A stretch of 64,000 bases of DNA. It comes from a virus. Position 1 is the first letter of the stretch. Each line of letters opens with the position of its first letter. The position numbers were made by a program, and so were the translations under genes. A model generated the notes under the pieces. The model worked only from the letters and a program-made list of their open reading frames with translations. It was not told the DNA's origin and did not search any database. The stretch covers positions 28,925 to 92,924 of the IMG/VR virus record IMGVR_UViG_3300047554_000329; one strand, written 5' to 3'. Below, piece after piece: positions 1 through 64,000 of the stretch.

Positions 1-1
1 T

Positions 2-3000
2 TTTTATGCAACATCAAGCATTAATGACGTTCGTAGAATTGCAGCCACATTTTATAACTCAGCTGGAACAAGTCTTGGAGAATTTCCAATTGCAACATTT
101 ACAATGACAGCAGGGGTAGAGGTAAGGCTTTATGGAACTGTTACTGCTCCTGCAAATGCTGTCTCAATGCGTTTTTATGCTGGTGCTACTACTGGTTCTG
201 TTATTCGTACACTAAACTCAACAATGATTTGGCATAGTGCTCTTGCAGAAGAAACATCTACAATAGGCACATATTTTGATGGCTCTACAAACCATACAGT
301 AATATCTGCAGACTCATACGGTTATGCAAATTATGATGGATATTATGTTGTAAAGAATGGAAAGCTTTTAGCATCTAATTCTGGAATGCCAATGGTTTAT
401 GGTGCTTCTAATGCTACATCATGTTTTTATCAAGATGATGAAGGAGACCCATCCTTAATTCTTCCTGCTGCTGGATTTCTACATTCAAATGGCAATGGAA
501 ATTCACTATCACTTGAAGCATGGCTAAGAATTGTATCTACAGCAACAACAGAAAAAAGAATCTTTGGTCCAATCGGTTCTACTGATGGGCTGTATGTAAG
601 CGGTCCATTCCTAATGCTAAGAATTGACTCCAACTATGGTATGCATTATGTTGGTGAATGGGGCAGACCAATGCTAATCAATATTAACGTATTTGATAAT
701 GGGGCAAACCTATTGGTAAACGGTGAAACAGCTATTTCTCTAAGTTTTGCAAAAGACGACATTGCGTTTAGTGAAGACGATACAGAAGACTTTATTGGTT
801 TCTATGCTCACAGCGATATTCCTAGAATTGATGTAGACTGTGTTGGCATCTATCCATATGTTGTTCCGCAAGAAGTTGCAAAACGTAGATACATTTATGG
901 TCAGGGTATCGAGTTTCCAGAAGAACTAAACAAAGCCTATAACGGAGAGTCATTTCTTGTTGACTACTCTTTTGCAAACTACTCAAACAACTCTGTGTAC
1001 CCAAATACCTTTAAGTGGAGCGAAGCATTAGTAGAAAATCTTGCAGTGGTAAATAACACACTGGCATTGCCAAGCTACACTAAGCCAACAGTATTTCATG
1101 AATCGCTAACAGAGTCAGAATTTTTGTCAGCACTTTATACAACAAATATTGCAGATACTGGAAGGTCAAAAAACTTCTTTCAATTTGAAACAGGAGAAGA
1201 AGGCTACTTTATTTTTGAAAGCCTAGAGCAAATTGCAGATAAGACATCAGCGATTTATGGAGTATTCTCTAGAACTGAGTCAACAACCACAGAGCAAGTG
1301 CTAATAAAGATATTTGATAATAACTCAGGAGATTACCTAAAGGCATCTCTTCTAAACTCAAACGTAGTTTACTCATTCTACTCTGGTGGGGTAGAGGTTT
1401 GGACAGACACAATGGCTGCCACAATATCAGTAGGAGAAGACTTTGTTTGTGGGTTTAGTATTAAGCAGATGGCTGAGAATAATAGTGTTGAGGGCTTGTC
1501 TAGATTCCTATCAAACTCTAGAAACCTAAAGGTATACATTGCTGGTGGAGACACAACATCTTCTGCTGGAAAGATTTCACTAACACACACTTTTGACGGA
1601 TACATCTACTCTGTTGGATTCTCAAGTCCAAGAAACTACAACAAGATAAGTTCCTATTTTGATTCAACCAGCGGTGTAATTGAAAACGTAGATACAGGAG
1701 CAACTGTTACAGCACTGTTAGACCACTATGCGTCATACACCCTGATTGCTAAAATTATTGCAGAACAGCTAGTTATCGATATTGCAATCGATGGATACTG
1801 GCAAGACTATATTCCACTTTCAACACTATCTAAATATATTCTAAACAGCTCATCTGAACAAGAGTACGATATTGACTACATTCAGTTTAATATAGACTAT
1901 CCAAAAGCAGTAGACACATCAAGCTCAATTGTTCGCTCATACCTAAGCTTTCAGACAATTGCTAGCGGTGCAAATTCTATACCAGGAACCAAGGTAGCCC
2001 TAGCTAGCGACAATGCAGTTATTGCAGATGCATCATGGGCAACAAAGATGTACGAAGTTGTAAATGGCGACGTTATTTATCCACCATCATCAGTAGATAA
2101 CCAAACTCTTGCACTAGATATTCATCTAGAGTTTCAGGTAGATGGAATTTTGTCTAATCCATTGTTCATTAGAGAGCTGCAAATTTCTTCAAAAGCACTA
2201 AACACATTTGAAAATCCAATTGACTCTAGACTAGGAACTAGTGCCTATCCATACGTTCTTGATGGAACAGAGTTTGACTATAAAGCAAGTAATCCGATAA
2301 AGATTTATAAAGGAAAGACACCACATTTATATCTAACTGACGAGTCTGGAGTAGGACTGGTTGGAACTGCAACATCTGGAACAAGAGGAATTTACTTTAA
2401 GGTAAACAAGAAAGATGATTCCTTCTATAAGGTTAGTTCGATGAACATGGTTGTTAAATACCCAGGAACAGAGTTTCCAGCATCAGCTACAGAAATTTTT
2501 AACATAGAAGATAACGTAGTTGGAAAAATTTCTTTTTATGTAGTAGCAACAAATAGCGACGGTACAAGAGGAAAGATTTATGCAGAAAAGGATGCTGCAG
2601 CATACTACAACGCAATCATCTTTGTTAATGGAAACAGAACAGGTCAGGCAGAGCTAAACATTGGTCAATGGAACAGTCTCGGAATATCATTTACAAGCAT
2701 TCTAGATTTTGGTGGCACAGATGAAAAGAAGATTAATGTCCTAGACAAGCTACTAATAAACTCATTGTCATTCTTCCAGGTGTCAGATGAAGAATCTAAC
2801 CAATCTGTTTCTATATCAACATGGAACGACATATCTGTTGATATTTGGGATGATTGGGATGCTACAACATGGTATGACCTATTACTTACAGAAAGTGCTC
2901 CAAAGATTTATGGAATTAACCCAAAGGATATCTTCCAAATCTACACAGGAACACACAAAATTATTGCGTATTCTGACAATGATGCAGTTATCCAGTTCAC

Positions 3001-3064
3001 AGCAGACGGATATCGTGCATATTTGAACTATTCACCGTTAACTTATACCATCACTCCTGCATAA
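2..3064 (+). CDS. Large tail/fibre-type structural protein, 5' end outside window
   Basis: The frame is open from the left edge of the window, so the gene starts upstream; the first internal ATG at 104 is probably not the start. At least 1020 residues are visible. The protein is rich in Ser, Thr, Tyr and Asn and looks all-beta. Around residues 150-280 there is a segment resembling a concanavalin/LamG-like jelly roll (EAWLR, then a DGLYVSGPFLMLRI-type strand pattern). No signal peptide or membrane segment is seen. It sits directly upstream of the portal and capsid genes, which suits a minor tail or fibre protein that contacts host glycans. The lectin-like assignment comes from composition and strand pattern, not from a clear catalytic motif. 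Confidence 0.6.
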   Translation, partial: FYATSSINDVRRIAATFYNSAGTSLGEFPIATFTMTAGVEVRLYGTVTAPANAVSMRFYAGATTGSVIRTLNSTMIWHSALAEETSTIGTYFDGSTNHTVISADSYGYANYDGYYVVKNGKLLASNSGMPMVYGASNATSCFYQDDEGDPSLILPAAGFLHSNGNGNSLSLEAWLRIVSTATTEKRIFGPIGSTDGLYVSGPFLMLRIDSNYGMHYVGEWGRPMLININVFDNGANLLVNGETAISLSFAKDDIAFSEDDTEDFIGFYAHSDIPRIDVDCVGIYPYVVPQEVAKRRYIYGQGIEFPEELNKAYNGESFLVDYSFANYSNNSVYPNTFKWSEALVENLAVVNNTLALPSYTKPTVFHESLTESEFLSALYTTNIADTGRSKNFFQFETGEEGYFIFESLEQIADKTSAIYGVFSRTESTTTEQVLIKIFDNNSGDYLKASLLNSNVVYSFYSGGVEVWTDTMAATISVGEDFVCGFSIKQMAENNSVEGLSRFLSNSRNLKVYIAGGDTTSSAGKISLTHTFDGYIYSVGFSSPRNYNKISSYFDSTSGVIENVDTGATVTALLDHYASYTLIAKIIAEQLVIDIAIDGYWQDYIPLSTLSKYILNSSSEQEYDIDYIQFNIDYPKAVDTSSSIVRSYLSFQTIASGANSIPGTKVALASDNAVIADASWATKMYEVVNGDVIYPPSSVDNQTLALDIHLEFQVDGILSNPLFIRELQISSKALNTFENPIDSRLGTSAYPYVLDGTEFDYKASNPIKIYKGKTPHLYLTDESGVGLVGTATSGTRGIYFKVNKKDDSFYKVSSMNMVVKYPGTEFPASATEIFNIEDNVVGKISFYVVATNSDGTRGKIYAEKDAAAYYNAIIFVNGNRTGQAELNIGQWNSLGISFTSILDFGGTDEKKINVLDKLLINSLSFFQVSDEESNQSVSISTWNDISVDIWDDWDATTWYDLLLTESAPKIYGINPKDIFQIYTGTHKIIAYSDNDAVIQFTADGYRAYLNYSPLTYTITPA

Positions 3065-3066
3065 TA

Positions 3067-3075
3067 TGGTATACT
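3067..3075 (+). promoter_or_regulatory. Extended -10 promoter (TGGTATACT), leaderless start
   Basis: TATACT preceded by TGG ends 8 nt before the ATG at 3083. There is no Shine-Dalgarno sequence between them. A transcript starting about 7 nt after the box would begin almost at the start codon. Confidence 0.5.
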
Positions 3076-3082
3076 AGTGGTT

Positions 3083-3463
3083 ATGAAACAAGAAAAACTA
3101 GACCCAGTTGAGCAAGCCCTGAGCAAAGCTCGCATCCAAGTAATTGAAAAGCATTACGATTGGGGGCTTTATGTCTGGATTCGTGAGAATGGAAAACCAT
3201 TTACTGACGACGATGGTAACATTTTAAACATTCCATCAAAGAAAAATGACGAGTCTCAGATTGCAAAACTTAAAGATGCTGCAACATATTATGGAGAGCC
3301 TAACGGTCACCCAATTTTTTACCCTGGTCTTGGAAGAATTACAGACGAGGAACACAGCGAGCAAATTGACAGAATGAAGCAGGGTCTTATTCCTAACCTT
3401 AATGACCTAGGTGCTGTTCACGCTGCCAAGCAGACAATCGCACTTTACGGAGATGAAGAATAA
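3083..3463 (+). CDS. Conserved hypothetical protein next to portal
   Basis: This 126-residue protein is soluble, charged and without membrane segments. I do not recognise its family. I chose ATG 3083 over GTG 3077 because the -10 box ends at 3075 and the ATG matches the leaderless spacing seen elsewhere. It has a tryptophan- and tyrosine-rich N-terminal segment (HYDWGLYVW) and a helical C-terminus. Its stop overlaps the portal start by 1 nt (TAATG), so the two are probably co-translated. The position suggests a head or packaging accessory role, but nothing in the sequence fixes a function. Confidence 0.7.
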   Translation: MKQEKLDPVEQALSKARIQVIEKHYDWGLYVWIRENGKPFTDDDGNILNIPSKKNDESQIAKLKDAATYYGEPNGHPIFYPGLGRITDEEHSEQIDRMKQGLIPNLNDLGAVHAAKQTIALYGDEE

Positions 3464-5061
3464 TGGAAGAATACATTATTGGTGCTTCGCTGCCAGAATT
3501 TGATGCAGAAGAAGACCTGTTTAAAAAGCAAGACCCATTTGTAAAATCGTGGGATGACCTAAAGGGTCTAAACGGTCTTGACATCAACTTTAAGAGACGT
3601 TCAACACGTCAGCTATCTAAGGCAGACGTAACTAGCGATGCCTATCTTGACAGTGCTATGGCTGTTAGTGCAGGTATCAATGGAGCAAAGTCTAAGGAGC
3701 TAAATCCTGGCAAAATCTTTAAGAATGGCTACGGACTATTTGACGTAATCACTCCACCATGGAATCTATACGAACTTGCAAACTACTACGACACATCATT
3801 TGCTAATCACGCTGCCATTGATGCCAAGGTAGAGAACATTGTTGGTCTTGGTTATGACTTCCACGTCACAGATAGAACTGCTATGCGTCTAGAAGGAATG
3901 GAAGACCAGGCAGCCATCAAGCGAGCACGTAGCAGGGTAGAACGTGCCAAGGTAGAACTAAAAGACTGGCTAGAAACTCTAAACGACGAAGATTCATTCA
4001 CACACACCATGATGAAGATTTATACAGACCTTCAGGCAACTGGTAATGGATATATGGAAATTGGTAGAACTGTTACTGGAGAAATTGGTTACGTTGGTCA
4101 CATTCCAACCACCACCATGCGTGTACGCAGACTAAAGGATGGGTATGTTCAGATTATTGGCGAGAAGGTTGTTTACTTCCGTAACTTTGGTGCAAAGAAT
4201 CCAAATCCAATTACGTCTGACCAGAGACCAAACGAGATTATTCACTTCAAGGAATACTCACCACTAAACACCTACTATGGTGTTCCAGACATCATCTCAG
4301 CAATTACAGCATTGCAGGGAGACCAGCTAGCATCGCAATATAACATTGACTACTTTGGCAACAAAGCTGTTCCACGTTATGTTGTAACTCTAAAGGGTGC
4401 AAAGCTATCGTCAGATGCAGAAGATAAGATGTTTAGATTCTTGCAGACCAGCCTAAAGGGTCAGTCACACAGAACTCTTTACATTCCACTTCCAGGAGAC
4501 TCAGATACTAACAAGGTTGAGTTTAAGATGGAACCAATTGAAAATGGCGTACAGGAGGCATCATTCAATGAATATAGAGTTCGTAACCGTGACGACATCT
4601 TGGTTGCTCACCAAGTTCCACTCTCCAAGATTGGTGGCGGTGATGCAGCATCTATTGCAGCTGCCCTAGCACAGGACCGCACGTTTAAGGAGCAGGTAGC
4701 AAGACCAGCACAAAGAAACGTAGAAAAACTTATCAATAGAATCATCAAAGAGAAGACCGACATTCTTGAACTCAAGTTTAACGAGCTTACTCTTACAGAT
4801 GAGATTGCACAGTCGCAGATTCTTGAGCGTTATGTCAAGACTCAGATTATGGTTCCAAACGAAGCTCGTGAAATTCTTGGTCTGCCACAAAGACCAGATG
4901 GCGACGAGGCATTTCAGATGACACCAAGACAAGCAACTGACGCTCGTGCTAACATGGCAGATAACCGCCAGCGTGATACAGAGCGAGCAAACAATGCATC
5001 TGACAGCACTGCAACCACCACTGGACGAAACGCCCAGGGTGAGGGTAGAGCAGTACAATAA
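3463..5061 (+). CDS. Phage portal protein
   Basis: The 532-residue protein fits portal proteins, which form the dodecameric DNA channel at one capsid vertex and bind terminase and connector. The PPWNLYELANYYDTSF region (about residues 103-118) followed by a HAAIDAKVENIVGLGYDF helix is typical of PBSX/HK97-type portals. The central part carries the NEIIHF and YYGVPDI motifs of the portal stem and wing. The C-terminal 50 residues are low-complexity and probably disordered. It is followed by protease and major capsid genes, the classic order, which supports the call strongly. Translation is coupled to the upstream gene through TAATG. Confidence 0.9.
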   Translation: MEEYIIGASLPEFDAEEDLFKKQDPFVKSWDDLKGLNGLDINFKRRSTRQLSKADVTSDAYLDSAMAVSAGINGAKSKELNPGKIFKNGYGLFDVITPPWNLYELANYYDTSFANHAAIDAKVENIVGLGYDFHVTDRTAMRLEGMEDQAAIKRARSRVERAKVELKDWLETLNDEDSFTHTMMKIYTDLQATGNGYMEIGRTVTGEIGYVGHIPTTTMRVRRLKDGYVQIIGEKVVYFRNFGAKNPNPITSDQRPNEIIHFKEYSPLNTYYGVPDIISAITALQGDQLASQYNIDYFGNKAVPRYVVTLKGAKLSSDAEDKMFRFLQTSLKGQSHRTLYIPLPGDSDTNKVEFKMEPIENGVQEASFNEYRVRNRDDILVAHQVPLSKIGGGDAASIAAALAQDRTFKEQVARPAQRNVEKLINRIIKEKTDILELKFNELTLTDEIAQSQILERYVKTQIMVPNEAREILGLPQRPDGDEAFQMTPRQATDARANMADNRQRDTERANNASDSTATTTGRNAQGEGRAVQ

Positions 5062-5118
5062 AAAGTATGTTACAATAGAGTAACAATACTTATAAAAAGG
5101 GTATATAATTAAGGTAAT

Positions 5119-6381
5119 ATGACTATTCAAAAAGCTCATTGGAACACTGAAGGCGACAACGTTCGTCTATCAATGCCATTTAACAAGGTAGATAAAGAGA
5201 GACGTATCGTCTCTGGATTTGCTACACTTGACAATCTAGATAAGCAAAATGATATTGTCACTCCAGAAGCATCTCTAAATGCTTTCTCAAAATTCCGTGG
5301 AAACATTCGTGAAATGCACCAGCCTCTTGCTGTTGGCAAAATGGTTTCCTTTAAAGAAGACAAGTTCTTCGACCCAGAGACAAAGAAGATGTACTCTGGT
5401 ATTTACGTTTCAGCCTACGTATCCAAGGGTGCTCAAGACACCTGGGAAAAGGTTTTGGATGGAACCCTTTCGGGTTTCTCAATTGGTGGTAAGATGAACA
5501 AGTGGGACGATGGCTACGATGAGAAGATGGACTCCAAGGTTAGAATTATTAAAGACTATGACCTTGTTGAGCTTTCTCTTGTAGATACCCCAGCCAACCA
5601 ATTTGCAAATATTCTTTCTGTTGAAAAAGTTGACGGTGTTGATGTTGTTAAAGGCATGGACACAGTTATCGAAAACGTGTTCTGGGACTCTGAGTCTGGA
5701 CTAGTTCTGCTTTCTGAAAATGAAACAGAGATTAGCCCAACTTCAGGTGTGCCTATGCAGAACATTGGCTTCGTTGAAAAATCAGACAACGAAAAAACAG
5801 AAATGCTAAAGTTCTTAGTTGATAGTGCTAAAGGCATTAAAACTTCTAAGATAACAAAGGAGGAAAGTCCTATGACTGACGCAACAAATGAAGTGGTTGA
5901 AGAGACCACAGTTGAGACAGTAGAGGTTGCTCCAGAGGCAGATGCCGTAGTTGAAGAAGCAGTATCAGAAGAGGTTACAGAAGAGGCTCCAGTAGTCGAA
6001 GAAGTAACAGAAGAAGCTCCTGCAGAAGAAGCTGAAGAGGTATCTCCAGCAGACGATGAAACCGAAAAGACACTAGTTGTTAACGCAGTTTCAGAAATCA
6101 AGGATACTCTAACATCAGCCTTTAGCGACCTTGCATCAATCGTAAAGAGCCTACAGGCTCAGGTTGATGAACTCAACAAATCAATTGATTCCGTAAAAAC
6201 TGAGGTAAAGGAATCAAAGGATGTATTTAACGAATTTGGAAAGAGAGTTGACGCTGTTGAAGCTGATACTGCTTTCCGCAAGTCTGGCGACATCGGTGAT
6301 GTCGTACAGTTTGAACCAGAACAGGTTCAGAAATCCCTATGGGACGGTCGTTTCCTCAAAACAACCGATTTATTCAAATAA
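5119..6381 (+). CDS. Prohead protease (S78-like) with C-terminal scaffold domain
   Basis: Residues 1-175 form an HK97-type prohead serine protease that processes the capsid during maturation. The likely catalytic residues are His67 (REMHQP) and Ser121 in the LSGFSIGG motif, followed by the ELSLVDTPAN strand around Asp156. Residues 252-420 are acidic (Glu/Val repeats, net negative) and then coiled-coil, as expected of a scaffold. An internal, strongly initiated start at 5872 would make the scaffold alone. A TATAAT box at 5104-5109 lies just upstream, with only a weak AAGG before the ATG. A hairpin (5065-5089) separates this gene from the portal gene. Confidence 0.88.
   Translation: MTIQKAHWNTEGDNVRLSMPFNKVDKERRIVSGFATLDNLDKQNDIVTPEASLNAFSKFRGNIREMHQPLAVGKMVSFKEDKFFDPETKKMYSGIYVSAYVSKGAQDTWEKVLDGTLSGFSIGGKMNKWDDGYDEKMDSKVRIIKDYDLVELSLVDTPANQFANILSVEKVDGVDVVKGMDTVIENVFWDSESGLVLLSENETEISPTSGVPMQNIGFVEKSDNEKTEMLKFLVDSAKGIKTSKITKEESPMTDATNEVVEETTVETVEVAPEADAVVEEAVSEEVTEEAPVVEEVTEEAPAEEAEEVSPADDETEKTLVVNAVSEIKDTLTSAFSDLASIVKSLQAQVDELNKSIDSVKTEVKESKDVFNEFGKRVDAVEADTAFRKSGDIGDVVQFEPEQVQKSLWDGRFLKTTDLFK
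5872..6381 (+). CDS. Nested scaffold protein from an in-frame internal start
   Basis: ATG 5872 is in frame with the protease gene and is preceded by AAAGGAGG (5856-5863) with 8 nt spacing, one of the best ribosome binding sites in the window. It would yield a 169-residue acidic protein: a Glu/Val/Ala-rich stretch, then a predicted coiled coil around SEIKDTLTSAF and VDELNKSIDSVK, and a basic C-terminal end. Separate in-frame expression of scaffold from a protease gene is known from lambda C/Nu3. The start site is seen in the sequence; that it is used is inference. Confidence 0.65.
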   Translation: MTDATNEVVEETTVETVEVAPEADAVVEEAVSEEVTEEAPVVEEVTEEAPAEEAEEVSPADDETEKTLVVNAVSEIKDTLTSAFSDLASIVKSLQAQVDELNKSIDSVKTEVKESKDVFNEFGKRVDAVEADTAFRKSGDIGDVVQFEPEQVQKSLWDGRFLKTTDLFK

Positions 6382-6403
6382 AAATCACTAGGAGGTGACA
6401 ATT

Positions 6404-7498
6404 ATGTCGGAAGAAATTATTAAAAACTATCCAGGAGCAGGTGCTAACGAGGTTAACTCGGAAGGTGCTTTCGCTTCAGGTGGCATTGGTGGCGTTACTA
6501 ACCCAGGAGCTTCAACTCTCGGAAACGTCCCAACTGCTGAATTTGGTGTACTAACTGGTCCTAACGCTGTAACCCCTAGTGGTTCTGCTGCTAGCGGTAT
6601 TCTACGTCCTGAACAGGCTCGTAGATTTATCGATTATGTCTGGGACGGTACAGTCCTAGCCAAGGACGGTCGCCGTGTAACAATGCGAGCCAACACAATG
6701 GAACTTGAAAAGGTTAACGTTGGTGAGCGTGTTATTCGTGCTGCTAACCAGGGTGATGCAACATACACCAACGCTGGTGCTACATTCTCTAAGGTCGAAC
6801 TTACTACAAAGAAGATTCGTCTTGACTGGGAAGTATCAGCTGAGGCTCTAGAAGACAACGTTGAAGGTGCTGCTCTTGAAGACCACCTAGTCCGTCTAAT
6901 GACAAACGCATTTGCGAATGACATTGAGGACCTAGCAATCAACGGTACTGGTACAGGGGTGAACAACTTCCTTAACATTATGGAAGGTTTCGTAAGCCGT
7001 ACCAAGACCGATGGATACGCACACGAATACGTTGCTACTATCGCTAACAACGCATTTACACCAGAGGTTCTACAGCAAGTTGTAGACCGTCTACCTCGTA
7101 AGTACCGTGCTCTAAAGAATGGTCTGAAGTTCTACGCAGGAACCTCAGCATTCCAGGGCATCGTAAGAAACCACGGAACTGCTTCGAACAACATTTGGAC
7201 AGAGCAGTACCGCAACTCTTACCTAGCTGGTACTGACCAGGTAATTGGTGAGGCTCGTGCCACTCGTGTACTAGGTATTCCTGTTATGGAAGTACCTTAC
7301 TACCCAGAAGGCTTCGTAGACCTAACCTTCCCAAGCAACCGCATTTGGGGTTTCCAGAGAGACATCACTGTAAACCGTGAGTACGTTGCAAAGAAGGACA
7401 CCATCGAATACACCGTCTTCGTACGTTTTGGTATTCAGTGGGAAGAGCAGGACGCTATCGCATACGTTGACAGCGACTCTGTTGACTCAAGCCTATAA
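6404..7498 (+). CDS. Major capsid protein, HK97 fold
   Basis: This 364-residue protein lies directly after the protease/scaffold gene. It has the features of an HK97-fold capsid subunit: a flexible Gly/Ala/Pro-rich N-arm (about residues 1-60), then a long-helix region (EALEDNVEGAALEDHLV), a P-domain helix (PEVLQQVVDRLPRKYR) and a beta-rich C-terminus ending VFVRFGIQWEEQDAIAYVD. ATG 6404 was chosen because GGAGGTG (6391-6397) is correctly spaced from it; the GTG at 6395 is inside that ribosome binding site. It is followed by a strong terminator, consistent with abundant expression of this unit. Confidence 0.9.
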   Translation: MSEEIIKNYPGAGANEVNSEGAFASGGIGGVTNPGASTLGNVPTAEFGVLTGPNAVTPSGSAASGILRPEQARRFIDYVWDGTVLAKDGRRVTMRANTMELEKVNVGERVIRAANQGDATYTNAGATFSKVELTTKKIRLDWEVSAEALEDNVEGAALEDHLVRLMTNAFANDIEDLAINGTGTGVNNFLNIMEGFVSRTKTDGYAHEYVATIANNAFTPEVLQQVVDRLPRKYRALKNGLKFYAGTSAFQGIVRNHGTASNNIWTEQYRNSYLAGTDQVIGEARATRVLGIPVMEVPYYPEGFVDLTFPSNRIWGFQRDITVNREYVAKKDTIEYTVFVRFGIQWEEQDAIAYVDSDSVDSSL

Positions 7499-7520
7499 TC
7501 TTGAGTTGCCCAACTTGGAG

Positions 7521-7558
7521 GGGGTAGGAGCTTCGGCTTCTACCCCTTTCTACTTTTT
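7521..7558 (+). terminator. Intrinsic terminator after major capsid gene
   Basis: An 11-bp stem (GGGGTAGGAGC with GCTTCTACCCC) closes a TTCG tetraloop and is followed by a T-rich tract to 7558. A new promoter begins directly downstream. Confidence 0.85.
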
Positions 7559-7561
7559 ATC

Positions 7562-7570
7562 TGCTATAAT
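7562..7570 (+). promoter_or_regulatory. Extended -10 promoter (TGCTATAAT)
   Basis: TGCTATAAT lies just after the capsid terminator. No clear -35 is visible. The downstream gene has GGAGG at 7578-7582 and ATG at 7588, so this transcript has a short leader. Confidence 0.55.
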
Positions 7571-7587
7571 GTAAATTGGAGGAAATC

Positions 7588-8028
7588 ATGTCAAATGAAA
7601 CACTAAACGAGTCTACGACAGAAATTACAGTAGACGCAACAGAAGCAACTGAAGTTGCAGTAGATGATGTACAGGTAAGCCTAGAGGTAACCGCATCAGG
7701 AACAAAAGCTGGTATTGAAACAAATGAGGCTGGTGTAATTGCATCGCCATCAAAGAAAAAAGGTAAGCCAGGACCATCAGTAGTAGTCGTAAATGGAGCT
7801 ATTGGTTCTCCAGGAGCAGAGCGTAAAGACGCTCCCAAAGTCGTGGCAGAGCCAAAGAAAAAGGAAACAGTTGCACTATTCTCAACAAAGAACGTTTATT
7901 GGGAAAACGTTGGAGAGATTAAGCGTGGCTACAACTTTGTAACACCAGAACAAGCTAAGTATTGGCTAAAGAGAACCCACGTTCGTGAAGCTACCGCAGC
8001 AGAAATCAAAGAGGCGTTGAACAATTAG
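7588..8028 (+). CDS. Hypothetical structural or connector-region protein
   Basis: The 146-residue protein has a low-complexity, Thr/Val/Glu-rich first half, a KKKGKPGPSVVVVNG segment in the middle and a folded C-terminal half with NVYWENVGEIKRGYNFV. The C-terminal pattern (aromatic strands, then EQAKYWLKRTHV) resembles short proteins next to capsid genes that bind the head surface or neck, but I cannot name the family. ATG 7588 is preferred over TTG 7576 because GGAGG sits 5 nt before it. The stop overlaps the next gene by 1 nt. Confidence 0.65.
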   Translation: MSNETLNESTTEITVDATEATEVAVDDVQVSLEVTASGTKAGIETNEAGVIASPSKKKGKPGPSVVVVNGAIGSPGAERKDAPKVVAEPKKKETVALFSTKNVYWENVGEIKRGYNFVTPEQAKYWLKRTHVREATAAEIKEALNN

Positions 8029-8951
8029 TGGAGATTCTTAGAGTAGATACAGCAACAACACCATTTCAGCTGGGGACACAGAAGTTCCAGTTCCCAATCG
8101 TTGTTGATGGGTATGCCAGTACAGCAGTAACAGTAAATGTTACAGACCTTTCAGATTCCACTCTTGTAATGGATGCTGTACAAGCTACCACTACTTCTGC
8201 ATCAAAGCTAACTATCTCAGTGCCACTAAAGTATGACGCTGATTACAAAATTCAGGTCTATAACACTCATGGGGCAGTTGCAGCAGCCAACCTAGTCTAC
8301 GAGGACTTCTACGAGGTCCGTAGACCCTATGTAGACCCAAATACAAAGGCTACTACAGCTACAGACATTGCTGCTTACGCAGCTAACGAACAGCTGGCTA
8401 GAGCAATCATTGACTCAATCGTAACTGATGGATTTTACTACAAGAAGAAGGCTATTCTTGCAATCGGCAACGGTAGCGACTTTATCCCAGTATGGGACAA
8501 CGTAAAGAGTATTCTTTCTGTGTACGAAAATAACGTTTTGGTAACAGCCAAGACATTTGAGCTTACCAGAGATGGCTCTGCAATTACTCAGGTATACACA
8601 GGAGAACTAAATAGAAGCGAGTCAGCACCAGTATTGCTACCAGCATCTAGCTCTGACTATACAGAGTTAATCTATGGATATACTGGTTTTCCAAGAGAGT
8701 ATGACTATAAGATTATTGCTGAAGTTGGATATCTAAATATTCCAGCAGATATCAAGAAGGCTACAGAGCTACTTATTGACGACATTAACTGCGGAAGACT
8801 TGACTACTACAAGAGATACATTGGCTCGTACAACACAGACCAGTTTAGAATTCAGTTTGACAAGGCAGTATTTGAGGGAACTGGAAATATTCTAGTAGAC
8901 AAGATTCTAGAAAAATATAAGAAGCCAGTGACACGTCCAGGAGTGTTGTAA
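8028..8951 (+). CDS. Head-tail connector (adaptor)-like protein
   Basis: This 307-residue protein starts at GTG 8028, overlapping the previous stop (TAGTG). Residues 1-100 look like a beta-sandwich (Ig-like) domain. The rest is helical, with paired helices flanking a beta insertion; the pattern IPADIKKATELLIDDINCG followed by YYKRYIGSYNTDQFRIQFD resembles HK97 gp6-type connector subunits. Its position between capsid and neck genes supports a role in the ring below the portal. The extra N-terminal domain makes it longer than typical adaptors of about 100-200 residues. Confidence 0.6.
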   Translation: MEILRVDTATTPFQLGTQKFQFPIVVDGYASTAVTVNVTDLSDSTLVMDAVQATTTSASKLTISVPLKYDADYKIQVYNTHGAVAAANLVYEDFYEVRRPYVDPNTKATTATDIAAYAANEQLARAIIDSIVTDGFYYKKKAILAIGNGSDFIPVWDNVKSILSVYENNVLVTAKTFELTRDGSAITQVYTGELNRSESAPVLLPASSSDYTELIYGYTGFPREYDYKIIAEVGYLNIPADIKKATELLIDDINCGRLDYYKRYIGSYNTDQFRIQFDKAVFEGTGNILVDKILEKYKKPVTRPGVL

Positions 8952-8952
8952 A

Positions 8953-9402
8953 GTGGTCATATGCGAAACTCCAGACTTTGCCTTCCCAATGCTTGCAGAC
9001 GTTTACTATCCAATTGTTGAGCAGGGTGCTTATGGCGATGTCAAAAAAAACTGGGTACTAGATAAGACCATTGCCTGTCAGTTTAACACAGCAGGAACAG
9101 CAAACAAGGAAGAGCTTAGACCAGAAGTAAAACTAATTCAAGATAGTTCGCTAATCGGTAGGGTTAAGAGCGATATCCGTTTTTCTAGTGAAGAACAAAA
9201 GAATGCTCTTACAAATATCGTAGTCACAAATATCCGTGACAAGAATGGCAATCTAATTTATTTAGAGGTATCTGGTCCACGTGCTGGTCAGCCAACAATC
9301 TTTGAGCTAGCAACCTTTGACCCATTTATGGGACCATTTGGAAACGTAGAGTACTACAAAATATTGCTAAGGCGTTCAGAGAATCAGGGAAGTGACCTAT
9401 GA
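8953..9402 (+). CDS. Head-tail joining (stopper)-like protein
   Basis: The 149-residue, mostly beta protein starts at GTG 8953, 1 nt after the preceding stop, and overlaps the next ATG by 4 nt. Size, strand-rich composition and position (after the connector, before a gp10-like protein) fit the head completion or stopper subunit that closes the portal channel. It has a single Cys pair (ICETPD, ACQFN) without a zinc motif. The call rests mainly on gene order. Confidence 0.55.
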   Translation: MVICETPDFAFPMLADVYYPIVEQGAYGDVKKNWVLDKTIACQFNTAGTANKEELRPEVKLIQDSSLIGRVKSDIRFSSEEQKNALTNIVVTNIRDKNGNLIYLEVSGPRAGQPTIFELATFDPFMGPFGNVEYYKILLRRSENQGSDL

Positions 9403-10079
9403 TAACTCTAACTATTGACTCTAATGAATTTTACCAAGACATGAAGAACATCATTGATTATTCGAATGGATTTCTTGAAGGAACACAAGCTGGAAAGAAA
9501 AAGTTTTTGGATGGTCTGGGACAAGACCTATCAGAGTTTCTAAAAAACTTTATAGACTCAAACGCAAGGGTAAATCCAGAAGTTCTTCACCACGTTTATG
9601 AGTGGCATCAGATTGGTCAGCCAGGTGCAAGACTATTTGACATCCAGTACACAGTATCAGACAGTGGGTTGTCTTTTTCTGGAACACTATCACAGTCTAA
9701 GTCAATTAAGAATGGCTCTACCGTTCCATTCTACAATAAGGCAAGCATCATGGAAAATGGCGTTCCAGTAACCATTAGACCAAAGAGAGGCAGAGTCCTA
9801 AGATTTGAGCAAGATGGGCAAGTCTATTACGTCTCTGGAAAAGTTTCTGTTCAAAATCCTGGTGGAGATTACGCCAAAGATGGATTTAGAAATGTGTTCG
9901 ACTCATTCTTTAGCAACCCTGTAACTCAGTCTTTCTTGGAGTCTAGCGGTATCGCTAAGTATATTGAAACACCAGCAGTCTTTAAGAAGAACATTAGGGC
10001 TGGAAAAAATAGCGGTAGAGCAGTAGGCTTTGACACAGGATACAAGTGGATTGCTAACGCTGCAGGAGGAGTTCTATAA
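9399..10079 (+). CDS. HK97 gp10-like neck/tail-joining protein
   Basis: The 226-residue protein overlaps its upstream neighbour by 4 nt (ATGA) and its downstream neighbour by 1 nt. It opens with a helical region (DFYQD-like helices, GLGQDLSEFLKNFIDS) and continues with a beta domain containing a loop of Gly, Lys and Arg (RPKRGRVLRFEQDGQVYYV). This layout is typical of the gp10-like family that joins head and tail in siphoviruses. The C-terminus is basic and glycine-rich. Confidence 0.6.
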   Translation: MITLTIDSNEFYQDMKNIIDYSNGFLEGTQAGKKKFLDGLGQDLSEFLKNFIDSNARVNPEVLHHVYEWHQIGQPGARLFDIQYTVSDSGLSFSGTLSQSKSIKNGSTVPFYNKASIMENGVPVTIRPKRGRVLRFEQDGQVYYVSGKVSVQNPGGDYAKDGFRNVFDSFFSNPVTQSFLESSGIAKYIETPAVFKKNIRAGKNSGRAVGFDTGYKWIANAAGGVL

Positions 10080-10609
10080 TGACAACAACATCAATTCTAA
10101 ATACCCCAATGCTATGGGTTAACCACTACCTAAAAGAAAAGCTAGAGACACTAGGCTTTGACACGGTTCCATTCTTTCCAAGCACACCATCAACTATTGA
10201 CAACCTGACATCATCATTTCCAGATGGTGGTATCATGTGTACTTACGACAGACTTATTCGTATGCGTAGAAAGGCATTCCCACACATCAAGTGTGAGCAG
10301 GGGCTGTACTACTTCTATGCAACAGCAGAAAATTCAGTAGTCAATATGATTAAGATTACAGAAAAGGTTCTTAGGCTAATGGACCGTTCAGACGAAACAG
10401 CAGAAGAAGTAAATGAGTGGGCAAGGCAAAAAGGCTCAATCATTGTAAACGGAGAAACCATTGAGCCTAATTTTTACTTCCACAATTTCAAGGTATATCA
10501 GCTTGAAGAGGTGAGAGACATTATTGATTTTGGTACTGCTAGAACATATGGCGGTAACAAGATTATTATTGAGTATGACTACCATATGGTTGATAAAGAC
10601 TTTATTTAA
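10079..10609 (+). CDS. Tail terminator/completion-like protein
   Basis: The 176-residue protein lies between the neck gene and the tail-tube gene, where the tail terminator is normally encoded. It has a helical start (LWVNHYLKEKLETLGF) and an alternating alpha/beta body ending in a strand (NKIIIEYDYHMVDKDFI), as in lambda gpU-like folds. Start ATG 10079 overlaps the upstream stop. No catalytic motif is present. The function is inferred from order and fold impression. Confidence 0.5.
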   Translation: MTTTSILNTPMLWVNHYLKEKLETLGFDTVPFFPSTPSTIDNLTSSFPDGGIMCTYDRLIRMRRKAFPHIKCEQGLYYFYATAENSVVNMIKITEKVLRLMDRSDETAEEVNEWARQKGSIIVNGETIEPNFYFHNFKVYQLEEVRDIIDFGTARTYGGNKIIIEYDYHMVDKDFI

Positions 10610-10624
10610 TTCATAAAAGGTCGT

Positions 10625-10630
10625 TATACT
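10625..10630 (+). promoter_or_regulatory. Candidate -10 box (TATACT) for the tail-tube gene
   Basis: TATACT lies in the 74-nt gap before the tail-tube gene. The leader is about 47 nt and ends in a GAGGTGA ribosome binding site. No good -35 is visible. Confidence 0.35.
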
Positions 10631-10683
10631 TATATTGAGGAAACACCCCCATTAATTCCATAAGAATAAGAGGTGAAAAAATT

Positions 10684-11358
10684 ATGGCATATACACGTGG
10701 TTCAAGTGCCAACATTATTGTTGGTGCAGCAGCACTATTTGCTTTTGAGAACGGTGAAATGACCGATGCAGACCTTCCAACGTCTGCAACAGGAGTTTCG
10801 TACAAGACCACTCTAAGCACAGACACCGACTTCCGCAACGTTGGTTATACTTCAAACGGTATCGAACTAACCTTCGCTCCTGACTTTGGAGAAGTTTCTG
10901 TTGACCAGGTTCTTGACGTAGCTAAACTCTACAAGCAAGGAATGACAGTCAACCTAAACACCAGCTTCGCAGAAGCAACCATGGAGAACCTTCTTCTAGC
11001 CTTGGCTCGTCCAAGAACAGACGCTTTCGTTAGCGACCCAGGAGGAGCTCTTGGTGGAGAAGATACTCTAAACCTTTCAGCAGGTGAGCTGGGCGAATGT
11101 CCAGTCGAACGTGGATTGGTAGCAGTTGGTCCTGGTACAGGTGACTGCGAGATTGGTACAGGCATTGAGCGTATCTATCTTGCATACCGTGCTCTTTCAA
11201 TCGAAAGCGTAACCGTATCAGCAAAGCGTGACGAAGCGACAATGTTTGACGTTTCGTTCCGTCTACTTCCAAATGACTCAGCGTCATACGGAAAGATTGT
11301 TGACAGAACTCTGGCTCTCGGTCAGAAGAATGGCAACTTCCCAGCATCATCAATCTAA
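10684..11358 (+). CDS. Major tail tube protein
   Basis: This 224-residue, beta-rich protein has its own ribosome binding site (GAGGTGA) and is followed by a terminator, the pattern of a highly expressed structural gene. N-terminal MAYTRGSSANIIVGAAALF, alternating strands and the EVSVDQVLDVAKLYKQGMTV segment fit the tail-tube fold that polymerises around the tape measure. It lies directly upstream of the paired tail chaperones, as in most siphoviruses. Three Cys residues near the middle do not form a metal motif. Confidence 0.75.
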   Translation: MAYTRGSSANIIVGAAALFAFENGEMTDADLPTSATGVSYKTTLSTDTDFRNVGYTSNGIELTFAPDFGEVSVDQVLDVAKLYKQGMTVNLNTSFAEATMENLLLALARPRTDAFVSDPGGALGGEDTLNLSAGELGECPVERGLVAVGPGTGDCEIGTGIERIYLAYRALSIESVTVSAKRDEATMFDVSFRLLPNDSASYGKIVDRTLALGQKNGNFPASSI

Positions 11359-11374
11359 TAACTTAATAGTTGAG

Positions 11375-11408
11375 ACTCCCCTTACTTCGGTAGGGGGAGT
11401 TTCTTTTT
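11375..11408 (+). terminator. Intrinsic terminator after tail tube gene
   Basis: The stem ACTCCCCTTAC / GTAGGGGGAGT closes a TTCG loop and is followed by TTCTTTTTT. The next promoter overlaps the end of the T-tract. Confidence 0.85.
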
Positions 11409-11417
11409 TGGTATACT
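11409..11417 (+). promoter_or_regulatory. Extended -10 promoter (TGGTATACT), leaderless start
   Basis: The box ends 7 nt before ATG 11424 and there is no ribosome binding site, so the mRNA should begin at or next to the start codon. Confidence 0.6.
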
Positions 11418-11423
11418 AGATAG

Positions 11424-12125
11424 ATGGCTACTAAAATATACGAAAGTGCAATCATAGAAACTATCTATGGACAAAAGATTTATATTACTCCTCTTAAGAT
11501 TAAATATCTTAGGCAGTTTATGGATGTATTCGATTCTGTAAAAACTGCACAAGATAGCGACGAACTGCTAAACCACATACTTGAGTGTGCGGTGGTAGCC
11601 ATGCAACAGTATGCTCCAGAAATTAATAGTGTAGAAAAGATTGAGGATAGTTTTGATATCAAGACTATTTATAAAATCTTAGATATTGCTGCTGGCATCA
11701 AGCTAGACCAAGAAAAAGAAGAAGGTCAAGAGGAAGAGGCAAAGCAGGTTAAAAAAGAAGACGTAAAGCAAAGTGCTACTTGGGACACAATGGACTTGGC
11801 TAAACTAGAGGCAGAGGTTTTTCAGCTAGGTATCTGGAAAGACTATGATGAGCTAGAGTGTTCTTTGTCAATGTCTGAAATAACAGCAACGCTTGAAGCA
11901 AAAAGAGAGCAAGACTATGCCGATAAAAAATTCTTTGCAGCAATCCAAGGCGTTGATTTGGATAAGCAATCAGGTAAGTCAAATGCTTGGGAAGAAATGA
12001 AAGCCAGGGTATTTAGTGGTGGAGCATCAAGCGACCCCAATGACATTCTTGCTCTACAGGGACACAATGCAGCTAAGGCAGGTTTTGGTATTGGTGCTGG
12101 ATTATCCTACGAAAAATGGGACTAG
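11424..12125 (+). CDS. Tail assembly chaperone, long (GT-like) form
   Basis: Residues 1-95 match the short chaperone encoded just downstream (shared PLKI..LR.FM, LLECxVxAxxQYxPE and YKIxxxAxGI patterns). After an acidic, Lys/Glu-rich linker (about 95-115), residues 118-233 carry the second chaperone domain with LGIWKDYDELECSLSMSE and a following helix rich in Glu, Lys and aromatics. In most siphoviruses this long form arises by a translational frameshift in one gene; here it is encoded uninterrupted. It should bind and solubilise the tape measure during tail assembly. Confidence 0.72.
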   Translation: MATKIYESAIIETIYGQKIYITPLKIKYLRQFMDVFDSVKTAQDSDELLNHILECAVVAMQQYAPEINSVEKIEDSFDIKTIYKILDIAAGIKLDQEKEEGQEEEAKQVKKEDVKQSATWDTMDLAKLEAEVFQLGIWKDYDELECSLSMSEITATLEAKREQDYADKKFFAAIQGVDLDKQSGKSNAWEEMKARVFSGGASSDPNDILALQGHNAAKAGFGIGAGLSYEKWD

Positions 12126-12129
12126 TATG

Positions 12130-12138
12130 TGCTATAAT
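12130..12138 (+). promoter_or_regulatory. Extended -10 promoter (TGCTATAAT) before short chaperone
   Basis: TGCTATAAT lies in the 39-nt gap between the chaperone genes. The short chaperone then has AGGAGG (12155-12160) 4 nt before its ATG. This would let the two forms be expressed at different levels. Confidence 0.55.
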
Positions 12139-12164
12139 TTAATTACTAACCTATAGGAGGAACA

Positions 12165-12479
12165 ATGGCTACGACCATTAATGAAGCAAAAGAAATCGCA
12201 TTGCTAGATGGAACTGTTATCGCAGTTCGACCACTAAAAATCTCACTACTTCGTGACTTTATGAAGTCTTTTGAGAAAATTTCTGGAGTGGCAGACGACA
12301 ACGAGAAGTCTATGGACCTTCTCCTTGAGTGTGTTGTTATCGCTCTAAAGCAGTACAAGCCAGAACTGGCTGAAGACCCAAAGAAGCTTGAAGAGCTTCT
12401 AGACCTACCTACCGTATACAAAATTGTAGAGGAAGCATCTGGTATCCCAATGGGAGCCAACTTGCTAGGGGTAGCGTAA
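12165..12479 (+). CDS. Tail assembly chaperone, short (G-like) form
   Basis: The 104-residue protein aligns along its length with the N-terminal half of the upstream 233-residue protein, so the two are paralogues. It corresponds to the abundant G-type chaperone without a T domain. It has its own promoter and a strong AGGAGG site. It ends at TAA 12477-12479 just before a run of six A residues; that run lies after the stop and cannot serve as an in-gene slip site. The tape measure gene follows at once, as expected. Confidence 0.72.
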   Translation: MATTINEAKEIALLDGTVIAVRPLKISLLRDFMKSFEKISGVADDNEKSMDLLLECVVIALKQYKPELAEDPKKLEELLDLPTVYKIVEEASGIPMGANLLGVA

Positions 12480-12500
12480 TAAAAAACAGGTGCTTATGGA

Positions 12501-15500
12501 ATGACTGATATCAACTCAAACATTAATTTAAATATTGATACTAATGAAGCAATTCAAAGTATCAAGAATTTGCAGAGACAGATATCAGTCTTCCATCAGC
12601 AAATGCTGCGTTCTGGAAGTGCAGCAAACGAACAGATTTCAAGAAATCTTCAATCAAACTTGATGAAGAATATTGATGCTACTGGTAAATTTAGAACACA
12701 AATAAAAACAATTCAAGATGAAACTGAGTCATTTACTCAGTCACTTGAAAAGAACCAAATGTCCTTGGGACAGTACTTTAGGTATGCAGGTGGAGCAACA
12801 AAGTCTTTTGGAAAACTATTTTCCAAAGAATTCAATACTATTGAAAAAGTTGCAATTGAACGTGTAAAGACCCTACAGACACAATATATCAAACTTGGTA
12901 GAGATGCCAATGGTGCTCTTAAGGCTATTGCTGTTAGACCACTAGCACTTGACATGGACAATCTTGCTACTAAGACTGCCATTGCTGCACAAAAGCAGCA
13001 ACTACTAAACCAACTTCTAAAGCAAGGTTCTACAAACCTTCTAAACTTTGGTAAAAATACTCAGTGGGCTGGTCGTCAGCTCATGGTTGGTTTTACAATC
13101 CCTCTTGGTATTGCTGCTACAACTGCAGCAAAAGCGTACATGGATATTGAGAAAGCATCTATTAAGTTTAGACGTGTTTATGGTGACTTGAATACAGGTG
13201 CTGATGAAGCAACACGTATGTCAGAAGAAGTTAAGCGATTGGCTATGGAGTTTACTAAGTACGGCGTTGCAGTTAAAGACACTATGGAAATGGCTGCAAC
13301 TGCTGCAGCAACTGGTGCGTCTGGTGCAGCACTTCTAGCACAAATTCAGCAAGCATCAAAGCTTGCAGTTCTTGGTCAGGTAGACCAGCAACAGGCACTT
13401 GAGACAACAATCTCGCTAACAAACGCTTTCCAAATTGCAACAGAAGACCTGGCAGGAAGTATTAGCTTCTTGAACGCAGTTGAAAACCAGACTGTAACAT
13501 CCATTGAAGACCTTACAATTGCTATTCCAAAAGCAGCTCCAGTAGTCAAGCAGCTTGGTGGAGATGTTAAAGACCTATCCTTCTTCCTAACCGCAATGAA
13601 GGAAGGTGGAATCAACGCATCAGAAGGTGCTAACGCACTTAAGTCTGGTCTTGCATCCCTGATTAACCCAACTGCAAAAGCATCAGAATTTTTGCAAGGA
13701 TTTGGAATCAATATCAGTGGTATTGTTGAAGCCAACAAGGGAGACGTTAAGGGACTAGTAGTAGACTTTGCTCAAGCACTTGATACCCTAGACCCATTAA
13801 ACCGTGCTCGTGCTATTGAACAGCTATTTGGTAAATTCCAGTTTGCTCGTCTATCTACATTGTTCCAAAACGTTATTGCAGAGGGTAGCCAGGCACAAAC
13901 AGTACTAAGTCTAGCAAAAGCCACATCAGAAGAACTTGCTGTTCTATCTGAGCGAGAATTGAAAAAGGTAGAAAGCTCGCCAGTATTCAAATTCCAAAAA
14001 GCTATTGAGCAGATTCAAGCAAAACTTGCCCCAGTTGGTGAAGCATTCCTAAAGGCTATTACCCCAATTGTTGAGCAAGTAGGAAAAATCCTTGATGGTT
14101 TTAATAACATGGGTGATGGAGCAAAACAATTTGCCGTAATTGCAACTACAGTTATTGCTGGTATTGGTCCAATCGCACTTATGACATTCGGTCTTATTGC
14201 TAACGGTGTTGCAAACCTTATTAAGATGTTTGCTAGCATTAAGAACTTCTTTAACAAGACAGGCAGCAGCACAGCAGACTTAGGAGAAACTACTGAGTAC
14301 ATGACTCAGGCACAGCTTGAGGCACAGGCAGTAGCAGCAGCACTTGACGAAACTCACGCAAAGCTTGTCCAATCGTTTACTCTTGAAGCAGAAGCAATTA
14401 ATAAGCTTGTTGGTGAATATGAAAAAGCTATTGCTGCACAGTCTAGATATAATGCTGGTGCAAAGCCAACTGAAGGCGGAACACCTCCTGGTGGAGGAGC
14501 AGGTCCTACTACTAGTTCGCCAACTCCAACCAAACCATCAGGAACAGAGAAAAAAGAAGACAAAAGAAAATCAATTCCAACAACCTTTTCTGTATCTGGT
14601 GGAAATTTTGAGAAACAAACATACTCTAGTTCAGCAATGTATGCACCAGGAAATACTCCTGGTGGATTTGGTCTAGATACTGAATGGCTAAAAAACTCAA
14701 AAGACGCTCCGCTATCTTGGGCTGCAAGCCTTATGGGTGGAATGAGAAAGTCAACAAAATCTGGTGGTTCTTTAGCAGCATTTGAAGAAAAAACTACAGC
14801 AAAATTTGGTGGAATATTTGACGAACTTTTTGAAATATATAAGTCTGGTGTAGATGATGCGAAAGATGTGGTTGAGCTAGGACAACAAACATATCCAGCA
14901 TTAAAGGCAAAACTTGATGAAGCAGTAAAGTCTGGAGCAATCACACTAAGAGAAGCAGCACACGTTAATAACGCACTAAGAACACTAGTTAATCCAAGAG
15001 CATCGGATAGAACAGAGTATACTTCTGCACCACGATACGAAGGTGGCTTTGACGAAGCTGGAAATGCAGTACTAAAAAGAGCTGGTGCTACCGAAAGAGC
15101 TGGAAAAACATCAAAAAATACTATTTCAAAACTTTATGATATGCTCAGAGAAAAAGCTGGCATGGGGGCAAGACCAAAAGAGCAAACCTATGCTCACTTG
15201 GCTGCGTCTGGTTCAGAAGGAATGGTCTTTCAAGAGCCTAGAATTAGAACAGCAGTCTCAGATGCAGACCAGGCTTTAGCACAAGGTCTTTCTCAAACAC
15301 TAGCAGCTGGAGGAAAAGTTGGACAGGGACAGGTTGAACTAGGTCCAGAAGGTTTGCTGCAAAATGTAAAACAAGAAATGAAAAACGTTTCTAAAGAACT
15401 TGTTCCAGAAGCAGCACAGGTTGGTAAAAACACAGGAGATGGAATTCTTAATGGTGCTAAAGAAACTCTAGACACAAACTCACCATCTAGAAAGATGTAC

Positions 15501-18500
15501 GAGGTTGGTCAAGATGGAGCACAGGGTCTTATCAATGGTGCAAGAGATGGATTCCTAAAACCACCTCCAGGTTCTGGCATTATCCCTCCAGGTAGCCAAG
15601 CAAAGGGTGTTCTTCCTCCACCACCATCTTCTATTCCAGGAGTAGCTGCTCCAACCTATACAGCCCCTCAAAAAGGCAAGATGGCTGGACTATTCGATAA
15701 AGCCAAGGGTATGGCAGGACAGGCAGCATCTAAGGTAGGCGAAGTAGCTAAAAAAGCAGGTTCAAGCCTTTACCAAGCAGCAGACAAAGCATTTAGCGAA
15801 CACATGACAGCTGTCATGGAAGAAGAAGACAGAGCAAGAGAAATAAGACAAGCACAATTCTCTAACCTACTTGAAGAAGCAAGACTAAATGATGCAGAGT
15901 TTGCAGCAGCTGCAGACAAGCGTGACCAGCTAATTAAGCTTGCACAAAGTGGTAAAGAACTAAGTGCAGAGCAGCAAGCAGAACTAGAGCAAGCCTATAA
16001 AGTAATTGACAAAAAGAAGAGATTGCTGTCTGCTGAAATTGATGCTGGAAATATGCAAGAGGCAGCCGTCGGTGGTGCTGGAAATCAAAAAGTTCCGTAT
16101 GGACAACTAAGCAAATCTGGTAGAAAAGACTACTGGAAATCTTTTGGAAATAAGGTTGGTAAGGGTGCTATGGGGCTTTCTGCAGTAGCAGGTGTAGCCT
16201 CTATGATTCCAGGACCAGTTGGTGAAGCTGCATCTTCAGCACTTCCATTGCTTGGAACGTTGTCTACACTTTCTAACCTTATCGCTGGTCCAGTATCTGC
16301 TTCATTTGTAGGGGTAGCAGCAGTAATTGCTGCAATGATTACTGTAATGCTTAAGCTTAACGAAGCATATTCTCAAGCAAGAGACAAGTCAATGGCTCTG
16401 ACAGAAGCCACAGGAGCAAGCACAAAGGCAATTAGAGGTCTTGCTGAGTTTGCTGGCAAAGTTTCTGCTGGCGAATTTATGGATAAGGTTAGACAAGATA
16501 GAGCCAAGATTACATACGCAGCCCCAGGAAAAACAACTTTTGGAGAATCTTTTGTTGCCTCAGATTCTGGCAAGGCTCTTGTAGAACAGTATAAGTCATT
16601 AATGAAGTCTGGCGGTGCAAAAGAAGTTACTAGAGATATGGCAAGCCAGCTAACAACAGCTGTAGTCTCTGGTGCATTGTCTGCTGACCAAGCAAAATCT
16701 ATTGCTGCAAACATAGCATATGAACTTGGAAATATGACTGTTGGGCTAAAAGTTAGAGCAGAAATTGTAGAACTTGTTGGGGCAGACGGAAAAGCTTTTG
16801 AGAAAAATCCAGTTGAGGTATCTGCGAAACTAACAGAAAAGTCAGTCCAAAATATGCAAGACAGCTTCGGCATGATGAACAAAAATATTTATTCTAATGT
16901 TCTTACAAATACTGAAATTGGAAGAACTGTTACTGCTGGAGCAACGATTGCTGCAGCAACTGCTGCTGGTGCTATGATTGGAACTGCTGTTGGTGGACCA
17001 ATTGGAACTCTTGTTGGTGGAGGTCTTGCAGCAATTGGTAGTTCAATTATAGCTTTGGAAACTATGAAAGAAGCAGCAGCAAAGGCTGGGCAGCTGTCTG
17101 GCGTTGCAGTAGCCGATATGAACTTGCTGACGCAACAACAAAATGAACTAGCGGATGCTCTAGATGCGTATTATATTAAAAAAATTAGAGAAGCAGAAGT
17201 AGAAGGAAAAATTACTGAAGCAAAGAGGCTGCAGGTAGAGTATGACACAGAAAAAAACAAACAAAATAAAGTTCTTGCAGATGCTACTCAAAAAATGCTA
17301 GACCTATACGACCAAGCAGCAGAAAAAGATAAAGTTATACAAGGAATGGAGTCAAGTATAACTAATAAGTTTAAAGATGATGTTAATGCATCAATGTATA
17401 TAGAACCAATTAGACAAGCAATGAATACTGTTGGTCTAAATGAAAAACAAAAAGTGCAGCTAAACCTAGCCATACTTTCAGAATCAATGACACCAGGAGA
17501 GGTTTCTGGACTGCTGACAATGATGAGTAAAGATAGCTCATTGAAGGATGTTACATTTGATATCCTAACAAGGTTCCCTGGAAAAACTGGTGCAGAAGCA
17601 ATTGGCATTTCTCAAATGTTTAACAATGAAGCTCTTCAAAAAGACTTTATTCTAGCGGTTCAAAAAGCAAACACCCCTTCTGAAGTAGATGACTTAACAA
17701 GAATGGCACTTCAAGTTCAATCTCTTGGTGGAGTAGCAGAGCAGTCAATTAACACAATGCTTAACTATGCAATTACAAATAAAGATGCAGCCAAGGAAGT
17801 AAACAGAGTTCTTGACGCACTTGATACTCAGGAAGTAACAACAGTAGAACAGGCATTTGAAATTGTGCCAAAACTAAAAGTTAATCCAGAAGCATTTAAT
17901 CAAGAATACTTTAAAACACTCAAAAATACTGAACAAAAAGAGCTTTATATTTCTACAATTACAACAGTGCTAAACACAGTTGATAATGTTACAACAGATA
18001 AGTCTTTCCAAAAGTGGTGGGCAGAAGAAGGAAGCAAATACGGAAAGATTTCAGACCATAGCCCAATATTCTGGAAAAATGTATATGCTGAAGCCATGGG
18101 ACAAAAGGTTACAGAAGGTGTTGTAGATACAACTCTAGCAGTAAATCCAGAAACTCCAGCTGGTGGTGGCGGTGGAGCAAAAGAAGTTTCATTCCTAGAT
18201 GCAATCGTAAAACGCATTCGTGACGTTCTAAAATATACTCAGCAACTTACAGAAGGTTGGGCTAAATCAAAGAAGGCTATTGAAGACTTTGCTAAGACTG
18301 GCATGAATGTATTTGACGGTCTTGAGATGAAGCTAAAACGAGCAGGTGCTACAGATGAACTTACTGGTGCAATTCTTGGACTAAGCAAAGAAGACTACGA
18401 CAAATACAAGTCACGACTTATGGATGCAAAGGGTAATCTAACAGACTTTGCCAAAACTCTTATTAAGGTTACTAATCAACTTGCCTTTGGTGACGCTATT

Positions 18501-19967
18501 GTTCAAAATGACAAGATTGTTCTACAGGCTAAAACAATGTCACAAGCATTCTCTGGTGCAAAAAATGGTATGCAATCGTTTATTGACAAGGGCATTGTAA
18601 GTGCTGCAGATGCTTATGAAATTCTTTCAGATGCAACACTTGCTTCAGCATTTGCTGCCGATAAAGAGGGTAAATCTAGAAAAGCTCTAATTAACTCATA
18701 CATGATGGCAAAGAAAGCACAATGGCTAATGCTATCTGCTGAACAAAAGAGACAGAAGTATGTTGAGATGTACAATGCTAATCTTGAAGTAATTGCTTTG
18801 CAAGAAGAAGAAATTAACAAGAAGTACGATAAGAGAAACGAGGCTCTTGACAAGATTCAGGCAGCTAACGATGCAATTGCTAAACAAAACCAGGCACAGC
18901 TATCTTTGTCAGAAGCGTTGTCACGTGGAGACCTATCTGGTGCTGTTCGTGCTGCAAAAGAAATGGAAAGCCTGTCAGCCACCCAAGCAGTCGAAGCAAG
19001 ACGTGCTGCAATGGAAAAAGCTAGACAAGATGAATTAGGAAAAATTACAACCGATGTCAATGGCGTTCTTATGACAAGAAAAGACATTGAAGACCAAATT
19101 AAAGCTGCTAATGAAGCGACTGTGCTTGCTAAGGCTGCACAACTAGAAAAAGAGATTGCAATTGGAAAGCAAGCTGAAGCAAACAGGTCAGCAATTCTTG
19201 CCTGGGCAGCAAGCAAGGATAATCCAGCAAATGGAGCTATTGGTGGCGGTACAGGTGGTGGTCCAGGTGGTGGTCCAGTAGTTCCTCCTCCACCACCACC
19301 ACCAACACCAGTAGTACTTACCCCAGCACAACAAGCAGCAGCTGTTCAAAGCAGTGCCATTGCTGCAATTCGTGCAGACGATAAAAACTTTGACCCTAAA
19401 AAGGTAAAGGGTAAGACATACGACAATCCAATTACTACTGGAATTCCAGACAACTCTTCTATTCCAGAGACCAAGAAACTCTTTTCTCTTGGACAGTATG
19501 TAAAACTTCCTAAAGGCGTTTATATGCAAACAATGGTTGTTAAGCCAAACAAAATTGTTGAACTAACCTTTAGCTCAGAACCAAATGCAGCAAAGATTAA
19601 GACTAAGGGAAACTCAGTCAGGCTTGAAACAGACATGGCTGGAAATCTTCCACCGTATCAACGTTTTGCCAGTGGTGGAATGGTTATGCCAAAGTATATG
19701 TCGGTTGGTGGACAAGCAGTGGGAACAGACACCGTTCCAGCAATGCTAACTCCTGGAGAATTTATTGTTAGCCAGCCAGCAGTTGAAGACTTTGGAATCA
19801 ACAACCTAAAGGCAATTAACAATGGCACATACGGAGGCAATTCAGTGTATAATTATAGTGTCAACGTTAATGCTGGCTCTAATGCAAGTGCTGACGATAT
19901 TGCAAGGGCAGTTATGAATAAGATTAACGAAGTTGACGCAAGAAGAGTAAGAGGTAATAATTTCTAA
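12501..19967 (+). CDS. Tape measure protein
   Basis: At 2488 residues this is the largest gene. The N-terminal third matches TP901-type tape measures: coiled coil (1-110), then a PKAAPVVKQLGGDVKDLSFF and SEGANALKSGLASLINP region (about 350-440). Hydrophobic or glycine-rich helices appear near 545-580, 1225-1285 and 1480-1520, which may insert in the host membrane during DNA entry. Pro/Gly linkers (about 665-690, 1020-1045 and 2245-2275, the last with a run of prolines) separate domains. The C-terminal GTDTVPAMLTPGEFIVSQPA motif is common in tape measures. It sets tail length and is ejected before DNA. Only a weak AGG precedes the ATG. Confidence 0.92.
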   Translation: MTDINSNINLNIDTNEAIQSIKNLQRQISVFHQQMLRSGSAANEQISRNLQSNLMKNIDATGKFRTQIKTIQDETESFTQSLEKNQMSLGQYFRYAGGATKSFGKLFSKEFNTIEKVAIERVKTLQTQYIKLGRDANGALKAIAVRPLALDMDNLATKTAIAAQKQQLLNQLLKQGSTNLLNFGKNTQWAGRQLMVGFTIPLGIAATTAAKAYMDIEKASIKFRRVYGDLNTGADEATRMSEEVKRLAMEFTKYGVAVKDTMEMAATAAATGASGAALLAQIQQASKLAVLGQVDQQQALETTISLTNAFQIATEDLAGSISFLNAVENQTVTSIEDLTIAIPKAAPVVKQLGGDVKDLSFFLTAMKEGGINASEGANALKSGLASLINPTAKASEFLQGFGINISGIVEANKGDVKGLVVDFAQALDTLDPLNRARAIEQLFGKFQFARLSTLFQNVIAEGSQAQTVLSLAKATSEELAVLSERELKKVESSPVFKFQKAIEQIQAKLAPVGEAFLKAITPIVEQVGKILDGFNNMGDGAKQFAVIATTVIAGIGPIALMTFGLIANGVANLIKMFASIKNFFNKTGSSTADLGETTEYMTQAQLEAQAVAAALDETHAKLVQSFTLEAEAINKLVGEYEKAIAAQSRYNAGAKPTEGGTPPGGGAGPTTSSPTPTKPSGTEKKEDKRKSIPTTFSVSGGNFEKQTYSSSAMYAPGNTPGGFGLDTEWLKNSKDAPLSWAASLMGGMRKSTKSGGSLAAFEEKTTAKFGGIFDELFEIYKSGVDDAKDVVELGQQTYPALKAKLDEAVKSGAITLREAAHVNNALRTLVNPRASDRTEYTSAPRYEGGFDEAGNAVLKRAGATERAGKTSKNTISKLYDMLREKAGMGARPKEQTYAHLAASGSEGMVFQEPRIRTAVSDADQALAQGLSQTLAAGGKVGQGQVELGPEGLLQNVKQEMKNVSKELVPEAAQVGKNTGDGILNGAKETLDTNSPSRKMYEVGQDGAQGLINGARDGFLKPPPGSGIIPPGSQAKGVLPPPPSSIPGVAAPTYTAPQKGKMAGLFDKAKGMAGQAASKVGEVAKKAGSSLYQAADKAFSEHMTAVMEEEDRAREIRQAQFSNLLEEARLNDAEFAAAADKRDQLIKLAQSGKELSAEQQAELEQAYKVIDKKKRLLSAEIDAGNMQEAAVGGAGNQKVPYGQLSKSGRKDYWKSFGNKVGKGAMGLSAVAGVASMIPGPVGEAASSALPLLGTLSTLSNLIAGPVSASFVGVAAVIAAMITVMLKLNEAYSQARDKSMALTEATGASTKAIRGLAEFAGKVSAGEFMDKVRQDRAKITYAAPGKTTFGESFVASDSGKALVEQYKSLMKSGGAKEVTRDMASQLTTAVVSGALSADQAKSIAANIAYELGNMTVGLKVRAEIVELVGADGKAFEKNPVEVSAKLTEKSVQNMQDSFGMMNKNIYSNVLTNTEIGRTVTAGATIAAATAAGAMIGTAVGGPIGTLVGGGLAAIGSSIIALETMKEAAAKAGQLSGVAVADMNLLTQQQNELADALDAYYIKKIREAEVEGKITEAKRLQVEYDTEKNKQNKVLADATQKMLDLYDQAAEKDKVIQGMESSITNKFKDDVNASMYIEPIRQAMNTVGLNEKQKVQLNLAILSESMTPGEVSGLLTMMSKDSSLKDVTFDILTRFPGKTGAEAIGISQMFNNEALQKDFILAVQKANTPSEVDDLTRMALQVQSLGGVAEQSINTMLNYAITNKDAAKEVNRVLDALDTQEVTTVEQAFEIVPKLKVNPEAFNQEYFKTLKNTEQKELYISTITTVLNTVDNVTTDKSFQKWWAEEGSKYGKISDHSPIFWKNVYAEAMGQKVTEGVVDTTLAVNPETPAGGGGGAKEVSFLDAIVKRIRDVLKYTQQLTEGWAKSKKAIEDFAKTGMNVFDGLEMKLKRAGATDELTGAILGLSKEDYDKYKSRLMDAKGNLTDFAKTLIKVTNQLAFGDAIVQNDKIVLQAKTMSQAFSGAKNGMQSFIDKGIVSAADAYEILSDATLASAFAADKEGKSRKALINSYMMAKKAQWLMLSAEQKRQKYVEMYNANLEVIALQEEEINKKYDKRNEALDKIQAANDAIAKQNQAQLSLSEALSRGDLSGAVRAAKEMESLSATQAVEARRAAMEKARQDELGKITTDVNGVLMTRKDIEDQIKAANEATVLAKAAQLEKEIAIGKQAEANRSAILAWAASKDNPANGAIGGGTGGGPGGGPVVPPPPPPPTPVVLTPAQQAAAVQSSAIAAIRADDKNFDPKKVKGKTYDNPITTGIPDNSSIPETKKLFSLGQYVKLPKGVYMQTMVVKPNKIVELTFSSEPNAAKIKTKGNSVRLETDMAGNLPPYQRFASGGMVMPKYMSVGGQAVGTDTVPAMLTPGEFIVSQPAVEDFGINNLKAINNGTYGGNSVYNYSVNVNAGSNASADDIARAVMNKINEVDARRVRGNNF

Positions 19968-20791
19968 TGGCAACTTCAACCTATATGGCAGGTCGTAAAA
20001 AATATTCTCGCCCACAGGCAATGCTTTGGTCAGAGAACCCTGGTGAGATTAGCAACGGTGTTTTTGTTCCTAGTGGATATGAAACAGGTAGCTTAATTAG
20101 CATTACCGCAGTTACTCCAAGCAGCCCTACATCTGGCAAGGTAACCTATACAGCAGATAATACTCTAAGTGAAGGAGATATTGTATTTATTCAAGGATTA
20201 ACTCCAACAGAATACAATGGAAGCTATAGCGTTGTCTCTGCAACATCCACTGCCTTTGTAGTTACAAATGCTACAACCACAACGGTTACCGATGGTGTAG
20301 GAGATGCTCTTCCAGCAGGAAACTTTATCATTCTTTCTGACGACAATCGTTCAGACATCCAGTTTACACCACAAAGAATTGAGCAACGCAAGCGTATGGT
20401 TAATGGTCGTATGCGTTCATATCACATTGCGGATAAGCTGCAAATTAGCACATCTTGGCAAATGCTTCCATCACGCTCTGCAATCTATGACCAAGACTTT
20501 GACACCAATGGTGCAACAGCACTACTACGTTCACAGATTCACACTAGCGATGGTGGTGCAGGTGGGGTAGAGCTTTTGGACTGGTATGAAAACCACAAGG
20601 GACCATTCTGGGTATTCCTATCATATGACAAATATACAAATTTCCCAAAGGGTGACGGAAAGTATGGACATCTATCTCAGTATAGCCAGATAATTGAAAT
20701 GTATATTTCTAACTTTACCTATACTGTTCAAAAACGTGGTGGAACAAACTATGATTTTTGGAACGTTTCTGTTACACTAGAAGAGGTATAA
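19967..20791 (+). CDS. Minor tail protein (distal-tail position)
   Basis: The 274-residue protein overlaps the tape measure stop by 1 nt. The first gene after a tape measure usually encodes the distal tail protein. Residues 40-120 are a Thr/Val/Ser-rich beta domain, probably an inserted Ig-like or carbohydrate-binding module. The flanking parts have the pattern QFTPQRIEQRKRMVNGRMRSYH and a tryptophan-rich core (GPFWVFLSYD), and the end is beta (YDFWNVSVTLEEV). I infer a distal-tail/baseplate ring role from position. Confidence 0.55.
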   Translation: MATSTYMAGRKKYSRPQAMLWSENPGEISNGVFVPSGYETGSLISITAVTPSSPTSGKVTYTADNTLSEGDIVFIQGLTPTEYNGSYSVVSATSTAFVVTNATTTTVTDGVGDALPAGNFIILSDDNRSDIQFTPQRIEQRKRMVNGRMRSYHIADKLQISTSWQMLPSRSAIYDQDFDTNGATALLRSQIHTSDGGAGGVELLDWYENHKGPFWVFLSYDKYTNFPKGDGKYGHLSQYSQIIEMYISNFTYTVQKRGGTNYDFWNVSVTLEEV

Positions 20792-20792
20792 A

Positions 20793-23700
20793 ATGTTCAC
20801 TAACTCAACCCTTAAAGCACACCTAGAATCTAGCTCAACAATTAAAACAGAGTCGCTAGTACTCGCTGAGTGGAATCTAAACAATGCAGACAACATAGAA
20901 AAGATTGGTAACTATCGTTTTAGACCAACTCTTTCTACTAAGACAGAAACAAACTTTGGAACGGTAGCATCGACATATGACGCTAACGATAGCCTTGGAG
21001 CATATACAAATGCAACCAATGCAGACATTGTTCTAGATGGTGGATACAATAACGACGGAACAAAGGAAGATTACCTTGTTACCTCAGACCAAAAAATGAA
21101 GTCTTTGTTTTCACTAGAGCAATGCTTTGACAGGTTTAGACCTCGCTCAGGAATCAACAAGATAATGTATTTTGATGGAAGGGTTTTACCACCATTTAGC
21201 CCTGATATGTTTAAAAGACCAAGATACTACTTTGCAGGTAAAGACGATAACTTTAAGTACTGGACTTCAGCAAGAGGAGAGTCCGATGGTTCTAGCACAG
21301 AAAAACAGCGAGGCATCTCAAGAAACTTTAATGGTGCTGGAACATACTACATTGACGACGCAGCACCATTCATAAAATACTCAAATCCAATTTTTACAAA
21401 TAGAATTGTAGTAAAGATGCAAACACACACTAGCGAAATTAATGCTGGTAATTTTATCATTAATGGAGTTTCAACAGCAGACCCATTCTATGAAGGTGCA
21501 AGTGGTCAGAACAAGAAGGTTCCAAAAGTATGGAAAGTCCAATACTTAAATGCTCTAACAAACGTGTGGACAGACGCTTATTCTTTTGACGGAACCTCTT
21601 TGATTGACAGCGACGGATATGTAGAGCTTGCTTATGGAATGACAAATAAGCCAGCAAGTTTTATTTATGTTCAGACACTATCATCTGTAAATGCCTTGCC
21701 AGAAATTTCAGTTGAGGGATATGCCTATCTAGTAAAAGCAAACTCAACAGACCAGGGTGTGTTTTATGTTTGGAATGGAACAGGCTATGACGACTTTGTT
21801 CCTCAGTATGGATGGATACTTCTTTCTACAGAAGACGTATCATCCAGTACGCCATACATTACAGACTTTACAGACCCAGACTACTATGTAGCAGGTGCAG
21901 AAAGAGTCTATCGTGAACTTCAAAGAATTCTTGGCTTAAGAGTTGTTGTTACAACAATGAACACTAATGACTCATCGTTCGACCTAATCGAACTATCTCC
22001 AAGACTTGCTGCAAACATCACAGACATTACAGAATCATTTAGTGCAAAGAAGGTTGCATCAGACTTAGGTCTAAGTGGTTTGCCTGTAGGACAGCTTATT
22101 GCTGGCGGTGGACAGGTAAACATATTTGACTATGACCAATCATTTAACCCAAACAATGCGTATGACTACAGCACGGCTAGTGGAAGCATTGTTGCAACAC
22201 TAAGCACAAAGAATATTCAGTTTAAGCTTTATCAGATTGTCAAAGATGTTTCTGGGGTAGACTACTACGTGCCACAGAAAACACTTTACTCAGACATTTT
22301 CCCAGAGTATAACTCAAAAACAAGACAGATTTCTATTACTACAAGAGACCTCTTCTTTTTACTAGAGTCTAAAGAGTGCAATAACCTGCTAATTACAAAT
22401 GGGTCATTATCATATATTGTTGGCTCTATCCTAGACTCAATTGGATACTCTAATTTTATATTCTACAGAGATAGTTCTGCAAAAGACTTTGTAGTTCCAT
22501 ACTTCTTTGTTGCTCCAAAAACTACTGTTGCCCAGGCTTTGCAGGACCTGGCTAGAGCCAGCCAAACAGCAATGTTCTTCGACGAGTACAACAACTTTGT
22601 TGTTATGTCAAAAGAATACCTTATGCCTGACACGGTTGCAAATGGTGGTAGAGCAACAAACATTACACTTTATGGAACAAAAGACTTTGCCAAGAGCACA
22701 TTAGATGCATATAGCGATGGCATCTATAATAACGAATCTTCTAATCCAACAAACCTAACAAACATTGTAGACATTGCATCTCAGAGCAATGACGTATACA
22801 ATGATGGAAGAATTAGTTATACAACTAGAAACATTCTTAGAGCACCGTCTGACCCACTAGCAGACAATCTTTCAGACAGAGAAATCTCTTGGGTGTATCA
22901 ACCAACAAAACTTTGGGAAATATCGGCAGACACCTTAACAAAAGATAGAGGAAATCAAAGCGAATACACGCTAAACGCTATGCCACTAAACTCAGACTTG
23001 TCAGCAACTGTTCCAACCTATTCTGGTGGAGCTGTAATCAACAACGTAATTGACTTTGGTGAAAACATTTTCTGGCAATCAATGAACAGATACTCTGGAT
23101 ATTTCTACGCAAATGGTGAAATTATTAAATACGATGCAATTCAGTATGACGTTGCTGGAGTTGGCAAGGTATGGATTACAAGCCAGTTAGAATACGAAGA
23201 CTATAAAAACAATCTAGAGTTCTTAGGAAAAATGTATGCAACTGGTCTAGTTAGAATTTACTCAGAGGTAAAAGATAGCGTTGTTGTCAAGCATGGTCGT
23301 GGACAATTTGGAACAACTCCAGTCTATCACTCAGCAAAAACATCTCGCAGTGCTAGTAGCAATCCACAGACAAGAGTTTTTGTAAATGATTGGACAGACC
23401 AGTCGTTCATTACTGGATGTACAATGAACTCAGCATACATCTTTGAAGGGCTAGACTCAATTACAGATGTTACCAATGAGGCATCTGGAACACTAGCATC
23501 ATCTGTAACTGGACGCACAAGCTCTGGTAGAGCAATGTCTGCACAGGTAAGTACTACAATCAAAAACCCATTCATAACTGATAGCAAAGGTGAGGTTGCC
23601 ACTGAAAGAAAAGAACTTGCTCCTCAGACTGTTTCTGCTTCGGCATTGGTTATGAACGGACCAACATTTGCATCTAGCGATGTTGCTCCAAAAGATTTTA

Positions 23701-25187
23701 TTACGTATTCCTATAAAGATTTGGGTAAACCATATCAGCACGTTGGAACAAGAGTAAGAATTATTGGAACAATTAAATCCCAAGAGAGTGGCTCTCAGCT
23801 GGCTTATGGTGCAATGCCATACTTTACGCTTACAGGAGAGGCTGCAGAGCTTCCTACAATTTCTGGTGGTAGTGCAGGGCTAGGCATTATGACTAACCCA
23901 GATACTAATACAGGATACTATTTTGAACTGGTAGCTCTTTCAGAAGATAATGTAAAAGATTACAGCGATGGTAACGTTGCAACAGTATTTTTCTACAAGC
24001 TAAACAGAAAGAGTGGTGAGCTAGCAACAGTAGCATCTATCCCTACAGTTCTTTATAGAGGATTGTACTCAGTACTTACTGACAGCGGAGATTTCTATGG
24101 TGCAGGAACAATACCAACCGATAAAGAGCAGCCAAGAGTTTATGATATTGCTGTAGAGTACCAAAAGATTAGCAATAAGGTTTATAGATTCTATCTTTAT
24201 ATTAACAATAATCTAATTGCTACAGTAGACGACGAGGACTTTTTAGAGGGAACTAATACAAATAAAATTTCTCTTTTTGTTCGTGGAACTTCCAGGGCAA
24301 TGTTTGAAAATGTTTATGCAGTTACACCAGTAAATAGCAAAAAGCCATTTGAACTAATTAAACACAAGACCAACAATCTTTCTAAAACATTTAACTCAGA
24401 TGGAAACTTTTCAAGCTCCGAAAATCTTTCTAGCTATGGAATTAGTGAGCTAATTAAAACAACATTCCTGGGAACATCTAGTACAAACGGACCTGAGTAT
24501 AATTTGTATTATGAAGAGTTTGGAACAATTATGAGAGAGTGTTCATATTTGAACATTAAGTTTGATAAAGCATATCCATCGTTGCTCTCAAAGGTTGTTA
24601 CTCCATTTAGCAATTCAAGCTATACTGTTTCTGGATTTACGTCAACTCCATATGGTGCAGAATTTATCATCTTTAACCACACAGACAAGCCAATATCCAT
24701 TGGGGCTGGAACATTTAATCCACTAACAATTCTTGGACTAACCCTTACAAACGATACCCAAAACGAATTAACGGTTGACGACTACTTTTCAAAACGAAGC
24801 GATTTGTCAGACACAGAGTTCGTATCTGACTCATTGTTTAACAATCCGTCATTGGCTAGAGATGCTTATATTGATGTTAAAAACAGTAGAATAACGTATG
24901 GCAAAAAAGACTTTAGCCTAGACTCTATTTACATTCAAACACATGATGCAGCAAACAATATCATGGGGTGGATAATTAAAAAGATTATGAGACCTAGACG
25001 CTCAGTTGGAGTTGAGGTATTTGGACTACCAATTCTACAACTAGGTGACATTGTTGAGATAGAATATGATGTAGATGGAGTAAACCAGATAGCAGCAGGA
25101 GACACTAGATTTGTGGTATACTCTATTGAAAATAATGTAGATGCAAATGGTCCAACAATGAATGTTTACTTGAGTGAGGTGGTATAG
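20793..25187 (+). CDS. Large minor tail protein (tail hub/baseplate)
   Basis: The 1464-residue, mostly beta protein follows the distal-tail gene, where siphoviruses encode the central hub or tail-associated spike. Its N-terminal part contains tyrosine- and asparagine-rich strands; a middle region (about residues 520-640) with ITTRDLFFLLESKECNNL and YIVGSILDSIGYSNFIF resembles hub domains of gp27 type; the C-terminal part again has lectin-like beta segments. The final domain (RPRRSVGVEVFGLPILQLGD then EIEYDVDG) is typical of hub proteins. No hydrolase motif is obvious. It probably contacts the cell surface. Confidence 0.62.
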   Translation: MFTNSTLKAHLESSSTIKTESLVLAEWNLNNADNIEKIGNYRFRPTLSTKTETNFGTVASTYDANDSLGAYTNATNADIVLDGGYNNDGTKEDYLVTSDQKMKSLFSLEQCFDRFRPRSGINKIMYFDGRVLPPFSPDMFKRPRYYFAGKDDNFKYWTSARGESDGSSTEKQRGISRNFNGAGTYYIDDAAPFIKYSNPIFTNRIVVKMQTHTSEINAGNFIINGVSTADPFYEGASGQNKKVPKVWKVQYLNALTNVWTDAYSFDGTSLIDSDGYVELAYGMTNKPASFIYVQTLSSVNALPEISVEGYAYLVKANSTDQGVFYVWNGTGYDDFVPQYGWILLSTEDVSSSTPYITDFTDPDYYVAGAERVYRELQRILGLRVVVTTMNTNDSSFDLIELSPRLAANITDITESFSAKKVASDLGLSGLPVGQLIAGGGQVNIFDYDQSFNPNNAYDYSTASGSIVATLSTKNIQFKLYQIVKDVSGVDYYVPQKTLYSDIFPEYNSKTRQISITTRDLFFLLESKECNNLLITNGSLSYIVGSILDSIGYSNFIFYRDSSAKDFVVPYFFVAPKTTVAQALQDLARASQTAMFFDEYNNFVVMSKEYLMPDTVANGGRATNITLYGTKDFAKSTLDAYSDGIYNNESSNPTNLTNIVDIASQSNDVYNDGRISYTTRNILRAPSDPLADNLSDREISWVYQPTKLWEISADTLTKDRGNQSEYTLNAMPLNSDLSATVPTYSGGAVINNVIDFGENIFWQSMNRYSGYFYANGEIIKYDAIQYDVAGVGKVWITSQLEYEDYKNNLEFLGKMYATGLVRIYSEVKDSVVVKHGRGQFGTTPVYHSAKTSRSASSNPQTRVFVNDWTDQSFITGCTMNSAYIFEGLDSITDVTNEASGTLASSVTGRTSSGRAMSAQVSTTIKNPFITDSKGEVATERKELAPQTVSASALVMNGPTFASSDVAPKDFITYSYKDLGKPYQHVGTRVRIIGTIKSQESGSQLAYGAMPYFTLTGEAAELPTISGGSAGLGIMTNPDTNTGYYFELVALSEDNVKDYSDGNVATVFFYKLNRKSGELATVASIPTVLYRGLYSVLTDSGDFYGAGTIPTDKEQPRVYDIAVEYQKISNKVYRFYLYINNNLIATVDDEDFLEGTNTNKISLFVRGTSRAMFENVYAVTPVNSKKPFELIKHKTNNLSKTFNSDGNFSSSENLSSYGISELIKTTFLGTSSTNGPEYNLYYEEFGTIMRECSYLNIKFDKAYPSLLSKVVTPFSNSSYTVSGFTSTPYGAEFIIFNHTDKPISIGAGTFNPLTILGLTLTNDTQNELTVDDYFSKRSDLSDTEFVSDSLFNNPSLARDAYIDVKNSRITYGKKDFSLDSIYIQTHDAANNIMGWIIKKIMRPRRSVGVEVFGLPILQLGDIVEIEYDVDGVNQIAAGDTRFVVYSIENNVDANGPTMNVYLSEVV

Positions 25188-25765
25188 TGCCAAGACTAAC
25201 TAGTTCAATTGACGGTGGAAGCAGCTTTCCATCTAGTCAGCCAATAACATCCAAAATATCAGCAATTCCAGATTTGCCAGAGTCAGCATCTTCTGCACTG
25301 TATTTTATTAGAACAAGCGAACAGGCTAGAGCTATAAAGTCTGCCCCACCAATTCAAGATTTGACTACCGACACAACAATTTTAGACACAAGCAGGGCAC
25401 AGTTTAACAGAGAGTTTGAATACTTTAATGCCAAAGCCTTGTCAACAATTCTTAGAAATGATATGGTAAATGGTCAAACAATTAAGTATAATCCCATCAC
25501 TAACATATCTGACATAAGCCAAAGGTACAATCCAAACAATCTTATTAGTCTTCAGTCAACCCTGCAGTCATATTTTGACGCATTTGAGTTAAACCTGGAT
25601 AAATATATTCCAGTGGCTGCAGAGCCAACAGAAGAGTATACTGCAACTGAGACAAGTGCAGAATATGAGATTGAAGTTTCTTTTGCTGACATATCTGGAA
25701 CAGAAAGGGTAGAAGTAGAATTCTTAGTCATGGACACGGCTTTTAATGATACAATATATACATAA
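25187..25765 (+). CDS. Minor tail/baseplate protein
   Basis: The 192-residue protein starts at GTG 25187, overlapping the previous stop (TAGTG), and ends overlapping the next ATG. It is polar and Ser/Thr/Asn-rich, with a helical middle (SRAQFNREFEYFNAKALSTI) and a C-terminal strand pair. I do not recognise the family. Placement in the baseplate operon is the only functional hint. Confidence 0.55.
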   Translation: MPRLTSSIDGGSSFPSSQPITSKISAIPDLPESASSALYFIRTSEQARAIKSAPPIQDLTTDTTILDTSRAQFNREFEYFNAKALSTILRNDMVNGQTIKYNPITNISDISQRYNPNNLISLQSTLQSYFDAFELNLDKYIPVAAEPTEEYTATETSAEYEIEVSFADISGTERVEVEFLVMDTAFNDTIYT

Positions 25766-26940
25766 TGATTACTGATACTGGAAAATCCATTTTAACAAAA
25801 TATATGCTTGGGCAGACCACAAGCTATGCGTCATACATTGCCCTAGGCTGTGGTGCAAAGCCAATATCTAGCACCTATAACTGGACAACAGATTCAAGCG
25901 GATACAAAGCAGCATTTAAGGCAAAAACCGAAATGGACTTTGAGATGCTAAGAGTTCCAATTATTTCTCGTGGCTATGCAGACGGTCAGCTAGTTTTGAC
26001 AGCAGAGCTTCCAACAACTGAAAGGTATGAGATTTCCGAAATTGGTCTTTATCCAGCAGTTCAGAATCCATCTGCTGGTATAGCAGACAGTAGAAATCTA
26101 TTCACATTTTCGACTACAGAAAAGTGGTATTCACAAGAAGGAACGGCATCTCCACAGGTAGAGCTTACAACAGTCTCCTCAGCACTTGACGAAGAGTCAG
26201 TTGATAACTCAATTAATTTTACTGATGGTGTCTTTACAGAGTCTTCGGCAGCCTTTAGAGCAAGTGCAACGAATGTTCTTTTTTCAAACACTGAAAGAAT
26301 TGGTAGGTATGAACTGCCAAGATTCTTTGACAGTTCAATTTTTGTTCTTGGTAATGGGGTTGCTATGGCAAGCACAGTTGACACAGATGCAGAAGTTTTA
26401 GCTTATAGCGTTCAGGCTACTGACAACTTCATTACACTAGAAAACACTCAAGCTGACCTAACCAGAAACTCACCAGCAGATAAGATTAAGGTTGCTTTAT
26501 CGCTGGTAAATAAAGATGGTGCAGGAACAACAAATCATCCAGACAGAGTAAATGTGATTGTTGACTTTATAGCCTCTAATAATGGCTCTTACGCACGATT
26601 TGGTAAGACAGAAGATGTGAGCGGATACTCTTCTTCAAATAGATACGTTGTGCTATCACAAACATTGGGAGAAATGACAATTACAAATTCTGGCTCTGGC
26701 TTTAAATGGAGAAACGTAAATACTATAAAAGTTTATGTATCTGTTTTTGACGGAGGCTCACTATCTACAAACCACTATGTTTCTTTGGATGCTATTAGAA
26801 TGGAAAATGTTTCGTCCCCAAATCCCCTATATGGTCTTACAGGATATACTGTTATTGAAAATACATCTTCTCAAACATTTGTAAAAGAAAACAACACACA
26901 GGCACTTGTTGAGTTTAGGTTCTCAATGGATGTGGTCTAA
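25765..26940 (+). CDS. Tail fibre/baseplate protein
   Basis: This 391-residue protein begins with MITDTGKSILTKYMLGQ and the segment YASYIALGCGAKPI, a pattern found at the N-terminus of phage tail-collar or fibre-associated proteins that attach to the baseplate. The remaining two thirds are beta-rich with long Ser/Asn/Thr stretches, like receptor-interacting or lectin-like domains. The coding frame is coupled to both neighbours by 1-nt overlaps. Assignment to a fibre role is moderate; the receptor is unknown. Confidence 0.55.
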   Translation: MITDTGKSILTKYMLGQTTSYASYIALGCGAKPISSTYNWTTDSSGYKAAFKAKTEMDFEMLRVPIISRGYADGQLVLTAELPTTERYEISEIGLYPAVQNPSAGIADSRNLFTFSTTEKWYSQEGTASPQVELTTVSSALDEESVDNSINFTDGVFTESSAAFRASATNVLFSNTERIGRYELPRFFDSSIFVLGNGVAMASTVDTDAEVLAYSVQATDNFITLENTQADLTRNSPADKIKVALSLVNKDGAGTTNHPDRVNVIVDFIASNNGSYARFGKTEDVSGYSSSNRYVVLSQTLGEMTITNSGSGFKWRNVNTIKVYVSVFDGGSLSTNHYVSLDAIRMENVSSPNPLYGLTGYTVIENTSSQTFVKENNTQALVEFRFSMDVV

Positions 26941-27467
26941 TGGTAGACGCATTTCAAAACAACATTAAAAAGATTAGGATTAAGCCAGAAAGCTTGCCAC
27001 CAATCATTGTAACTACTGATGGAACGACTCTTGGTCAATACTATTTTAGATACAGGATTGTTTCAGAAGATGGGACTAGAAAGTCTGCATATTCGCCAGT
27101 ACAGGCGGTAAATGCAAGAGACTTCTCTTCAGTAACTGTAAATCTAAACACGGTATCTGACGGAACAAAGTTTATTTTATCCTGGACAATCCCAGACGTA
27201 TATATGACACAATACGACATTTATGTTGCATGGTCTTCTAACTCTGGCTCTACCTATACCTCATATTCATATATTGGCAGGTCAACAGGAAACAGCTTTG
27301 TTATTGATATTCCAGCAATATATCAGTCAGAGCTTGGAACAAAGATGGCAAAATTTATAATTCAGTTGCCAACAAGTCCACAGGTGCTAAACACAAAAGC
27401 AGAAATCTATGAGTCTTCTGTAGGAGTTTCTACACAAATAACCCCAGTAGACGGTGGAACCGTCTAG
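26940..27467 (+). CDS. Fibronectin/Ig-like minor tail protein
   Basis: The 175-residue protein has the strand pattern of a fibronectin type III-like domain around residues 30-130: YYFRYRIVSEDGTRKSAYSP, then TVNLNTVSDGTKFILSW and YDIYVAWSSN. Such domains are common accessory modules on tail proteins and may bind carbohydrate weakly. Its stop lies in a short inverted repeat (GACGGT/ACCGTC, 27451-27465) with no T-run, so termination there is doubtful. Confidence 0.5.
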   Translation: MVDAFQNNIKKIRIKPESLPPIIVTTDGTTLGQYYFRYRIVSEDGTRKSAYSPVQAVNARDFSSVTVNLNTVSDGTKFILSWTIPDVYMTQYDIYVAWSSNSGSTYTSYSYIGRSTGNSFVIDIPAIYQSELGTKMAKFIIQLPTSPQVLNTKAEIYESSVGVSTQITPVDGGTV

Positions 27468-27471
27468 CTTA

Positions 27472-27480
27472 TGCTATAAT
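27472..27480 (+). promoter_or_regulatory. Extended -10 promoter (TGCTATAAT), leaderless start
   Basis: The box ends 7 nt before ATG 27487, with no ribosome binding site between. Confidence 0.65.
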
Positions 27481-27486
27481 AAAGAC

Positions 27487-27906
27487 ATGACAATTATTCC
27501 AGGACAGCCAATTGACTTGGCAACAATCACGCAAGCTATTAATGACCTTAACGACTTAACAGCAGTTGTAAAGACATCAACCAGTAACTCTATTTATATT
27601 GGTCAGGATGCTGTGTCTGTTCAAAACTCTACATCAAAAATGTCAATGGAGGCAGCCTACGTCAACCTTGACAAAACAGAAACAAAAGCAGACAGTGTTC
27701 CATTTAGACATACCTTTAAGACCAATTTTACAAAGCCACCAGTAGTCACAGCAACTCTATTTGAAAAATCTTCATCAGCAGTTGTTCAGAATCACTCAGT
27801 GGTCATTACCAATATTACAACTCAGGAAATTATTGGTTATGTAAAGTTTGAGGCAAGCGGAAAATTTAATTCATCAATTAATCTTATTGCCATCGGATAC
27901 GTATAA
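27487..27906 (+). CDS. Small tail/virion-associated protein
   Basis: I place the start at ATG 27487 (139 residues), because the promoter -10 box lies at 27475-27480, inside any longer frame. The N-terminus is helical (ATITQAINDLNDLTAVV); the second half is a beta sandwich (FKTNFTKPPVVTATLFEKSS, then HSVVITNITTQEIIGYV) similar to small carbohydrate-binding or H-type lectin modules at the tips of phage tails. It ends the structural region. The lectin resemblance is an impression from the strand order. Confidence 0.55.
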   Translation: MTIIPGQPIDLATITQAINDLNDLTAVVKTSTSNSIYIGQDAVSVQNSTSKMSMEAAYVNLDKTETKADSVPFRHTFKTNFTKPPVVTATLFEKSSSAVVQNHSVVITNITTQEIIGYVKFEASGKFNSSINLIAIGYV

Positions 27907-27908
27907 CA

Positions 27909-28436
27909 ATGAGCATGGATAGAGAAGCATATAACAGTGCTCCTGTAATCCCAGGCAGCAAAAAGGTTTGGTTTCTAAATGGAGACCTAGTAAGAATACA
28001 TCACTTAAATCGTTCCAACGGAATTATGTCAGTTTATAATATAAACAAAGATAGACTTGAGAGTTGCCTAGTTACTGACTTTAAGCGTAATCGCAAGAAA
28101 GCATATACTGTTGGAGAGACAGCAACTTTAGTAAATCGTCACAAAAAGTATTTACCTAATCTTATGAAACGTGGGATTATTCCACATCCAACAGGCGGTC
28201 AAAAAGGTGGGGCAACTGGATGGCAGGTCAGAAGCTATTACTCTGAGTTGCAGGTTCACGAAATTCGTGATATACTAGCCACCTACCACATTGGACAGCC
28301 ACGCAAAGATAAGCTGATTACCAATGATATAACTCCTACTAAACAGGAGTTGACAAGGCGTATGGGTGATGGTATACTTACTTATACAAGGACCGAAGAC
28401 GGTCGCTTCATTCCTGTTTGGAACGAAGAAATTTAA
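27909..28436 (+). CDS. Putative MerR-like helix-turn-helix DNA-binding protein
   Basis: The 175-residue protein contains YTVGETATLVNRHKKYLPNL at about residues 60-80, followed by a basic wing (GGQKGGATGWQVRSY) and a helix (SELQVHEIRDILATY). This resembles the winged helix of MerR/excisionase-type proteins. It sits at the junction between tail genes and replication genes, a good place for a middle-gene regulator or a replication initiator. A TGGTATACT sequence near its 3' end (about 28371-28379) could drive the following replication genes. No ligand-binding domain is visible. Confidence 0.5.
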   Translation: MSMDREAYNSAPVIPGSKKVWFLNGDLVRIHHLNRSNGIMSVYNINKDRLESCLVTDFKRNRKKAYTVGETATLVNRHKKYLPNLMKRGIIPHPTGGQKGGATGWQVRSYYSELQVHEIRDILATYHIGQPRKDKLITNDITPTKQELTRRMGDGILTYTRTEDGRFIPVWNEEI

Positions 28437-28453
28437 CGAGAGAGCAGTAGGGT

Positions 28454-28663
28454 ATGAACAACGAAGAAACTAAGGTAACAGTAGGTCTAGGCTATACGCT
28501 TAACCTAGGCAACTTTCAGTCGCTACGCATTGACATTAGCGTAACCGACAACAAGCGTGAGGGTGAAAACACCAATGACGCATTTGAGCGTGTCTACGGA
28601 TTTGTAGAGAAGAAGCTCACAGAAAAGGTAGCAGAAGCACAGTCAGAGACTGACGGTAAATAA
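28454..28663 (+). CDS. Small conserved hypothetical protein upstream of helicase
   Basis: The 69-residue protein has a beta N-terminal half (VTVGLGYTLNLGNFQSLRID) and a charged helical C-terminus (NDAFERVYGFVEKKLTEKVA). It overlaps the next start by 1 nt (TAATG) and so belongs to the replication operon. Function unknown; small proteins here often assist helicase loading or ssDNA handling, but no motif shows this. Confidence 0.65.
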   Translation: MNNEETKVTVGLGYTLNLGNFQSLRIDISVTDNKREGENTNDAFERVYGFVEKKLTEKVAEAQSETDGK

Positions 28664-28971
28664 TGGCTGAACGCAAAGACCGAATGGCTTTGCTTTCTCG
28701 TTACGCAAAGCTTCACACTAAACACTATGAAGAACGAGTAACACTCAACCTTAACGTTGAGCAGTGGGCTGCAGACGCTCTGATTGAATCCTATGGTTTA
28801 CCAGAATGCTATGACCTATTAGAGTATTACTTTTCAGTTAGCCAGACTCCAACTTGGAAATACTTTGCTAACTATGCAGACAAAATTATAGATGCTAGAG
28901 AGCAGCTACAGCAAGACATTAAAGAAAGAGCAGAACGTAGGGCGAAAGCCAAGGAGTGGTTAAATGACTAA
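28663..28971 (+). CDS. Small helical protein, possible helicase accessory
   Basis: The 102-residue protein is largely helical and basic at its C-terminus (KERAERRAKAKEWLND). It overlaps the helicase start by 8 nt and is translated just before it, which suggests partnership, perhaps as a loader or inhibitor. No AAA motif is present, so it is not a DnaC-type ATPase. Function inferred only from context. Confidence 0.6.
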   Translation: MAERKDRMALLSRYAKLHTKHYEERVTLNLNVEQWAADALIESYGLPECYDLLEYYFSVSQTPTWKYFANYADKIIDAREQLQQDIKERAERRAKAKEWLND

Positions 28972-30184
28972 TACAGAATCAAAGCTAATTTCAGCGGTAC
29001 TACAGGATAAGCAGGTTCACGTACTGCTACAAGCAAACGTAGAGAACATTCTTAGAACTCATACTGATATCTGGACATTTGTTCGTAACTATTCTGAGGC
29101 AAATGGCACTGTGCCACCAACCTCATTGGTTGTAGAGAAGTTCCGTGACTTTATTCCTGTAGAGGGTGTTGGGGCTACCAAGTATCACTTAGAAGAACTA
29201 CAGGCAGAGTTTTTGAATGACAGCCTTAAAGATGTTCTACGCTCAACTGCTGCAGAGGTTCAGGCTGGGCAGGGAACTAAGGCACTAGAAGACCTTATTC
29301 AAAAGACCTCAGAGCTAAAGAAGAACACAGCAGTTATTCGTGACATTGATGCAACAGACCTTGACTCAGCAGTAATCTACTTTGAAAACCTAGCAAAGCA
29401 ACAGGCACTAGGTGCTATTGGTATTAAGACTGGCTTGGCTGGTTTTGACAACTATCTACCTGCTGGTATTACTCCAGGTCAGCTAGGCGTATTCCTAGCC
29501 TATCCTGGTATTGGTAAGTCATGGATGGCTCTATACTTTGCTGTACAAGCATGGAAGCAAGGCAAGTCACCACTAATCATCTCTCTAGAAATGTCGGAGA
29601 CAGAAGTCCGTAACCGTGTATTTACAATCATGGGTGAGGGTTTGTGGTCACACAGAAAGATGTCCAATGGTCAGGTAGAGATTGAAGACCTAAAGCGTTG
29701 GCACAAGAAGGAACTTGCTGGCAAGCCAGAGTTCCACATCATCTCTAATGATTCTGGTGGTGAAGTTACTCCATCAGTTATCCGTGGTAAGATTGACCAG
29801 TACAAGCCAGACCTAGTTATTGTGGACTACCTACAGCTTATGTCGCCTAACCAAAAGTCGGATAACGAAACGGTACGCATGAAGAACCTGTCTCGTGAAC
29901 TAAAGCTTATGGCTATTAGCGAAGAGATGCCTATCATTGCTATCTCTTCTGCAACACCTGACGACGTTAACAAGCTTGATACTGTTCCTACACTTGGACA
30001 GACTGCTTGGTCACGTCAGATTGCATACGACGCTGACTGGGTGCTTGCTCTAGGTCGTGCTACCAACTCTGATGTCATTGAGTGTGTGTTCCGTAAGAAC
30101 CGTAATGGTTTTATGGGTGAGTTTATTGTCCAGGCTGACTTTGATAAAGGCTACTACCGATACAAGGACTTTGAAGAAAACTAG
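28964..30184 (+). CDS. Replicative DNA helicase, DnaB-like
   Basis: This 406-residue protein is a RecA-fold replicative helicase that unwinds DNA at the fork. The Walker A motif AYPGIGKSW lies near residue 180, the helicase H1a-type segment SPLIISLEMSE near 205, and Walker B DLVIVDYLQLMSP near 285. The N-terminal 140 residues are helical and shorter than in bacterial DnaB (about 470 residues in total), as in many phage versions. The primase gene follows within 260 nt, so helicase and primase are separate proteins here. Ends just before a leaderless promoter. Confidence 0.9.
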   Translation: MTNTESKLISAVLQDKQVHVLLQANVENILRTHTDIWTFVRNYSEANGTVPPTSLVVEKFRDFIPVEGVGATKYHLEELQAEFLNDSLKDVLRSTAAEVQAGQGTKALEDLIQKTSELKKNTAVIRDIDATDLDSAVIYFENLAKQQALGAIGIKTGLAGFDNYLPAGITPGQLGVFLAYPGIGKSWMALYFAVQAWKQGKSPLIISLEMSETEVRNRVFTIMGEGLWSHRKMSNGQVEIEDLKRWHKKELAGKPEFHIISNDSGGEVTPSVIRGKIDQYKPDLVIVDYLQLMSPNQKSDNETVRMKNLSRELKLMAISEEMPIIAISSATPDDVNKLDTVPTLGQTAWSRQIAYDADWVLALGRATNSDVIECVFRKNRNGFMGEFIVQADFDKGYYRYKDFEEN

Positions 30185-30185
30185 T

Positions 30186-30191
30186 TATAAT
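30186..30191 (+). promoter_or_regulatory. -10 box (TATAAT), leaderless start
   Basis: TATAAT overlaps the helicase stop region and ends 6 nt before ATG 30197. It lacks an upstream TG but has no ribosome binding site downstream either. Confidence 0.5.
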
Positions 30192-30196
30192 GGAGT

Positions 30197-30538
30197 ATGG
30201 TCAACTTACACCATAAGCCAATTAAACACTTTTTCTTGGATGGTCAAATCCACGATGAAGCAGCTATCGGTAGACTTAAAACTGAATACATCAGACTAGT
30301 CACCGCAGAAATGCGTCTATCTGGATATGTGCCAAGGCTTGACATTGACCCAGATTTTACGATAGAATTTAATAGCAAAACAGAATATTTTACATTTCAA
30401 TTATCAATGTACGGAACATATGTAGGAAGAAGAAAGAGCGAATGGATTACAGGAATAGACGGAACAGTAGCGTATACACGCCAGAACAAATCAAACGAGT
30501 CCTTGCAGGGTCAGGAATCAACGTCGAATCAGAAGTAG
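30197..30538 (+). CDS. Hypothetical protein overlapping primase start
   Basis: The 113-residue protein has a histidine-rich N-terminus (MVNLHHKPIKHFFLDG), a helical middle and a strand-rich segment (DPDFTIEFNSKTEYFTFQLS). The last 32 codons overlap the primase gene in another reading frame, an unusually long overlap for this compact genome; the C-terminal tail is polar (Gln/Ser/Asn) and may be a by-product of encoding primase. I do not recognise the family. Confidence 0.6.
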   Translation: MVNLHHKPIKHFFLDGQIHDEAAIGRLKTEYIRLVTAEMRLSGYVPRLDIDPDFTIEFNSKTEYFTFQLSMYGTYVGRRKSEWITGIDGTVAYTRQNKSNESLQGQESTSNQK

Positions 30539-31383
30539 ATTCAGACTACATTATCTTCTGCCCATTCCACAATAACCATCGCTCACCTGCTGGAGAAATT
30601 GACAAGCGTTCTGGGTTCTTCTTTTGCTTCTCCTGTCAGCACGTTTGTGACCTAACTGCTTTTGTTATGCATACTTCTAGTCGTACCTACTTTGAGGCGG
30701 TACGCTTTATTAAATCCAAGGAAACAGAGACTGACCTTTCTTATCAAATTAATCAAGCATTGGTGGTCAAGCCAGACTACACACCATACGATGAATTGCA
30801 GATTAAACGACTAAACCAGCAAGCTCTAGACTCTCCTAGAGCATTAAGATACTACTCTGGAAGGCTCATAAACGAGGCTTCAATCCGCAAATTCGACTTG
30901 GGGTATAGTGAGAAGCAAGACATGGTTACAATCCCTGTAGCGTCCCCTGAAGGCGTTTCAGTGGGGTTTGTGGGCAGGTCCGTAGAGGGTAAAGACTTTA
31001 AAAATACACCAGGACTGCCAAAGAGCAAAGTCCTATTTAACCTACACAGAGTAAAAGCATCTAGTAAAGTCTATGTGGTTGAATCATCATTTGATGCAAT
31101 TCGACTTGACCAGTGTGGCTTTCCTGCTGTAGCAACTCTTGGAGCAAACGTATCCAAGATACAAACAGACCTACTTCAAAAGTATTTCAATGAGATATAT
31201 GTCATTGCAGATAACGATGAAGCTGGCGGTAACATGAAAGACAAGCTTATTGAAAGACTTGGCAGCCGTGTTAGCGTTATCAAATTAGATAAACAATATA
31301 AGGATATTGGCGATATGTCAGATGAAGCAATCAAGAATCTTGAGGAATCATTTGACAATACTATCGCTGGTATGCTAAACTAG
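30442..31383 (+). CDS. DNA primase, DnaG type
   Basis: The 313-residue protein synthesises RNA primers for the fork. A zinc ribbon (CPFHNNH at about residues 39-45 and CFSC near 60) is followed by the catalytic core, and the TOPRIM domain shows the acidic motif VYVVESSFDAIRL near 210 and YVIADNDEAGG near 255. It lacks the C-terminal helicase-binding domain of full bacterial DnaG (about 600 residues), consistent with a minimal phage primase. It begins inside the preceding gene, whose overlap of 97 nt is in another frame. Confidence 0.88.
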   Translation: MDYRNRRNSSVYTPEQIKRVLAGSGINVESEVDSDYIIFCPFHNNHRSPAGEIDKRSGFFFCFSCQHVCDLTAFVMHTSSRTYFEAVRFIKSKETETDLSYQINQALVVKPDYTPYDELQIKRLNQQALDSPRALRYYSGRLINEASIRKFDLGYSEKQDMVTIPVASPEGVSVGFVGRSVEGKDFKNTPGLPKSKVLFNLHRVKASSKVYVVESSFDAIRLDQCGFPAVATLGANVSKIQTDLLQKYFNEIYVIADNDEAGGNMKDKLIERLGSRVSVIKLDKQYKDIGDMSDEAIKNLEESFDNTIAGMLN

Positions 31384-31412
31384 TAATCCGCTAAAAACAT
31401 AAGGAGAATATT

Positions 31413-32078
31413 ATGAGCGTAATTAGAGGGCTAAAAGACATCAACGCACTAGTTGACAAGCCAAAGTATGACAGCACCGCAAACGGTGGACAGAAGATTC
31501 GCTGGGTAAAACTAGCTGATGGACAGTCTGCTAAGATTCGTTTTGTTGAAGAGCTAGACAGCGAATCAGCGAACTATAACGAGGGTCGTGGACTTTCGGT
31601 AGTAATCGCAGAACACACCAATCCAAAGGATTACAAGCTTAAGGCAGCCTGTACCATTGACTCAGAGGGTCGTTGCTACGGTTGTGAGATGGCTCGCAAG
31701 GAGCCAAAGTCAGGTTGGCGTTCACGCCTCCGCTTCTACTGCAACGTTATCATTGACGACAGCACAGAAGCACCTTATGTGGCTGTTTGGTCACAGGGTA
31801 TCAGCAAGCAGTCAGCATTCAACACCATTCGTGAGTATGCTCTAGAGACTGGTTCTATCTCAAACCTTGAGTGGAAGATTAAGCGTAACGGTCAGGGAAC
31901 TGAGACCAGCTACACCTTGCTTCCAACCAAGCCAGACTCAGAGCCATATGCCTGGGGAGAGGTTGAAGCATTTGACCTTGAGAAGGTTGTCCGTGAGATT
32001 CCTTACGCAGAGCAGGAGAACTTCTACTTCGGCTTTGGTCAGACCGCTTCGGTAACTTCAAGCAACACCGACTGGTAA
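31413..32078 (+). CDS. Single-stranded DNA-binding protein (gp32-like)
   Basis: The 221-residue protein has the arrangement expected of a zinc-containing phage ssDNA-binding protein: a basic N-terminal region, a central OB-like domain with a CTIDSEGRCYGCEMA metal-knuckle at about residues 78-92, aromatic strands (LRFYCNVIIDD) and a short C-terminal tail ending in an acidic/aromatic NTDW. Placed between primase and polymerase, preceded by AAGGAG. The tail is less acidic than in T4 gp32. Alternative: another OB-fold protein of the replisome. Confidence 0.6.
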   Translation: MSVIRGLKDINALVDKPKYDSTANGGQKIRWVKLADGQSAKIRFVEELDSESANYNEGRGLSVVIAEHTNPKDYKLKAACTIDSEGRCYGCEMARKEPKSGWRSRLRFYCNVIIDDSTEAPYVAVWSQGISKQSAFNTIREYALETGSISNLEWKIKRNGQGTETSYTLLPTKPDSEPYAWGEVEAFDLEKVVREIPYAEQENFYFGFGQTASVTSSNTDW

Positions 32079-32142
32079 AACATAGAGCTGGGCATCTCTA
32101 CAAACTGCCCCACACAAACTTTTATTACTAGCGAAGGAAACA

Positions 32143-35100
32143 ATGAGCTACGCTCCACTTCACGTTCACACACACTATAGCCTATTCGATGGCATTGCTA
32201 CACCACAGGAGTACGTTGACCGTGCTGTGTCTGTGGGTATGACCTCTATCTCAATCACAGACCACGGTTCTCTATCTGGTCACCGTGAGATGTATCGTGC
32301 TGCCAAAGCAGCAGGTATCAAGCCAATCCTTGGAGTTGAAGGATATATCTGTAAAGACCGCTTTGACCACGAAGAAAAGGATAAGACAGACCTACTCAAC
32401 CTAAACTACAACCACCTTATCATTCTTGCCAAGAACAAGGTAGGTCTAGAAAACCTTAACAAGCTTAATGAGCTTGCCTGGACAGAGGGTTTCTTTAAGA
32501 AGCCTCGTATGGACTGGAGCATTCTAGAGCAATACAAAGAGGGTCTAGTCATTACTTCTGGATGTCTTTCAGGATTTCTTTGCAAGGCTATCGAAGCAGA
32601 CAACCTAGCAGTAGCCAAGGAACACATCAAGTGGGCTAAGGATACTTTTGGTGACGACTACTACATTGAAGTTATGCCACACAACCCTGCAGAAGTAAAC
32701 AAGATGCTACTTGACCTTGCAGATGAATTTGGTATCAAGCCTGTAATTACTCCAGACTGCCACCACGCAGACAAGTCACAGCGTGACATTCAAGAACTCA
32801 AGCTTATCCTAAACTCATACTCTAACAAAACTGAGAAAGAAGTAACTTTCGCTGGTACTCAGAAGTACGACAACCTTATGGACAAGCTAGACTACTTGTA
32901 TGGTGCAGACCGTCAGATGTCTTTCAAGAACTTTGAGATTCACCTATTGTCTGACGAAGAGATGCGTAACGCCATGCTTGCTCAGGGCATTGACCGTGAA
33001 GATATGTACCAGAACAGCAAGGACATTGCAGACCAGATTGAAGACTATGAGATTCAAGATAATCTAGATTTGCTTCCAGCACAGTATGTTAACCCAGACC
33101 AAGAGCTATATGAACTAGCGATTGAGGGGCTTACTAAGCGTGGACTACACACTAACCAGGAGTACCTAGACAGACTTGATGAAGAGCTTTCTGTTATCAA
33201 AGACAAGAAGTTTGGACCTTACTTCCTAGTTGTTCGTAATATGATTAACTGGGCTAAGAAAGAAGACATCATGGTAGGACCAGGACGTGGTTCTGCTGCG
33301 GGTTCACTGCTCTGCTATGCTCTTGGTATCACAGACGTAGACCCAATTCAGCATGGTCTTCTGTTCTTCCGATTCATTAACCCAGAGCGTAACGACTTCC
33401 CAGATATCGATACAGATATCCAGGACTCACGCCGAGAAGAGGTTAAGGACTACCTTGTTCGCCAATACCGTCACGTTGCATCTATTGCAACATTCCTTGA
33501 GTTCAAGGGCAAGGGTATTGTTCGTGACGTGGCTCGTGTTCTAAACATTCCGCTACCTGACGTTAACAAGGTTCTTAAGCTTGTAGACGACTGGGACGAG
33601 TACCTAACGTCTAAGTCAACAGCAGAGTTCCGTGAGAAGTATCCAGAGATTGAAGAGTATGGCGAGCAATTGCGTGGTCGTATTCGTGGTACTGGTATCC
33701 ACGCTGCAGGTGTTGTAACGTCTAAGGAGCCTATCTTTAAGTTCGCACCACTAGAAACACGTACCAGTCCTGGCAATAAGGAGCGTATCCCTGTTGTGGC
33801 GGTAGACATGGAAGAAGCAGAGCGTATCGGTCTGATTAAGATTGACGCACTTGGTCTAAAGACTCTATCCGTTATTCAGGACACGCTAAAGATTATTGAA
33901 GAGCGTACTAACGAGAAGATTGACCTACACAAGATTGACATGGAAGACAAAAAGGTTTACGCCATGTTGTCTGACGGATTCACCAAGGGCGTGTTCCAGT
34001 GTGAAGCCACACCATACACAAACCTGCTAGTTAAGATGGGTGTTAAAAACTTTAATGAGTTGGCTGCATCTAACGCTCTAGTTCGCCCAGGTGCTATGAA
34101 CACCATTGGTAAAGACTACATTGCTCGTAAGCATGGTAAGCAAAACCTAGACTACAAGCACGTCAACATGAAGAAGTTTACCGAAGAGACTTACGGATGT
34201 ATTCTTTATCAGGAACAAGTTATGCTTGCTTGTACTGAACTTGGTGGAATGACCATGGCAGAAGCTGACAAGGTTCGTAAGATTATTGGTAAGAAAAAGG
34301 ATGCTAAAGAGTTCAAGCAGTTCCAAGACAAGTTTGTTGAGGGTGCTTCACGCTTCCTATCTCCAAACGTTGCAGAAGACCTGTGGCACGACTTTGAGGC
34401 TCACGCAGGGTACTCGTTCAACAAGTCTCACGCTGTAGCATACTCAACGCTATCATACTGGACAGCATGGCTAAAGTATCACTATCCAATTGAGTTTATG
34501 TATTCATTGCTCAAGAACGAGGGCGACAAGGATGCTCGCACAGAGTACCTAATCGAAGCAAAGCGTATGGGTATTCCTATCCGTCTACCACACATCAACG
34601 ACTCAGACATTGACTTTACAATCGAAGGAAAGGGAATCCGCTTTGGACTTTCAGCAATCAAATACATTTCTGACAACATTGCTTCTAAGTATATTGCTGC
34701 TCGCCCTTTTAGCTCCTACAAACAACTTGAGGAGTTTAGTTTTGGCAAGGGCAATGGTGTTAATAGCCGTGCCTTGCAAGCTCTTCGTCTTATTGGTGCT
34801 GCAACTTTTGATGATAATCCTAGGAATGATGAAGAAGTTAAAGAAAATCTTTACGAATACCTAAACCTACCAGAGTTTAACGTATCGATTCCACAGCACT
34901 ACCACGCATTTATTAATGACGTAGAAGAGTATGAGGAAAAGGGTTCGTTTATCCTAATGGGTATGGTCAAGGGTATCAAGCGTGGCAAAGGTTGGTCACG
35001 AGTTGAGATTCTAGATAAGACTGGTAGTGTTGGCATCTTCGATGAAGAGCAGTCAACTATCGAAGCAGGTCGCACTTACATCTTGCTGGCAAGCGATAAC

Positions 35101-35418
35101 AGAATTGTTACTGCTATTCCAGCAGACGAGATTAAGGGAAACCAAACAGGATTGATTAAGATTCTAAACTTCCGTATGCTGCCATACAAAGAGGATGAAC
35201 TCTTTGTGGTATCATTCAAGCCACGAGTTACCAAGACAGGTAAGAAGATGGCTTCCCTAGTGCTAGCAGACGCTACACGGACGCTACACAGCGTTACAGT
35301 ATTCCCTACGGCTTTCTCCAAGGCTTATATGAAGATTGACGAGGGTAACGTATACAAATTCTCTTTGGGTAAAACTAAAGACGGAACAACAATTATGGAG
35401 GATGTATTTAATGTTTGA
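32143..35418 (+). CDS. DNA polymerase III alpha subunit (DnaE type)
   Basis: The 1091-residue polymerase opens with a PHP domain (HVHTHYSLFDG at residues 7-17, TDHGSLSGH near 46). The C-family palm has GRGSAAGSLLCYALG near 381 and the catalytic DIDTDIQD near 421, with a third acidic residue in LIKIDALGLKTL near 565. The C-terminal part contains an OB fold (GSFILMGMVKGIKRG). No 3'-5' exonuclease motif is seen outside the PHP domain, so proofreading would depend on PHP or the host. It is slightly shorter than bacterial DnaE. It overlaps the MazG-like gene by 8 nt. Confidence 0.93.
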   Translation: MSYAPLHVHTHYSLFDGIATPQEYVDRAVSVGMTSISITDHGSLSGHREMYRAAKAAGIKPILGVEGYICKDRFDHEEKDKTDLLNLNYNHLIILAKNKVGLENLNKLNELAWTEGFFKKPRMDWSILEQYKEGLVITSGCLSGFLCKAIEADNLAVAKEHIKWAKDTFGDDYYIEVMPHNPAEVNKMLLDLADEFGIKPVITPDCHHADKSQRDIQELKLILNSYSNKTEKEVTFAGTQKYDNLMDKLDYLYGADRQMSFKNFEIHLLSDEEMRNAMLAQGIDREDMYQNSKDIADQIEDYEIQDNLDLLPAQYVNPDQELYELAIEGLTKRGLHTNQEYLDRLDEELSVIKDKKFGPYFLVVRNMINWAKKEDIMVGPGRGSAAGSLLCYALGITDVDPIQHGLLFFRFINPERNDFPDIDTDIQDSRREEVKDYLVRQYRHVASIATFLEFKGKGIVRDVARVLNIPLPDVNKVLKLVDDWDEYLTSKSTAEFREKYPEIEEYGEQLRGRIRGTGIHAAGVVTSKEPIFKFAPLETRTSPGNKERIPVVAVDMEEAERIGLIKIDALGLKTLSVIQDTLKIIEERTNEKIDLHKIDMEDKKVYAMLSDGFTKGVFQCEATPYTNLLVKMGVKNFNELAASNALVRPGAMNTIGKDYIARKHGKQNLDYKHVNMKKFTEETYGCILYQEQVMLACTELGGMTMAEADKVRKIIGKKKDAKEFKQFQDKFVEGASRFLSPNVAEDLWHDFEAHAGYSFNKSHAVAYSTLSYWTAWLKYHYPIEFMYSLLKNEGDKDARTEYLIEAKRMGIPIRLPHINDSDIDFTIEGKGIRFGLSAIKYISDNIASKYIAARPFSSYKQLEEFSFGKGNGVNSRALQALRLIGAATFDDNPRNDEEVKENLYEYLNLPEFNVSIPQHYHAFINDVEEYEEKGSFILMGMVKGIKRGKGWSRVEILDKTGSVGIFDEEQSTIEAGRTYILLASDNRIVTAIPADEIKGNQTGLIKILNFRMLPYKEDELFVVSFKPRVTKTGKKMASLVLADATRTLHSVTVFPTAFSKAYMKIDEGNVYKFSLGKTKDGTTIMEDVFNV

Positions 35419-35746
35419 TGAAGTATCGCAACACCTGCACGAGGTTGCAGTAGAAAAAGGTTTCTGGGATGTGATTAAAGATGCTCCGCAAGAGCAGGTA
35501 GACATCTTTATGACCAAGCAACTGATGATGATTGTATCAGAGGCTACAGAGGTTATGGAGGCTATTCGTAAGTCACACGGTCCAGAGGCAGTAGCAGACG
35601 AGGTGGCAGATATTCTTATCCGCACACTTGACCTGTACGCAGGATTGCTTGAGCACGAATACACAAACGTATCACTTGACGAAGCATTTGAAAAGAAGAC
35701 TGCTTTTAACAAGTCACGACCACAGAAGCATGGGGTAAAGTTTTAA
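35411..35746 (+). CDS. MazG-like nucleotide pyrophosphohydrolase
   Basis: ATG 35411 (preceded by GGAGG at 35397-35401) gives 111 residues. The helical protein contains the acidic metal-binding pattern of the MazG/all-alpha NTP-PPase family: SEATEVMEAIR near residue 40 and DEVADILIRTLDLYA near 62. Such enzymes remove non-canonical or excess (d)NTPs, or adjust ppGpp-type signals in phage-infected cells. It is translationally coupled to the polymerase through an 8-nt overlap, which supports a dNTP-pool role. Confidence 0.72.
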   Translation: MFDEVSQHLHEVAVEKGFWDVIKDAPQEQVDIFMTKQLMMIVSEATEVMEAIRKSHGPEAVADEVADILIRTLDLYAGLLEHEYTNVSLDEAFEKKTAFNKSRPQKHGVKF

Positions 35747-36756
35747 TGACAACCATGGAAGAAGCTCTAGCATTGCTAGACCCAAAGATTAGAAAGCGTC
35801 TAACTAACGGTGTGGGCTTTACTACAACGTTCCAGAAGACCCCTAGCTATGGTCTAAACCGTGCTCTTAATGGTGGATTGCCATATGGTCGTCAGGTGCT
35901 TATCTGGGGCAGCAAGTCGTCTGCAAAGTCGTCTCTCTGCCTACAGATGATTGCCCTGGCTCAAGAAGAGGGTAAGCTCTGTGCCTGGATTGATGCTGAG
36001 ATGTCTTACTCAGAGGACTGGGCTAAGAAGCTTGGGGTAGACACAGACAACCTAATCGTATCACAGGCTCGTACCATCAATGAGATGGTAGATGTTGGCA
36101 CTGCTCTAATGAACGCAGGTGTGGACCTGATTGTTATTGACTCAATCACCTCGCTACTACCAGCAATCTACTTTGAAAAGGGAACAGATGAACTTAAGGA
36201 ACTTGAAAACACTAAGCAAATCGGTGCTGAGTCAAGAGACTTTAGCAACGCTTGGAAGATGCTTAACTACGCTAATAACAAAGTTAAGCCTACTATGCTT
36301 GTCCTTATTAGCCAGTCTAGGAATAATATTTCTGCTATGTATACTTCTCAGCAGCCTAGCGGTGGTCAAGCTACTAAGTTTTATTCATCGACGGTTATCA
36401 AGCTATTCAGTTCCGAATCAGACAATCAGGCTATTAAGGGAAAAATTGCTGTTGGAGATAAACTCATTGAGGAAAAGGTTGGACGCAAAGTTCGTTGGGA
36501 AGTCCAGTTCTCCAAGACATCGCCAGCCTTCCAGTCTGGGGAGTACGATTTTTATTTCCGTGGGGACGTTGGTGTTGATAGCATCGGTGACCTCGTGGAT
36601 ACTGCAGAAATGATGGGTATTGTAAGTCGTACAGGAGCCTGGTACATCCTACCAGATGGCTCTAAGCTGCAGGGTAGAGAAGCATTTGTGAATCGTGTTC
36701 GTGAAGACCTAGACTTGCAAGACTCTATTAAGGCACAGGTCAATGGCGAAGTATAA
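35746..36756 (+). CDS. RecA/UvsX-type recombinase
   Basis: This 336-residue ATPase matches RecA through its core: NTP site LIWGSKSSAKSSL near residue 55, LCAWIDAEMSYS near 78, Walker B DLIVIDSITSL near 128, and a TMLVLISQSRNNI strand near 185. It should drive strand exchange and repair during replication. The P-loop reads GSKSSAKS, with Ala where Walker A motifs normally have Gly before Lys; the rest of the site is intact. The L2 region follows normally. Overlaps its upstream neighbour by 1 nt. Confidence 0.88.
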   Translation: MTTMEEALALLDPKIRKRLTNGVGFTTTFQKTPSYGLNRALNGGLPYGRQVLIWGSKSSAKSSLCLQMIALAQEEGKLCAWIDAEMSYSEDWAKKLGVDTDNLIVSQARTINEMVDVGTALMNAGVDLIVIDSITSLLPAIYFEKGTDELKELENTKQIGAESRDFSNAWKMLNYANNKVKPTMLVLISQSRNNISAMYTSQQPSGGQATKFYSSTVIKLFSSESDNQAIKGKIAVGDKLIEEKVGRKVRWEVQFSKTSPAFQSGEYDFYFRGDVGVDSIGDLVDTAEMMGIVSRTGAWYILPDGSKLQGREAFVNRVREDLDLQDSIKAQVNGEV

Positions 36757-36928
36757 CATCTACACAGGTAAGTTTGTTTGCCACACCTGCAAGGCTGAGG
36801 TAAAGAGCCTACGCTCTTATCCAAGCACTAAAGAGCTAACATGGATGTGTCCTGAAAAGCACGTCAGCGTAGTTAGTTTTGCAAAGAAAAAGAGAAAGGG
36901 AGACTTTGAGCGAGAAGAGCGAGAGTAA
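36743..36928 (+). CDS. Small zinc-binding protein
   Basis: The 61-residue protein starts 14 nt before the end of recA. CHTCKAE near residue 13 and CPEKH near 36 suggest a zinc finger with two Cys pairs or Cys/His ligands. The C-terminus is strongly basic (AKKKRKGDFEREERE) and likely binds nucleic acid. Function unknown; context suggests recombination or repair. Confidence 0.6.
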   Translation: MAKYNIYTGKFVCHTCKAEVKSLRSYPSTKELTWMCPEKHVSVVSFAKKKRKGDFEREERE

Positions 36929-37193
36929 GCGTATCGGTGCTAAACAGCACAAGAACTCTGGTCGTGGAACTCATAAAGGCGATGCCTCTTGGGAAAACTT
37001 TACAGTTGACTTCAAAGAGGTTGGCAAGTCATTTACTCTAAACAAAGAGGTATGGGCTAAAGCTGTTACGGATGCTATCCGTAATGGCAATGACCCTGCT
37101 ATTGTGGTAGTACTTGGAGATTCAGGTATCAAGACAAGATTAGCGGTAATAGAACTCTCCCTACTTGAACAAATACTGTCTGATAGTGTATAA
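36906..37193 (+). CDS. Putative PD-(D/E)XK nuclease, Hjc-like
   Basis: The 95-residue protein has the pattern of small phage Holliday-junction or end-processing nucleases: a glycine/serine-rich segment (KNSGRGTHKGDASW) supplying an acidic residue, then FTVDFKEVGKSFTL where the D-x-K pair could complete the active site, followed by a helix (KEVWAKAVTDAIRNGNDPAI) and VVVLGD. The start is uncertain: TTG 36906 or TTG 36879; the former sits 3 nt after AAAGGGAG. It overlaps the preceding zinc protein by 23 nt. The family link is by motif, without alignment. Confidence 0.5.
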   Translation: MSEKSESKRIGAKQHKNSGRGTHKGDASWENFTVDFKEVGKSFTLNKEVWAKAVTDAIRNGNDPAIVVVLGDSGIKTRLAVIELSLLEQILSDSV

Positions 37194-37194
37194 T
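37165..37194 (+). promoter_or_regulatory. Sigma70-like promoter (TTGAAC-18-TATAAT)
   Basis: TTGAAC at 37165-37170 and TATAAT at 37189-37194 are separated by 18 nt. The next gene starts at TTG 37221 with TAAGGA upstream. Confidence 0.5.
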
Positions 37195-37220
37195 AGAAGT
37201 ACAACGATTAAGGAATTAAC

Positions 37221-37526
37221 TTGGAAGAAGTAAAAACAACGATTGAACAAGTCAATGGTTTGGTAGAGATTGCTGAATACATGGAAGACGAAGAGTTGAC
37301 CACAGCACTTACATTCATTGCAAAACTAATTATCAAACCAGACATTCCACTGAATGTTGCAACCGTGGAGATTGTACGCTTGCAAGCAATTGCAGCTAAG
37401 ATGTCCTTCAAAGCCACATGGCTAACTAACGTAGATAAAGGAGACAGAGCGAAAAAGAATATTTATTACACCGCTGCAGAGGCTATTAACAACCTCGTAT
37501 CGGCTCTTAAATATATCACTCGCTAG
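37221..37526 (+). CDS. Conserved hypothetical helical protein
   Basis: The 101-residue, all-helical protein starts at TTG 37221, preceded by a TAAGGA site. The sequence alternates hydrophobic helices (TTALTFIAKLI, IVRLQAIAAKMSF) with a basic turn (DKGDRAKKN). It overlaps the next GTG by 1 nt. Similar small helical proteins occur beside RecB/Cas4-like nucleases in phages of actinobacteria, but no function is apparent. Confidence 0.65.
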   Translation: MEEVKTTIEQVNGLVEIAEYMEDEELTTALTFIAKLIIKPDIPLNVATVEIVRLQAIAAKMSFKATWLTNVDKGDRAKKNIYYTAAEAINNLVSALKYITR

Positions 37527-38335
37527 TGTTGATTATGGCAAAAAGTTTATTGCAACAAGTAATGCTCAAGGTAGAAGACAAGGTGGCATCAAAGCCATCC
37601 TTTCTTGACAAAGAAGCCTTGATAGAAAAGATTCAGCACGGATACATTGTAAATCGTGTTGATAAGTTTCAAACTAAGAAAACATTTGCACCTAGCACGA
37701 TTGCATTCTCGCATGGAGAGTGTCCTCGTTACTGGTATCTAGCCTTTGAGGGTGCTGTGTTTACTGACAATGCAGATGCCTATGGCGGAGCAAACATGAC
37801 TGCTGGTACAAAGTCACATGAGCGTATCCAGGAAGCTATGGGCAACGCAGGTATCCTAAAGGACTCTGAGTTCAAGGTCACTTATGACGACCCACCAATC
37901 TTTGGATATGGTGACGTTATTCTTGACTGGGAAGGTATGGACCTGCTTGGTGAAATCAAGACCATGCCTAACGAAGGCTTTGAGTATCGCAAGATTGCAG
38001 GTAAGCCAAAGACTGGACACCTTATCCAGTTGCTTATCTATATGAAGATTCTTAACAGAAGCAAAGCAATTCTGATTTATGAAAACAAGAACAATCACGA
38101 GTTGCTAATCTTCCCTGTTGAGTTGAATGAATACTATTTTAAGTGGGTAGAGAACGCTTTTGAGTGGATGAGAAATGTTCGAAAGGCTTGGGAAGACAAG
38201 ACCCTGCCAGAGAAAAACTATCGCTCAAATTCTAAAATTTGTAAGACCTGTCCTATTAAGGATGCGTGTAACAATGCTGGTTCTGGAGTGATTAAAATCA
38301 AATCTCTGGAGCCATTGGATGATAAAGCATTGTGA
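37526..38335 (+). CDS. Cas4/RecB-family exonuclease-like protein
   Basis: The 269-residue protein has the PD-(D/E)XK nuclease core of the RecB/Cas4 family: FGYGDVILDW (acidic residue) near residue 130, LLGEIKTM (E-x-K) near 145 and HLIQLLIYMKIL near 170. A Cys in GECPRYWYL near 67 plus CKTCPIKDAC near 244 could ligate an Fe-S cluster as in Cas4/AddB. It probably resects or processes DNA ends with RecA. Start may be GTG 37526, giving the common 1-nt overlap, or ATG 37535. No cas genes are nearby, so a CRISPR role is unlikely. Confidence 0.75.
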   Translation: MLIMAKSLLQQVMLKVEDKVASKPSFLDKEALIEKIQHGYIVNRVDKFQTKKTFAPSTIAFSHGECPRYWYLAFEGAVFTDNADAYGGANMTAGTKSHERIQEAMGNAGILKDSEFKVTYDDPPIFGYGDVILDWEGMDLLGEIKTMPNEGFEYRKIAGKPKTGHLIQLLIYMKILNRSKAILIYENKNNHELLIFPVELNEYYFKWVENAFEWMRNVRKAWEDKTLPEKNYRSNSKICKTCPIKDACNNAGSGVIKIKSLEPLDDKAL

Positions 38336-38609
38336 TTGGTGTGACAACAAGTTCACACAAAAAGTAAAGTATCAGATTTACTGTTCTGCAGACTGTAGGG
38401 CGTTAGCAACCAAAGAAAAGATTGCTCAACGCTACATACAGGAGAGAACAAAAAAGAGGGCATTGGTAAAGAGGTTCTGCAAGTCTTGTGGTAATCTCTT
38501 GTCAATGTATAATGATACTCAGTTGTGTGAGCTTTGTGATGTTAATCCAAGCGATGTTTCTAAAGCACTCAAAGATATAAAGAGGATGCTCAACGATGAA
38601 TCTAAGTAA
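38319..38609 (+). CDS. Double zinc-ribbon protein
   Basis: The 96-residue protein has two Cys clusters: CDWCDNKF with YCSADCRAL at residues 5-28, and CKSCGNLL with CELC near 54-73. The middle is very basic (TKKRALVKRF). This arrangement suggests two zinc knuckles that bind nucleic acid. It lies between the Cas4-like and RuvC-like genes with overlaps of 17 and 14 nt, so it probably serves in DNA recombination or processing. Specific role unknown. Confidence 0.62.
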   Translation: MIKHCDWCDNKFTQKVKYQIYCSADCRALATKEKIAQRYIQERTKKRALVKRFCKSCGNLLSMYNDTQLCELCDVNPSDVSKALKDIKRMLNDESK

Positions 38610-39171
38610 GCTAAAAGAAAAACCAAAGAAGTTCTGTGCTATTGATGCTAGTACAAATAGCCTGGCATTTGCAGTGTTTGATGGCAAAAAGATTATTGCC
38701 TGTGGCAAGATTAACTTTGCTGGCGTTACAACATTTGACAAGGTAATGGATGCTGCTAAGAAGACAAAAGCCTTCTTTGATAAGTTTGATTTTGATGCAG
38801 TCATTATTGAGCACACGGTATTTATGAACAGCCCTAAGACAGCAGCACAGCTTGCTACGCTGCAGGGAGCATTGCTAGGGGCTGCAGGAATGGCTGGGGT
38901 AAAGAGAATCGGTTCCGTATCTCCAATGACCTGGCAGAACTTTATTGGTAATAAGAAACTAACTAAAGAAGAAAAGGCAGAGATTGCTAAGAAGAATCCT
39001 GGCAAGTCTGTGTCTTGGTTTAAGAATGAAGAACGCTCCATTCGTAAACAGAGAACGATTAACTTTGTTAACATAAACTATGACAAAGAACTAACAGATG
39101 ATGATGTTGCAGATGCCTGTGCAATCGGACACTGGGCATTGTCAAACTGGGAAAAGGCATTTGGGTATTGA
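38596..39171 (+). CDS. RuvC-like Holliday junction resolvase
   Basis: The 191-residue protein has the RNase H-like RuvC fold: first catalytic Asp in FCAIDASTNSLAFAVF near residue 16, a Glu in DAVIIEHTVF near 74, and the acidic C-terminal DDDVADACAIG near 175. It should cleave four-way junctions during recombination or before packaging. Length is close to RuvC (about 170 residues). Overlaps the preceding gene by 14 nt. Confidence 0.8.
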   Translation: MNLSKLKEKPKKFCAIDASTNSLAFAVFDGKKIIACGKINFAGVTTFDKVMDAAKKTKAFFDKFDFDAVIIEHTVFMNSPKTAAQLATLQGALLGAAGMAGVKRIGSVSPMTWQNFIGNKKLTKEEKAEIAKKNPGKSVSWFKNEERSIRKQRTINFVNINYDKELTDDDVADACAIGHWALSNWEKAFGY

Positions 39172-39196
39172 CATCATGGCGAATAAGCTGTATACT
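39168..39196 (+). promoter_or_regulatory. Consensus promoter TTGACA-17-TATACT, leaderless start
   Basis: TTGACA (39168-39173) and TATACT (39191-39196) are spaced 17 nt. The box ends 7 nt before ATG 39203, so the mRNA should start at the initiation codon. Confidence 0.75.
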
Positions 39197-39202
39197 AATG
39201 AG

Positions 39203-39331
39203 ATGTGGTTACGCAAACGTTTCCACGTAGACAAGAAGACACCACAGGAAATTGCAAAAGAATGCGGTACTAGCGTAGAAACTATCTACGTCTATCTAGC
39301 CAAGTTCGGATTAAGGAAGTCAAAAAGGTGA
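39203..39331 (+). CDS. Small helix-turn-helix protein
   Basis: The 42-residue protein starts MWLRKRFHVDKKTP and contains PQEIAKECGTSVETIYVYLA, a clear helix-turn-helix. I prefer ATG 39203 to ATG 39176 because the promoter's -10 box sits at 39191-39196, inside any longer frame, and the leaderless spacing is exact. Short HTH proteins with this beginning are frequent in actinophages. It may regulate late or packaging genes that follow, or bind packaging sites. Confidence 0.68.
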   Translation: MWLRKRFHVDKKTPQEIAKECGTSVETIYVYLAKFGLRKSKR

Positions 39332-39567
39332 GCACTAAACTAAACATTACCGTAGACCAAGTAAACCACCCACCACACTATACCTCTGACCCCAGTGGTG
39401 TTGAGTGTATTCAGATTACTAGACATCGCAACTTTAATATTGGTAATGCGTTTAAGTATCTATGGCGAGCAGGTCTCAAAGACGAGCAAAAGACTATTCA
39501 GGATTTGGAGAAGGCTATCTTCTACATCCAAGACGAGATTAAGCGACTACAGGGAGAAGCTAAGTAA
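39328..39567 (+). CDS. DUF3310-like protein
   Basis: The 79-residue protein starts at GTG 39328, overlapping the previous stop by 4 nt. VNHPPHYTSDPSGVECIQI, then FNIGNAFKYLWRAGLKD and DLEKAIFYIQDEI are characteristic of the DUF3310 family found in many phages. Such proteins are sometimes annotated as nucleotide-kinase-like, but there is no P-loop here. Function unknown. Confidence 0.75.
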   Translation: MSTKLNITVDQVNHPPHYTSDPSGVECIQITRHRNFNIGNAFKYLWRAGLKDEQKTIQDLEKAIFYIQDEIKRLQGEAK

Positions 39568-39857
39568 TGGGACGCAGAAAAAAGTATGTAACACCAATTA
39601 TTGCTACTAAGTTTAGTAGAGAAGATTCTGTCGTAATTAACGGATTTCAAATCAATCGTGGTGATACAATTAAAGTAAAGGATGAATACGGTGGCAAGTT
39701 TAAGTTCGAATACTTTGTAACCAATACTGAGACTGGTGCTCAGTGGGTAGACTGTTTTGAAATTATTAACAAGGTCCCATCTGTGTTTCGTTCTTTTAAG
39801 GTAGACCGTGTAAAGCGTGTACCAACAAAAGGCAAGAGGAGTAAGCGTGTCGATTGA
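39567..39857 (+). CDS. Hypothetical beta-barrel-like basic protein
   Basis: The 96-residue protein is basic at both ends (GRRKKYV, KGKRSKRVD) and beta-rich in the middle (GDTIKVKDEYGGKFKFEYFV). The core resembles a small SH3-like or KOW-type fold, which could bind nucleic acid. It lies directly before the small terminase gene and overlaps its start by 11 nt. Function not identified. Confidence 0.55.
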   Translation: MGRRKKYVTPIIATKFSREDSVVINGFQINRGDTIKVKDEYGGKFKFEYFVTNTETGAQWVDCFEIINKVPSVFRSFKVDRVKRVPTKGKRSKRVD

Positions 39858-40380
39858 AGACCTAACAGTTGAGCATCTAGACGAGATGAACAAGGTTGTG
39901 GAGAAGTATCTCCAGGGCGAAGAGCCTACCCAGATTTCAAAGGCTTTGGCTATGCCAAGACAAAAGGTTGTGGCTCACATTGCTCAGTGGCGTACGCTTG
40001 CTTCTGATAACGCTGCTATCCGTGCTCGTGCTAAAGAGGCATTGGCAGGTGCTGACACACACTACAGCAAGCTAATTAGCAAAGCCTACGAGGTCATTGA
40101 CGAAGCAACTACCACAGCAAATCTAGGAGCTAAGACCGCAGGTATCAAGTTAGTCATGGACCTTGAGAAGACTCGTATTGATATGCTACAGAAGGCTGGT
40201 CTGCTTGAGAACAAGGAGCTAGCAGAAGAGATGCTGGAGATTGAGCGTAAGCAGGATATCCTAGTAAACATTCTTCGTGACATTGCTAGCGAGTATCCAC
40301 AGATTCGTGACGAGATTATGCGTAGGCTGTCGCAGGTATCCAAAGAACAAGAGGTAATAACTATTGTCAACAATGTTTGA
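39847..40380 (+). CDS. Small terminase subunit-like protein
   Basis: Start GTG 39847 is preceded by AGAGGAG (39836-39841); this gives 177 residues. An N-terminal HTH (EEPTQISKALAMPRQKVVAH, about 30-50) would recognise the packaging site, the middle is helical with KTAGIKLVMDLEKTRIDMLQ (oligomerisation), and the C-terminus is helical. It is followed at once by the large terminase gene, with which it overlaps by 17 nt, strongly supporting the assignment even though small terminases are poorly conserved. Confidence 0.75.
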   Translation: MSIEDLTVEHLDEMNKVVEKYLQGEEPTQISKALAMPRQKVVAHIAQWRTLASDNAAIRARAKEALAGADTHYSKLISKAYEVIDEATTTANLGAKTAGIKLVMDLEKTRIDMLQKAGLLENKELAEEMLEIERKQDILVNILRDIASEYPQIRDEIMRRLSQVSKEQEVITIVNNV

Positions 40381-42151
40381 TGAATTCTTTGAGGTTCTTA
40401 AGAACAATAACTTTGAAGAGATTCCAGTAGATGCAAAGACATTTGTAGAGGGTGCAGAGTTTCTAGGGCAGCCTCCATTGTCAAGCCATCAGTACGACAT
40501 TGTTGAAGCAATGAGTCAAATCTACAAGTTGGAAGACTTGATTGACATTATGGGCGACACAGAGGGTCGCAGGTACTACAAGAAGTACACAAAGAATGAG
40601 GTTATCCTACAACTTGGTAAAGGTTCTGGTAAGGACTTTACATCTACTGTAGCCTGTGCTTACATCGTTTATAAGCTACTTTGTCTTAAAGACCCTGCTC
40701 GTTATTTTGGTAAGCCAGCAGGTGACGCTATCGATATTATTAACGTGGCTATTAACGCACAACAGGCTAAGAACGTTTTCTTTAAGGGTTTTAAAAACAA
40801 AATTGAACGCTCACCTTGGTTTGCTGGAAAGTATGACCCAAAGGCTGACCAGATTGAGTTTGACAAGTCTATTACAGTTTATTCTGGTCACTCTGAGCGT
40901 GAGTCTCACGAGGGTCTTAACCTTATCCTAGCAGTACTTGACGAGATTTCTGGTTTTGCACAAGAGGTTGGAACAGGTAACGACCAAGGAAAGACCGCAG
41001 ACAACATCTACAAAGCTTTCCGTGCTTCTGTAGACTCTCGTTTCCCAGACCTAGGCAAAGTAGCTCTGCTATCATTTCCTCGTTATCCAGGAGACTTTAT
41101 TTCCTCGCAATATGACAAGGTGATTGCAGAAAAAGAAACCATTACAAAGCATCACAAGTTTATTATGAATCCAGAGTTGCCAGAAGACGCAGAAGGCAAC
41201 AGCATGGAAATTGAGTGGGATGAAGACACAGTTATCTCCTACAAGTATCCTGGCGTATTTGCACTTAAGAGACCTACCTGGGTAATCAATCCCACTCGTA
41301 GTATTGAGGACTTTAAGGTAGCATTCTTTACAGACATGGGGGATGCCATGCAGCGTTTTGCTTGTGTCCCAACATTCTCCTCAGACAGATTCTTTAAGCA
41401 AGAGGATAAGATTCGTGCTGCAATGACCATTCGTAATCCACTAGATAGCACTAGGAGATTTGACGAGACATTTGTTCCAGACCCAGAGAAGACCTATTTT
41501 GTCCACGCTGACCTTGCACAGAAGCATGACAAGTGTGCTGTTGCTATTGCTCACGTAGAAAAGTGGGTATCTGTTCAGGTAATTAAAGACTATGAGCAAG
41601 TAGTGCCAGTAATCGTTGTAGACGCTGTAGCATGGTGGGAGCCTCGCAGAGAGGGTCCTGTAAACTTGTCAGAGGTTAAGCAATGGATTCAGAACCTACG
41701 AAGACTAGGATTTAACATTGGTTTAGTATCGTTTGACCGTTGGAACTCATTCGACATTCAGAACGAGCTTAAGTCTGTTGGTATTAGAACTGATACTGTT
41801 TCTGTTGCCAAAAAGCACTACGAGGATATGGCTATGCTTGTCTATGAAGACCGCTTGGTCATGCCGTCTATTGAGCTTCTGTTTGAAGAGCTAACAGAGC
41901 TAAAGATTATTAAGCAGAACCGTGTAGACCACCCACGCAAGTCCTCCAAAGACTTAGCTGACGCTGTGTGTGGGGCAATCTTTGGGGCTATCTCACATAC
42001 CCCTAGAGATATGAATAAGGAAGTAGACATCCACACATTTAGGGATAGACCAAAGGTAGACAAAACTACACTTCCAACAAACACGATTATTATTGAGCCT
42101 AGACAGGCAGAGGAAGCAAAAGAGTATCTCTCACAGTTCAAGGTGGTATAA
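40364..42151 (+). CDS. Large terminase subunit
   Basis: The 595-residue packaging ATPase/nuclease has Walker A QLGKGSGKDFT near residue 86, Walker B LAVLDEISG near 190 with the following coupling segment, and the RNase H-like nuclease with YFVHADLAQKHDKCAVAI near 378 and a C-terminal DLADAVCGAIFG near 540. Start TTG 40364 has AGAGGT at correct spacing; ATG 40373 is possible but poorly placed. It lies within the replication half, about 38 kb from the portal gene in this orientation, an arrangement seen in some actinophages. Confidence 0.9.
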   Translation: MSTMFDEFFEVLKNNNFEEIPVDAKTFVEGAEFLGQPPLSSHQYDIVEAMSQIYKLEDLIDIMGDTEGRRYYKKYTKNEVILQLGKGSGKDFTSTVACAYIVYKLLCLKDPARYFGKPAGDAIDIINVAINAQQAKNVFFKGFKNKIERSPWFAGKYDPKADQIEFDKSITVYSGHSERESHEGLNLILAVLDEISGFAQEVGTGNDQGKTADNIYKAFRASVDSRFPDLGKVALLSFPRYPGDFISSQYDKVIAEKETITKHHKFIMNPELPEDAEGNSMEIEWDEDTVISYKYPGVFALKRPTWVINPTRSIEDFKVAFFTDMGDAMQRFACVPTFSSDRFFKQEDKIRAAMTIRNPLDSTRRFDETFVPDPEKTYFVHADLAQKHDKCAVAIAHVEKWVSVQVIKDYEQVVPVIVVDAVAWWEPRREGPVNLSEVKQWIQNLRRLGFNIGLVSFDRWNSFDIQNELKSVGIRTDTVSVAKKHYEDMAMLVYEDRLVMPSIELLFEELTELKIIKQNRVDHPRKSSKDLADAVCGAIFGAISHTPRDMNKEVDIHTFRDRPKVDKTTLPTNTIIIEPRQAEEAKEYLSQFKVV

Positions 42152-42152
42152 T
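42144..42152 (+). promoter_or_regulatory. Extended -10 promoter (TGGTATAAT) at end of terminase gene
   Basis: The box ends 7 nt before ATG 42159, which opens only a 7-codon frame, and 17 nt before ATG 42169, which opens a 55-codon frame. It could also simply read into the PA14 gene. Confidence 0.45.
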
Positions 42153-42168
42153 AATAGCATGAGGAACT

Positions 42169-42336
42169 ATGGTCAATCGTAATCTGCAGCCATTCCATAT
42201 GCGTGAAAGCCAGCACTTACATTTACGAAGACCTAGAAACCTGCTCAAAAGCCAAAGAAAACTAAGCCCTACAAGATACGATAGACAAAGTAGGATGGCT
42301 CCTAATAATCAAAATCAAAACTTATCTTACCAATGA
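42169..42336 (+). CDS. Possible small basic protein (uncertain)
   Basis: A 55-residue frame starting MVNRNLQPFHMRES fills most of the gap between terminase and the PA14 gene. It is rich in Arg, Gln, Asn and His and lacks the Val/Ala/Glu balance of neighbouring genes, and it has no ribosome binding site. It may be spurious or a leader peptide. I list it because the gap is otherwise empty and a promoter lies directly upstream. Confidence 0.25.
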   Translation: MVNRNLQPFHMRESQHLHLRRPRNLLKSQRKLSPTRYDRQSRMAPNNQNQNLSYQ

Positions 42337-42380
42337 TGATATAATGGTACTGTTGGGGAACTTCCCAACTAGGAGAAGGG
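42337..42380 (+). promoter_or_regulatory. Extended -10 promoter (TGATATAAT) and leader hairpin for PA14 gene
   Basis: TGATATAAT (42337-42345) is followed by a leader with the inverted repeat GTTGGG/CCCAAC and AGGAG at 42371-42375, 9 nt before the ATT start at 42385. Confidence 0.55.
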
Positions 42381-42384
42381 AAAA

Positions 42385-44793
42385 ATTAAAAAACTTTTAT
42401 ACTCAGGGCTAGTCATGTTGCTAGCTTTAACCCCACTGATTATGGCTCAACCAGCACTTGGAATAACCAAGGCTGAGTACGAGGCACTCCTCGCTGCAGC
42501 CCAAGCAAAGGTAGCTGCTGCTCAGGTAGAGTTACAGCAAGAACAAACACAGCTAGAAGACCTCACAACGTCACAACTTGGCGTAGAAACCTCTCTAGAA
42601 CAGGCACAGCAAGACCTAGAGGACGCACAGCAAGCCCTAAACATTGCAATTATGGACAACAACGACCAGGGTCAAAGAGTGCTTGAGGCGACGCAGAGGC
42701 TTGCAGAGGCAAGAACTTTGGTAGAGCAAAAACAGTCTGAAATAGAAAACATTTCTCAAAGTATTCTTGACCAGTCTGCGGTAGTCACACAATCGTCATT
42801 AGAACTAGATGAAGCTAGACAAGCAATGGACCTATCACTATCTAATCTGATTAATTCGCAAGAGTCGCTTAACCAACTAAACAATACTAAAGCACAATAC
42901 GAAGAAGAGTTTAGTCTTGCAACAACAGAATATAACCTAGCATTGTTAAATTATAATCTTTCTGTAGATAGCGTTCACACCACAGGACAAACCCTTGAAA
43001 CAAAGTCAAACAATTATAATCAGGCTTTGGCAACATTGCAGCAAAAGCTAGATGCTCTGACACAGGCACAGGCTCAGGTAGATGTGGCACAATACAACTA
43101 CAATAATAATCTTATTGCTGTATATCCAGCAAATACAGTACCCAGAATTCCTGGGCTTAGGGCAGATATCTATAAGCAGATTAGTAGCCCAAACCCAATT
43201 AGGTCAGATACAGCATATACATTCTGTAAAACAATTACAGTTACCCACATCAACATGGACTGGGGTGGCGGAGACATTGAAGGCTGTGGTGGAGATTACG
43301 TTATGATTCACTATAGGGGATATATAACTGTGCCCGAAACTAAGAATTACGAATTCTTGGCAATGGTTGACGACGGATGGTACATGACAATCGGTGGAAC
43401 AGTTGTAAACAACAACTGGTATACCAAAGGATGTGGTGGTAACTGGAGTAACGGAATTGACCTACAGGCAGGAGTATCTTACGAGCTTGATGCATGGATG
43501 TTTGAGTGGGGCGGTGGAGCCTGTAATTTTCTTTACTATTACACCAACACAAACTGGGGAGTAGTTCCAGCATCATGGTATTCGCAAAACCAAGCTACAC
43601 AGCCTACATATGAATATGACCCAGCACTTCTAGCAATCCTACAAGCAAAACAAGCATTGCTAAATACAGCACAGTCGGAATACACTCTTGCACTTGCAAC
43701 AGCCAACTCAGCAAGCGAAGAGTACTCCAACGCAATCAATGATTATGACGCAGCAGTTATCTCATGGCAAGAAAAGCAGGAACAGCTAGAGGTAGCAGAA
43801 CAAAACAAGATAGATAAGAATCTTAGCGTAACTACTATGGAGTCTTTAGTTGCTAGAGCAGAACAAACACTACAACAGCTTCAAGTTACCTACCAGCAGA
43901 AGGAGTTGGAGTTTTTGCAAAAAGAAGCGTTGCTGCTCACTAACCGACAAGAACTCATAGACTTAAGAAACAGTTTTGACAATATACAGGTTATAATTGA
44001 TAATAGTATTACTACAGTTGCACAACTACAAGATGCTCTAGATGCAGAGGCGGTAAAGAAACAGCAAACAGAGCTGACCGTACAACAGCAAGAGACATCA
44101 GTATCAAATAATACACAGCTGGCAAATCTGGTCAGGCTTGAACTACAGGCAGTTACACAAAAAGTATTTACACAAACAAAACTAATTGAAAATAAACAAA
44201 AAACTCTAGCAAATGCTCTAAAAGAATTGGAAAACATTCCTGTCTATGAAGAGCCAGAGCCTACCCCAACCCCAGAACCAACAGAAGAGCCAAAGCCTGA
44301 ACCAGAACCAACCCCTAAGCCAACTGGTGACCCAAACATTCCAGAGGTTATTAAGGACCTAACTAAGATTGACCTAGAGGCGGTAGCAGCAACAAATCTA
44401 ACAGAAGCACAGGTAGAACAGCTTACAGAAGCAGCAATGGAAACATTTAAAACTGCAGAGCAAGGCTCACCAGAATATGAACAGGCTCTTGATGCCTTAT
44501 TCGTAGTAGCCCAAGCAGACGACATTGTAGTAAATGAAGAGCTAGCAGCTGTACCAGTTCTTGGAGCAACAGTTGTAGCACTTACAGATGCAATTAACTT
44601 TATTGGTAACGTTGGAGCAGATATGTCTCCACAAGTTAGAGAAAAATCGGAAAAGGTTGTTGTAACAGCAGTTGTTGCTGTTGGAGCAGCCGTAAATGCA
44701 GCGACAGGGGCAGCACTTTCAGCAGCAGCACCTGCAGCAGCAGCTGGAGCACCATCAGGTGGCTCAGGCGGAACAACAAGAAGGAGGATATAA
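42385..44793 (+). CDS. Secreted, likely membrane-anchored PA14/coiled-coil surface protein
   Basis: Read from ATT 42385, the protein (802 residues) begins MKKLLYSGLVMLLALTPLIM, a typical Sec signal peptide with probable cleavage after PALG. Then follow: coiled coil (about 30-240), a PA14 sugar-binding domain (about 253-393, GLRADIY start, Cys-rich NWSNGIDLQAGVSYELDAW), a second coiled coil (405-610), a Pro/Glu/Thr-rich spacer (622-654) and an Ala/Val-rich hydrophobic helix (about 757-790) followed by RRR. The only start compatible with AGGAG spacing and the signal peptide is ATT; ATG 42415 would remove the lysines. This layout suggests export and anchoring in the infected cell's envelope rather than in the virion. 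Holin-like genes follow. Confidence 0.7.
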   Translation: MKKLLYSGLVMLLALTPLIMAQPALGITKAEYEALLAAAQAKVAAAQVELQQEQTQLEDLTTSQLGVETSLEQAQQDLEDAQQALNIAIMDNNDQGQRVLEATQRLAEARTLVEQKQSEIENISQSILDQSAVVTQSSLELDEARQAMDLSLSNLINSQESLNQLNNTKAQYEEEFSLATTEYNLALLNYNLSVDSVHTTGQTLETKSNNYNQALATLQQKLDALTQAQAQVDVAQYNYNNNLIAVYPANTVPRIPGLRADIYKQISSPNPIRSDTAYTFCKTITVTHINMDWGGGDIEGCGGDYVMIHYRGYITVPETKNYEFLAMVDDGWYMTIGGTVVNNNWYTKGCGGNWSNGIDLQAGVSYELDAWMFEWGGGACNFLYYYTNTNWGVVPASWYSQNQATQPTYEYDPALLAILQAKQALLNTAQSEYTLALATANSASEEYSNAINDYDAAVISWQEKQEQLEVAEQNKIDKNLSVTTMESLVARAEQTLQQLQVTYQQKELEFLQKEALLLTNRQELIDLRNSFDNIQVIIDNSITTVAQLQDALDAEAVKKQQTELTVQQQETSVSNNTQLANLVRLELQAVTQKVFTQTKLIENKQKTLANALKELENIPVYEEPEPTPTPEPTEEPKPEPEPTPKPTGDPNIPEVIKDLTKIDLEAVAATNLTEAQVEQLTEAAMETFKTAEQGSPEYEQALDALFVVAQADDIVVNEELAAVPVLGATVVALTDAINFIGNVGADMSPQVREKSEKVVVTAVVAVGAAVNAATGAALSAAAPAAAAGAPSGGSGGTTRRRI

Positions 44794-44794
44794 C

Positions 44795-44974
44795 ATGAAG
44801 AAATTTTTAAATGATATGCTTGGACAAGCTTGGACACTCCTTGGTATGTTTGTTGCCTGGCTTGTCCTTGAAGGGTCAGCAAAAGATGTAGTAGGATGGG
44901 CAATCGTAGGAACAACAGTCCTATGGGTAATTACCTATCCACTCAGAAATTCTGCAGAAAAGGAGGAAGAATAA
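44795..44974 (+). CDS. Small two-helix membrane protein, holin-like
   Basis: ATG 44795, with AAGGAGG at 44781-44787, gives 59 residues. Two hydrophobic helices (AWTLLGMFVAWLVLEG and VVGWAIVGTTVLWVITY) flank a short loop, and the C-terminus is charged (RNSAEKEEE). This is the layout of class II holins that time lysis. It is followed 1 nt later by a second membrane protein. A holin or antiholin role is inferred from topology and position. Confidence 0.6.
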   Translation: MKKFLNDMLGQAWTLLGMFVAWLVLEGSAKDVVGWAIVGTTVLWVITYPLRNSAEKEEE

Positions 44975-44975
44975 T

Positions 44976-45248
44976 ATGGAAGAAGAATATGGCGTAACAG
45001 GTGGCTGGGCTACCCTTAAGAACGTTCTTTGGAGAATCCTTGCTGTTTTTGCAGCATCAGGTCTAAGCGTACTTGGTGCAGGTGCTATTGTTGGAGTTGA
45101 GTTGCTATCAGCAGTGTTTATGGCAGGTATCATCGGTGTCGCTACAGTAGTAGAGCGACTAGCACGAGCATTCCTTGACGACGGTAAGCTAGACATGGAT
45201 GAAATCAATGCAGCGTTTGCCAAGGTAGACAAGAACGACGGAAATTAA
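44976..45248 (+). CDS. Holin-like membrane protein
   Basis: The 90-residue protein has two predicted membrane segments (LWRILAVFAASGLSVLGAGAI and ELLSAVFMAGIIGVATVV) and a soluble acidic C-terminal tail with an EF-hand-like acidic spacing (DDGKLDMDEINAAFAKVD). It is co-transcribed with the preceding small membrane protein. Together they resemble a holin and a partner. The acidic tail could bind divalent cations, but this is speculative. Followed by a terminator that also contains a promoter. Confidence 0.6.
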   Translation: MEEEYGVTGGWATLKNVLWRILAVFAASGLSVLGAGAIVGVELLSAVFMAGIIGVATVVERLARAFLDDGKLDMDEINAAFAKVDKNDGN

Positions 45249-45256
45249 TCTCCTAG

Positions 45257-45285
45257 TTGACAGCCCTCTCTAGATGATGTATAAT
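45257..45285 (+). promoter_or_regulatory. Consensus promoter TTGACA-17-TATAAT, nested in terminator
   Basis: TTGACA (45257-45262) and TATAAT (45280-45285) are exactly consensus with 17 nt spacing. The -10 lies in the loop of the hairpin 45264-45306. Confidence 0.8.
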
Positions 45286-45313
45286 GTATATACAACCTAG
45301 AGAGGGTTTTCTT
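45264..45313 (+). terminator. Intrinsic terminator whose loop holds a promoter
   Basis: CCCTCTCTAG (45264-45273) pairs with CTAGAGAGGG (45297-45306), followed by TTTTCTT. It should stop transcripts from the holin genes. The right arm also contains the ribosome binding site of the next gene. Confidence 0.7.
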
Positions 45314-45514
45314 ATGACTATTGAACGTAAAAAGTTTACGGATGAAGAGATTGACGAAGCAGTCATTTGGCTTCAAGTTGGCATAGACAAGGGATGGATT
45401 ACAGACGGATTCTGTATGACCCATGATGGCGATAACTTTATGACTGAAGAAGAAGAGCAAGAGTGGGAAGAAGGCGGAGACCCCTGCTGCCCTGTAGTGA
45501 AATGGCTGGTATAA
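45314..45514 (+). CDS. Small acidic protein
   Basis: I place the start at ATG 45314 (66 residues) because the promoter -10 box ends at 45285 and the AGAGAGG site precedes this ATG by 8 nt; the upstream ATG 45284 overlaps the box. The protein is very acidic in its C-terminal half (TEEEEQEWEEGGDPCC) and starts TIERKKFTDEEIDEAV. Two adjacent Cys lie near the end. I do not recognise it. Its transcription from a full-consensus promoter suggests early, strong expression; acidic proteins of this type often block host enzymes. Confidence 0.6.
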   Translation: MTIERKKFTDEEIDEAVIWLQVGIDKGWITDGFCMTHDGDNFMTEEEEQEWEEGGDPCCPVVKWLV

Positions 45515-45850
45515 ATGGACAACATCAGACCATGGGGCAACTATGAGGTTGTCAAGACTGATACTGGCTATCAAGTAAAGATTCTAAATGTATACGCTGG
45601 ACAGCGACTAAGCCTACAAACTCACGAGCATCGTGACGAGACTTGGTATGTTGTTTCTGGCAAGGGTACTGCAACAGTTCGTGGTGGAAAGCTACCATTG
45701 TTTCCAGGCGTTGTTGTACAAGTACCAAGAAAAGCAGAACATAGAATCACTGCTAATACTGATTTAAAAATTGTAGAAATCCAAGTAGGACCATATCTTG
45801 GAGAAGATGATATCGTTAGACTTGACGATGATTACGGTCGTATAGTATAA
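45515..45850 (+). CDS. Cupin-type phosphomannose isomerase-like protein
   Basis: The 111-residue cupin starts directly after the previous stop. RPWGNYEVV, then LSLQTHEHRDETWYVVSGKG and PGVVVQVPRKAEHRI match the C-terminal isomerase domain of mannose-6-phosphate isomerase type II/GDP-mannose pyrophosphorylase, including His/Glu metal ligands. It could interconvert fructose-6-phosphate and mannose-6-phosphate or another sugar phosphate. With the HAD phosphomannomutase-like and nucleotidyltransferase genes at 60-61 kb, it suggests sugar activation for glycan modification. Confidence 0.8.
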   Translation: MDNIRPWGNYEVVKTDTGYQVKILNVYAGQRLSLQTHEHRDETWYVVSGKGTATVRGGKLPLFPGVVVQVPRKAEHRITANTDLKIVEIQVGPYLGEDDIVRLDDDYGRIV

Positions 45851-45851
45851 T
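45822..45851 (+). promoter_or_regulatory. Promoter for the tRNA cluster (TTGACG-18-TATAAT)
   Basis: TTGACG (45822-45827) and TATAAT (45846-45851) lie inside the end of the cupin gene; the first tRNA starts at 45860. Confidence 0.6.
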
Positions 45852-45859
45852 AGATATAT

Positions 45860-45931
45860 TGACCATTAGCTCAACGGCAGAGCAGAGAGCTGTTAACTCT
45901 AAGGTTCCTGGTTCGAATCCAGGATGGTCAG
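45860..45931 (+). tRNA. tRNA-Asn (GTT)
   Basis: A full cloverleaf is visible: acceptor TGACCAT/ATGGTCA, D-arm AGCTCAACGGCAGAGC, anticodon loop CTGTTAA with GTT, T-arm with GGTTCGAATCC. No encoded CCA. Codons AAC/AAT are very frequent in this phage. Confidence 0.9.
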
Positions 45932-46096
45932 CGATGATAGATAATCACTATCACAACCGTTTCATTTCGGACAAATGAACGCTCTTACAGCGACACAGTA
46001 AGCGTGTAGGAATCTCTCGTTATCGGTTCGGAGTTGGTCACTCGTCTTAGGAAACGACCCACGAGGTGTGGACCTGATTAGTCTGACACCTCAACT
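45932..46096 (+). other. Structured spacer between tRNA-Asn and tRNA-Gly
   Basis: No open frame or tRNA is seen in these 165 nt. Several inverted repeats are present: TTCATTT/AAATGAA, CTTAC/GTAAG and GAGGTGT/ACACCTC (46063-46069 with 46086-46092). They may guide processing of the tRNA precursor or form an uncharacterised RNA. Confidence 0.4.
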
Positions 46097-46167
46097 GCGA
46101 ATATAGTTTAGTGGTAAAACTTCTGCCTTCCAAGCAGATTATGGGAGTTCGATTCTCCCTATTCGCT
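46097..46167 (+). tRNA. tRNA-Gly (TCC)
   Basis: Acceptor GCGAATA/TATTCGC, anticodon loop CTTCCAA with TCC, T-arm with GTTCGATTC. Discriminator T; no encoded CCA. Confidence 0.88.
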
Positions 46168-46245
46168 CTCCGTGTTATGAGGCTGTTCCGTATGGTTCAA
46201 CTATCGCACTCATACAGGCTGTCACAAAGTCAGCCCACGGTATTT
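46168..46245 (+). other. Structured spacer with tRNA-like folding
   Basis: CCGTG (46170-46174) can pair with CACGG (46236-46240), enclosing ATGAG/CTCAT and GGCTG/CAGCC stems. The result is a junction-like shape without T-loop consensus, so I do not call a tRNA. Confidence 0.35.
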
Positions 46246-46319
46246 GGCTTCATAGCTCAGTTGGTTAGAGCACCACCCTGTCACGGTGGGGGTCGTGGGT
46301 TCAAGTCCCATTGGAGTCG
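46246..46319 (+). tRNA. tRNA-Asp (GTC)
   Basis: Acceptor GGCTTCA/TGGAGTC (two G-U pairs), D-arm AGCTCAGTTGGTTAGAGC, anticodon loop CTGTCAC with GTC, T-arm GGTTCAAGTCC. No encoded CCA. Confidence 0.9.
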
Positions 46320-46416
46320 CTGGGCGATATCCTTCGGGATATTTACTGTCAGGCTCGTATCCTGATAGTGCTATTGATGCAGGTATGAAATAAGGCTCCT
46401 GTAGGTGATAGCAATT
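46320..46416 (+). other. Structured spacer between tRNA-Asp and tRNA-Thr
   Basis: Three hairpins are visible: ATATCC-TTCG-GGATAT, CTGTCAGG/CCTGATAG, and GCAGG/CCTGT nested in CTAT/ATAG. No coding frame is apparent. Confidence 0.4.
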
Positions 46417-46489
46417 GCCACCTTAGCTCATTCGGTAGAGCAACGCACTTGTAATGCGTAGGTGGTGGGTTCGAATCCCACAGGTGGCT
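46417..46489 (+). tRNA. tRNA-Thr (TGT)
   Basis: Acceptor GCCACCT/AGGTGGC, D-arm AGCTCATTCGGTAGAGC, anticodon stem ACGCA/TGCGT around CTTGTAA with TGT, T-arm GGTTCGAATCC. No encoded CCA. Confidence 0.92.
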
Positions 46490-46493
46490 CTAT

Positions 46494-46509
46494 TATACTA
46501 ATGTATAAT
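46494..46509 (+). promoter_or_regulatory. Candidate tandem -10 boxes (TATACT, TATAAT) for endolysin
   Basis: TATACT (46494-46499) and TATAAT (46504-46509) lie just after tRNA-Thr; AAGGAGG (46516-46522) then precedes the endolysin ATG. No clear -35 is visible. Confidence 0.4.
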
Positions 46510-46532
46510 AAAAATAAGGAGGTCATTTAATT

Positions 46533-47183
46533 ATGGCAAAAACACAATGGGCAATTGATGGCACATTTGGCAAGACCTTTAAGATTACTTCTCCATTTGG
46601 TTGGAGAGTAGACCCACTAGGTCGTGCTCCAAAGAAGCATCACAACGGCATGGACCTATGGGGTGCTGCAGAAGTGATTTACGTAGAGGCTTTCCACGAT
46701 GGAAAGGTTCTATTTGCTGGACCATCAAAGCGTAGAAAAGAAGATGGTAGCGTAGGTGGCTTTGGTTACCACGTTATTGTGCAACACAAGATTAACGGCA
46801 AGTTTTACACTTCCTGTTACGCTCACCTTAGAGAAGGCTCTCTAAAGGTTAAGGCTGGACAGAAGGTTACTGCTGGAACTGTTCTTGGTGTTATGGGAAC
46901 TACTGGTGACTCAACTGGTAAGCACCTACACTGGGAAATTTGGCAGGGTAAGACCCACGGTTGGTCTGCTGATGGCAAGGGTTTCGTAGACCCATTTGAG
47001 TTTGTAAAGGCTCTTATTCTTAAGGAACGTGCTGAAGCAGCAGGTAAGGACGCAACTCCTGACGATGCTCCAGTGGCAAAGGCTCCTGTACATGGCACTG
47101 CTCCAAAGGCAAAGCCAGCTGCAAAGCCTGTAGCACCAGTTGCTAAGAAGCCAGCACCAAAGACAGCACCGAAGGCACAGTAA
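46533..47183 (+). CDS. Endolysin, M23 metallopeptidase
   Basis: The 216-residue protein contains a LytM/M23 domain that cleaves peptide bonds in peptidoglycan. Zinc ligands appear in KKHHNGMDLW (His and Asp, near residue 35) and GKHLHWEIW (HxH, near 130), with the strand CYAHLREGSLKVKAGQKV between. There is no signal peptide, so export through a holin is expected. The C-terminal 45 residues are Lys/Ala/Pro repeats, like histone H1 tails, which may bind the acidic wall. Its start has an AAGGAGG site. Confidence 0.88.
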   Translation: MAKTQWAIDGTFGKTFKITSPFGWRVDPLGRAPKKHHNGMDLWGAAEVIYVEAFHDGKVLFAGPSKRRKEDGSVGGFGYHVIVQHKINGKFYTSCYAHLREGSLKVKAGQKVTAGTVLGVMGTTGDSTGKHLHWEIWQGKTHGWSADGKGFVDPFEFVKALILKERAEAAGKDATPDDAPVAKAPVHGTAPKAKPAAKPVAPVAKKPAPKTAPKAQ

Positions 47184-47359
47184 TGCCAAGCTACAATTAC
47201 AAATGTCCACAATGTGAGGCGGTACTTACTGTAGTTCGTTCTATGATGGAATCTGACCCTGGATATACTTGTGATGCTTGCAATATTGCAATGAATCGTG
47301 TATACTCAGTAGGAGCAATAACATTTAATGGTAGCGGATTTTACAGTAAGGATAAGTAA
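47183..47359 (+). CDS. FmdB-like zinc-ribbon protein
   Basis: This 58-residue protein begins MPSYNYKCPQCEAVLTV and continues with DPGYTCDACN, two CxxC knuckles in the order typical of FmdB-family zinc ribbons. It overlaps the endolysin stop by 1 nt. Such proteins occur near lysis and packaging genes in actinophages; their function is unknown and may be regulatory or nucleic-acid binding. Confidence 0.75.
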   Translation: MPSYNYKCPQCEAVLTVVRSMMESDPGYTCDACNIAMNRVYSVGAITFNGSGFYSKDK

Positions 47360-47578
47360 TTGGTAGATGTTAAAGAGTGGTCGCTCACAGGACTAGACCG
47401 CTGTGATTCTTGCGGAGCACAAGCTTATGTTCATGTCAAGGGTATCTCAGGGGAACTAATGTTCTGTGGGCATCACTTTAACAAAGCAAACGGAGAAAAA
47501 CTACAAGCATTTGCATTTGAGATTATCGATGAACGTGACCGTTTAATCGAAAATAAATCTCAAGGTGACGATTACTAG
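47360..47578 (+). CDS. DUF7455-like zinc protein
   Basis: The 72-residue protein starts at TTG 47360, directly abutting the previous stop. WSLTGLDRCDSCGAQAYVHV near residue 7 and GELMFCGHHFNKA near 31 are the signature of a zinc protein family that is nearly confined to actinobacteria. This supports the host assignment. Function unknown; the Cys/His set suggests a structural zinc. Confidence 0.75.
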   Translation: MVDVKEWSLTGLDRCDSCGAQAYVHVKGISGELMFCGHHFNKANGEKLQAFAFEIIDERDRLIENKSQGDDY

Positions 47579-47602
47579 TAGTATAATTATATTAGGTGAC
47601 AA

Positions 47603-48025
47603 ATGGAATACTTTCTTGGCTCGTTGATTACTTTACTAATCATGTCTTACTTTGGTAAGCAAACTGCCAAAAGCATTTCAAAGCCTATAAAACAATTACA
47701 GTACTCGCAAGCTTACATCGATAATCTTCTATCAGAAAAGATTGTTGAAGAATTCTTGCCAGAGCCAATTCAAGTAAAAACTCAAGCCACAGAACACTTC
47801 AGGAAAGATGAAGTGAGAGTAATTATTATTGAGAATGAGGCTTACTGGATTGTTGACCAAACTCTCTACATGGCTACTATAGTTGACGGAACTGTTGACA
47901 ATGACACAACAAAAAAGGTTGACACAATGACCATGGATGATGTACAATTAGAAAAGACCCAATTTATCGTCCAGAAACTAACGGAAGGAAAAGGAAATGA
48001 TAGTGGCTATCCACGGAAGTCGTAG
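47603..48025 (+). CDS. Membrane-anchored hypothetical protein
   Basis: The 140-residue protein has an N-terminal membrane helix (YFLGSLITLLIMSYFG) followed by a charged helix and a cytoplasmic beta-rich domain (RVIIIENEAYWIVDQTLYMA). TATAAT at 47582-47587 and AGGTGA at 47594-47599 precede it. It overlaps the next gene by 29 nt. I do not recognise it. Confidence 0.6.
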   Translation: MEYFLGSLITLLIMSYFGKQTAKSISKPIKQLQYSQAYIDNLLSEKIVEEFLPEPIQVKTQATEHFRKDEVRVIIIENEAYWIVDQTLYMATIVDGTVDNDTTKKVDTMTMDDVQLEKTQFIVQKLTEGKGNDSGYPRKS

Positions 48026-48347
48026 CTTTACTGACTACAACATTTTCTTAAGAGCAATGCATACAGCATTGACACAACTCCCAGAAGACGACAAGATGAT
48101 TACAATTATGTCTGCTGGTCCTGCCCAGATTAATTCATTTGGTCAGGAGTTCTCAAATATTACAGAGCGTAGTCTAAAAGCTCGTGGTATTAAAATTAAG
48201 ATTGTTAAGATTCCACCTAGTTGGATTAAAGAAAATATGCATGATATTGATTACTTTGCATACTTTAGCAAACCCAAAGAAGCCTTGCCAGACTTGGTAG
48301 ACTTGGCGGATGCTAAAGACATTGAAGTTGGAGTCTACCGATTCTAA
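47997..48347 (+). CDS. SLOG/DUF2493-like Rossmann protein
   Basis: The 116-residue protein begins MIVAIHGSRSFTDYNIF, the nucleotide-binding start typical of YpsA/SLOG-type (DUF2493) proteins, and continues with TIMSAGPAQINSFGQEF and IKIKIVKIP. Such proteins bind nucleotide-derived ligands and sometimes act in signalling or defence. Here it is a stand-alone domain with no effector attached. Family assignment is moderate. Confidence 0.62.
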   Translation: MIVAIHGSRSFTDYNIFLRAMHTALTQLPEDDKMITIMSAGPAQINSFGQEFSNITERSLKARGIKIKIVKIPPSWIKENMHDIDYFAYFSKPKEALPDLVDLADAKDIEVGVYRF

Positions 48348-48373
48348 TGGTTAATAAGAGATAAGGAGTGATT

Positions 48374-48601
48374 ATGATTATCAAATCACTTAATGAGATG
48401 GAAGCTATCGTAGAAGATAACGATGCTCTATCGTGGAATGGCTGGACAGTAATCGAAAGCGATTCTAAAACAGATGGATACATCAATAAGCTTGGTGCGT
48501 TTGTCAATGGCAATTGGATTGTGCAGAAGCGTTATGAGCCAGGAGCCAGCGGTTGGGACATCCCAAAACGATTGGTGGTAAAGAATGGCTCACAAGGATG
48601 A
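48374..48601 (+). CDS. Small hypothetical protein
   Basis: ATG 48374 follows AAGGAG by 5 nt (75 residues). It contains four Trp and a segment NGNWIVQKRYEPGASGWDI; the fold looks alpha/beta. It overlaps the WhiB-like gene by 17 nt and could be coupled to it. Function unknown. Confidence 0.6.
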   Translation: MIIKSLNEMEAIVEDNDALSWNGWTVIESDSKTDGYINKLGAFVNGNWIVQKRYEPGASGWDIPKRLVVKNGSQG

Positions 48602-48875
48602 ATGGAAAGAAGAAGCCTTTTGTCTGGACTTCGACACCAATCTCTTCTTTGACAAGTACGAGGAAGACCTTGAACTAAGACCAGCAATTGACGAGATGTG
48701 CTCCATGTGTCCAGTAGCTAAGATGTGTTTCGCTGTTGGTATCTCTAACAAAGAATATGGTGTCTGGGGCGGTGTCTATCTAGATGCTGGTAAAATATCC
48801 AGAGAGTTTAATAGACATAAGTCAAAGGCTGACTGGGCTAACACCTGGCAAAATCTAACTATCGAACAGGAATAA
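48585..48875 (+). CDS. WhiB-family Fe-S regulator
   Basis: The 96-residue protein shows the WhiB hallmark: Cys13 (EAFCLD), then CSMCPVAKMC at residues 39-48, four Cys for a [4Fe-4S] cluster, and the GVWGGVYLD turn near 60 followed by a basic tail. WhiB proteins bind the housekeeping sigma factor and DNA, and are restricted to actinobacteria and their phages. A phage copy may redirect host transcription or block division, as TM4 WhiB does. The basic C-terminus (REFNRHKSKADW) is the expected DNA contact. Confidence 0.88.
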   Translation: MAHKDEWKEEAFCLDFDTNLFFDKYEEDLELRPAIDEMCSMCPVAKMCFAVGISNKEYGVWGGVYLDAGKISREFNRHKSKADWANTWQNLTIEQE

Positions 48876-48878
48876 ATT

Positions 48879-49121
48879 ATGTATACATTGGAAATGAAGC
48901 GAGCGTTTCACTCAATCACTCCGCCACCAAACTTTGAGGTTCAGCTTTTTGAACACAATGTTGAGGGTATGTTCTTCATTGAGATTGTGGCAGATGAAAA
49001 GAAATTCATTAGACTACTTGACGAAGAAAAGCGTGGTGCTGTAGAGTACATGATACGAGTCAAAGATGCTTTGGAACGTAATGGAGCCATTGTTCAGATA
49101 ACTAGAAGGGCAGTAGAATGA
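48879..49121 (+). CDS. Small hypothetical protein
   Basis: The 80-residue alpha/beta protein (FEVQLFEHNVEGMFFIEIVA then a charged helix) has no recognisable motif. It starts 3 nt after the WhiB stop and overlaps the next start by 4 nt, so it belongs to the WhiB operon. Confidence 0.6.
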   Translation: MYTLEMKRAFHSITPPPNFEVQLFEHNVEGMFFIEIVADEKKFIRLLDEEKRGAVEYMIRVKDALERNGAIVQITRRAVE

Positions 49122-49555
49122 TTGATGTTATTGTTACTAGTATTGTCTATGCATTGCTAACTTTGTTCATAGCCTATCTTGGTTTTAAGAATGTTGTTCT
49201 ACGACGCAAAGTAAACGATGCTATTGCAGACCAGCTACAGGTAACTATTAACCTTAATATCGTTAGGTCTGAGTTAGGAAAAGCCTTACAAGAGATTGAG
49301 AACATGAAGCTAGAAAAGTCTGATGACTTTGTTAAGTTTCTTTCTGATTCTCGTGACTGGGCATTTACTTACATTGAAGATGCTCAGGATAAAATATCTG
49401 AGTTTGATAAGCAGATTCAGGAAATCGCAGAGTGGAACAGGACCTATGGTTCTGTAGTTGGAGATACTCCACACAGCTCTAAGATTGAAGAAATAAATTT
49501 GGCATACGACAAGATTAGAAGTCTTTTGCCAGAAAATAAAACGCCTAACAACTAG
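49118..49555 (+). CDS. Membrane-anchored coiled-coil protein
   Basis: A single N-terminal membrane helix (VTSIVYALLTLFIAYLGF) is followed by a long charged coiled coil (residues 30-145). The topology resembles membrane-tethered accessory lysis proteins, but actinobacterial hosts lack the outer membrane that spanins fuse, so I leave the function open. It overlaps its upstream neighbour by 4 nt. Confidence 0.6.
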   Translation: MIDVIVTSIVYALLTLFIAYLGFKNVVLRRKVNDAIADQLQVTINLNIVRSELGKALQEIENMKLEKSDDFVKFLSDSRDWAFTYIEDAQDKISEFDKQIQEIAEWNRTYGSVVGDTPHSSKIEEINLAYDKIRSLLPENKTPNN

Positions 49556-49575
49556 GCATAAACAAGGAGAATAAA

Positions 49576-49884
49576 ATGAATAAGGCAATGATTGAATCAT
49601 ACCTTCGTAACCTGCTGGGTGTAGTCCTTGCACTGGTTACAACCACAATGGCAAACAAGGGTCTCGCTTCACCACTTGACTTCAGTGTAGGCGACTGGCT
49701 AACTGTTGCTAACGGTCTATGGGCTGCTGCAGTTCCAACGCTTCTTCGTTGGGTAAACGCAAAGGACCCAGCCTTTGGTAGAATTGCAGAGGTTGCTGCT
49801 GCAGAGGTAAGCAAGAAAATTGCTACTGCTGCCAAGGAAGCTCCTGCAAAGGCTCCTGCAAAGAAAGCTGCTCCAAAGAAGTAG
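49576..49884 (+). CDS. Holin-like protein with Lys/Ala-rich tail
   Basis: The 102-residue protein has two candidate membrane segments (LLGVVLALVTTTMANKGLA and WLTVANGLWAAAVPTLL) and a C-terminal repeat of Ala-Pro-Lys residues, very like the tail of the endolysin. AAGGAG precedes the ATG. A holin role is plausible; the shared basic tail suggests both proteins meet at the wall or membrane. It ends at a bidirectional terminator. Confidence 0.55.
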   Translation: MNKAMIESYLRNLLGVVLALVTTTMANKGLASPLDFSVGDWLTVANGLWAAAVPTLLRWVNAKDPAFGRIAEVAAAEVSKKIATAAKEAPAKAPAKKAAPKK

Positions 49885-49900
49885 CATAAATAAAAAGATA

Positions 49901-49929
49901 GCCAGGGTGTTTGCCCTGGCTTTTCTTTT
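49901..49929. terminator. Bidirectional terminator between convergent operons
   Basis: GCCAGGG/CCCTGGC stem with a T-run on the + side and an A-run (TAAAAAGATA) upstream, which is a T-run on the other strand. It separates the lysis region from the minus-strand glycosyltransferase operon. Confidence 0.88.
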
Positions 49930-50962
49930 ATTCAATTATAGATAAGTATTTATCTTTTAATACATCTGGTGAGAATGTGCTGTATCCTACATCAAATGCT
50001 TTTGCCTTTTGTTCTGCAATGTTTGTATGCTCCATATACATATCAACTAGTTTAGCCAATTCTGCTGGGTCTGTTTCATAAAGCTCTACAGGACCTTTAA
50101 ACTCTACTCTACCAGCATATTCAGCCCTTACAAGCCATTCTTTTGGAAGGATGTGATTGTTTGGGGATATATCTGTCATAATGACTGGCAGTCCACTCAA
50201 CAACGCTTCGTTCATTGGTAGGCATAGTCCACCATATTTTCTAGGTAGAACCATGAGGTCAAAGCCAGAATAAAGTTCTGCCCTGTTGTCTGGATTACTG
50301 TTGTCAATAGTTAGTCTTGGGTCGTCACAGTCTGGCTCATAGTCACCCTGAACCTTAACGACAAGCTCGTAGTCTGCTTTAGAATACTTAAGCATCTCTA
50401 CAACAATGTCTGTTCCATTTCTATCGCTATTGGCTCTCTTGCCAGCAATGTGAAGAATCCTTTTGTGCTTTTTTGCTAGGTTAACTTCTTTGGCTTCTGA
50501 AAAAATTTCTGGTGTGGTTGGCGGTGGTAAGTAGACAAGGTTTGTAGCATGACCATAAGCCTTCTCCATAATGTCTATATTCCATACGCTAGGAGCAACC
50601 AATACGCTAGGAAGCCTCATTCCATCTACAACAAAATACTCAAAGAACTCATAGTTGTATTGTAGGATAGTTTTAATTCCACGTCTATGTGCTAAAGCAG
50701 ACAGTCTTTTATTGTAAAAAATTTCACAACTGATTAGCACGTCAATTCCACTAAGAAAATCATTTACCTCCATGTTAGAAATAAAACCAGCCTGAGTTGT
50801 CTTGACATCATACCCATCATACCATTCTGGATACTGCTTGTTGCCATTAAAGTGAGAAGAGTCAATTAGCAAAATTTTGTCTGGCTGCAACATATCCACC
50901 AATTCTTTTGTTTGGTTGCCAAGTCCAGTTTTGTCTGCTCTTGCGATAATACCTAGTCTCAT
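49928..50962 (-). CDS. Glycosyltransferase, GT4-like
   Basis: The 344-residue protein has the two-domain GT-B layout: N-terminal MRLGIIARADKTGLGNQTKE, interdomain PSVLVAPSVWNIDIMEKAYG, and a C-terminal nucleotide-sugar site with ILHIAGKRANSDRNGTD, FDLMVLPRKYGGLCLPMNEA and LLSGLPVIMTDI. The E in NEALLSG and the GLCLPMNEA pattern are typical of GT4 retaining enzymes. Last gene of the minus-strand operon. Its donor sugar is unknown. Confidence 0.82.
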   Translation of the reverse strand: MRLGIIARADKTGLGNQTKELVDMLQPDKILLIDSSHFNGNKQYPEWYDGYDVKTTQAGFISNMEVNDFLSGIDVLISCEIFYNKRLSALAHRRGIKTILQYNYEFFEYFVVDGMRLPSVLVAPSVWNIDIMEKAYGHATNLVYLPPPTTPEIFSEAKEVNLAKKHKRILHIAGKRANSDRNGTDIVVEMLKYSKADYELVVKVQGDYEPDCDDPRLTIDNSNPDNRAELYSGFDLMVLPRKYGGLCLPMNEALLSGLPVIMTDISPNNHILPKEWLVRAEYAGRVEFKGPVELYETDPAELAKLVDMYMEHTNIAEQKAKAFDVGYSTFSPDVLKDKYLSIIE

Positions 50963-51732
50963 ACCTGAGTCAACCCCCAGGCATCATCATCTCCAGTAAA
51001 CTTTCTCAAGCCATTACGACCATCCAAGTGATATGAACGTTTGTTGTTTGTTTTGCTTGGGTAGTAAATCCAAAGCTTGTGCTCGTTCCATCCATCTCTA
51101 GTTCCGTGCTTACGCCACGGTACAATGTAAGCTTCATAAATAAGACTGTGAAGAACATCTTCAATAAATGTTCTATCTGGAAGACGTGGAATAATTTCAT
51201 TCTTGTAGTAAGATACCTTTGTTAGGTGTGGTCTTTGGCTCCACTGGTAAGTCTGCAAGAAGCCATCTTCAAGTTCAAGCATAAGCCAGTCATGTACATC
51301 TGGGACCTTTGCTTCGTGATAAAAACGAATTGTATTGGCTCTACCAGACTCAATCATACGAATACAAGCCTCCCAGTTGATGTGCTCGTCTGTAACTAGT
51401 GGAGCATCTCCCTCTACATAAAGCATAAGTGGTGTCTTTACTAAATCAATAGTTTTCTTAATCATTGTGCTTTGATGTGAGTATTCATCAAAAATAATTG
51501 GCAGAACGTTTGTATATTCGTGAAGACACTTCCAAAGAATCCTATTCTTGTATTCATCGTAGTCAGCTTTGCGGTGTGACTGCTCTTCTCTTAGTCCATC
51601 AATCTGTAGAATGATTTCGCTATCAGGTAGATGATGCCTAATGCTTTTAATAGTCTCGTCAACAATGTGTGTATCTGGGTGACTAGGTATGACAGAGGTT
51701 ACAACTATAACCGTTATGTCTTTTTTATCCAT
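50959..51732 (-). CDS. GT-A family glycosyltransferase-like
   Basis: The 257-residue protein begins ITVIVVTSVIPSHPDTHIVD and has IILQIDGLRE and LMLYVEGDAPLVTD, where an acidic pair in place of the canonical DxD could bind the metal and nucleotide-sugar. Length and fold impression fit a short GT2 domain. It overlaps both neighbours by 4-8 nt, showing one operon. The unusual EGDAPL motif makes family assignment less certain. Confidence 0.62.
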   Translation of the reverse strand: MDKKDITVIVVTSVIPSHPDTHIVDETIKSIRHHLPDSEIILQIDGLREEQSHRKADYDEYKNRILWKCLHEYTNVLPIIFDEYSHQSTMIKKTIDLVKTPLMLYVEGDAPLVTDEHINWEACIRMIESGRANTIRFYHEAKVPDVHDWLMLELEDGFLQTYQWSQRPHLTKVSYYKNEIIPRLPDRTFIEDVLHSLIYEAYIVPWRKHGTRDGWNEHKLWIYYPSKTNNKRSYHLDGRNGLRKFTGDDDAWGLTQV

Positions 51733-52582
51733 TTAATTGCTCCATAATCTTATATGCAAAGTCTCTCTTATACTTAATCCACCAGCTGACAGTCCTGTGC
51801 ATATTAGCAGGATAGTCAACTAAAACATCAGAAACAATGCCGTTTAGTTTGTTCCAGTCATTGGTTTTTGGGACAGGCGTTTGTTGTTCAAAAACAAAAT
51901 CCCAAAAGTTATACTCTTCATTCTTAGAACTCTTTAGGTCTGCAATTGGCAATGCCAGCATCTCTAGAGCTTCATAGAATCTGAATGAGTCTATTGTATC
52001 ACTACCAGCAGGTGATGGAACAATCTTAGACTCAAGGAGGTGGGTAAAATATTCTTTAGGCTTGTAGCCCTGCGTAAATCCAGGGGTAGGGTTAAACAAA
52101 GCCCCAGGAACTTTAGGCATAGCCTCTGCAAGCTCCTTACGCCTATCGTGAGTAATCTGACCAGAGAAGAATACATCATTCTTTTTGTCTGTATAGTTTG
52201 GTAGATTATCTCTCATATGCGATGGACAGCCAATTGGCATCTTATAAAACTGTCCATGTCTATCTGGATATGGAGACTGAATCCAAATCTTAATGTCTGG
52301 ATGCTTAATCTTGTCAGCCATAAATGAACCAGTCTCATCTCCAGTAACAAATAAAACAACCTTCTTAATCTTGTTTAGTTCGTCAGATACTTTGGTTGGG
52401 ATACGTTTGTTTTCGAATCCGCAGATAACCACAAAGGCTTTATCTACTTCTGGTAGCTCAGTTGCCTCAAGATAGTCAACATTGTTTCTTTCAAAGGCTT
52501 CTTTTAGAAAACCAAAGTCCCACTTGTGGTCTGGAAAACTCTTGCCATCTAAAGCAAGCAGGTATGCCTTAATATTACTCAT
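51725..52582 (-). CDS. Exostosin-like glycosyltransferase
   Basis: Start ATG at 52582 overlaps the methyltransferase stop by 8 nt (285 residues). The C-terminal part has ESKIVPSPAGSDTIDSFRFY and EALEMLALPIADLK, like exostosin-family GT-B enzymes that bind nucleotide-sugars. The N-terminal half has FVVICGFENKRIP and VLFVTGDETGSF. It may extend a glycan with the other enzymes of the operon. Family by motif only. Confidence 0.62.
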   Translation of the reverse strand: MSNIKAYLLALDGKSFPDHKWDFGFLKEAFERNNVDYLEATELPEVDKAFVVICGFENKRIPTKVSDELNKIKKVVLFVTGDETGSFMADKIKHPDIKIWIQSPYPDRHGQFYKMPIGCPSHMRDNLPNYTDKKNDVFFSGQITHDRRKELAEAMPKVPGALFNPTPGFTQGYKPKEYFTHLLESKIVPSPAGSDTIDSFRFYEALEMLALPIADLKSSKNEEYNFWDFVFEQQTPVPKTNDWNKLNGIVSDVLVDYPANMHRTVSWWIKYKRDFAYKIMEQLNG

Positions 52583-53285
52583 AATAAAGGTGTGCCTCGT
52601 GCTGGTAGTCAATCAATGTTTCTTTATATCCAAACTCATCTCTGAGCCAGTAACGAAGTTCTGCAAGATACTTTCCGTATTGATGAAACATAAACTCTGG
52701 GTGACCAGATAGCCAAATCTTTGGCTTGTAGTTTTTGAGAACATGGTATGCTCCACCAAGAACTTTCCACTCGCTACCCTCTACGTCAATTGTGATGGCG
52801 GTAGGTGGCTTAATACCATGGTCATAGACACAAGAGTCAATAGTAACCTGACCATAGTTATCTCCCTCAAGATAAAGCTCTTTGAATCCATGTGCTGCCT
52901 CAATCTTTTGACTAGCTTCTGGTGGAAATTCATTTTTATAAATCCTAGCAAGCTTATTAATTTGGTCAGAGGCAAATGCAGGAATACAGGCTAACGGAAG
53001 CTCTAAGTTGTTTGCTTCCCAAATTGCTGGCATATGAGACCAAACCTTTGGATTAGGCTCAAATAGAACTACTTCTGCTCCCCAAATTTGACAAAGAGCA
53101 GACATCTCACCTTCTTCAGCACCAACATAATAAACAACATCGCCCTTACCAAGACCGTCATGCATAGACTTTAGTCTAGGCTTTTCCCAGCCTTTTTCTG
53201 TATACCACTCTGGTCTATCTGCTCTGTGCTTTGGCAGCATCATTTCCCATTCTCCATTGAGAACAGCCTTTACCATCTCGGTCAT
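52575..53285 (-). CDS. FkbM-family methyltransferase
   Basis: The start ATG at 53285 is preceded by AAGGAG and overlaps the upstream stop by 4 nt (ATGA); 236 residues. The SAM-binding segment is VVYYVGAEEGEMSALCQIWG near residue 50, an acidic residue follows in VVLFEPNPKVW, and the FkbM motif is AITIDVEGSEWKVLGGA near 185. Such enzymes O-methylate sugars; here it probably caps or modifies the glycan made by the surrounding transferases, which can alter receptor recognition. Confidence 0.82.
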   Translation of the reverse strand: MTEMVKAVLNGEWEMMLPKHRADRPEWYTEKGWEKPRLKSMHDGLGKGDVVYYVGAEEGEMSALCQIWGAEVVLFEPNPKVWSHMPAIWEANNLELPLACIPAFASDQINKLARIYKNEFPPEASQKIEAAHGFKELYLEGDNYGQVTIDSCVYDHGIKPPTAITIDVEGSEWKVLGGAYHVLKNYKPKIWLSGHPEFMFHQYGKYLAELRYWLRDEFGYKETLIDYQHEAHLYYE

Positions 53286-54244
53286 AGTCCTAGCTCCTTT
53301 AGAATTGTTACCCATCTATGCTTGTATGTGTGTTCTGCCCTGGCTCTATTATGACCAGCAATTCTGATTGACTCTCGCTCTTCATCATTAACAAGATAGT
53401 AATCAATCTTTGCTTTTAGGTCTTGCAAGTTACCGTGCTCATAAAATACAATCTCTTTACCATCTTCAAAGTAATCGTCTAGTCCTATAATACGAGGGTA
53501 GATGGTAAATCCACCACGACCAGTAGACTCAAACAGTCTATCGCTAGTGTAGTATGGATAGTTAAAGTTTAGGTTTAGGGTATCACCAATGGCAATCTTG
53601 CTTTTAGCATAAATTTTATTTAGCTCTTCCCCACGCACAGTTCCAGTATCTCCGTCTCCACCAACGTGTAAGAAGCGAGAGCCATAAGTTTCTCTAAGGA
53701 AGTCAATCAGTTCTGGGCGGTAAGGATATTCGTGATGATATCTTTTGCTACCAACAAATATAACGTCGTAATCAAAATTATTTTTATCGTAAGACTTGTC
53801 TAGGTAACACTCTGGTCCATAAACTCCTGCGGTAAGGAAGTGACCCTTAACATTGGTATTCTCATTAAACCAATCAGCCATAAGCTTGTCTACAGTGAAA
53901 AAATGTCCAATAGTTTTGTAAAAATTGTCTTGCTCTAAGTCTTTTTGGCGGTCTAGACCAAACCAAAGGTCAAGGTGATAGGTCATTGTTGGAATGCCAT
54001 GCTCGTGAAACTTTTCAAGAATGTGGTCCATCGAATAGTTTCCAGGAGTTTCCCATCCATGAGTGTGTACCCAAATAAATAGGTCAGCGTTGAATGCAAC
54101 GGTCCTTCTATAAATTTTATCTGACGGCATGATGCGTTCTTGCATCTTCATTACCTTGTGTCCCAATGCCTCTAGGCTTTTTACGTGATGGTTTTCACTG
54201 CTGTATGGCACTTCAAAGTTGCCTAAAAATACTATGTTAGCCAA
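53282..54244 (-). CDS. CgeB-like glycosyltransferase
   Basis: The first gene of the minus-strand operon starts at TTG 54244 with AAGGA upstream. The 320-residue protein has IVFLGNFEVPYSSENHHVKS, a GT-B first domain, DYDVIFVGSKRYHHEYPYR in the linker, and a C-terminal site with NYPYYTSDRLFESTGRGG followed by VFYEHGNLQDLKAKIDYYL, typical of CgeB-type (Glyco_trans_1_2) enzymes. It is controlled by a TGGTATAAT box that abuts the promoter of the HSP20 gene on the other strand. Confidence 0.75.
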   Translation of the reverse strand: MANIVFLGNFEVPYSSENHHVKSLEALGHKVMKMQERIMPSDKIYRRTVAFNADLFIWVHTHGWETPGNYSMDHILEKFHEHGIPTMTYHLDLWFGLDRQKDLEQDNFYKTIGHFFTVDKLMADWFNENTNVKGHFLTAGVYGPECYLDKSYDKNNFDYDVIFVGSKRYHHEYPYRPELIDFLRETYGSRFLHVGGDGDTGTVRGEELNKIYAKSKIAIGDTLNLNFNYPYYTSDRLFESTGRGGFTIYPRIIGLDDYFEDGKEIVFYEHGNLQDLKAKIDYYLVNDEERESIRIAGHNRARAEHTYKHRWVTILKELGL

Positions 54245-54272
54245 TTATTTTTCCTTACTACTAGCCAAATCA

Positions 54273-54290
54273 ATTATACCATGCTATAAT
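54273..54290. promoter_or_regulatory. Back-to-back divergent extended -10 boxes
   Basis: On the minus strand TGGTATAAT occupies 54281-54273; on the plus strand TGCTATAAT occupies 54282-54290. Together they form an 18-bp near-palindrome. The two -10 boxes abut, so two RNA polymerases cannot bind at once. Confidence 0.65.
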
Positions 54291-54345
54291 GGTTATGTAC
54301 CTGCCATTTGGGGGTACACAACTCGCTTAATAGGAGATGATATAT

Positions 54346-54732
54346 ATGGTTATTACAACCAACCCATTCGAAGCACTTGGTCTAGATATTGACAAGTTCT
54401 TCCAAACAACAAATGCCCCAGCATTCCCACCATACAACGTTGTCAAAGTTAATGACGACAAGCTAGTTATGGAATTTGCGGTAGCTGGCTTCAAGAAAAG
54501 TGATATCTCTATCACTACTGAAAAGAATGTTCTAACAGTAAAAGCAGACAAGGGAACTGACGAAAAGGTTTATGCCTATAAGGGCATTGCTGCTCGTAAG
54601 TTTACTCGTGCCTTTACTCTACCAGAATATTTTGAAGTAAACGATGCGTGGTTTGAAGACGGAATTCTTTTTATTGACTTGGTTCGTAATGTTCCAGAAG
54701 AAAAGAAGCCAAAACAAATCACAATTAAATAG
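54346..54732 (+). CDS. Small heat shock protein, HSP20 family
   Basis: ATG 54346 follows AGGAG by 9 nt (128 residues); ATG 54337 overlaps that site. The core is an alpha-crystallin domain: LVMEFAVAGFKKSDISITTE near residue 45, NVLTVKADKG, and a C-terminal FEDGILFIDLVRNVPEEKKP. The short N-arm and IxI-like end (KQITIK) allow oligomers. It would hold unfolded host or virion proteins during infection. HSP20 genes are known in T4-like and cyanophages. Confidence 0.88.
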   Translation: MVITTNPFEALGLDIDKFFQTTNAPAFPPYNVVKVNDDKLVMEFAVAGFKKSDISITTEKNVLTVKADKGTDEKVYAYKGIAARKFTRAFTLPEYFEVNDAWFEDGILFIDLVRNVPEEKKPKQITIK

Positions 54733-54753
54733 TCATAAACTCCTGGGTATGAG

Positions 54754-54782
54754 TTGAAACTGCCCTATACCTATGATATAAT
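54754..54782 (+). promoter_or_regulatory. Promoter TTGAAA-17-TGATATAAT
   Basis: TTGAAA (54754-54759) and TATAAT (54777-54782, preceded by TGA) are spaced 17 nt, just before the AAGGAG site of the next gene. Confidence 0.7.
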
Positions 54783-54812
54783 TGAAATACATTTTTGAAG
54801 GAGATGATTGCT

Positions 54813-55964
54813 ATGCCAGTAGGCGGTGGCGGAAAACCAGCAGGTGGATACCGTGCAGGTAAAAAGGGAAGTTATGGCTGTAGCGGTTACCCAACAGTAA
54901 GTGCTGACGGAACAGTACACGGATGTCACAAGACAAAGGAAGAGGCAGCTACCCAAGCTCGTGCTATCTGGGCAAGCGTTAACTCAACAAAGGCAGATGA
55001 TTTGCCACTAGAAGATTTTATGGATATTGAAAAGGCTCTTGACATCACAGAGGGCGATTACGTAATGGGCATGACCATGGACGGCATCGTTGTAGGTCAG
55101 GTAGAGCACGTTATGACTGAGGGTGGAACCTATGGCACACCTGGAACTGCTCTAGCAATTGAGTCAACTCCAGAAGACCCAGCAATGGCTGTTAGAGTCT
55201 TTGAGGAAGAGGATGGTATGTACTATCCAACACCATATTCAATTGGTATGCTTTACTCTCAGGCAAAGAAGATTAGCCAGCCACCTATGGCAGATATGCA
55301 AGACGATATGCAAATGTCTATGGATGAAGAAGAGCGTTATGGCAGACATCACGGAGAAATGCACAAGGCAGACTCTTATACCCCAACTTCTGGAATGAAG
55401 TCTGCTGCAGCTCGTGCTATTCGCTGGAAAGAAGAAGGAAAGGCTACTGGTGCAGGAACTCCTGTGGGCTGGGGTAGAGCAAGAGACATCGTAGCAGGTC
55501 GCTCAATGTCACTAAGCGTTGTAAAGCGTATGTACTCGTTCTTCTCACGTCACGAAGTAGACAAAAAAGGCAAGGATTTTTATAACACAAGCAATCCTAG
55601 CAATGGTCGCATTATGTGGGATGCTTGGGGTGGAGACGCAGGATTCTCTTGGTCTCGTGGTATCGTAAATAGAATGAATGACAAGGCTTTGTTTGCTGAC
55701 TTTGGCAAGGACTACACAAAGACAGAACGCATGGTTGTAAAAGCTATGGGCGTAGGCTCAATGGTTTCTTGGAATTCTTCTGGCGGTAGTGCTACAGGCA
55801 AGATTGTTAGAATTATTAGAAACGGAACATACAATGTTCCTAACTCAGACTTTACAATTACAGGAACACCAGACAATCCTGCAGTTGCAATTAGAGTTTA
55901 CCAAGATGGTAAGCCCACCGATACAATCGTTGGTCACAGAATGAACACACTTAGGAGTGCGTAA
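54813..55964 (+). CDS. Multi-domain phage protein with two Tudor/SH3-like repeats
   Basis: ATG 54813 follows GGAG with 9 nt spacing (383 residues). Residues 1-55 are glycine-rich with paired Cys (YGCSGY, HGCHKTKEEA). Residues about 70-150 and 310-383 are related beta domains (GDYVMGMTMDGIVVGQV and GSMVSWNSSGGSATGKIVRI, each followed by a DPAMAVRV or DNPAVAIRV strand), resembling SH3/Tudor-type HVA1 domains. Between them is a helical module with GTPVGWGRARDIVAGRSMSL and WDAWGGDAGFSWSR, a unit I recall from phage portal- or protease-associated proteins. The function is unknown; a virion or assembly role is possible although the gene lies among auxiliary genes. Confidence 0.6.
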   Translation: MPVGGGGKPAGGYRAGKKGSYGCSGYPTVSADGTVHGCHKTKEEAATQARAIWASVNSTKADDLPLEDFMDIEKALDITEGDYVMGMTMDGIVVGQVEHVMTEGGTYGTPGTALAIESTPEDPAMAVRVFEEEDGMYYPTPYSIGMLYSQAKKISQPPMADMQDDMQMSMDEEERYGRHHGEMHKADSYTPTSGMKSAAARAIRWKEEGKATGAGTPVGWGRARDIVAGRSMSLSVVKRMYSFFSRHEVDKKGKDFYNTSNPSNGRIMWDAWGGDAGFSWSRGIVNRMNDKALFADFGKDYTKTERMVVKAMGVGSMVSWNSSGGSATGKIVRIIRNGTYNVPNSDFTITGTPDNPAVAIRVYQDGKPTDTIVGHRMNTLRSA

Positions 55965-56227
55965 TGAAAACACTGGTTCACTTTACTGCTGATTGGTGTC
56001 AGCCATGCAAAAAGATGCAGCCCATTATTGACGAGGTAGTTGCAGATGGTGGCGGAGCATATATCAAGATTAACATTGAGAAAGATGCAGAGCTATTTGA
56101 CAAATACACTTCTTATTTTGGTAGTGTTATGAGCGTTCCTACGTTCTGGAGTATTGCTAATGAAGAGCTAGTAGATAGCCATATTGGTCTAGCCACCAAA
56201 GAAAAAATCGAATCACTATATAAATAG
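55964..56227 (+). CDS. Thioredoxin-like protein
   Basis: The 87-residue protein begins VHFTADWCQPCKKMQPIIDE, with WCQPC as the redox site, and continues with KINIEKDAELFDKYTSYFG and VPTFWSI (the cis-Pro loop). It is a small complete thioredoxin fold and could supply reducing power for nucleotide reduction or disulfide control. It overlaps the preceding stop by 1 nt. Confidence 0.88.
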   Translation: MKTLVHFTADWCQPCKKMQPIIDEVVADGGGAYIKINIEKDAELFDKYTSYFGSVMSVPTFWSIANEELVDSHIGLATKEKIESLYK

Positions 56228-56232
56228 TTAAC

Positions 56233-56304
56233 GGTCCCATCGTCTAGTGGTAAAGACTCCAGATTTTCAATCTGGCAACAGGGGTTCAATTCCCCTTGGG
56301 ACTG
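56233..56304 (+). tRNA. tRNA-Glu (TTC)
   Basis: Acceptor GGTCCCA/TGGGACT with a terminal G-U pair, anticodon stem CCAGA/TCTGG around TTTTCAA with TTC, T-arm GGGGTTCAATTCCCC. No encoded CCA. Confidence 0.85.
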
Positions 56305-56308
56305 CTAA

Positions 56309-56385
56309 GGCATGGCTGCTGGGACAGAAATGGGACTGTAAATCCTGTGCAATTTGCTAGAAGGGTTCGATTCCCTGACGTGCCA
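56309..56385 (+). tRNA. Atypical tRNA-Tyr (GTA)
   Basis: Acceptor GGCATGG/ACGTGCC pairs except the innermost position. The D-arm CTG-CTGGGA-CAG is short, the anticodon loop CTGTAAA carries GTA, the variable arm is long (class II, as in bacterial Tyr), and the T-loop is TTCGATT. Two mismatches (acceptor base 7 and the outer T-stem pair) make function less certain. Confidence 0.6.
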
Positions 56386-56388
56386 CTA

Positions 56389-56417
56389 TTGACAAACAAC
56401 TAAGTAGAAGGTATAAT
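56389..56417 (+). promoter_or_regulatory. Consensus promoter TTGACA-17-TATAAT, leaderless start
   Basis: TTGACA (56389-56394) and TATAAT (56412-56417) are spaced 17 nt, and the box ends 7 nt before ATG 56424, directly after tRNA-Tyr. Confidence 0.82.
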
Positions 56418-56423
56418 ATAGGT

Positions 56424-56681
56424 ATGACAAAACCAGACTGGGCAGAAAGACTGCAGAAAACATTTAAGCGTAAGTATGAGTTGGGCTATCACGAAGGACA
56501 ACAGTTCGGATATGACGAGGGTTTTATGGTTGGCTCTAAGAAAGCCGTAGCAGAAGCTCGCAAGGTATTTATTAAAATAATCCAAGAAGAAATCAAGTCA
56601 GTATCAGAACCTATGATGGTTGATAAAGAATATCTAGATGGTCTCAACCGAGCCATTGACCTAATTAAAAAAGGAAAGTAA
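56424..56681 (+). CDS. Small GYxxG-repeat protein
   Basis: The 85-residue protein contains YELGYHEGQQFGYDEGFMVG, a repeat of Gly-Tyr/Phe dipeptides four or five residues apart, between charged helices. Similar GY-x-x-G patterns occur in the proteins at 63449 (GYDLGWKHGYEAGM) and 59483 (QAGYIAG). No known function. Its start is leaderless, directly behind a full-consensus promoter, suggesting early expression. Confidence 0.65.
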   Translation: MTKPDWAERLQKTFKRKYELGYHEGQQFGYDEGFMVGSKKAVAEARKVFIKIIQEEIKSVSEPMMVDKEYLDGLNRAIDLIKKGK

Positions 56682-56860
56682 TGCACACCGAACACCTACT
56701 AGAAATAGTATTTGGACTTGAGCATATGATTGCTGAGTTCTTTTGGAATATAGTTTTTGCACTTGCAGTCTGGGGACTGTCTAAGGCAAAGTTGTTTAGC
56801 TCTGTACACAAGTACATTGATACTAAGCACAAAATCACACACAAACCAGGAGAGTATTAA
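56681..56860 (+). CDS. Small membrane protein
   Basis: The 59-residue frame overlaps both neighbours by 1 nt. MHTEHLLEIVFGLEHMI is followed by a membrane helix (FFWNIVFALAVWGLSKA) and a basic tail (HKYIDTKHKITHKPG). Function unknown; a single-helix inner-membrane peptide. Confidence 0.65.
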   Translation: MHTEHLLEIVFGLEHMIAEFFWNIVFALAVWGLSKAKLFSSVHKYIDTKHKITHKPGEY

Positions 56861-57150
56861 TGTTAAAACCAATTGAAGATAGGGTTGTCGTAAAGCCTAT
56901 CGTAGAAGATATTTCAACGACTGCTTCTGGCTTTCTAATCAGCAAGACTGACGAGAAGCCACAGGAAGCTATTGTAGTAGCAGTAGGTCCAGGAATTACC
57001 CTGCCTAGCGGAACCCATGTTGACCTTGACCTAAAGGTTGGCGACAAGGTTATTTTTGCTAAGTACAGTGGCACAGAAGTAAGCCATGAGAATGAGAACT
57101 ATCTAGTGCTACCTTATCGTGACATCTTGGCGGTATTGGAGGAAGACTAA
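56860..57150 (+). CDS. GroES-like co-chaperonin
   Basis: The 96-residue protein begins LKPIEDRVVVKPIVEDIST and has the mobile loop ASGFLIS, then EAIVVAVGPGITLPSGTHVD and VGDKVIFAKYSGTEV, matching GroES. Phage co-chaperonins (T4 gp31) replace host GroES to fold large capsid proteins. The mobile loop is near normal length. Overlaps neighbours by 1 nt. Confidence 0.88.
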   Translation: MLKPIEDRVVVKPIVEDISTTASGFLISKTDEKPQEAIVVAVGPGITLPSGTHVDLDLKVGDKVIFAKYSGTEVSHENENYLVLPYRDILAVLEED

Positions 57151-57389
57151 TGGATGATGAAAAGTTTAACAAGCTATTCACTGATAGTATTCCAACAATC
57201 CACACTGTTCCAGGTATGGAAAACTATCTAACCATGTCTCGTGAACTTCTAGAAGACTACAAACGTCAAGCTAGAGCGGATGAGCGAGAAGCAATCATTA
57301 AGTTCTTAGAACTGCTAGCCCTTGACCCAAGTGGAATTAACTTGCAAGGTGCTATCGTACAACTACAGAAAAACAAGGAGATGAAGTGA
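57150..57389 (+). CDS. Small hypothetical protein
   Basis: The 79-residue, mainly helical and acidic protein follows groES with a 1-nt overlap. It has a charged middle helix (REKQ-type, ARADEREAIIKFLELLA). No motif is recognised. Confidence 0.55.
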   Translation: MDDEKFNKLFTDSIPTIHTVPGMENYLTMSRELLEDYKRQARADEREAIIKFLELLALDPSGINLQGAIVQLQKNKEMK

Positions 57390-57646
57390 GTGAACCAACA
57401 GTAGTCAACAATTACTCAGTTGACATTAGAAGTATTATCAATGATTACGTTTTTCGTGAGCGTGATGCAATTCTTGGAAGCCTAGTGCAAGCAGGTATTC
57501 TTCGTAAGGCTGATGATGGCAACGGATTCGTTGGCATTGTCTATGTTAACTGGGAAGAGCGTGGAACAGATGGACATGAGCCACAGCTATCGCTAATCAC
57601 AGTTGGAGCACAGCCAGTAGAAGAGCCACAAGATGAACAAGATTAA
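57386..57646 (+). CDS. Small hypothetical acidic protein
   Basis: The 86-residue protein starts at GTG 57386 (4-nt overlap) and ends in an acidic tail (VEEPQDEQD). The middle is alpha/beta. It overlaps the thyX start by 14 nt, so it may be co-translated with ThyX. Function unknown. Confidence 0.55.
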   Translation: MSEPTVVNNYSVDIRSIINDYVFRERDAILGSLVQAGILRKADDGNGFVGIVYVNWEERGTDGHEPQLSLITVGAQPVEEPQDEQD

Positions 57647-58319
57647 TGTACTTGATAACGGTTATGTCCGTCTCGTGGATGTTCTTGGCAGCGACTTATC
57701 TGTCGTTAACGCTGCACGTGTTTCATACGACAAAGAGGTAGAGGAGTTCGGACCTAAAGATGAAAAACTTATTAAGTTCCTTATCCGTGAAGGACACACT
57801 AGCCCTTTCCGCCATGCAGCACTCACCTTTGAGGTCTATGCACCTCTATTCGTCGCAAGACAGTGGTGGAAATACGCAGTTGCCTCAACACACGTTGACG
57901 AACAAAACGGATGGAATGAAAGCTCAAGACGTTACATTACAGAAGCAGAAGAGTTCTATGTTCCATCTGCCTCGGCGTGGCGTAGCAAGCCTGAGAATAG
58001 TAAGCAGGGTAGCGGTGAGCCTATTCATTTTAGTCTTGGTTATCATTACACTAACAAGCTAAAAGAGTTTATCGAAATGGGAACAGGTCTTTATCACGAG
58101 GCAATGGAAGATAATATTGCTCCAGAGATTGCTCGCTTGTTCCTACCTGCCTATGGTATGTATGTTCGTTGGCGTTGGACGGTATCGCTACAGGGAGTTA
58201 TGACGTTCCTTGACCAGCGTCTGGAACATGATGCACAAGTAGAAATCCAAGACTATGCTCTTGCAGTTAAAGACTTGGCACACCAGGCATTCCCAGAAAC
58301 CTTTAAAGCGTTACACTAA
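57633..58319 (+). CDS. thyX: Flavin-dependent thymidylate synthase (divergent)
   Basis: The 228-residue enzyme would methylate dUMP to dTMP with FAD and NADPH, supplying thymidine for phage DNA. The body fits ThyX: FLIREGHTSPFRHAALTFEV near residue 47, NESSRRYITE near 93, and a C-terminal RWRWTVSLQGVMTFLDQRL with conserved Arg residues. The usual RHRx7S region instead reads RQWWKYAVAS followed by a nine-residue insertion (THVDEQNGW) before NESSRRY. Other phages carry comparable variants, but I cannot verify activity. Overlaps the upstream gene by 14 nt. Confidence 0.85.
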   Translation: MNKINVLDNGYVRLVDVLGSDLSVVNAARVSYDKEVEEFGPKDEKLIKFLIREGHTSPFRHAALTFEVYAPLFVARQWWKYAVASTHVDEQNGWNESSRRYITEAEEFYVPSASAWRSKPENSKQGSGEPIHFSLGYHYTNKLKEFIEMGTGLYHEAMEDNIAPEIARLFLPAYGMYVRWRWTVSLQGVMTFLDQRLEHDAQVEIQDYALAVKDLAHQAFPETFKALH

Positions 58320-58325
58320 AGGTTT

Positions 58326-58398
58326 ACCCCTATAGCTCAGTGGATAGAGCAAGAGCCTTCTAATCTCTTGGTCGTAGGTTCGATTCCTACTAGGGGTG
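58326..58398 (+). tRNA. tRNA-Arg (TCT)
   Basis: Acceptor ACCCCTA/TAGGGGT, D-arm AGCTCAGTGGATAGAGC, anticodon loop CTTCTAA with TCT, T-arm AGGTTCGATTCCT. One C-T mismatch at the top of the anticodon stem. The 3' end overlaps the stop of a minus-strand gene by 9 nt. Confidence 0.87.
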
Positions 58399-59052
58399 CT
58401 CATACTTGCTAGGATTTGGAAACATTTCTTCTAGCAAATTACTAAGCTCATTAAATGTTTCGTCATTGCTAGACAGAAATGGCAGGTCACTTTTCATATC
58501 GCCAAGACCTGTTCCACTAAATACTTTAACATCATCGTGCTGTGTGCCACCTACGTTATGGATATTGCCATACGCTGACCGCCAAAGAGCAGGTAGTCTA
58601 AGAATATTAAAAAGCTTTTTCTTGTTCATAACCATAGGAGCGTGAACCTCATAGCTATAGATTGGTCCATCCTGAATGTGGCTGACTACACTTAGGGTGT
58701 CAACCAGCATTTCTCTGTATGCTGGACTAGTCTTAACAAGGTCTATATGGTCTTGTAGCAGCCCACGGTGGTATGGCTGGATTGATTCTACTGGCTTCAT
58801 AATAAAGAAGTCGTCGTTCATAAGAATAAAATCGCTAGAAATCTCATATTTTCTACAGGCTACGTTAAGATTGTTCCTAGCATTATCAAACTTTAAGCCG
58901 TTTTGCTTTGTTCTGATAAAGTTTCCTGTGTACCAGTCTGGCTTTCCACCAACTACCCAAATGTTGTCGTGTGGTAGATTAGCAACAGCAGACCTAATAG
59001 AGTATCTTAATTCTTCGTTGTCTCCGTCTCTACAGATGTAAACTAAATCCAT
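58390..59052 (-). CDS. Stealth-like sugar-phosphate transferase
   Basis: The 220-residue protein begins DLVYICRDGDNEELRYSIRS and has FILMNDDFFIMKPVES near residue 75, the conserved CR2 motif of Stealth proteins, hexose-1-phosphate transferases that make phosphoglycans. Further matches are NVGGTQHDDVKVFSGTG and an early WVVGGKPDWY. It lacks part of the family's usual length (over 300 residues), so it is a minimal version. It may add sugar phosphate to a host or virion glycan. Its stop lies within the tRNA-Arg 3' end on the opposite strand. Confidence 0.72.
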   Translation of the reverse strand: MDLVYICRDGDNEELRYSIRSAVANLPHDNIWVVGGKPDWYTGNFIRTKQNGLKFDNARNNLNVACRKYEISSDFILMNDDFFIMKPVESIQPYHRGLLQDHIDLVKTSPAYREMLVDTLSVVSHIQDGPIYSYEVHAPMVMNKKKLFNILRLPALWRSAYGNIHNVGGTQHDDVKVFSGTGLGDMKSDLPFLSSNDETFNELSNLLEEMFPNPSKYEHP

Positions 59053-59189
59053 TATTCAGCCAATCGTTCATATGCCCAGCCAAGGACAGCAGCAGCTACC
59101 TCGTCGTTCTCCAGGTCTTTTTCCATTATGAGTTCTCTAAGTTTTGCAAAGAAAACATATCTTGGGTCCGATTCATTAATCTCGTCCAT
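59052..59189 (-). CDS. Small acidic protein, leaderless, upstream of Stealth gene
   Basis: ATG at 59189 gives a 45-residue protein (MDEINESDPRYVFFAKLREL... type helix). A TATAAT box on the minus strand ends 7 nt before this ATG, so it is leaderless; the ATG at 59192 is too close to the box. Its stop overlaps the Stealth start by 1 nt. Function unknown; acidic helices suggest a partner or leader for the transferase. Confidence 0.62.
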   Translation of the reverse strand: MDEINESDPRYVFFAKLRELIMEKDLENDEVAAAVLGWAYERLAE

Positions 59190-59195
59190 CATATA

Positions 59196-59237
59196 ATTAT
59201 AGCAAATGTTTGCATTTCCTGCTCTATCTGGTATAAT
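59196..59237. promoter_or_regulatory. Divergent leaderless promoters with palindrome
   Basis: Minus-strand TGCTATAAT occupies 59204-59196 and plus-strand TGGTATAAT occupies 59229-59237. Between them is GCAAATGTTTGC (59202-59213), arms GCAAA/TTTGC, a possible operator. Confidence 0.6.
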
Positions 59238-59243
59238 GGATAG

Positions 59244-59381
59244 ATGGAAGAAATTAAAGCACTCTTGGCTGAGTGGGAAGCAGAAGGTACAGCATCTGGT
59301 GCTGGTGTCGAAAAGGCGTATCGCATTCTAGAACTACTAGCAGCCAAGGTAGAACAGTTGGATGCCCAGCTTAACGGATAA
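59244..59381 (+). CDS. Small acidic helical protein, leaderless
   Basis: The 45-residue protein (MEEIKALLAEWEAEG, then a Leu/Ala helix) begins 7 nt after TATAAT without a ribosome binding site. It mirrors the divergent minus-strand small protein in size. It overlaps the next frame by 20 nt. No motif recognised. Confidence 0.62.
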   Translation: MEEIKALLAEWEAEGTASGAGVEKAYRILELLAAKVEQLDAQLNG

Positions 59382-59538
59382 GTATCGTTATCAAATTTTC
59401 CCAGAAAGAGTTTATCTCATTAGGGATAGTTTTGGCAATGTTATTGAAGTTACTGGACAACAAATAGTAGAAAGTTTAGGCAATGGACAGAAAGACAAAG
59501 AGACAGAACGACAGGCTTCTGAACTCAATCAAGCGTAA
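59362..59538 (+). CDS. Small hypothetical protein
   Basis: The 58-residue frame has a beta N-terminus (YRYQIFPERVYLIRDSFGN) and a charged C-terminal tail (KDKETERQ). It overlaps the preceding gene by 20 nt and the next by 56 nt in other frames. No ribosome binding site is obvious. Moderate confidence only. Confidence 0.45.
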   Translation: MPSLTDKYRYQIFPERVYLIRDSFGNVIEVTGQQIVESLGNGQKDKETERQASELNQA

Positions 59539-59668
59539 GGCTAAGAAAGATATGGAGAACTGGATGTTGGCTCTCCCAGAACTGCCAAGTGAAGGCGAAG
59601 TAAAGGCTTTCCAGGCTGGATACATTGCAGGTGTTAGTAGAGGTTCGATTGAAAATGAGAGAGTTTAA
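59483..59668 (+). CDS. Small basic protein
   Basis: The 61-residue protein begins with a basic helix (DRKTKRQNDRLLNSIKRKAK) and ends with a QAGYIAGVSRG motif seen in related small proteins of this phage. It overlaps both neighbours. It may bind nucleic acid or an acidic partner; function unknown. Confidence 0.5.
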   Translation: MDRKTKRQNDRLLNSIKRKAKKDMENWMLALPELPSEGEVKAFQAGYIAGVSRGSIENERV

Positions 59669-59834
59669 CGAGCCATATTACAATGGCAACGGCTGTGTCT
59701 GTTGCGAGGCTCCAGAAGGGGTCGTAGAGTACCGTGAAAGGCTGCTAGAGGCTCTTAAACAAGAGCAGGAGCGTTCTAGGCTAGGCTTTATTCAATATAA
59801 GACTTTGGAAAGGATTGTCAATGAGACTCGTTGA
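59655..59834 (+). CDS. Small Cys-containing protein
   Basis: ATG 59655 gives 59 residues with GNGCVCCEAPEG near 19-25, a dense Cys cluster that could bind metal, followed by a long charged helix (EYRERLLEALKQEQERSR). It overlaps the previous gene by 14 nt. Function unknown. Confidence 0.5.
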   Translation: MREFNEPYYNGNGCVCCEAPEGVVEYRERLLEALKQEQERSRLGFIQYKTLERIVNETR

Positions 59835-59949
59835 GGGAACTCTAGCCATTGCTGGTATATTAGTTTTAGCTTTTATTACTTGGCTGGTTGAGAGATACAA
59901 AAAAGATAAGTGGGATGACCTAGATTTCTACGATGGTGAGGAATCTTAA
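59821..59949 (+). CDS. Single-helix membrane peptide
   Basis: The 42-residue protein has one membrane helix (TLAIAGILVLAFITWLV) flanked by charged residues and ends acidic (DLDFYDGEES). It overlaps both neighbours. Such peptides may tune membrane proteins, but no function is shown. Confidence 0.55.
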   Translation: MRLVEGTLAIAGILVLAFITWLVERYKKDKWDDLDFYDGEES

Positions 59950-60023
59950 TGTGTTCTAAGTGTGATTTAGACTCAGAGCAGTCGGTGGTGTATGAATTAG
60001 ATAGGCTGGAAGAACTTGGCTAG
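59949..60023 (+). CDS. 24-residue Cys microprotein
   Basis: MCSKCDLDSEQ followed by a short acidic helix fills the frame exactly between the membrane peptide and the nucleotidyltransferase (TAATG and TTGGCTAG overlaps). CxxC could bind zinc. The tight 1- and 8-nt overlaps suggest it is translated. Confidence 0.45.
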   Translation: MCSKCDLDSEQSVVYELDRLEELG

Positions 60024-60447
60024 GATTGTTTTAGTTACAGGAGGTTTTGACCCAGTACACTCTGGACATATTAACTATATTAGGAGTGCTAAAGAGCTGG
60101 GAGATAAGCTGTTCATTGGTCTTAATTCTGATGCCTGGCTAACTCGTAAAAAGGGTAAGCCATTTATGCCATTCTATGAGCGTGAGGCTGTGCTAGACAG
60201 CATTAAGGGCGTTGATGGAGTATTTGGATTTGACGACTCCGATGGCTCTGCTAAAGATGCTATCAATGCTATGCTTAATCACTTCAAGAATGACCACATT
60301 ATCTTTGCTAACGGTGGAGATAGAACAAGCATAAACATTCCAGAGATGGACATAGAATCTGACAGGCTATCGTTTGAGTTTGGTGTTGGTGGATTCTACA
60401 AAGCTAACAGTTCTAGTTGGCTTCTGAACGATTGGAAGAAAGATTAA
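60016..60447 (+). CDS. Nucleotidyltransferase (cytidylyltransferase-like)
   Basis: The 143-residue protein has the HxGH-type start IVLVTGGFDPVHSGHINYI and a further LFIGLNSDAWLTRKKGKPF, matching the HldE/TagD nucleotidyltransferase fold that activates sugars or alcohol phosphates with CTP or ATP. The second half has FANGGDRTSINIPE. Start TTG 60016 lies in the preceding microprotein. It could activate a sugar 1-phosphate for the glycosyltransferases; its exact substrate is open. Confidence 0.75.
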   Translation: MARIVLVTGGFDPVHSGHINYIRSAKELGDKLFIGLNSDAWLTRKKGKPFMPFYEREAVLDSIKGVDGVFGFDDSDGSAKDAINAMLNHFKNDHIIFANGGDRTSINIPEMDIESDRLSFEFGVGGFYKANSSSWLLNDWKKD

Positions 60448-61162
60448 ATTAGTTGCCTTTGACTTGGATGGTACACTTACAGAATCCAAGCAACCGATAG
60501 ACAATAAGACTGCTAGGTTTCTAACCAGTCTTGCTAATGATTATGAGATAGCCATTGTTACTGGCGGTACAATGGAGCAGATTAAAACACAGGTATTAGA
60601 TAGACTGCCAGACTGGGTGCAAAGCAAGATGCATCTAATGCCCTGCTCAGGTGCTGAGTACTTTAGGTTTGGAGATACACTCTATCGTAAGTTTATCTCA
60701 AAGCAAGAGAGGGCAGTCATGGTTCCGATGGTCACTGGACTACTAAAACAGATGGGGTATTGGATTGAGAACCCTGCAGGAGACATCATAGAAGACAGGG
60801 GCTCACAGATAACAATCTCAGCACTGGGACAAAAAGCAAAGCCAAAGGATAAAGAAGAGTGGGACCCATACGGAAATAAGCGTAGAGAGATTAGGGATGC
60901 TGTCAAAGCAATGTACCCAGACTATAGCGTTAGAGTTGGTGGACTAACTAGCGTAGACATTTCAATGCCTGGGATTGATAAAGAGTTTGCAATCAAAGAG
61001 CTTCTTGAATGGAATCAGTTTGAGCCATCAGATGTTCTTTATGTTGGGGATAAGTTTAGACCAGGAGAGAATGACTATCCTGCTCTACTAGTTGGAGTCA
61101 CCTGTCTAAGAGTAACAAGTTATACAGACACACCTAGGGTTGTTGGCAAGTATCTTGGCTAA
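60443..61162 (+). CDS. HAD-type phosphomannomutase-like enzyme with ATT start
   Basis: The catalytic HAD motif AFDLDGTLTESKQP stands at the very N-terminus. TTG 60464 falls inside it, and the nearest usable upstream codon is ATT 60443 (or ATT 60431), so ATT is probably the start, overlapping the previous stop (GATTAA). The 239-residue protein also has IAIVTGGTMEQIK and the final motif YVGDKFRPGENDYPALLVG, like eukaryotic-type phosphomannomutases and sucrose-phosphatase relatives. It may interconvert mannose-6- and mannose-1-phosphate. Confidence 0.75.
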   Translation: MKLVAFDLDGTLTESKQPIDNKTARFLTSLANDYEIAIVTGGTMEQIKTQVLDRLPDWVQSKMHLMPCSGAEYFRFGDTLYRKFISKQERAVMVPMVTGLLKQMGYWIENPAGDIIEDRGSQITISALGQKAKPKDKEEWDPYGNKRREIRDAVKAMYPDYSVRVGGLTSVDISMPGIDKEFAIKELLEWNQFEPSDVLYVGDKFRPGENDYPALLVGVTCLRVTSYTDTPRVVGKYLG

Positions 61163-61262
61163 GTTTGGTTGGTGTATGACAGGGCATCACAAGGACTGTA
61201 TCGTAATAACTTCTTGGAAAATAGAATGCTCTTGTGATTGTCATAAATCTGTGATAGAATAG
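61155..61262 (+). CDS. Small Cys/His-rich zinc protein
   Basis: The 35-residue frame begins at TTG 61155, overlapping the previous stop, and reads GWCMTGHHKDC then CSCDCHKS. A CxxxHHxxC plus CxCxCH set is a credible zinc site and resembles tiny actinophage proteins. Very short; the start could also be ATG 61176. Confidence 0.55.
   Translation: MAKFGWCMTGHHKDCIVITSWKIECSCDCHKSVIE
61232..61260 (+). promoter_or_regulatory. Promoter TTGTGA-17-TGATAGAAT
   Basis: TTGTGA (61232-61237) and TAGAAT (61255-61260, preceded by TGA) are spaced 17 nt within the end of the small zinc gene. The leader then passes a terminator-like hairpin before the next gene. Confidence 0.55.
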
Positions 61263-61270
61263 ATACCTAA

Positions 61271-61309
61271 CCACGCTGGTTGATTAAGTTCCTGGCGTGG
61301 TTTCTTTTT
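61271..61309 (+). terminator. Terminator-like hairpin in the leader of a zinc-ribbon gene
   Basis: CCACGC (61271-61276) pairs with GCGTGG and is followed by TTTCTTTTT. The GGAGGG site of the next gene follows the T-run directly, so it may be a terminator of the upstream operon and also an attenuator. Confidence 0.65.
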
Positions 61310-61319
61310 GGAGGGCAGT

Positions 61320-61529
61320 ATGAAGTGTAACAAATGTAATACAGAAATGACCCCATTCGTATATGGATTTCCATCTGGGGAACTATTTGACCTAGCAGAC
61401 GCTGGAAAGGTAATCCTTGGTGGCTGTAGTGTTGGTGAGTATCAGCCTACCCATTACTGTAATGTATGCCAAGAACAATATCCATCTAATGAGACAGAGT
61501 ACTTGGGCTACGATGAGCTTGGTGTTTAG
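61320..61529 (+). CDS. Zinc-ribbon protein
   Basis: ATG 61320, 4 nt after GGAGGG (61310-61315), gives 69 residues. CNKCNTEM near the start and CSVGEY / CNVCQEQYPS near residues 39-55 form two Cys pairs. The middle is acidic/hydrophobic. Likely a structural zinc site; role unknown. Its stop overlaps the stop of the opposite-strand small gene. Confidence 0.65.
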   Translation: MKCNKCNTEMTPFVYGFPSGELFDLADAGKVILGGCSVGEYQPTHYCNVCQEQYPSNETEYLGYDELGV

Positions 61530-61636
61530 AGGCTAACGAGTCTACGCTTTGTAGGGTCAAACATCTTTGGGTGTTTCTTAGATGCCTTACCGTTATTGCG
61601 GTTGCTGTTGCGAACGTTGGTTTTCTTTGCTGCCAT
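61526..61636 (-). CDS. Small basic protein, leaderless
   Basis: The 36-residue frame (MAAKKTNVRNSNRNNG..., basic C-terminus KRRLVSL) is preceded by TATAAT on the minus strand ending 7 nt before the ATG at 61636, with no ribosome binding site. Stops of this gene and the + gene overlap. A strongly basic peptide of this type may bind nucleic acid. Confidence 0.6.
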   Translation of the reverse strand: MAAKKTNVRNSNRNNGKASKKHPKMFDPTKRRLVSL

Positions 61637-61642
61637 ACCTAT

Positions 61643-61648
61643 ATTATA
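61643..61648 (-). promoter_or_regulatory. -10 box (TATAAT), leaderless, minus strand
   Basis: The box ends at 61643, 7 nt before the A of the start codon at 61636. No -35 consensus is evident. Confidence 0.6.
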
Positions 61649-61680
61649 CACTAAAAGAATTCACTTCGATTCATAATGTT

Positions 61681-61713
61681 GTTAACCTAATTAACAGATA
61701 GTGAAGTTATAAT
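61681..61713 (+). promoter_or_regulatory. pstS promoter with palindrome overlapping -35
   Basis: GTTAACCTAATTAAC (61681-61695) has arms GTTAA/TTAAC and resembles actinobacterial Pho-box units (GTTAACC versus GTTCACC). It overlaps the -35 region of a TATAAT box at 61708-61713. Confidence 0.5.
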
Positions 61714-61737
61714 TAAAGTATTGCTAAGGAGGCAATT

Positions 61738-62739
61738 ATGAAAAAACTACTAACTATCGCAGTAAGTGCAACACTAGCCATAGGAGTCATTACTCCTGCC
61801 CACGCAGAGACAACTGTGTCTGGCACTGGCTCTTCATATGTAAATAATCTAATGCAGAACTGTAAAGACGGTGCTGTAAGAGCAAACTATGTGGCATCTG
61901 GTTCAGGTGCTGGAAAAACACAGTTCGCTTCTGGCACGGTAGACTTTGGTGCTACCGATGCTCCATATCTACCAACAGACATAAAGCCAGACTTTCCATT
62001 TGGATATGTTCCAATTGCAGGTGGTCCAGTTGCTATTGTGTATAATGTCGAAGGCGTACGCTCACTAAGGCTGACAAGCAAAGTTATCTCTGATATCTAT
62101 CTTGGCAAGATTACCAAGTGGAACGCTAAGGCTATTGCTGACATCAACAAGGGAGTCAAGCTTCCTAATACAAAGATTAATCCTGTCTATAGAGGCGATT
62201 CTTCTGGCACATCAGCAAACTTTACAACCTACCTAGCACAGACCGTTAAAGGTTCTGGCTGGGTCAAGGACTCAACATCATTCATGCTTGCTAACAAAGT
62301 TGTTGGAACTGCTGGGGTAAAAAGTGTTGGTCTAGCAACTGTAGTAAGACAGACACCAGGCTCAATCGGATACCTTGACTTGGGAGATGCTGTCGCTCAG
62401 AAGCTATCTTATGCATACCTGCAGAACGCTCTTGGGTCATTCGTAAAGCCAACAGTAATAAACTCTGCAACCTTTATCGCTGCTCAGACAGTGACTTCAG
62501 ATGGGCTGGTCAAGTTTGACTACAACAAGAAGGTACGTGGTGGATATAACCTATCGTTGGTTTCATATGCTATCGTGTCACTAAAGAAGTCACTAGACAG
62601 TGCTGCTGTTAAGACATTCTTTAACTATCTTGTTAACAGCTGTGTTCCTGCTAACGGAGTTCGACTAGGATATGCTCCTATCTCTAATGCGGTAAAAGCA
62701 TACGCTAGAAAGACTATCAATCTTATTGGCACAAAGTAA
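61738..62739 (+). CDS. pstS: Secreted phosphate-binding protein PstS
   Basis: The 333-residue protein starts MKKLLTIAVSATLAIGVITP, a Sec signal peptide probably cleaved after AHA; no lipobox is present, so it may be secreted or wall-associated rather than lipid-anchored. The mature protein has VSGTGSSYVNNLM, NYVASGSGAGKTQFASGTVD and YRGDSSGTSANF, ligands of the phosphate site. It would raise phosphate uptake by the host Pst transporter for phage DNA synthesis, as known for cyanophage pstS. AAGGAGG (61726-61732) precedes it, and no pstC/A/B follow in the window. Confidence 0.9.
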   Translation: MKKLLTIAVSATLAIGVITPAHAETTVSGTGSSYVNNLMQNCKDGAVRANYVASGSGAGKTQFASGTVDFGATDAPYLPTDIKPDFPFGYVPIAGGPVAIVYNVEGVRSLRLTSKVISDIYLGKITKWNAKAIADINKGVKLPNTKINPVYRGDSSGTSANFTTYLAQTVKGSGWVKDSTSFMLANKVVGTAGVKSVGLATVVRQTPGSIGYLDLGDAVAQKLSYAYLQNALGSFVKPTVINSATFIAAQTVTSDGLVKFDYNKKVRGGYNLSLVSYAIVSLKKSLDSAAVKTFFNYLVNSCVPANGVRLGYAPISNAVKAYARKTINLIGTK

Positions 62740-62752
62740 GCTCGGCGGAATA

Positions 62753-62784
62753 GGGGGAGGCTAGTCCTCCCTCTTTTTCTTTTC
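62753..62784 (+). terminator. Terminator after pstS
   Basis: The stem GGGAGG/CCTCCC (62755-62760, 62766-62771), extended by flanking pairs, is followed by TTTTTCTTTT. Confidence 0.8.
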
Positions 62785-62808
62785 GGCGGAAAATAGAGGA
62801 ACCAATGC

Positions 62809-62837
62809 TTGACAAGCAAGCAAGTAACCCTTATAAT
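62809..62837 (+). promoter_or_regulatory. Consensus promoter TTGACA-17-TATAAT
   Basis: TTGACA (62809-62814) and TATAAT (62832-62837) are spaced 17 nt. Transcription should start near 62844, about 28 nt before ATG 62872. Confidence 0.85.
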
Positions 62838-62871
62838 AGATATACAAGGTCCATTAAACGAGAGAGAACGA

Positions 62872-63360
62872 ATGCAAACCTTTTTACCTTATAAAGACTT
62901 CGACAAGTCTGCACAAGCCCTAGACAGCAAACGACTTAACAAACAGATTCTAGAGTGCTACCAAATTCTTAATGTATTGTCTAACAAAGACCCACGAGCT
63001 GGATGGCGTAACCACCCTGCTGTAAAGATGTGGCGTGGCTTTGAACACCTACTACTTGACTACACTATGTCTATGGTTAAAGAAGCAAATGTTCGTGGTA
63101 TTAAGACTGACAAGAACATGAGCAATCTTATGGACCTTATTAACACCTATGGTATTGACTGGGGATTTGACATTCCTGCCTGGTATGAGAATGACCTTAC
63201 CATGAAGCGTCTTACCACTACACACAAAGCAAACCTATACAAGAAAGACCCAGTATACTACTACGACTTCTTTAGCTCGCTAGCAGACAGCAACCCTTGT
63301 TGCCCTAACCGTAAAGAACCGTGCAAGTATTACTGGGTGGCACATGAGGAGGCAGCATGA
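62872..63360 (+). CDS. MSMEG_6728-like DNA glycosylase (pyrimidine-dimer excision family)
   Basis: The frame is open from 62809, but the promoter sits inside that longer frame, so ATG 62872 (162 residues) is the start. MQTFLPYKDFDKSAQALDSK and RLNKQILECYQILN match the MSMEG_6728-like family, relatives of T4 endonuclease V (Pyr_excise). Such enzymes cut at UV-damaged pyrimidines. The end has CCPNRKEPCKYYW, a Cys cluster that may bind a metal. A sunlit aquatic habitat would favour UV repair (inference). Confidence 0.75.
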   Translation: MQTFLPYKDFDKSAQALDSKRLNKQILECYQILNVLSNKDPRAGWRNHPAVKMWRGFEHLLLDYTMSMVKEANVRGIKTDKNMSNLMDLINTYGIDWGFDIPAWYENDLTMKRLTTTHKANLYKKDPVYYYDFFSSLADSNPCCPNRKEPCKYYWVAHEEAA

Positions 63361-63452
63361 CATTTTTGTGGGGTATGGCAGCAGGTATGGTATTAGCCTC
63401 TGCATTAAACCTATTATTTAAATACCTTGACTATCGTAAGGAAAACAAGTGA
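63357..63452 (+). CDS. Small membrane peptide
   Basis: The 31-residue frame (MTFLWGMAAGMVLASALNLL then YRKENK) is a single membrane helix with a basic tail, overlapping its neighbours by 4 nt on each side (ATGA, GTGA). Its compact fit supports translation; no function is known. Confidence 0.55.
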   Translation: MTFLWGMAAGMVLASALNLLFKYLDYRKENK

Positions 63453-63682
63453 AGCTACCTAACATATTTAAATGGCGTGTACGCCTCGTACAGCAAGGCT
63501 ATGACCTGGGATGGAAGCATGGCTACGAAGCAGGTATGGATGAACAACACAAACAGATTATAGATAAACTTAATCAGCTTATTCATGACGTTGATTGGCT
63601 CAAGGAAGACCCATATACTCGTAAAGAATTGATTGAAGTAATCAAGCAACACAGGTCAGACAAAGAGCCTGTTGGATGGTAA
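63449..63682 (+). CDS. Small GYxxG-type protein
   Basis: Start GTG 63449, 77 residues. RLVQQGYDLGWKHGYEAGMD carries the Gly-Tyr repeat shared with the protein at 56424, between a basic N-terminus and a charged C-terminal helix. It overlaps the next frame by 7 nt. Function unknown. Confidence 0.6.
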   Translation: MKLPNIFKWRVRLVQQGYDLGWKHGYEAGMDEQHKQIIDKLNQLIHDVDWLKEDPYTRKELIEVIKQHRSDKEPVGW

Positions 63683-64000
63683 AGAAGTCTGACTTTGACC
63701 TTGACCTAAAATTTGGGGTAGAGGGAGAGAACACAGTAGCCAATCTCCTTAGTATAGACACCGTAGAGGTAAAGAGAGATGCTCGTTGGAAAGAAACAGG
63801 TAATCTCTATATTGAAACTGAGTGTTGGTATAATAGCTCACAGTCATGGGAGCCATCAGGTTTGTCTGTATCAAAGGCTACTCACTATGCTTTTGTGTTG
63901 GAGGGTATGGTAGTAATCCTACCAACAGACCAACTAAAAGAAATAACCTATAGTAATGGAAGACCTATCGAATGTAAGATAGAACCTAACCCATCTAAGG
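63676..64000 (+). CDS. Putative PD-(D/E)XK nuclease, 3' end outside window
   Basis: The frame from ATG 63676 is open to the right edge (108 complete codons). It starts VKKSDFDLDLKFGVEGEN and contains TVEVKRDARWKETGNLYIE and SWEPSGLSVSKATHYAFVL. An acidic helix end followed by E-x-K and a downstream TGN-type strand is typical of phage PD-(D/E)XK nucleases or Hjc-like resolvases. The catalytic domain is probably complete or nearly so; the C-terminus is missing. Confidence 0.6.
   Translation, partial: MVKKSDFDLDLKFGVEGENTVANLLSIDTVEVKRDARWKETGNLYIETECWYNSSQSWEPSGLSVSKATHYAFVLEGMVVILPTDQLKEITYSNGRPIECKIEPNPSK

Follow-up and report, generated by a model that had tools for sequence, protein, structure and literature searches.

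A weak start codon, mostly AUU, appears to be kept under selection in a surface-protein gene of actinophage-like viruses

To our knowledge, the well-described non-AUG starts in bacteria amount to a few single cases, and infC, pcnB, sigR, and ccpN are already known examples of single bacterial genes under such control. The infC gene starts with AUU in Escherichia coli, with AUC in Streptomyces (ATC in the gene, PMC5472188), and with AUA in Staphylococcus aureus. In E. coli pcnB, an AUU codon limits the amount of protein (cited in PMC13009471). The S. aureus sites of cvfC1 (AUU) and of ccpN and citZ (AUA) give about 10% of the output of an AUG reporter in poor medium, and extended Shine-Dalgarno motifs are present in cvfC1 and ccpN (PMC13009471). 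In Streptomyces, the GTC start of sigR is repressed by IF3, so that SigR stays below its downstream partner (PMC5472188).

Gene 1 of the phage cassette described here shares features with each of these systems. It resembles infC in that an AUH codon (AUU, AUA, or AUC) is kept across relatives beside a strong ribosome site; infC, however, codes for the very factor by which its start codon is read, whereas the gene 1 product is a phage surface protein of the PA14/coiled-coil type, a different situation from the IF3 autoregulation of infC proper. With pcnB it would share the use of an AUU start to limit a protein, although pcnB encodes a bacterial enzyme, is not a phage gene, and has no covarying 5′ hairpin described in PMC13009471. 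The S. aureus genes cvfC1 and ccpN have, like gene 1, a strong or extended Shine-Dalgarno sequence and a conserved AUU or AUA codon, with an output below that of AUG, and cvfC1 is likewise the first gene of its operon (PMC13009471); both are bacterial regulators, whereas gene 1 has a 5′ hairpin in addition and shifts among ATT, ATA, ATC, CTG, and TTG. The IF3-repressed sigR offers an actinobacterial noncanonical start by which a first gene is kept below its downstream partner (PMC5472188), as would be the case for gene 1, but its codon is GTC and its product a chromosomal sigma factor. A phage lineage that keeps non-AUG control would be new, as far as the open literature shows; searches there brought up no family of phage genes in which an AUU start is conserved. 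Such a lineage supplies dozens of natural versions of a single initiation site: codon, spacing, and hairpin vary among them while the weak start is kept, so that comparison and one-base reporter changes can test why AUU would be retained in a gene. Gene finders of the standard kind accept only ATG, GTG, and TTG as starts; they would truncate the proteins of the whole gene 1 family, removing the signal peptide and hiding their surface-protein nature.

The window, by which we mean the whole stretch of 64,000 nucleotides analyzed, is part (positions 28,925 to 92,924) of the 92,924-base virus record IMGVR_UViG_3300047554_000329. Its terminase shares 54% identity with those of the Streptomyces phages Francob and Gilson, the latter of the family Stanwilliamsviridae, a kinship that points to an actinophage-like virus as the source. 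The features of the cassette, which comprises gene 1 and the downstream genes m1 and m2, are given in Table 1. At the start of gene 1, the in-frame stop codon TAG (42370–42372) is followed by AGGAG (42371–42375), 9 nt, ATT (42385–42387), and then KKLLYSGLVMLLALTPLIMAQPALG. The codons AAA AAA come right after the ATT and precede a hydrophobic stretch ending in PALG, and the frame is open from ATT 42385 to TAA 44791–44793. The initial annotation of this DNA had placed the TAG, the AGGAG, the 9-nt spacing, and ATT 42385 correctly, as re-reading of the sequence showed, and had stated that the in-frame stop leaves no other upstream start; indeed, no ATG, GTG, or TTG is present between 42370 and 42385. 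It did not include the extended −10 element, nor the hairpin between the −10 and AGGAG, that surround the start.

Table 1. Features of the gene 1 cassette and its leader, with positions in the window
Feature	Position	Strand	Basis
Extended −10 promoter element TGaTATAAT	42337..42345	+	sequence; TG.TATAAT kept in relatives
Hairpin GTTGGG/CCCAAC at the predicted mRNA 5′ end, abutting the Shine-Dalgarno	42352..42369	+	covariation, stability vs shuffles
Shine-Dalgarno AGGAG	42371..42375	+	sequence, conserved; duplex stronger than in ATG control genes
ATT, apparent start codon of gene 1	42385..42387	+	sequence and relatives
Gene 1, putative secreted membrane-anchored coiled-coil stalk with PA14 domain, 802 codons	42385..44793	+	
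Sec-type signal peptide: KK n-region, hydrophobic core, PALG end (PAFG/PAYA in relatives)	42385..42462	+	sequence, hydropathy
First long helix of predicted stalk, residues 28–240 of 801-aa query	42469..43107	+	AlphaFold2, pLDDT >90 mostly
PA14 domain (PF07691), E 7.6e-7	43243..43482	+	profile match
Second long helix of predicted stalk, residues 412–615	43621..44232	+	AlphaFold2, pLDDT >90 mostly
C-terminal hydrophobic helix, probable membrane anchor	44629..44724	+	sequence; low-confidence helix in AlphaFold2 model
m1, 59 aa, apparent small membrane protein, ATG start	44795..44974	+	conserved next gene, ATG in relatives
m2, 90 aa, apparent small membrane protein, ATG start	44976..45248	+	conserved, ATG in relatives; PHROG 26427

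Comparison with near relatives bears on where coding begins. Locus L002, whose protein is 94% identical, has ATT at the same place, and the L003 clade (66%) has ATA, all in separate metagenome assemblies; ATG, GTG, and TTG are found at the gene 1 start in none of these close relatives. The window and L002 agree in all 39 leader bases compared, and the window and L003 in 37 of 39. Substitutions between the window and L002 fall mainly on third codon positions (25/8/87 at positions 1/2/3 over 500 codons). A single base change would give ATG, and a sequencing error at 42385 had been named beforehand as what would overturn the ATT reading; many independent assemblies, those of the near relatives among them, have a non-ATG codon at this position, which refutes a sequencing or assembly error, and its probability is negligible. 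L002 has one base fewer between AGGAG and ATT, and the reading frame 3′ of the ATT is unchanged, as it should be if ATT is where coding starts. Another origin of the long frame would be translation from the upstream ATG 42344, followed by a −1 frameshift at A AAA AAC (42389–42395). The frame from ATG 42344 does reach this heptamer, which is a real slippery sequence, and a −1 shift there would enter the long frame. That frame, however, is destroyed in the relatives, where a stop arises before the heptamer through the 1-nt deletion in L002 and through the A of ATA in the other clade, and ATG 42344 itself sits in the −10 element, 5′ of the predicted transcript start. The frameshift is thus ruled out by L002 and L003, and we give it practically no weight.

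The wider phage group was covered by two sets of loci. A terminase-based scan yielded 80 loci, and in all those with the gene visible, the signal-peptide gene downstream of the terminase keeps one layout: a −10, a short hairpin, AAGGAG or similar, then ATT, ATA, or ATC (TTG once), mostly with AAA next. As this first set had partly been found by a search for AUH codons, a second scan was anchored on m2, which lies two genes downstream and makes the set blind to the start codon of gene 1. Counting by a fixed rule, with three loci taken by hand (L127, L137, and L198) and L146, L147, and L172 excluded because the gene stands there in another context, gave 49 nonredundant genes: ATT 24, TTG 16, ATC 3, ATA 2, CTG 2, ATG 2 (L174 and L198), and GTG 0. 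The codon is therefore non-ATG in 47 of the 49 and AUH or CTG in 31. By comparison, the other genes with a ribosome site in the same loci start with ATG in 383 cases, TTG in 79, and GTG in 60 (~73% ATG), a difference in ATG use with a Fisher p of ~1e-22 without correction for relatedness. Almost all m1 and m2 genes of the same cassettes use ATG (63 and 61 distinct cases, respectively), and the few non-ATG codons called for them look mostly like internal mis-picks. The m2 tree, whose resolution is limited, implies at least 18 changes of the start codon; ATG occurs at two tips only, and the clade of 15 rows around the window is entirely AUH. When 771 nonredundant long ORFs of related loci were screened for ATT, ATA, ATC, or CTG preceded by a site of at least 5 nt, with no upstream in-frame standard start, gene 1 alone was returned, which excludes chance.

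The noncanonical ATT of the window (neither ATG, GTG, nor TTG) has its counterpart, among the relatives, in 51 distinct genes of the family that start with ATT, ATA, or ATC. An upstream in-frame standard start is missing in 46 of them, and the first downstream one comes no earlier than the beginning of the hydrophobic core in 42 and only past the end of the core in 21, so that a standard start would cost part or all of the signal peptide. This distribution weighs against the view that translation begins at a downstream ATG, GTG, or TTG and that the KK residues are not made. In the window the candidate is ATG 42415, the first standard start 3′ of the ATT, which is located within the hydrophobic region and would leave a short hydrophobic N-terminus; the initial annotation had denied it a ribosome site, which is too strict, as a weak AGGG is present 6 nt 5′. 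The site is nevertheless unconserved, since the ATG shifts by one codon and the AGGG is lost in the next clade. Across the family, the first standard codon lies anywhere from 3 to 146 codons in, past the whole core in the 21 genes above, while the conserved parts are the strong Shine-Dalgarno site and the AUH codon. A downstream start is thus very improbable. Relatives with ATG had been expected to speak against an ATT start; such relatives do exist, but they are 2 of the 49, both distant, and no near relative is of this kind. The proposal that ATT 42385 is the start codon is well supported by its conservation in relatives and, on this comparative evidence, the ATT appears to be the real initiation codon of gene 1.

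The leader shows further conserved elements. The −10 is present 5′ of all 68 cassette starts examined, and transcription is predicted to start near 42352. In an alignment of 22 leaders, 81.8% of the cells of the hairpin are paired, against 25–44% for slid partners, and four of its six pairs show compensatory changes. The stem sequences differ across leaders (GTTGGG/CCCAAC, GTCGAA/TTCGAC, TTGTTAG/CTAACAA, and CAGAC/GTCTG), and most loci of the m2-anchored set also carry hairpins, of other sequence. Folded alone, the leaders are mostly more stable than shuffles (mean z −3.2, n = 32). For the 110 nt from 42351, the minimum-energy fold does not surpass that of shuffles, and the hairpin is evident only with the leader folded alone and by covariation. 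It was not seen in the subgroup L027, L042, L066, and L068. In the TTG genes of L160, L170, L177, L180, L188, and L197 the leader is short, with 28 nt between −10 and start, and lacks the hairpin; in these six cassettes, leader type and codon change together. The duplex of the Shine-Dalgarno with its anti-site has an energy of about −8 to −9 kcal/mol, compared with −5.9 in 357 ATG control genes (p 3e-11), which places a strong site beside a weak codon, as in start-codon-limited genes. A covariance model of the leader gives a strong match once per record, always before gene 1, whereas a search of the leader with the Rfam covariance models gave no match at E up to 1.

Taken as sequence evidence, these patterns indicate that the weak start of gene 1 is under selection. 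The gene is held across the phage group at a weak codon, mostly AUU and otherwise AUA, AUC, CUG, or UUG, and this weak start is kept along with a strong Shine-Dalgarno, a −10 of its own, and usually a 5′ hairpin. The class kept is that of weak starts, wider than ATT, as the 16 TTG genes among the 49 indicate. A contrary view is that the ATT has been passively inherited with a mobile module of leader and signal peptide, functionless, a better start merely not having arisen. Conservation of leader and signal peptide alongside replacement of the exposed middle part of the protein does fit this view. The codon, however, turns over often within the module (ATT, ATA, ATC, CTG, and TTG, with the changes counted above), and the sequence of the hairpin is swapped while its pairing stays. 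Moreover, a single base change would turn any of the observed codons into ATG, and yet ATG occurs in only 2 of the 49 genes, which points to selection against a strong start. Passive inheritance is therefore unlikely in our opinion. Selection for a weak start suggests that the phages deliberately hold back the amount of this surface protein; that the phage limits expression of an exported protein had been put forward in the initial annotation and is well supported by the conservation of the start codon. The alternative offered there, a host that tolerates AUU generally, is not borne out, as the other genes in the loci, and m1 and m2, use ATG.

The explanation as a whole, in which ATT is the true start, the weak codon and the strong site throttle gene 1, and m1 and m2 are in excess, has in our estimate a probability of about 0.75. 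A strong promoter with a consensus element would most likely drive one transcript for gene 1, m1, and m2, a sharing that we infer together with the transcript start. The 30S subunits would bind the strong Shine-Dalgarno and commit poorly on AUU, leaving little stalk protein; by analogy with the measured AUU/AUA sites of S. aureus, output could be around one-tenth of that of an AUG version, and m1 and m2, each with an ATG and its own strong site, would be made in excess. The hairpin would probably protect the 5′ end of the mRNA and keep the Shine-Dalgarno site open. By the same kind of analogy, IF3 may be the factor that rejects AUU complexes, and IF3 control of gene 1 is plausible. No IF3 gene (PF00707) was found above cut-off in 15 phage records, so that the host factor would be used, and no initiator tRNA is present among the six tRNAs of the window. 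IF3 does not reject TTG, a canonical start, and as TTG is the most common substitute, sensitivity to IF3 cannot be the only selected property; we argue that selection would act on low initiation itself, IF3 sensitivity being no more than one route to it. Against the whole explanation stand the hairpin-less TTG group, the two ATG relatives, and the ATG-start homolog of phage DSL-LC01 described below. It is also conceivable, although we find it rather unlikely, that promoter, hairpin, Shine-Dalgarno, and AUU form a phage-specific translational switch, in which ribosomes would be parked on the leader and the stalk translated only late in infection, upon a change in initiation fidelity (IF3 or initiator tRNA) or through a hairpin-binding factor.

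In the gene 1 product, two helices of ~200 residues flank the PA14 domain, and a proline-rich linker and the C-terminal hydrophobic helix are also present. The match to PF07691 scores 29.5 bits, above the gathering score of 24, and the domain is also found in the homologs of L076 and L061, though not in all cassette proteins. The middle of the protein varies between phages, PA14 being one variant, and a C-terminal domain is common to several. The AlphaFold2 model has a pTM of only 0.35, with the PA14 part at low confidence. Packed antiparallel, the two helices would make a stalk of ~30 nm with PA14 at its tip, a predicted length sufficient to cross the actinobacterial cell wall, and the C-terminal helix is the likely means of membrane anchoring. 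The product is thus probably a membrane-anchored, wall-spanning stalk that exposes a variable tip (PA14 in the window) at the surface of the infected cell. No relative of the protein was found in host genomes, and annotated phages gave only short local matches. Through an m2 relative, we reached an ATG-start homolog in the isolate Actinomycetia phage DSL-LC01 (L199, 8689–11523, −), annotated as hypothetical; its C-terminus continues into a fused membrane segment that resembles m1, and its layout is different.

Both m1 and m2 appear to encode small membrane proteins; PHROG 26427 labels the m2 family "nuclease", a doubtful label for what reads as a small membrane protein. A Peptidase M23 protein (PF01551, E 1.8e-20) is encoded at 46533–47183 (+), 1.3 kb 3′ of m2, and is a candidate endolysin or wall hydrolase. 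Its proximity makes a link of the cassette to lysis possible; the surface protein might also be displayed to exclude other phages. In the gap between the terminase and the promoter, an unannotated ORF at 42169–42336 (+) encodes a small basic protein of 55 aa, conserved in the L003 clade. At 45257–45306 (+), a perfect 12/12 sigma-70 promoter (TTGACA, 17, TATAAT) has its −10 between the arms of a 10-base inverted repeat (45264–45273/45297–45306) followed by a T run, so that promoter and terminator-like hairpin share one site.
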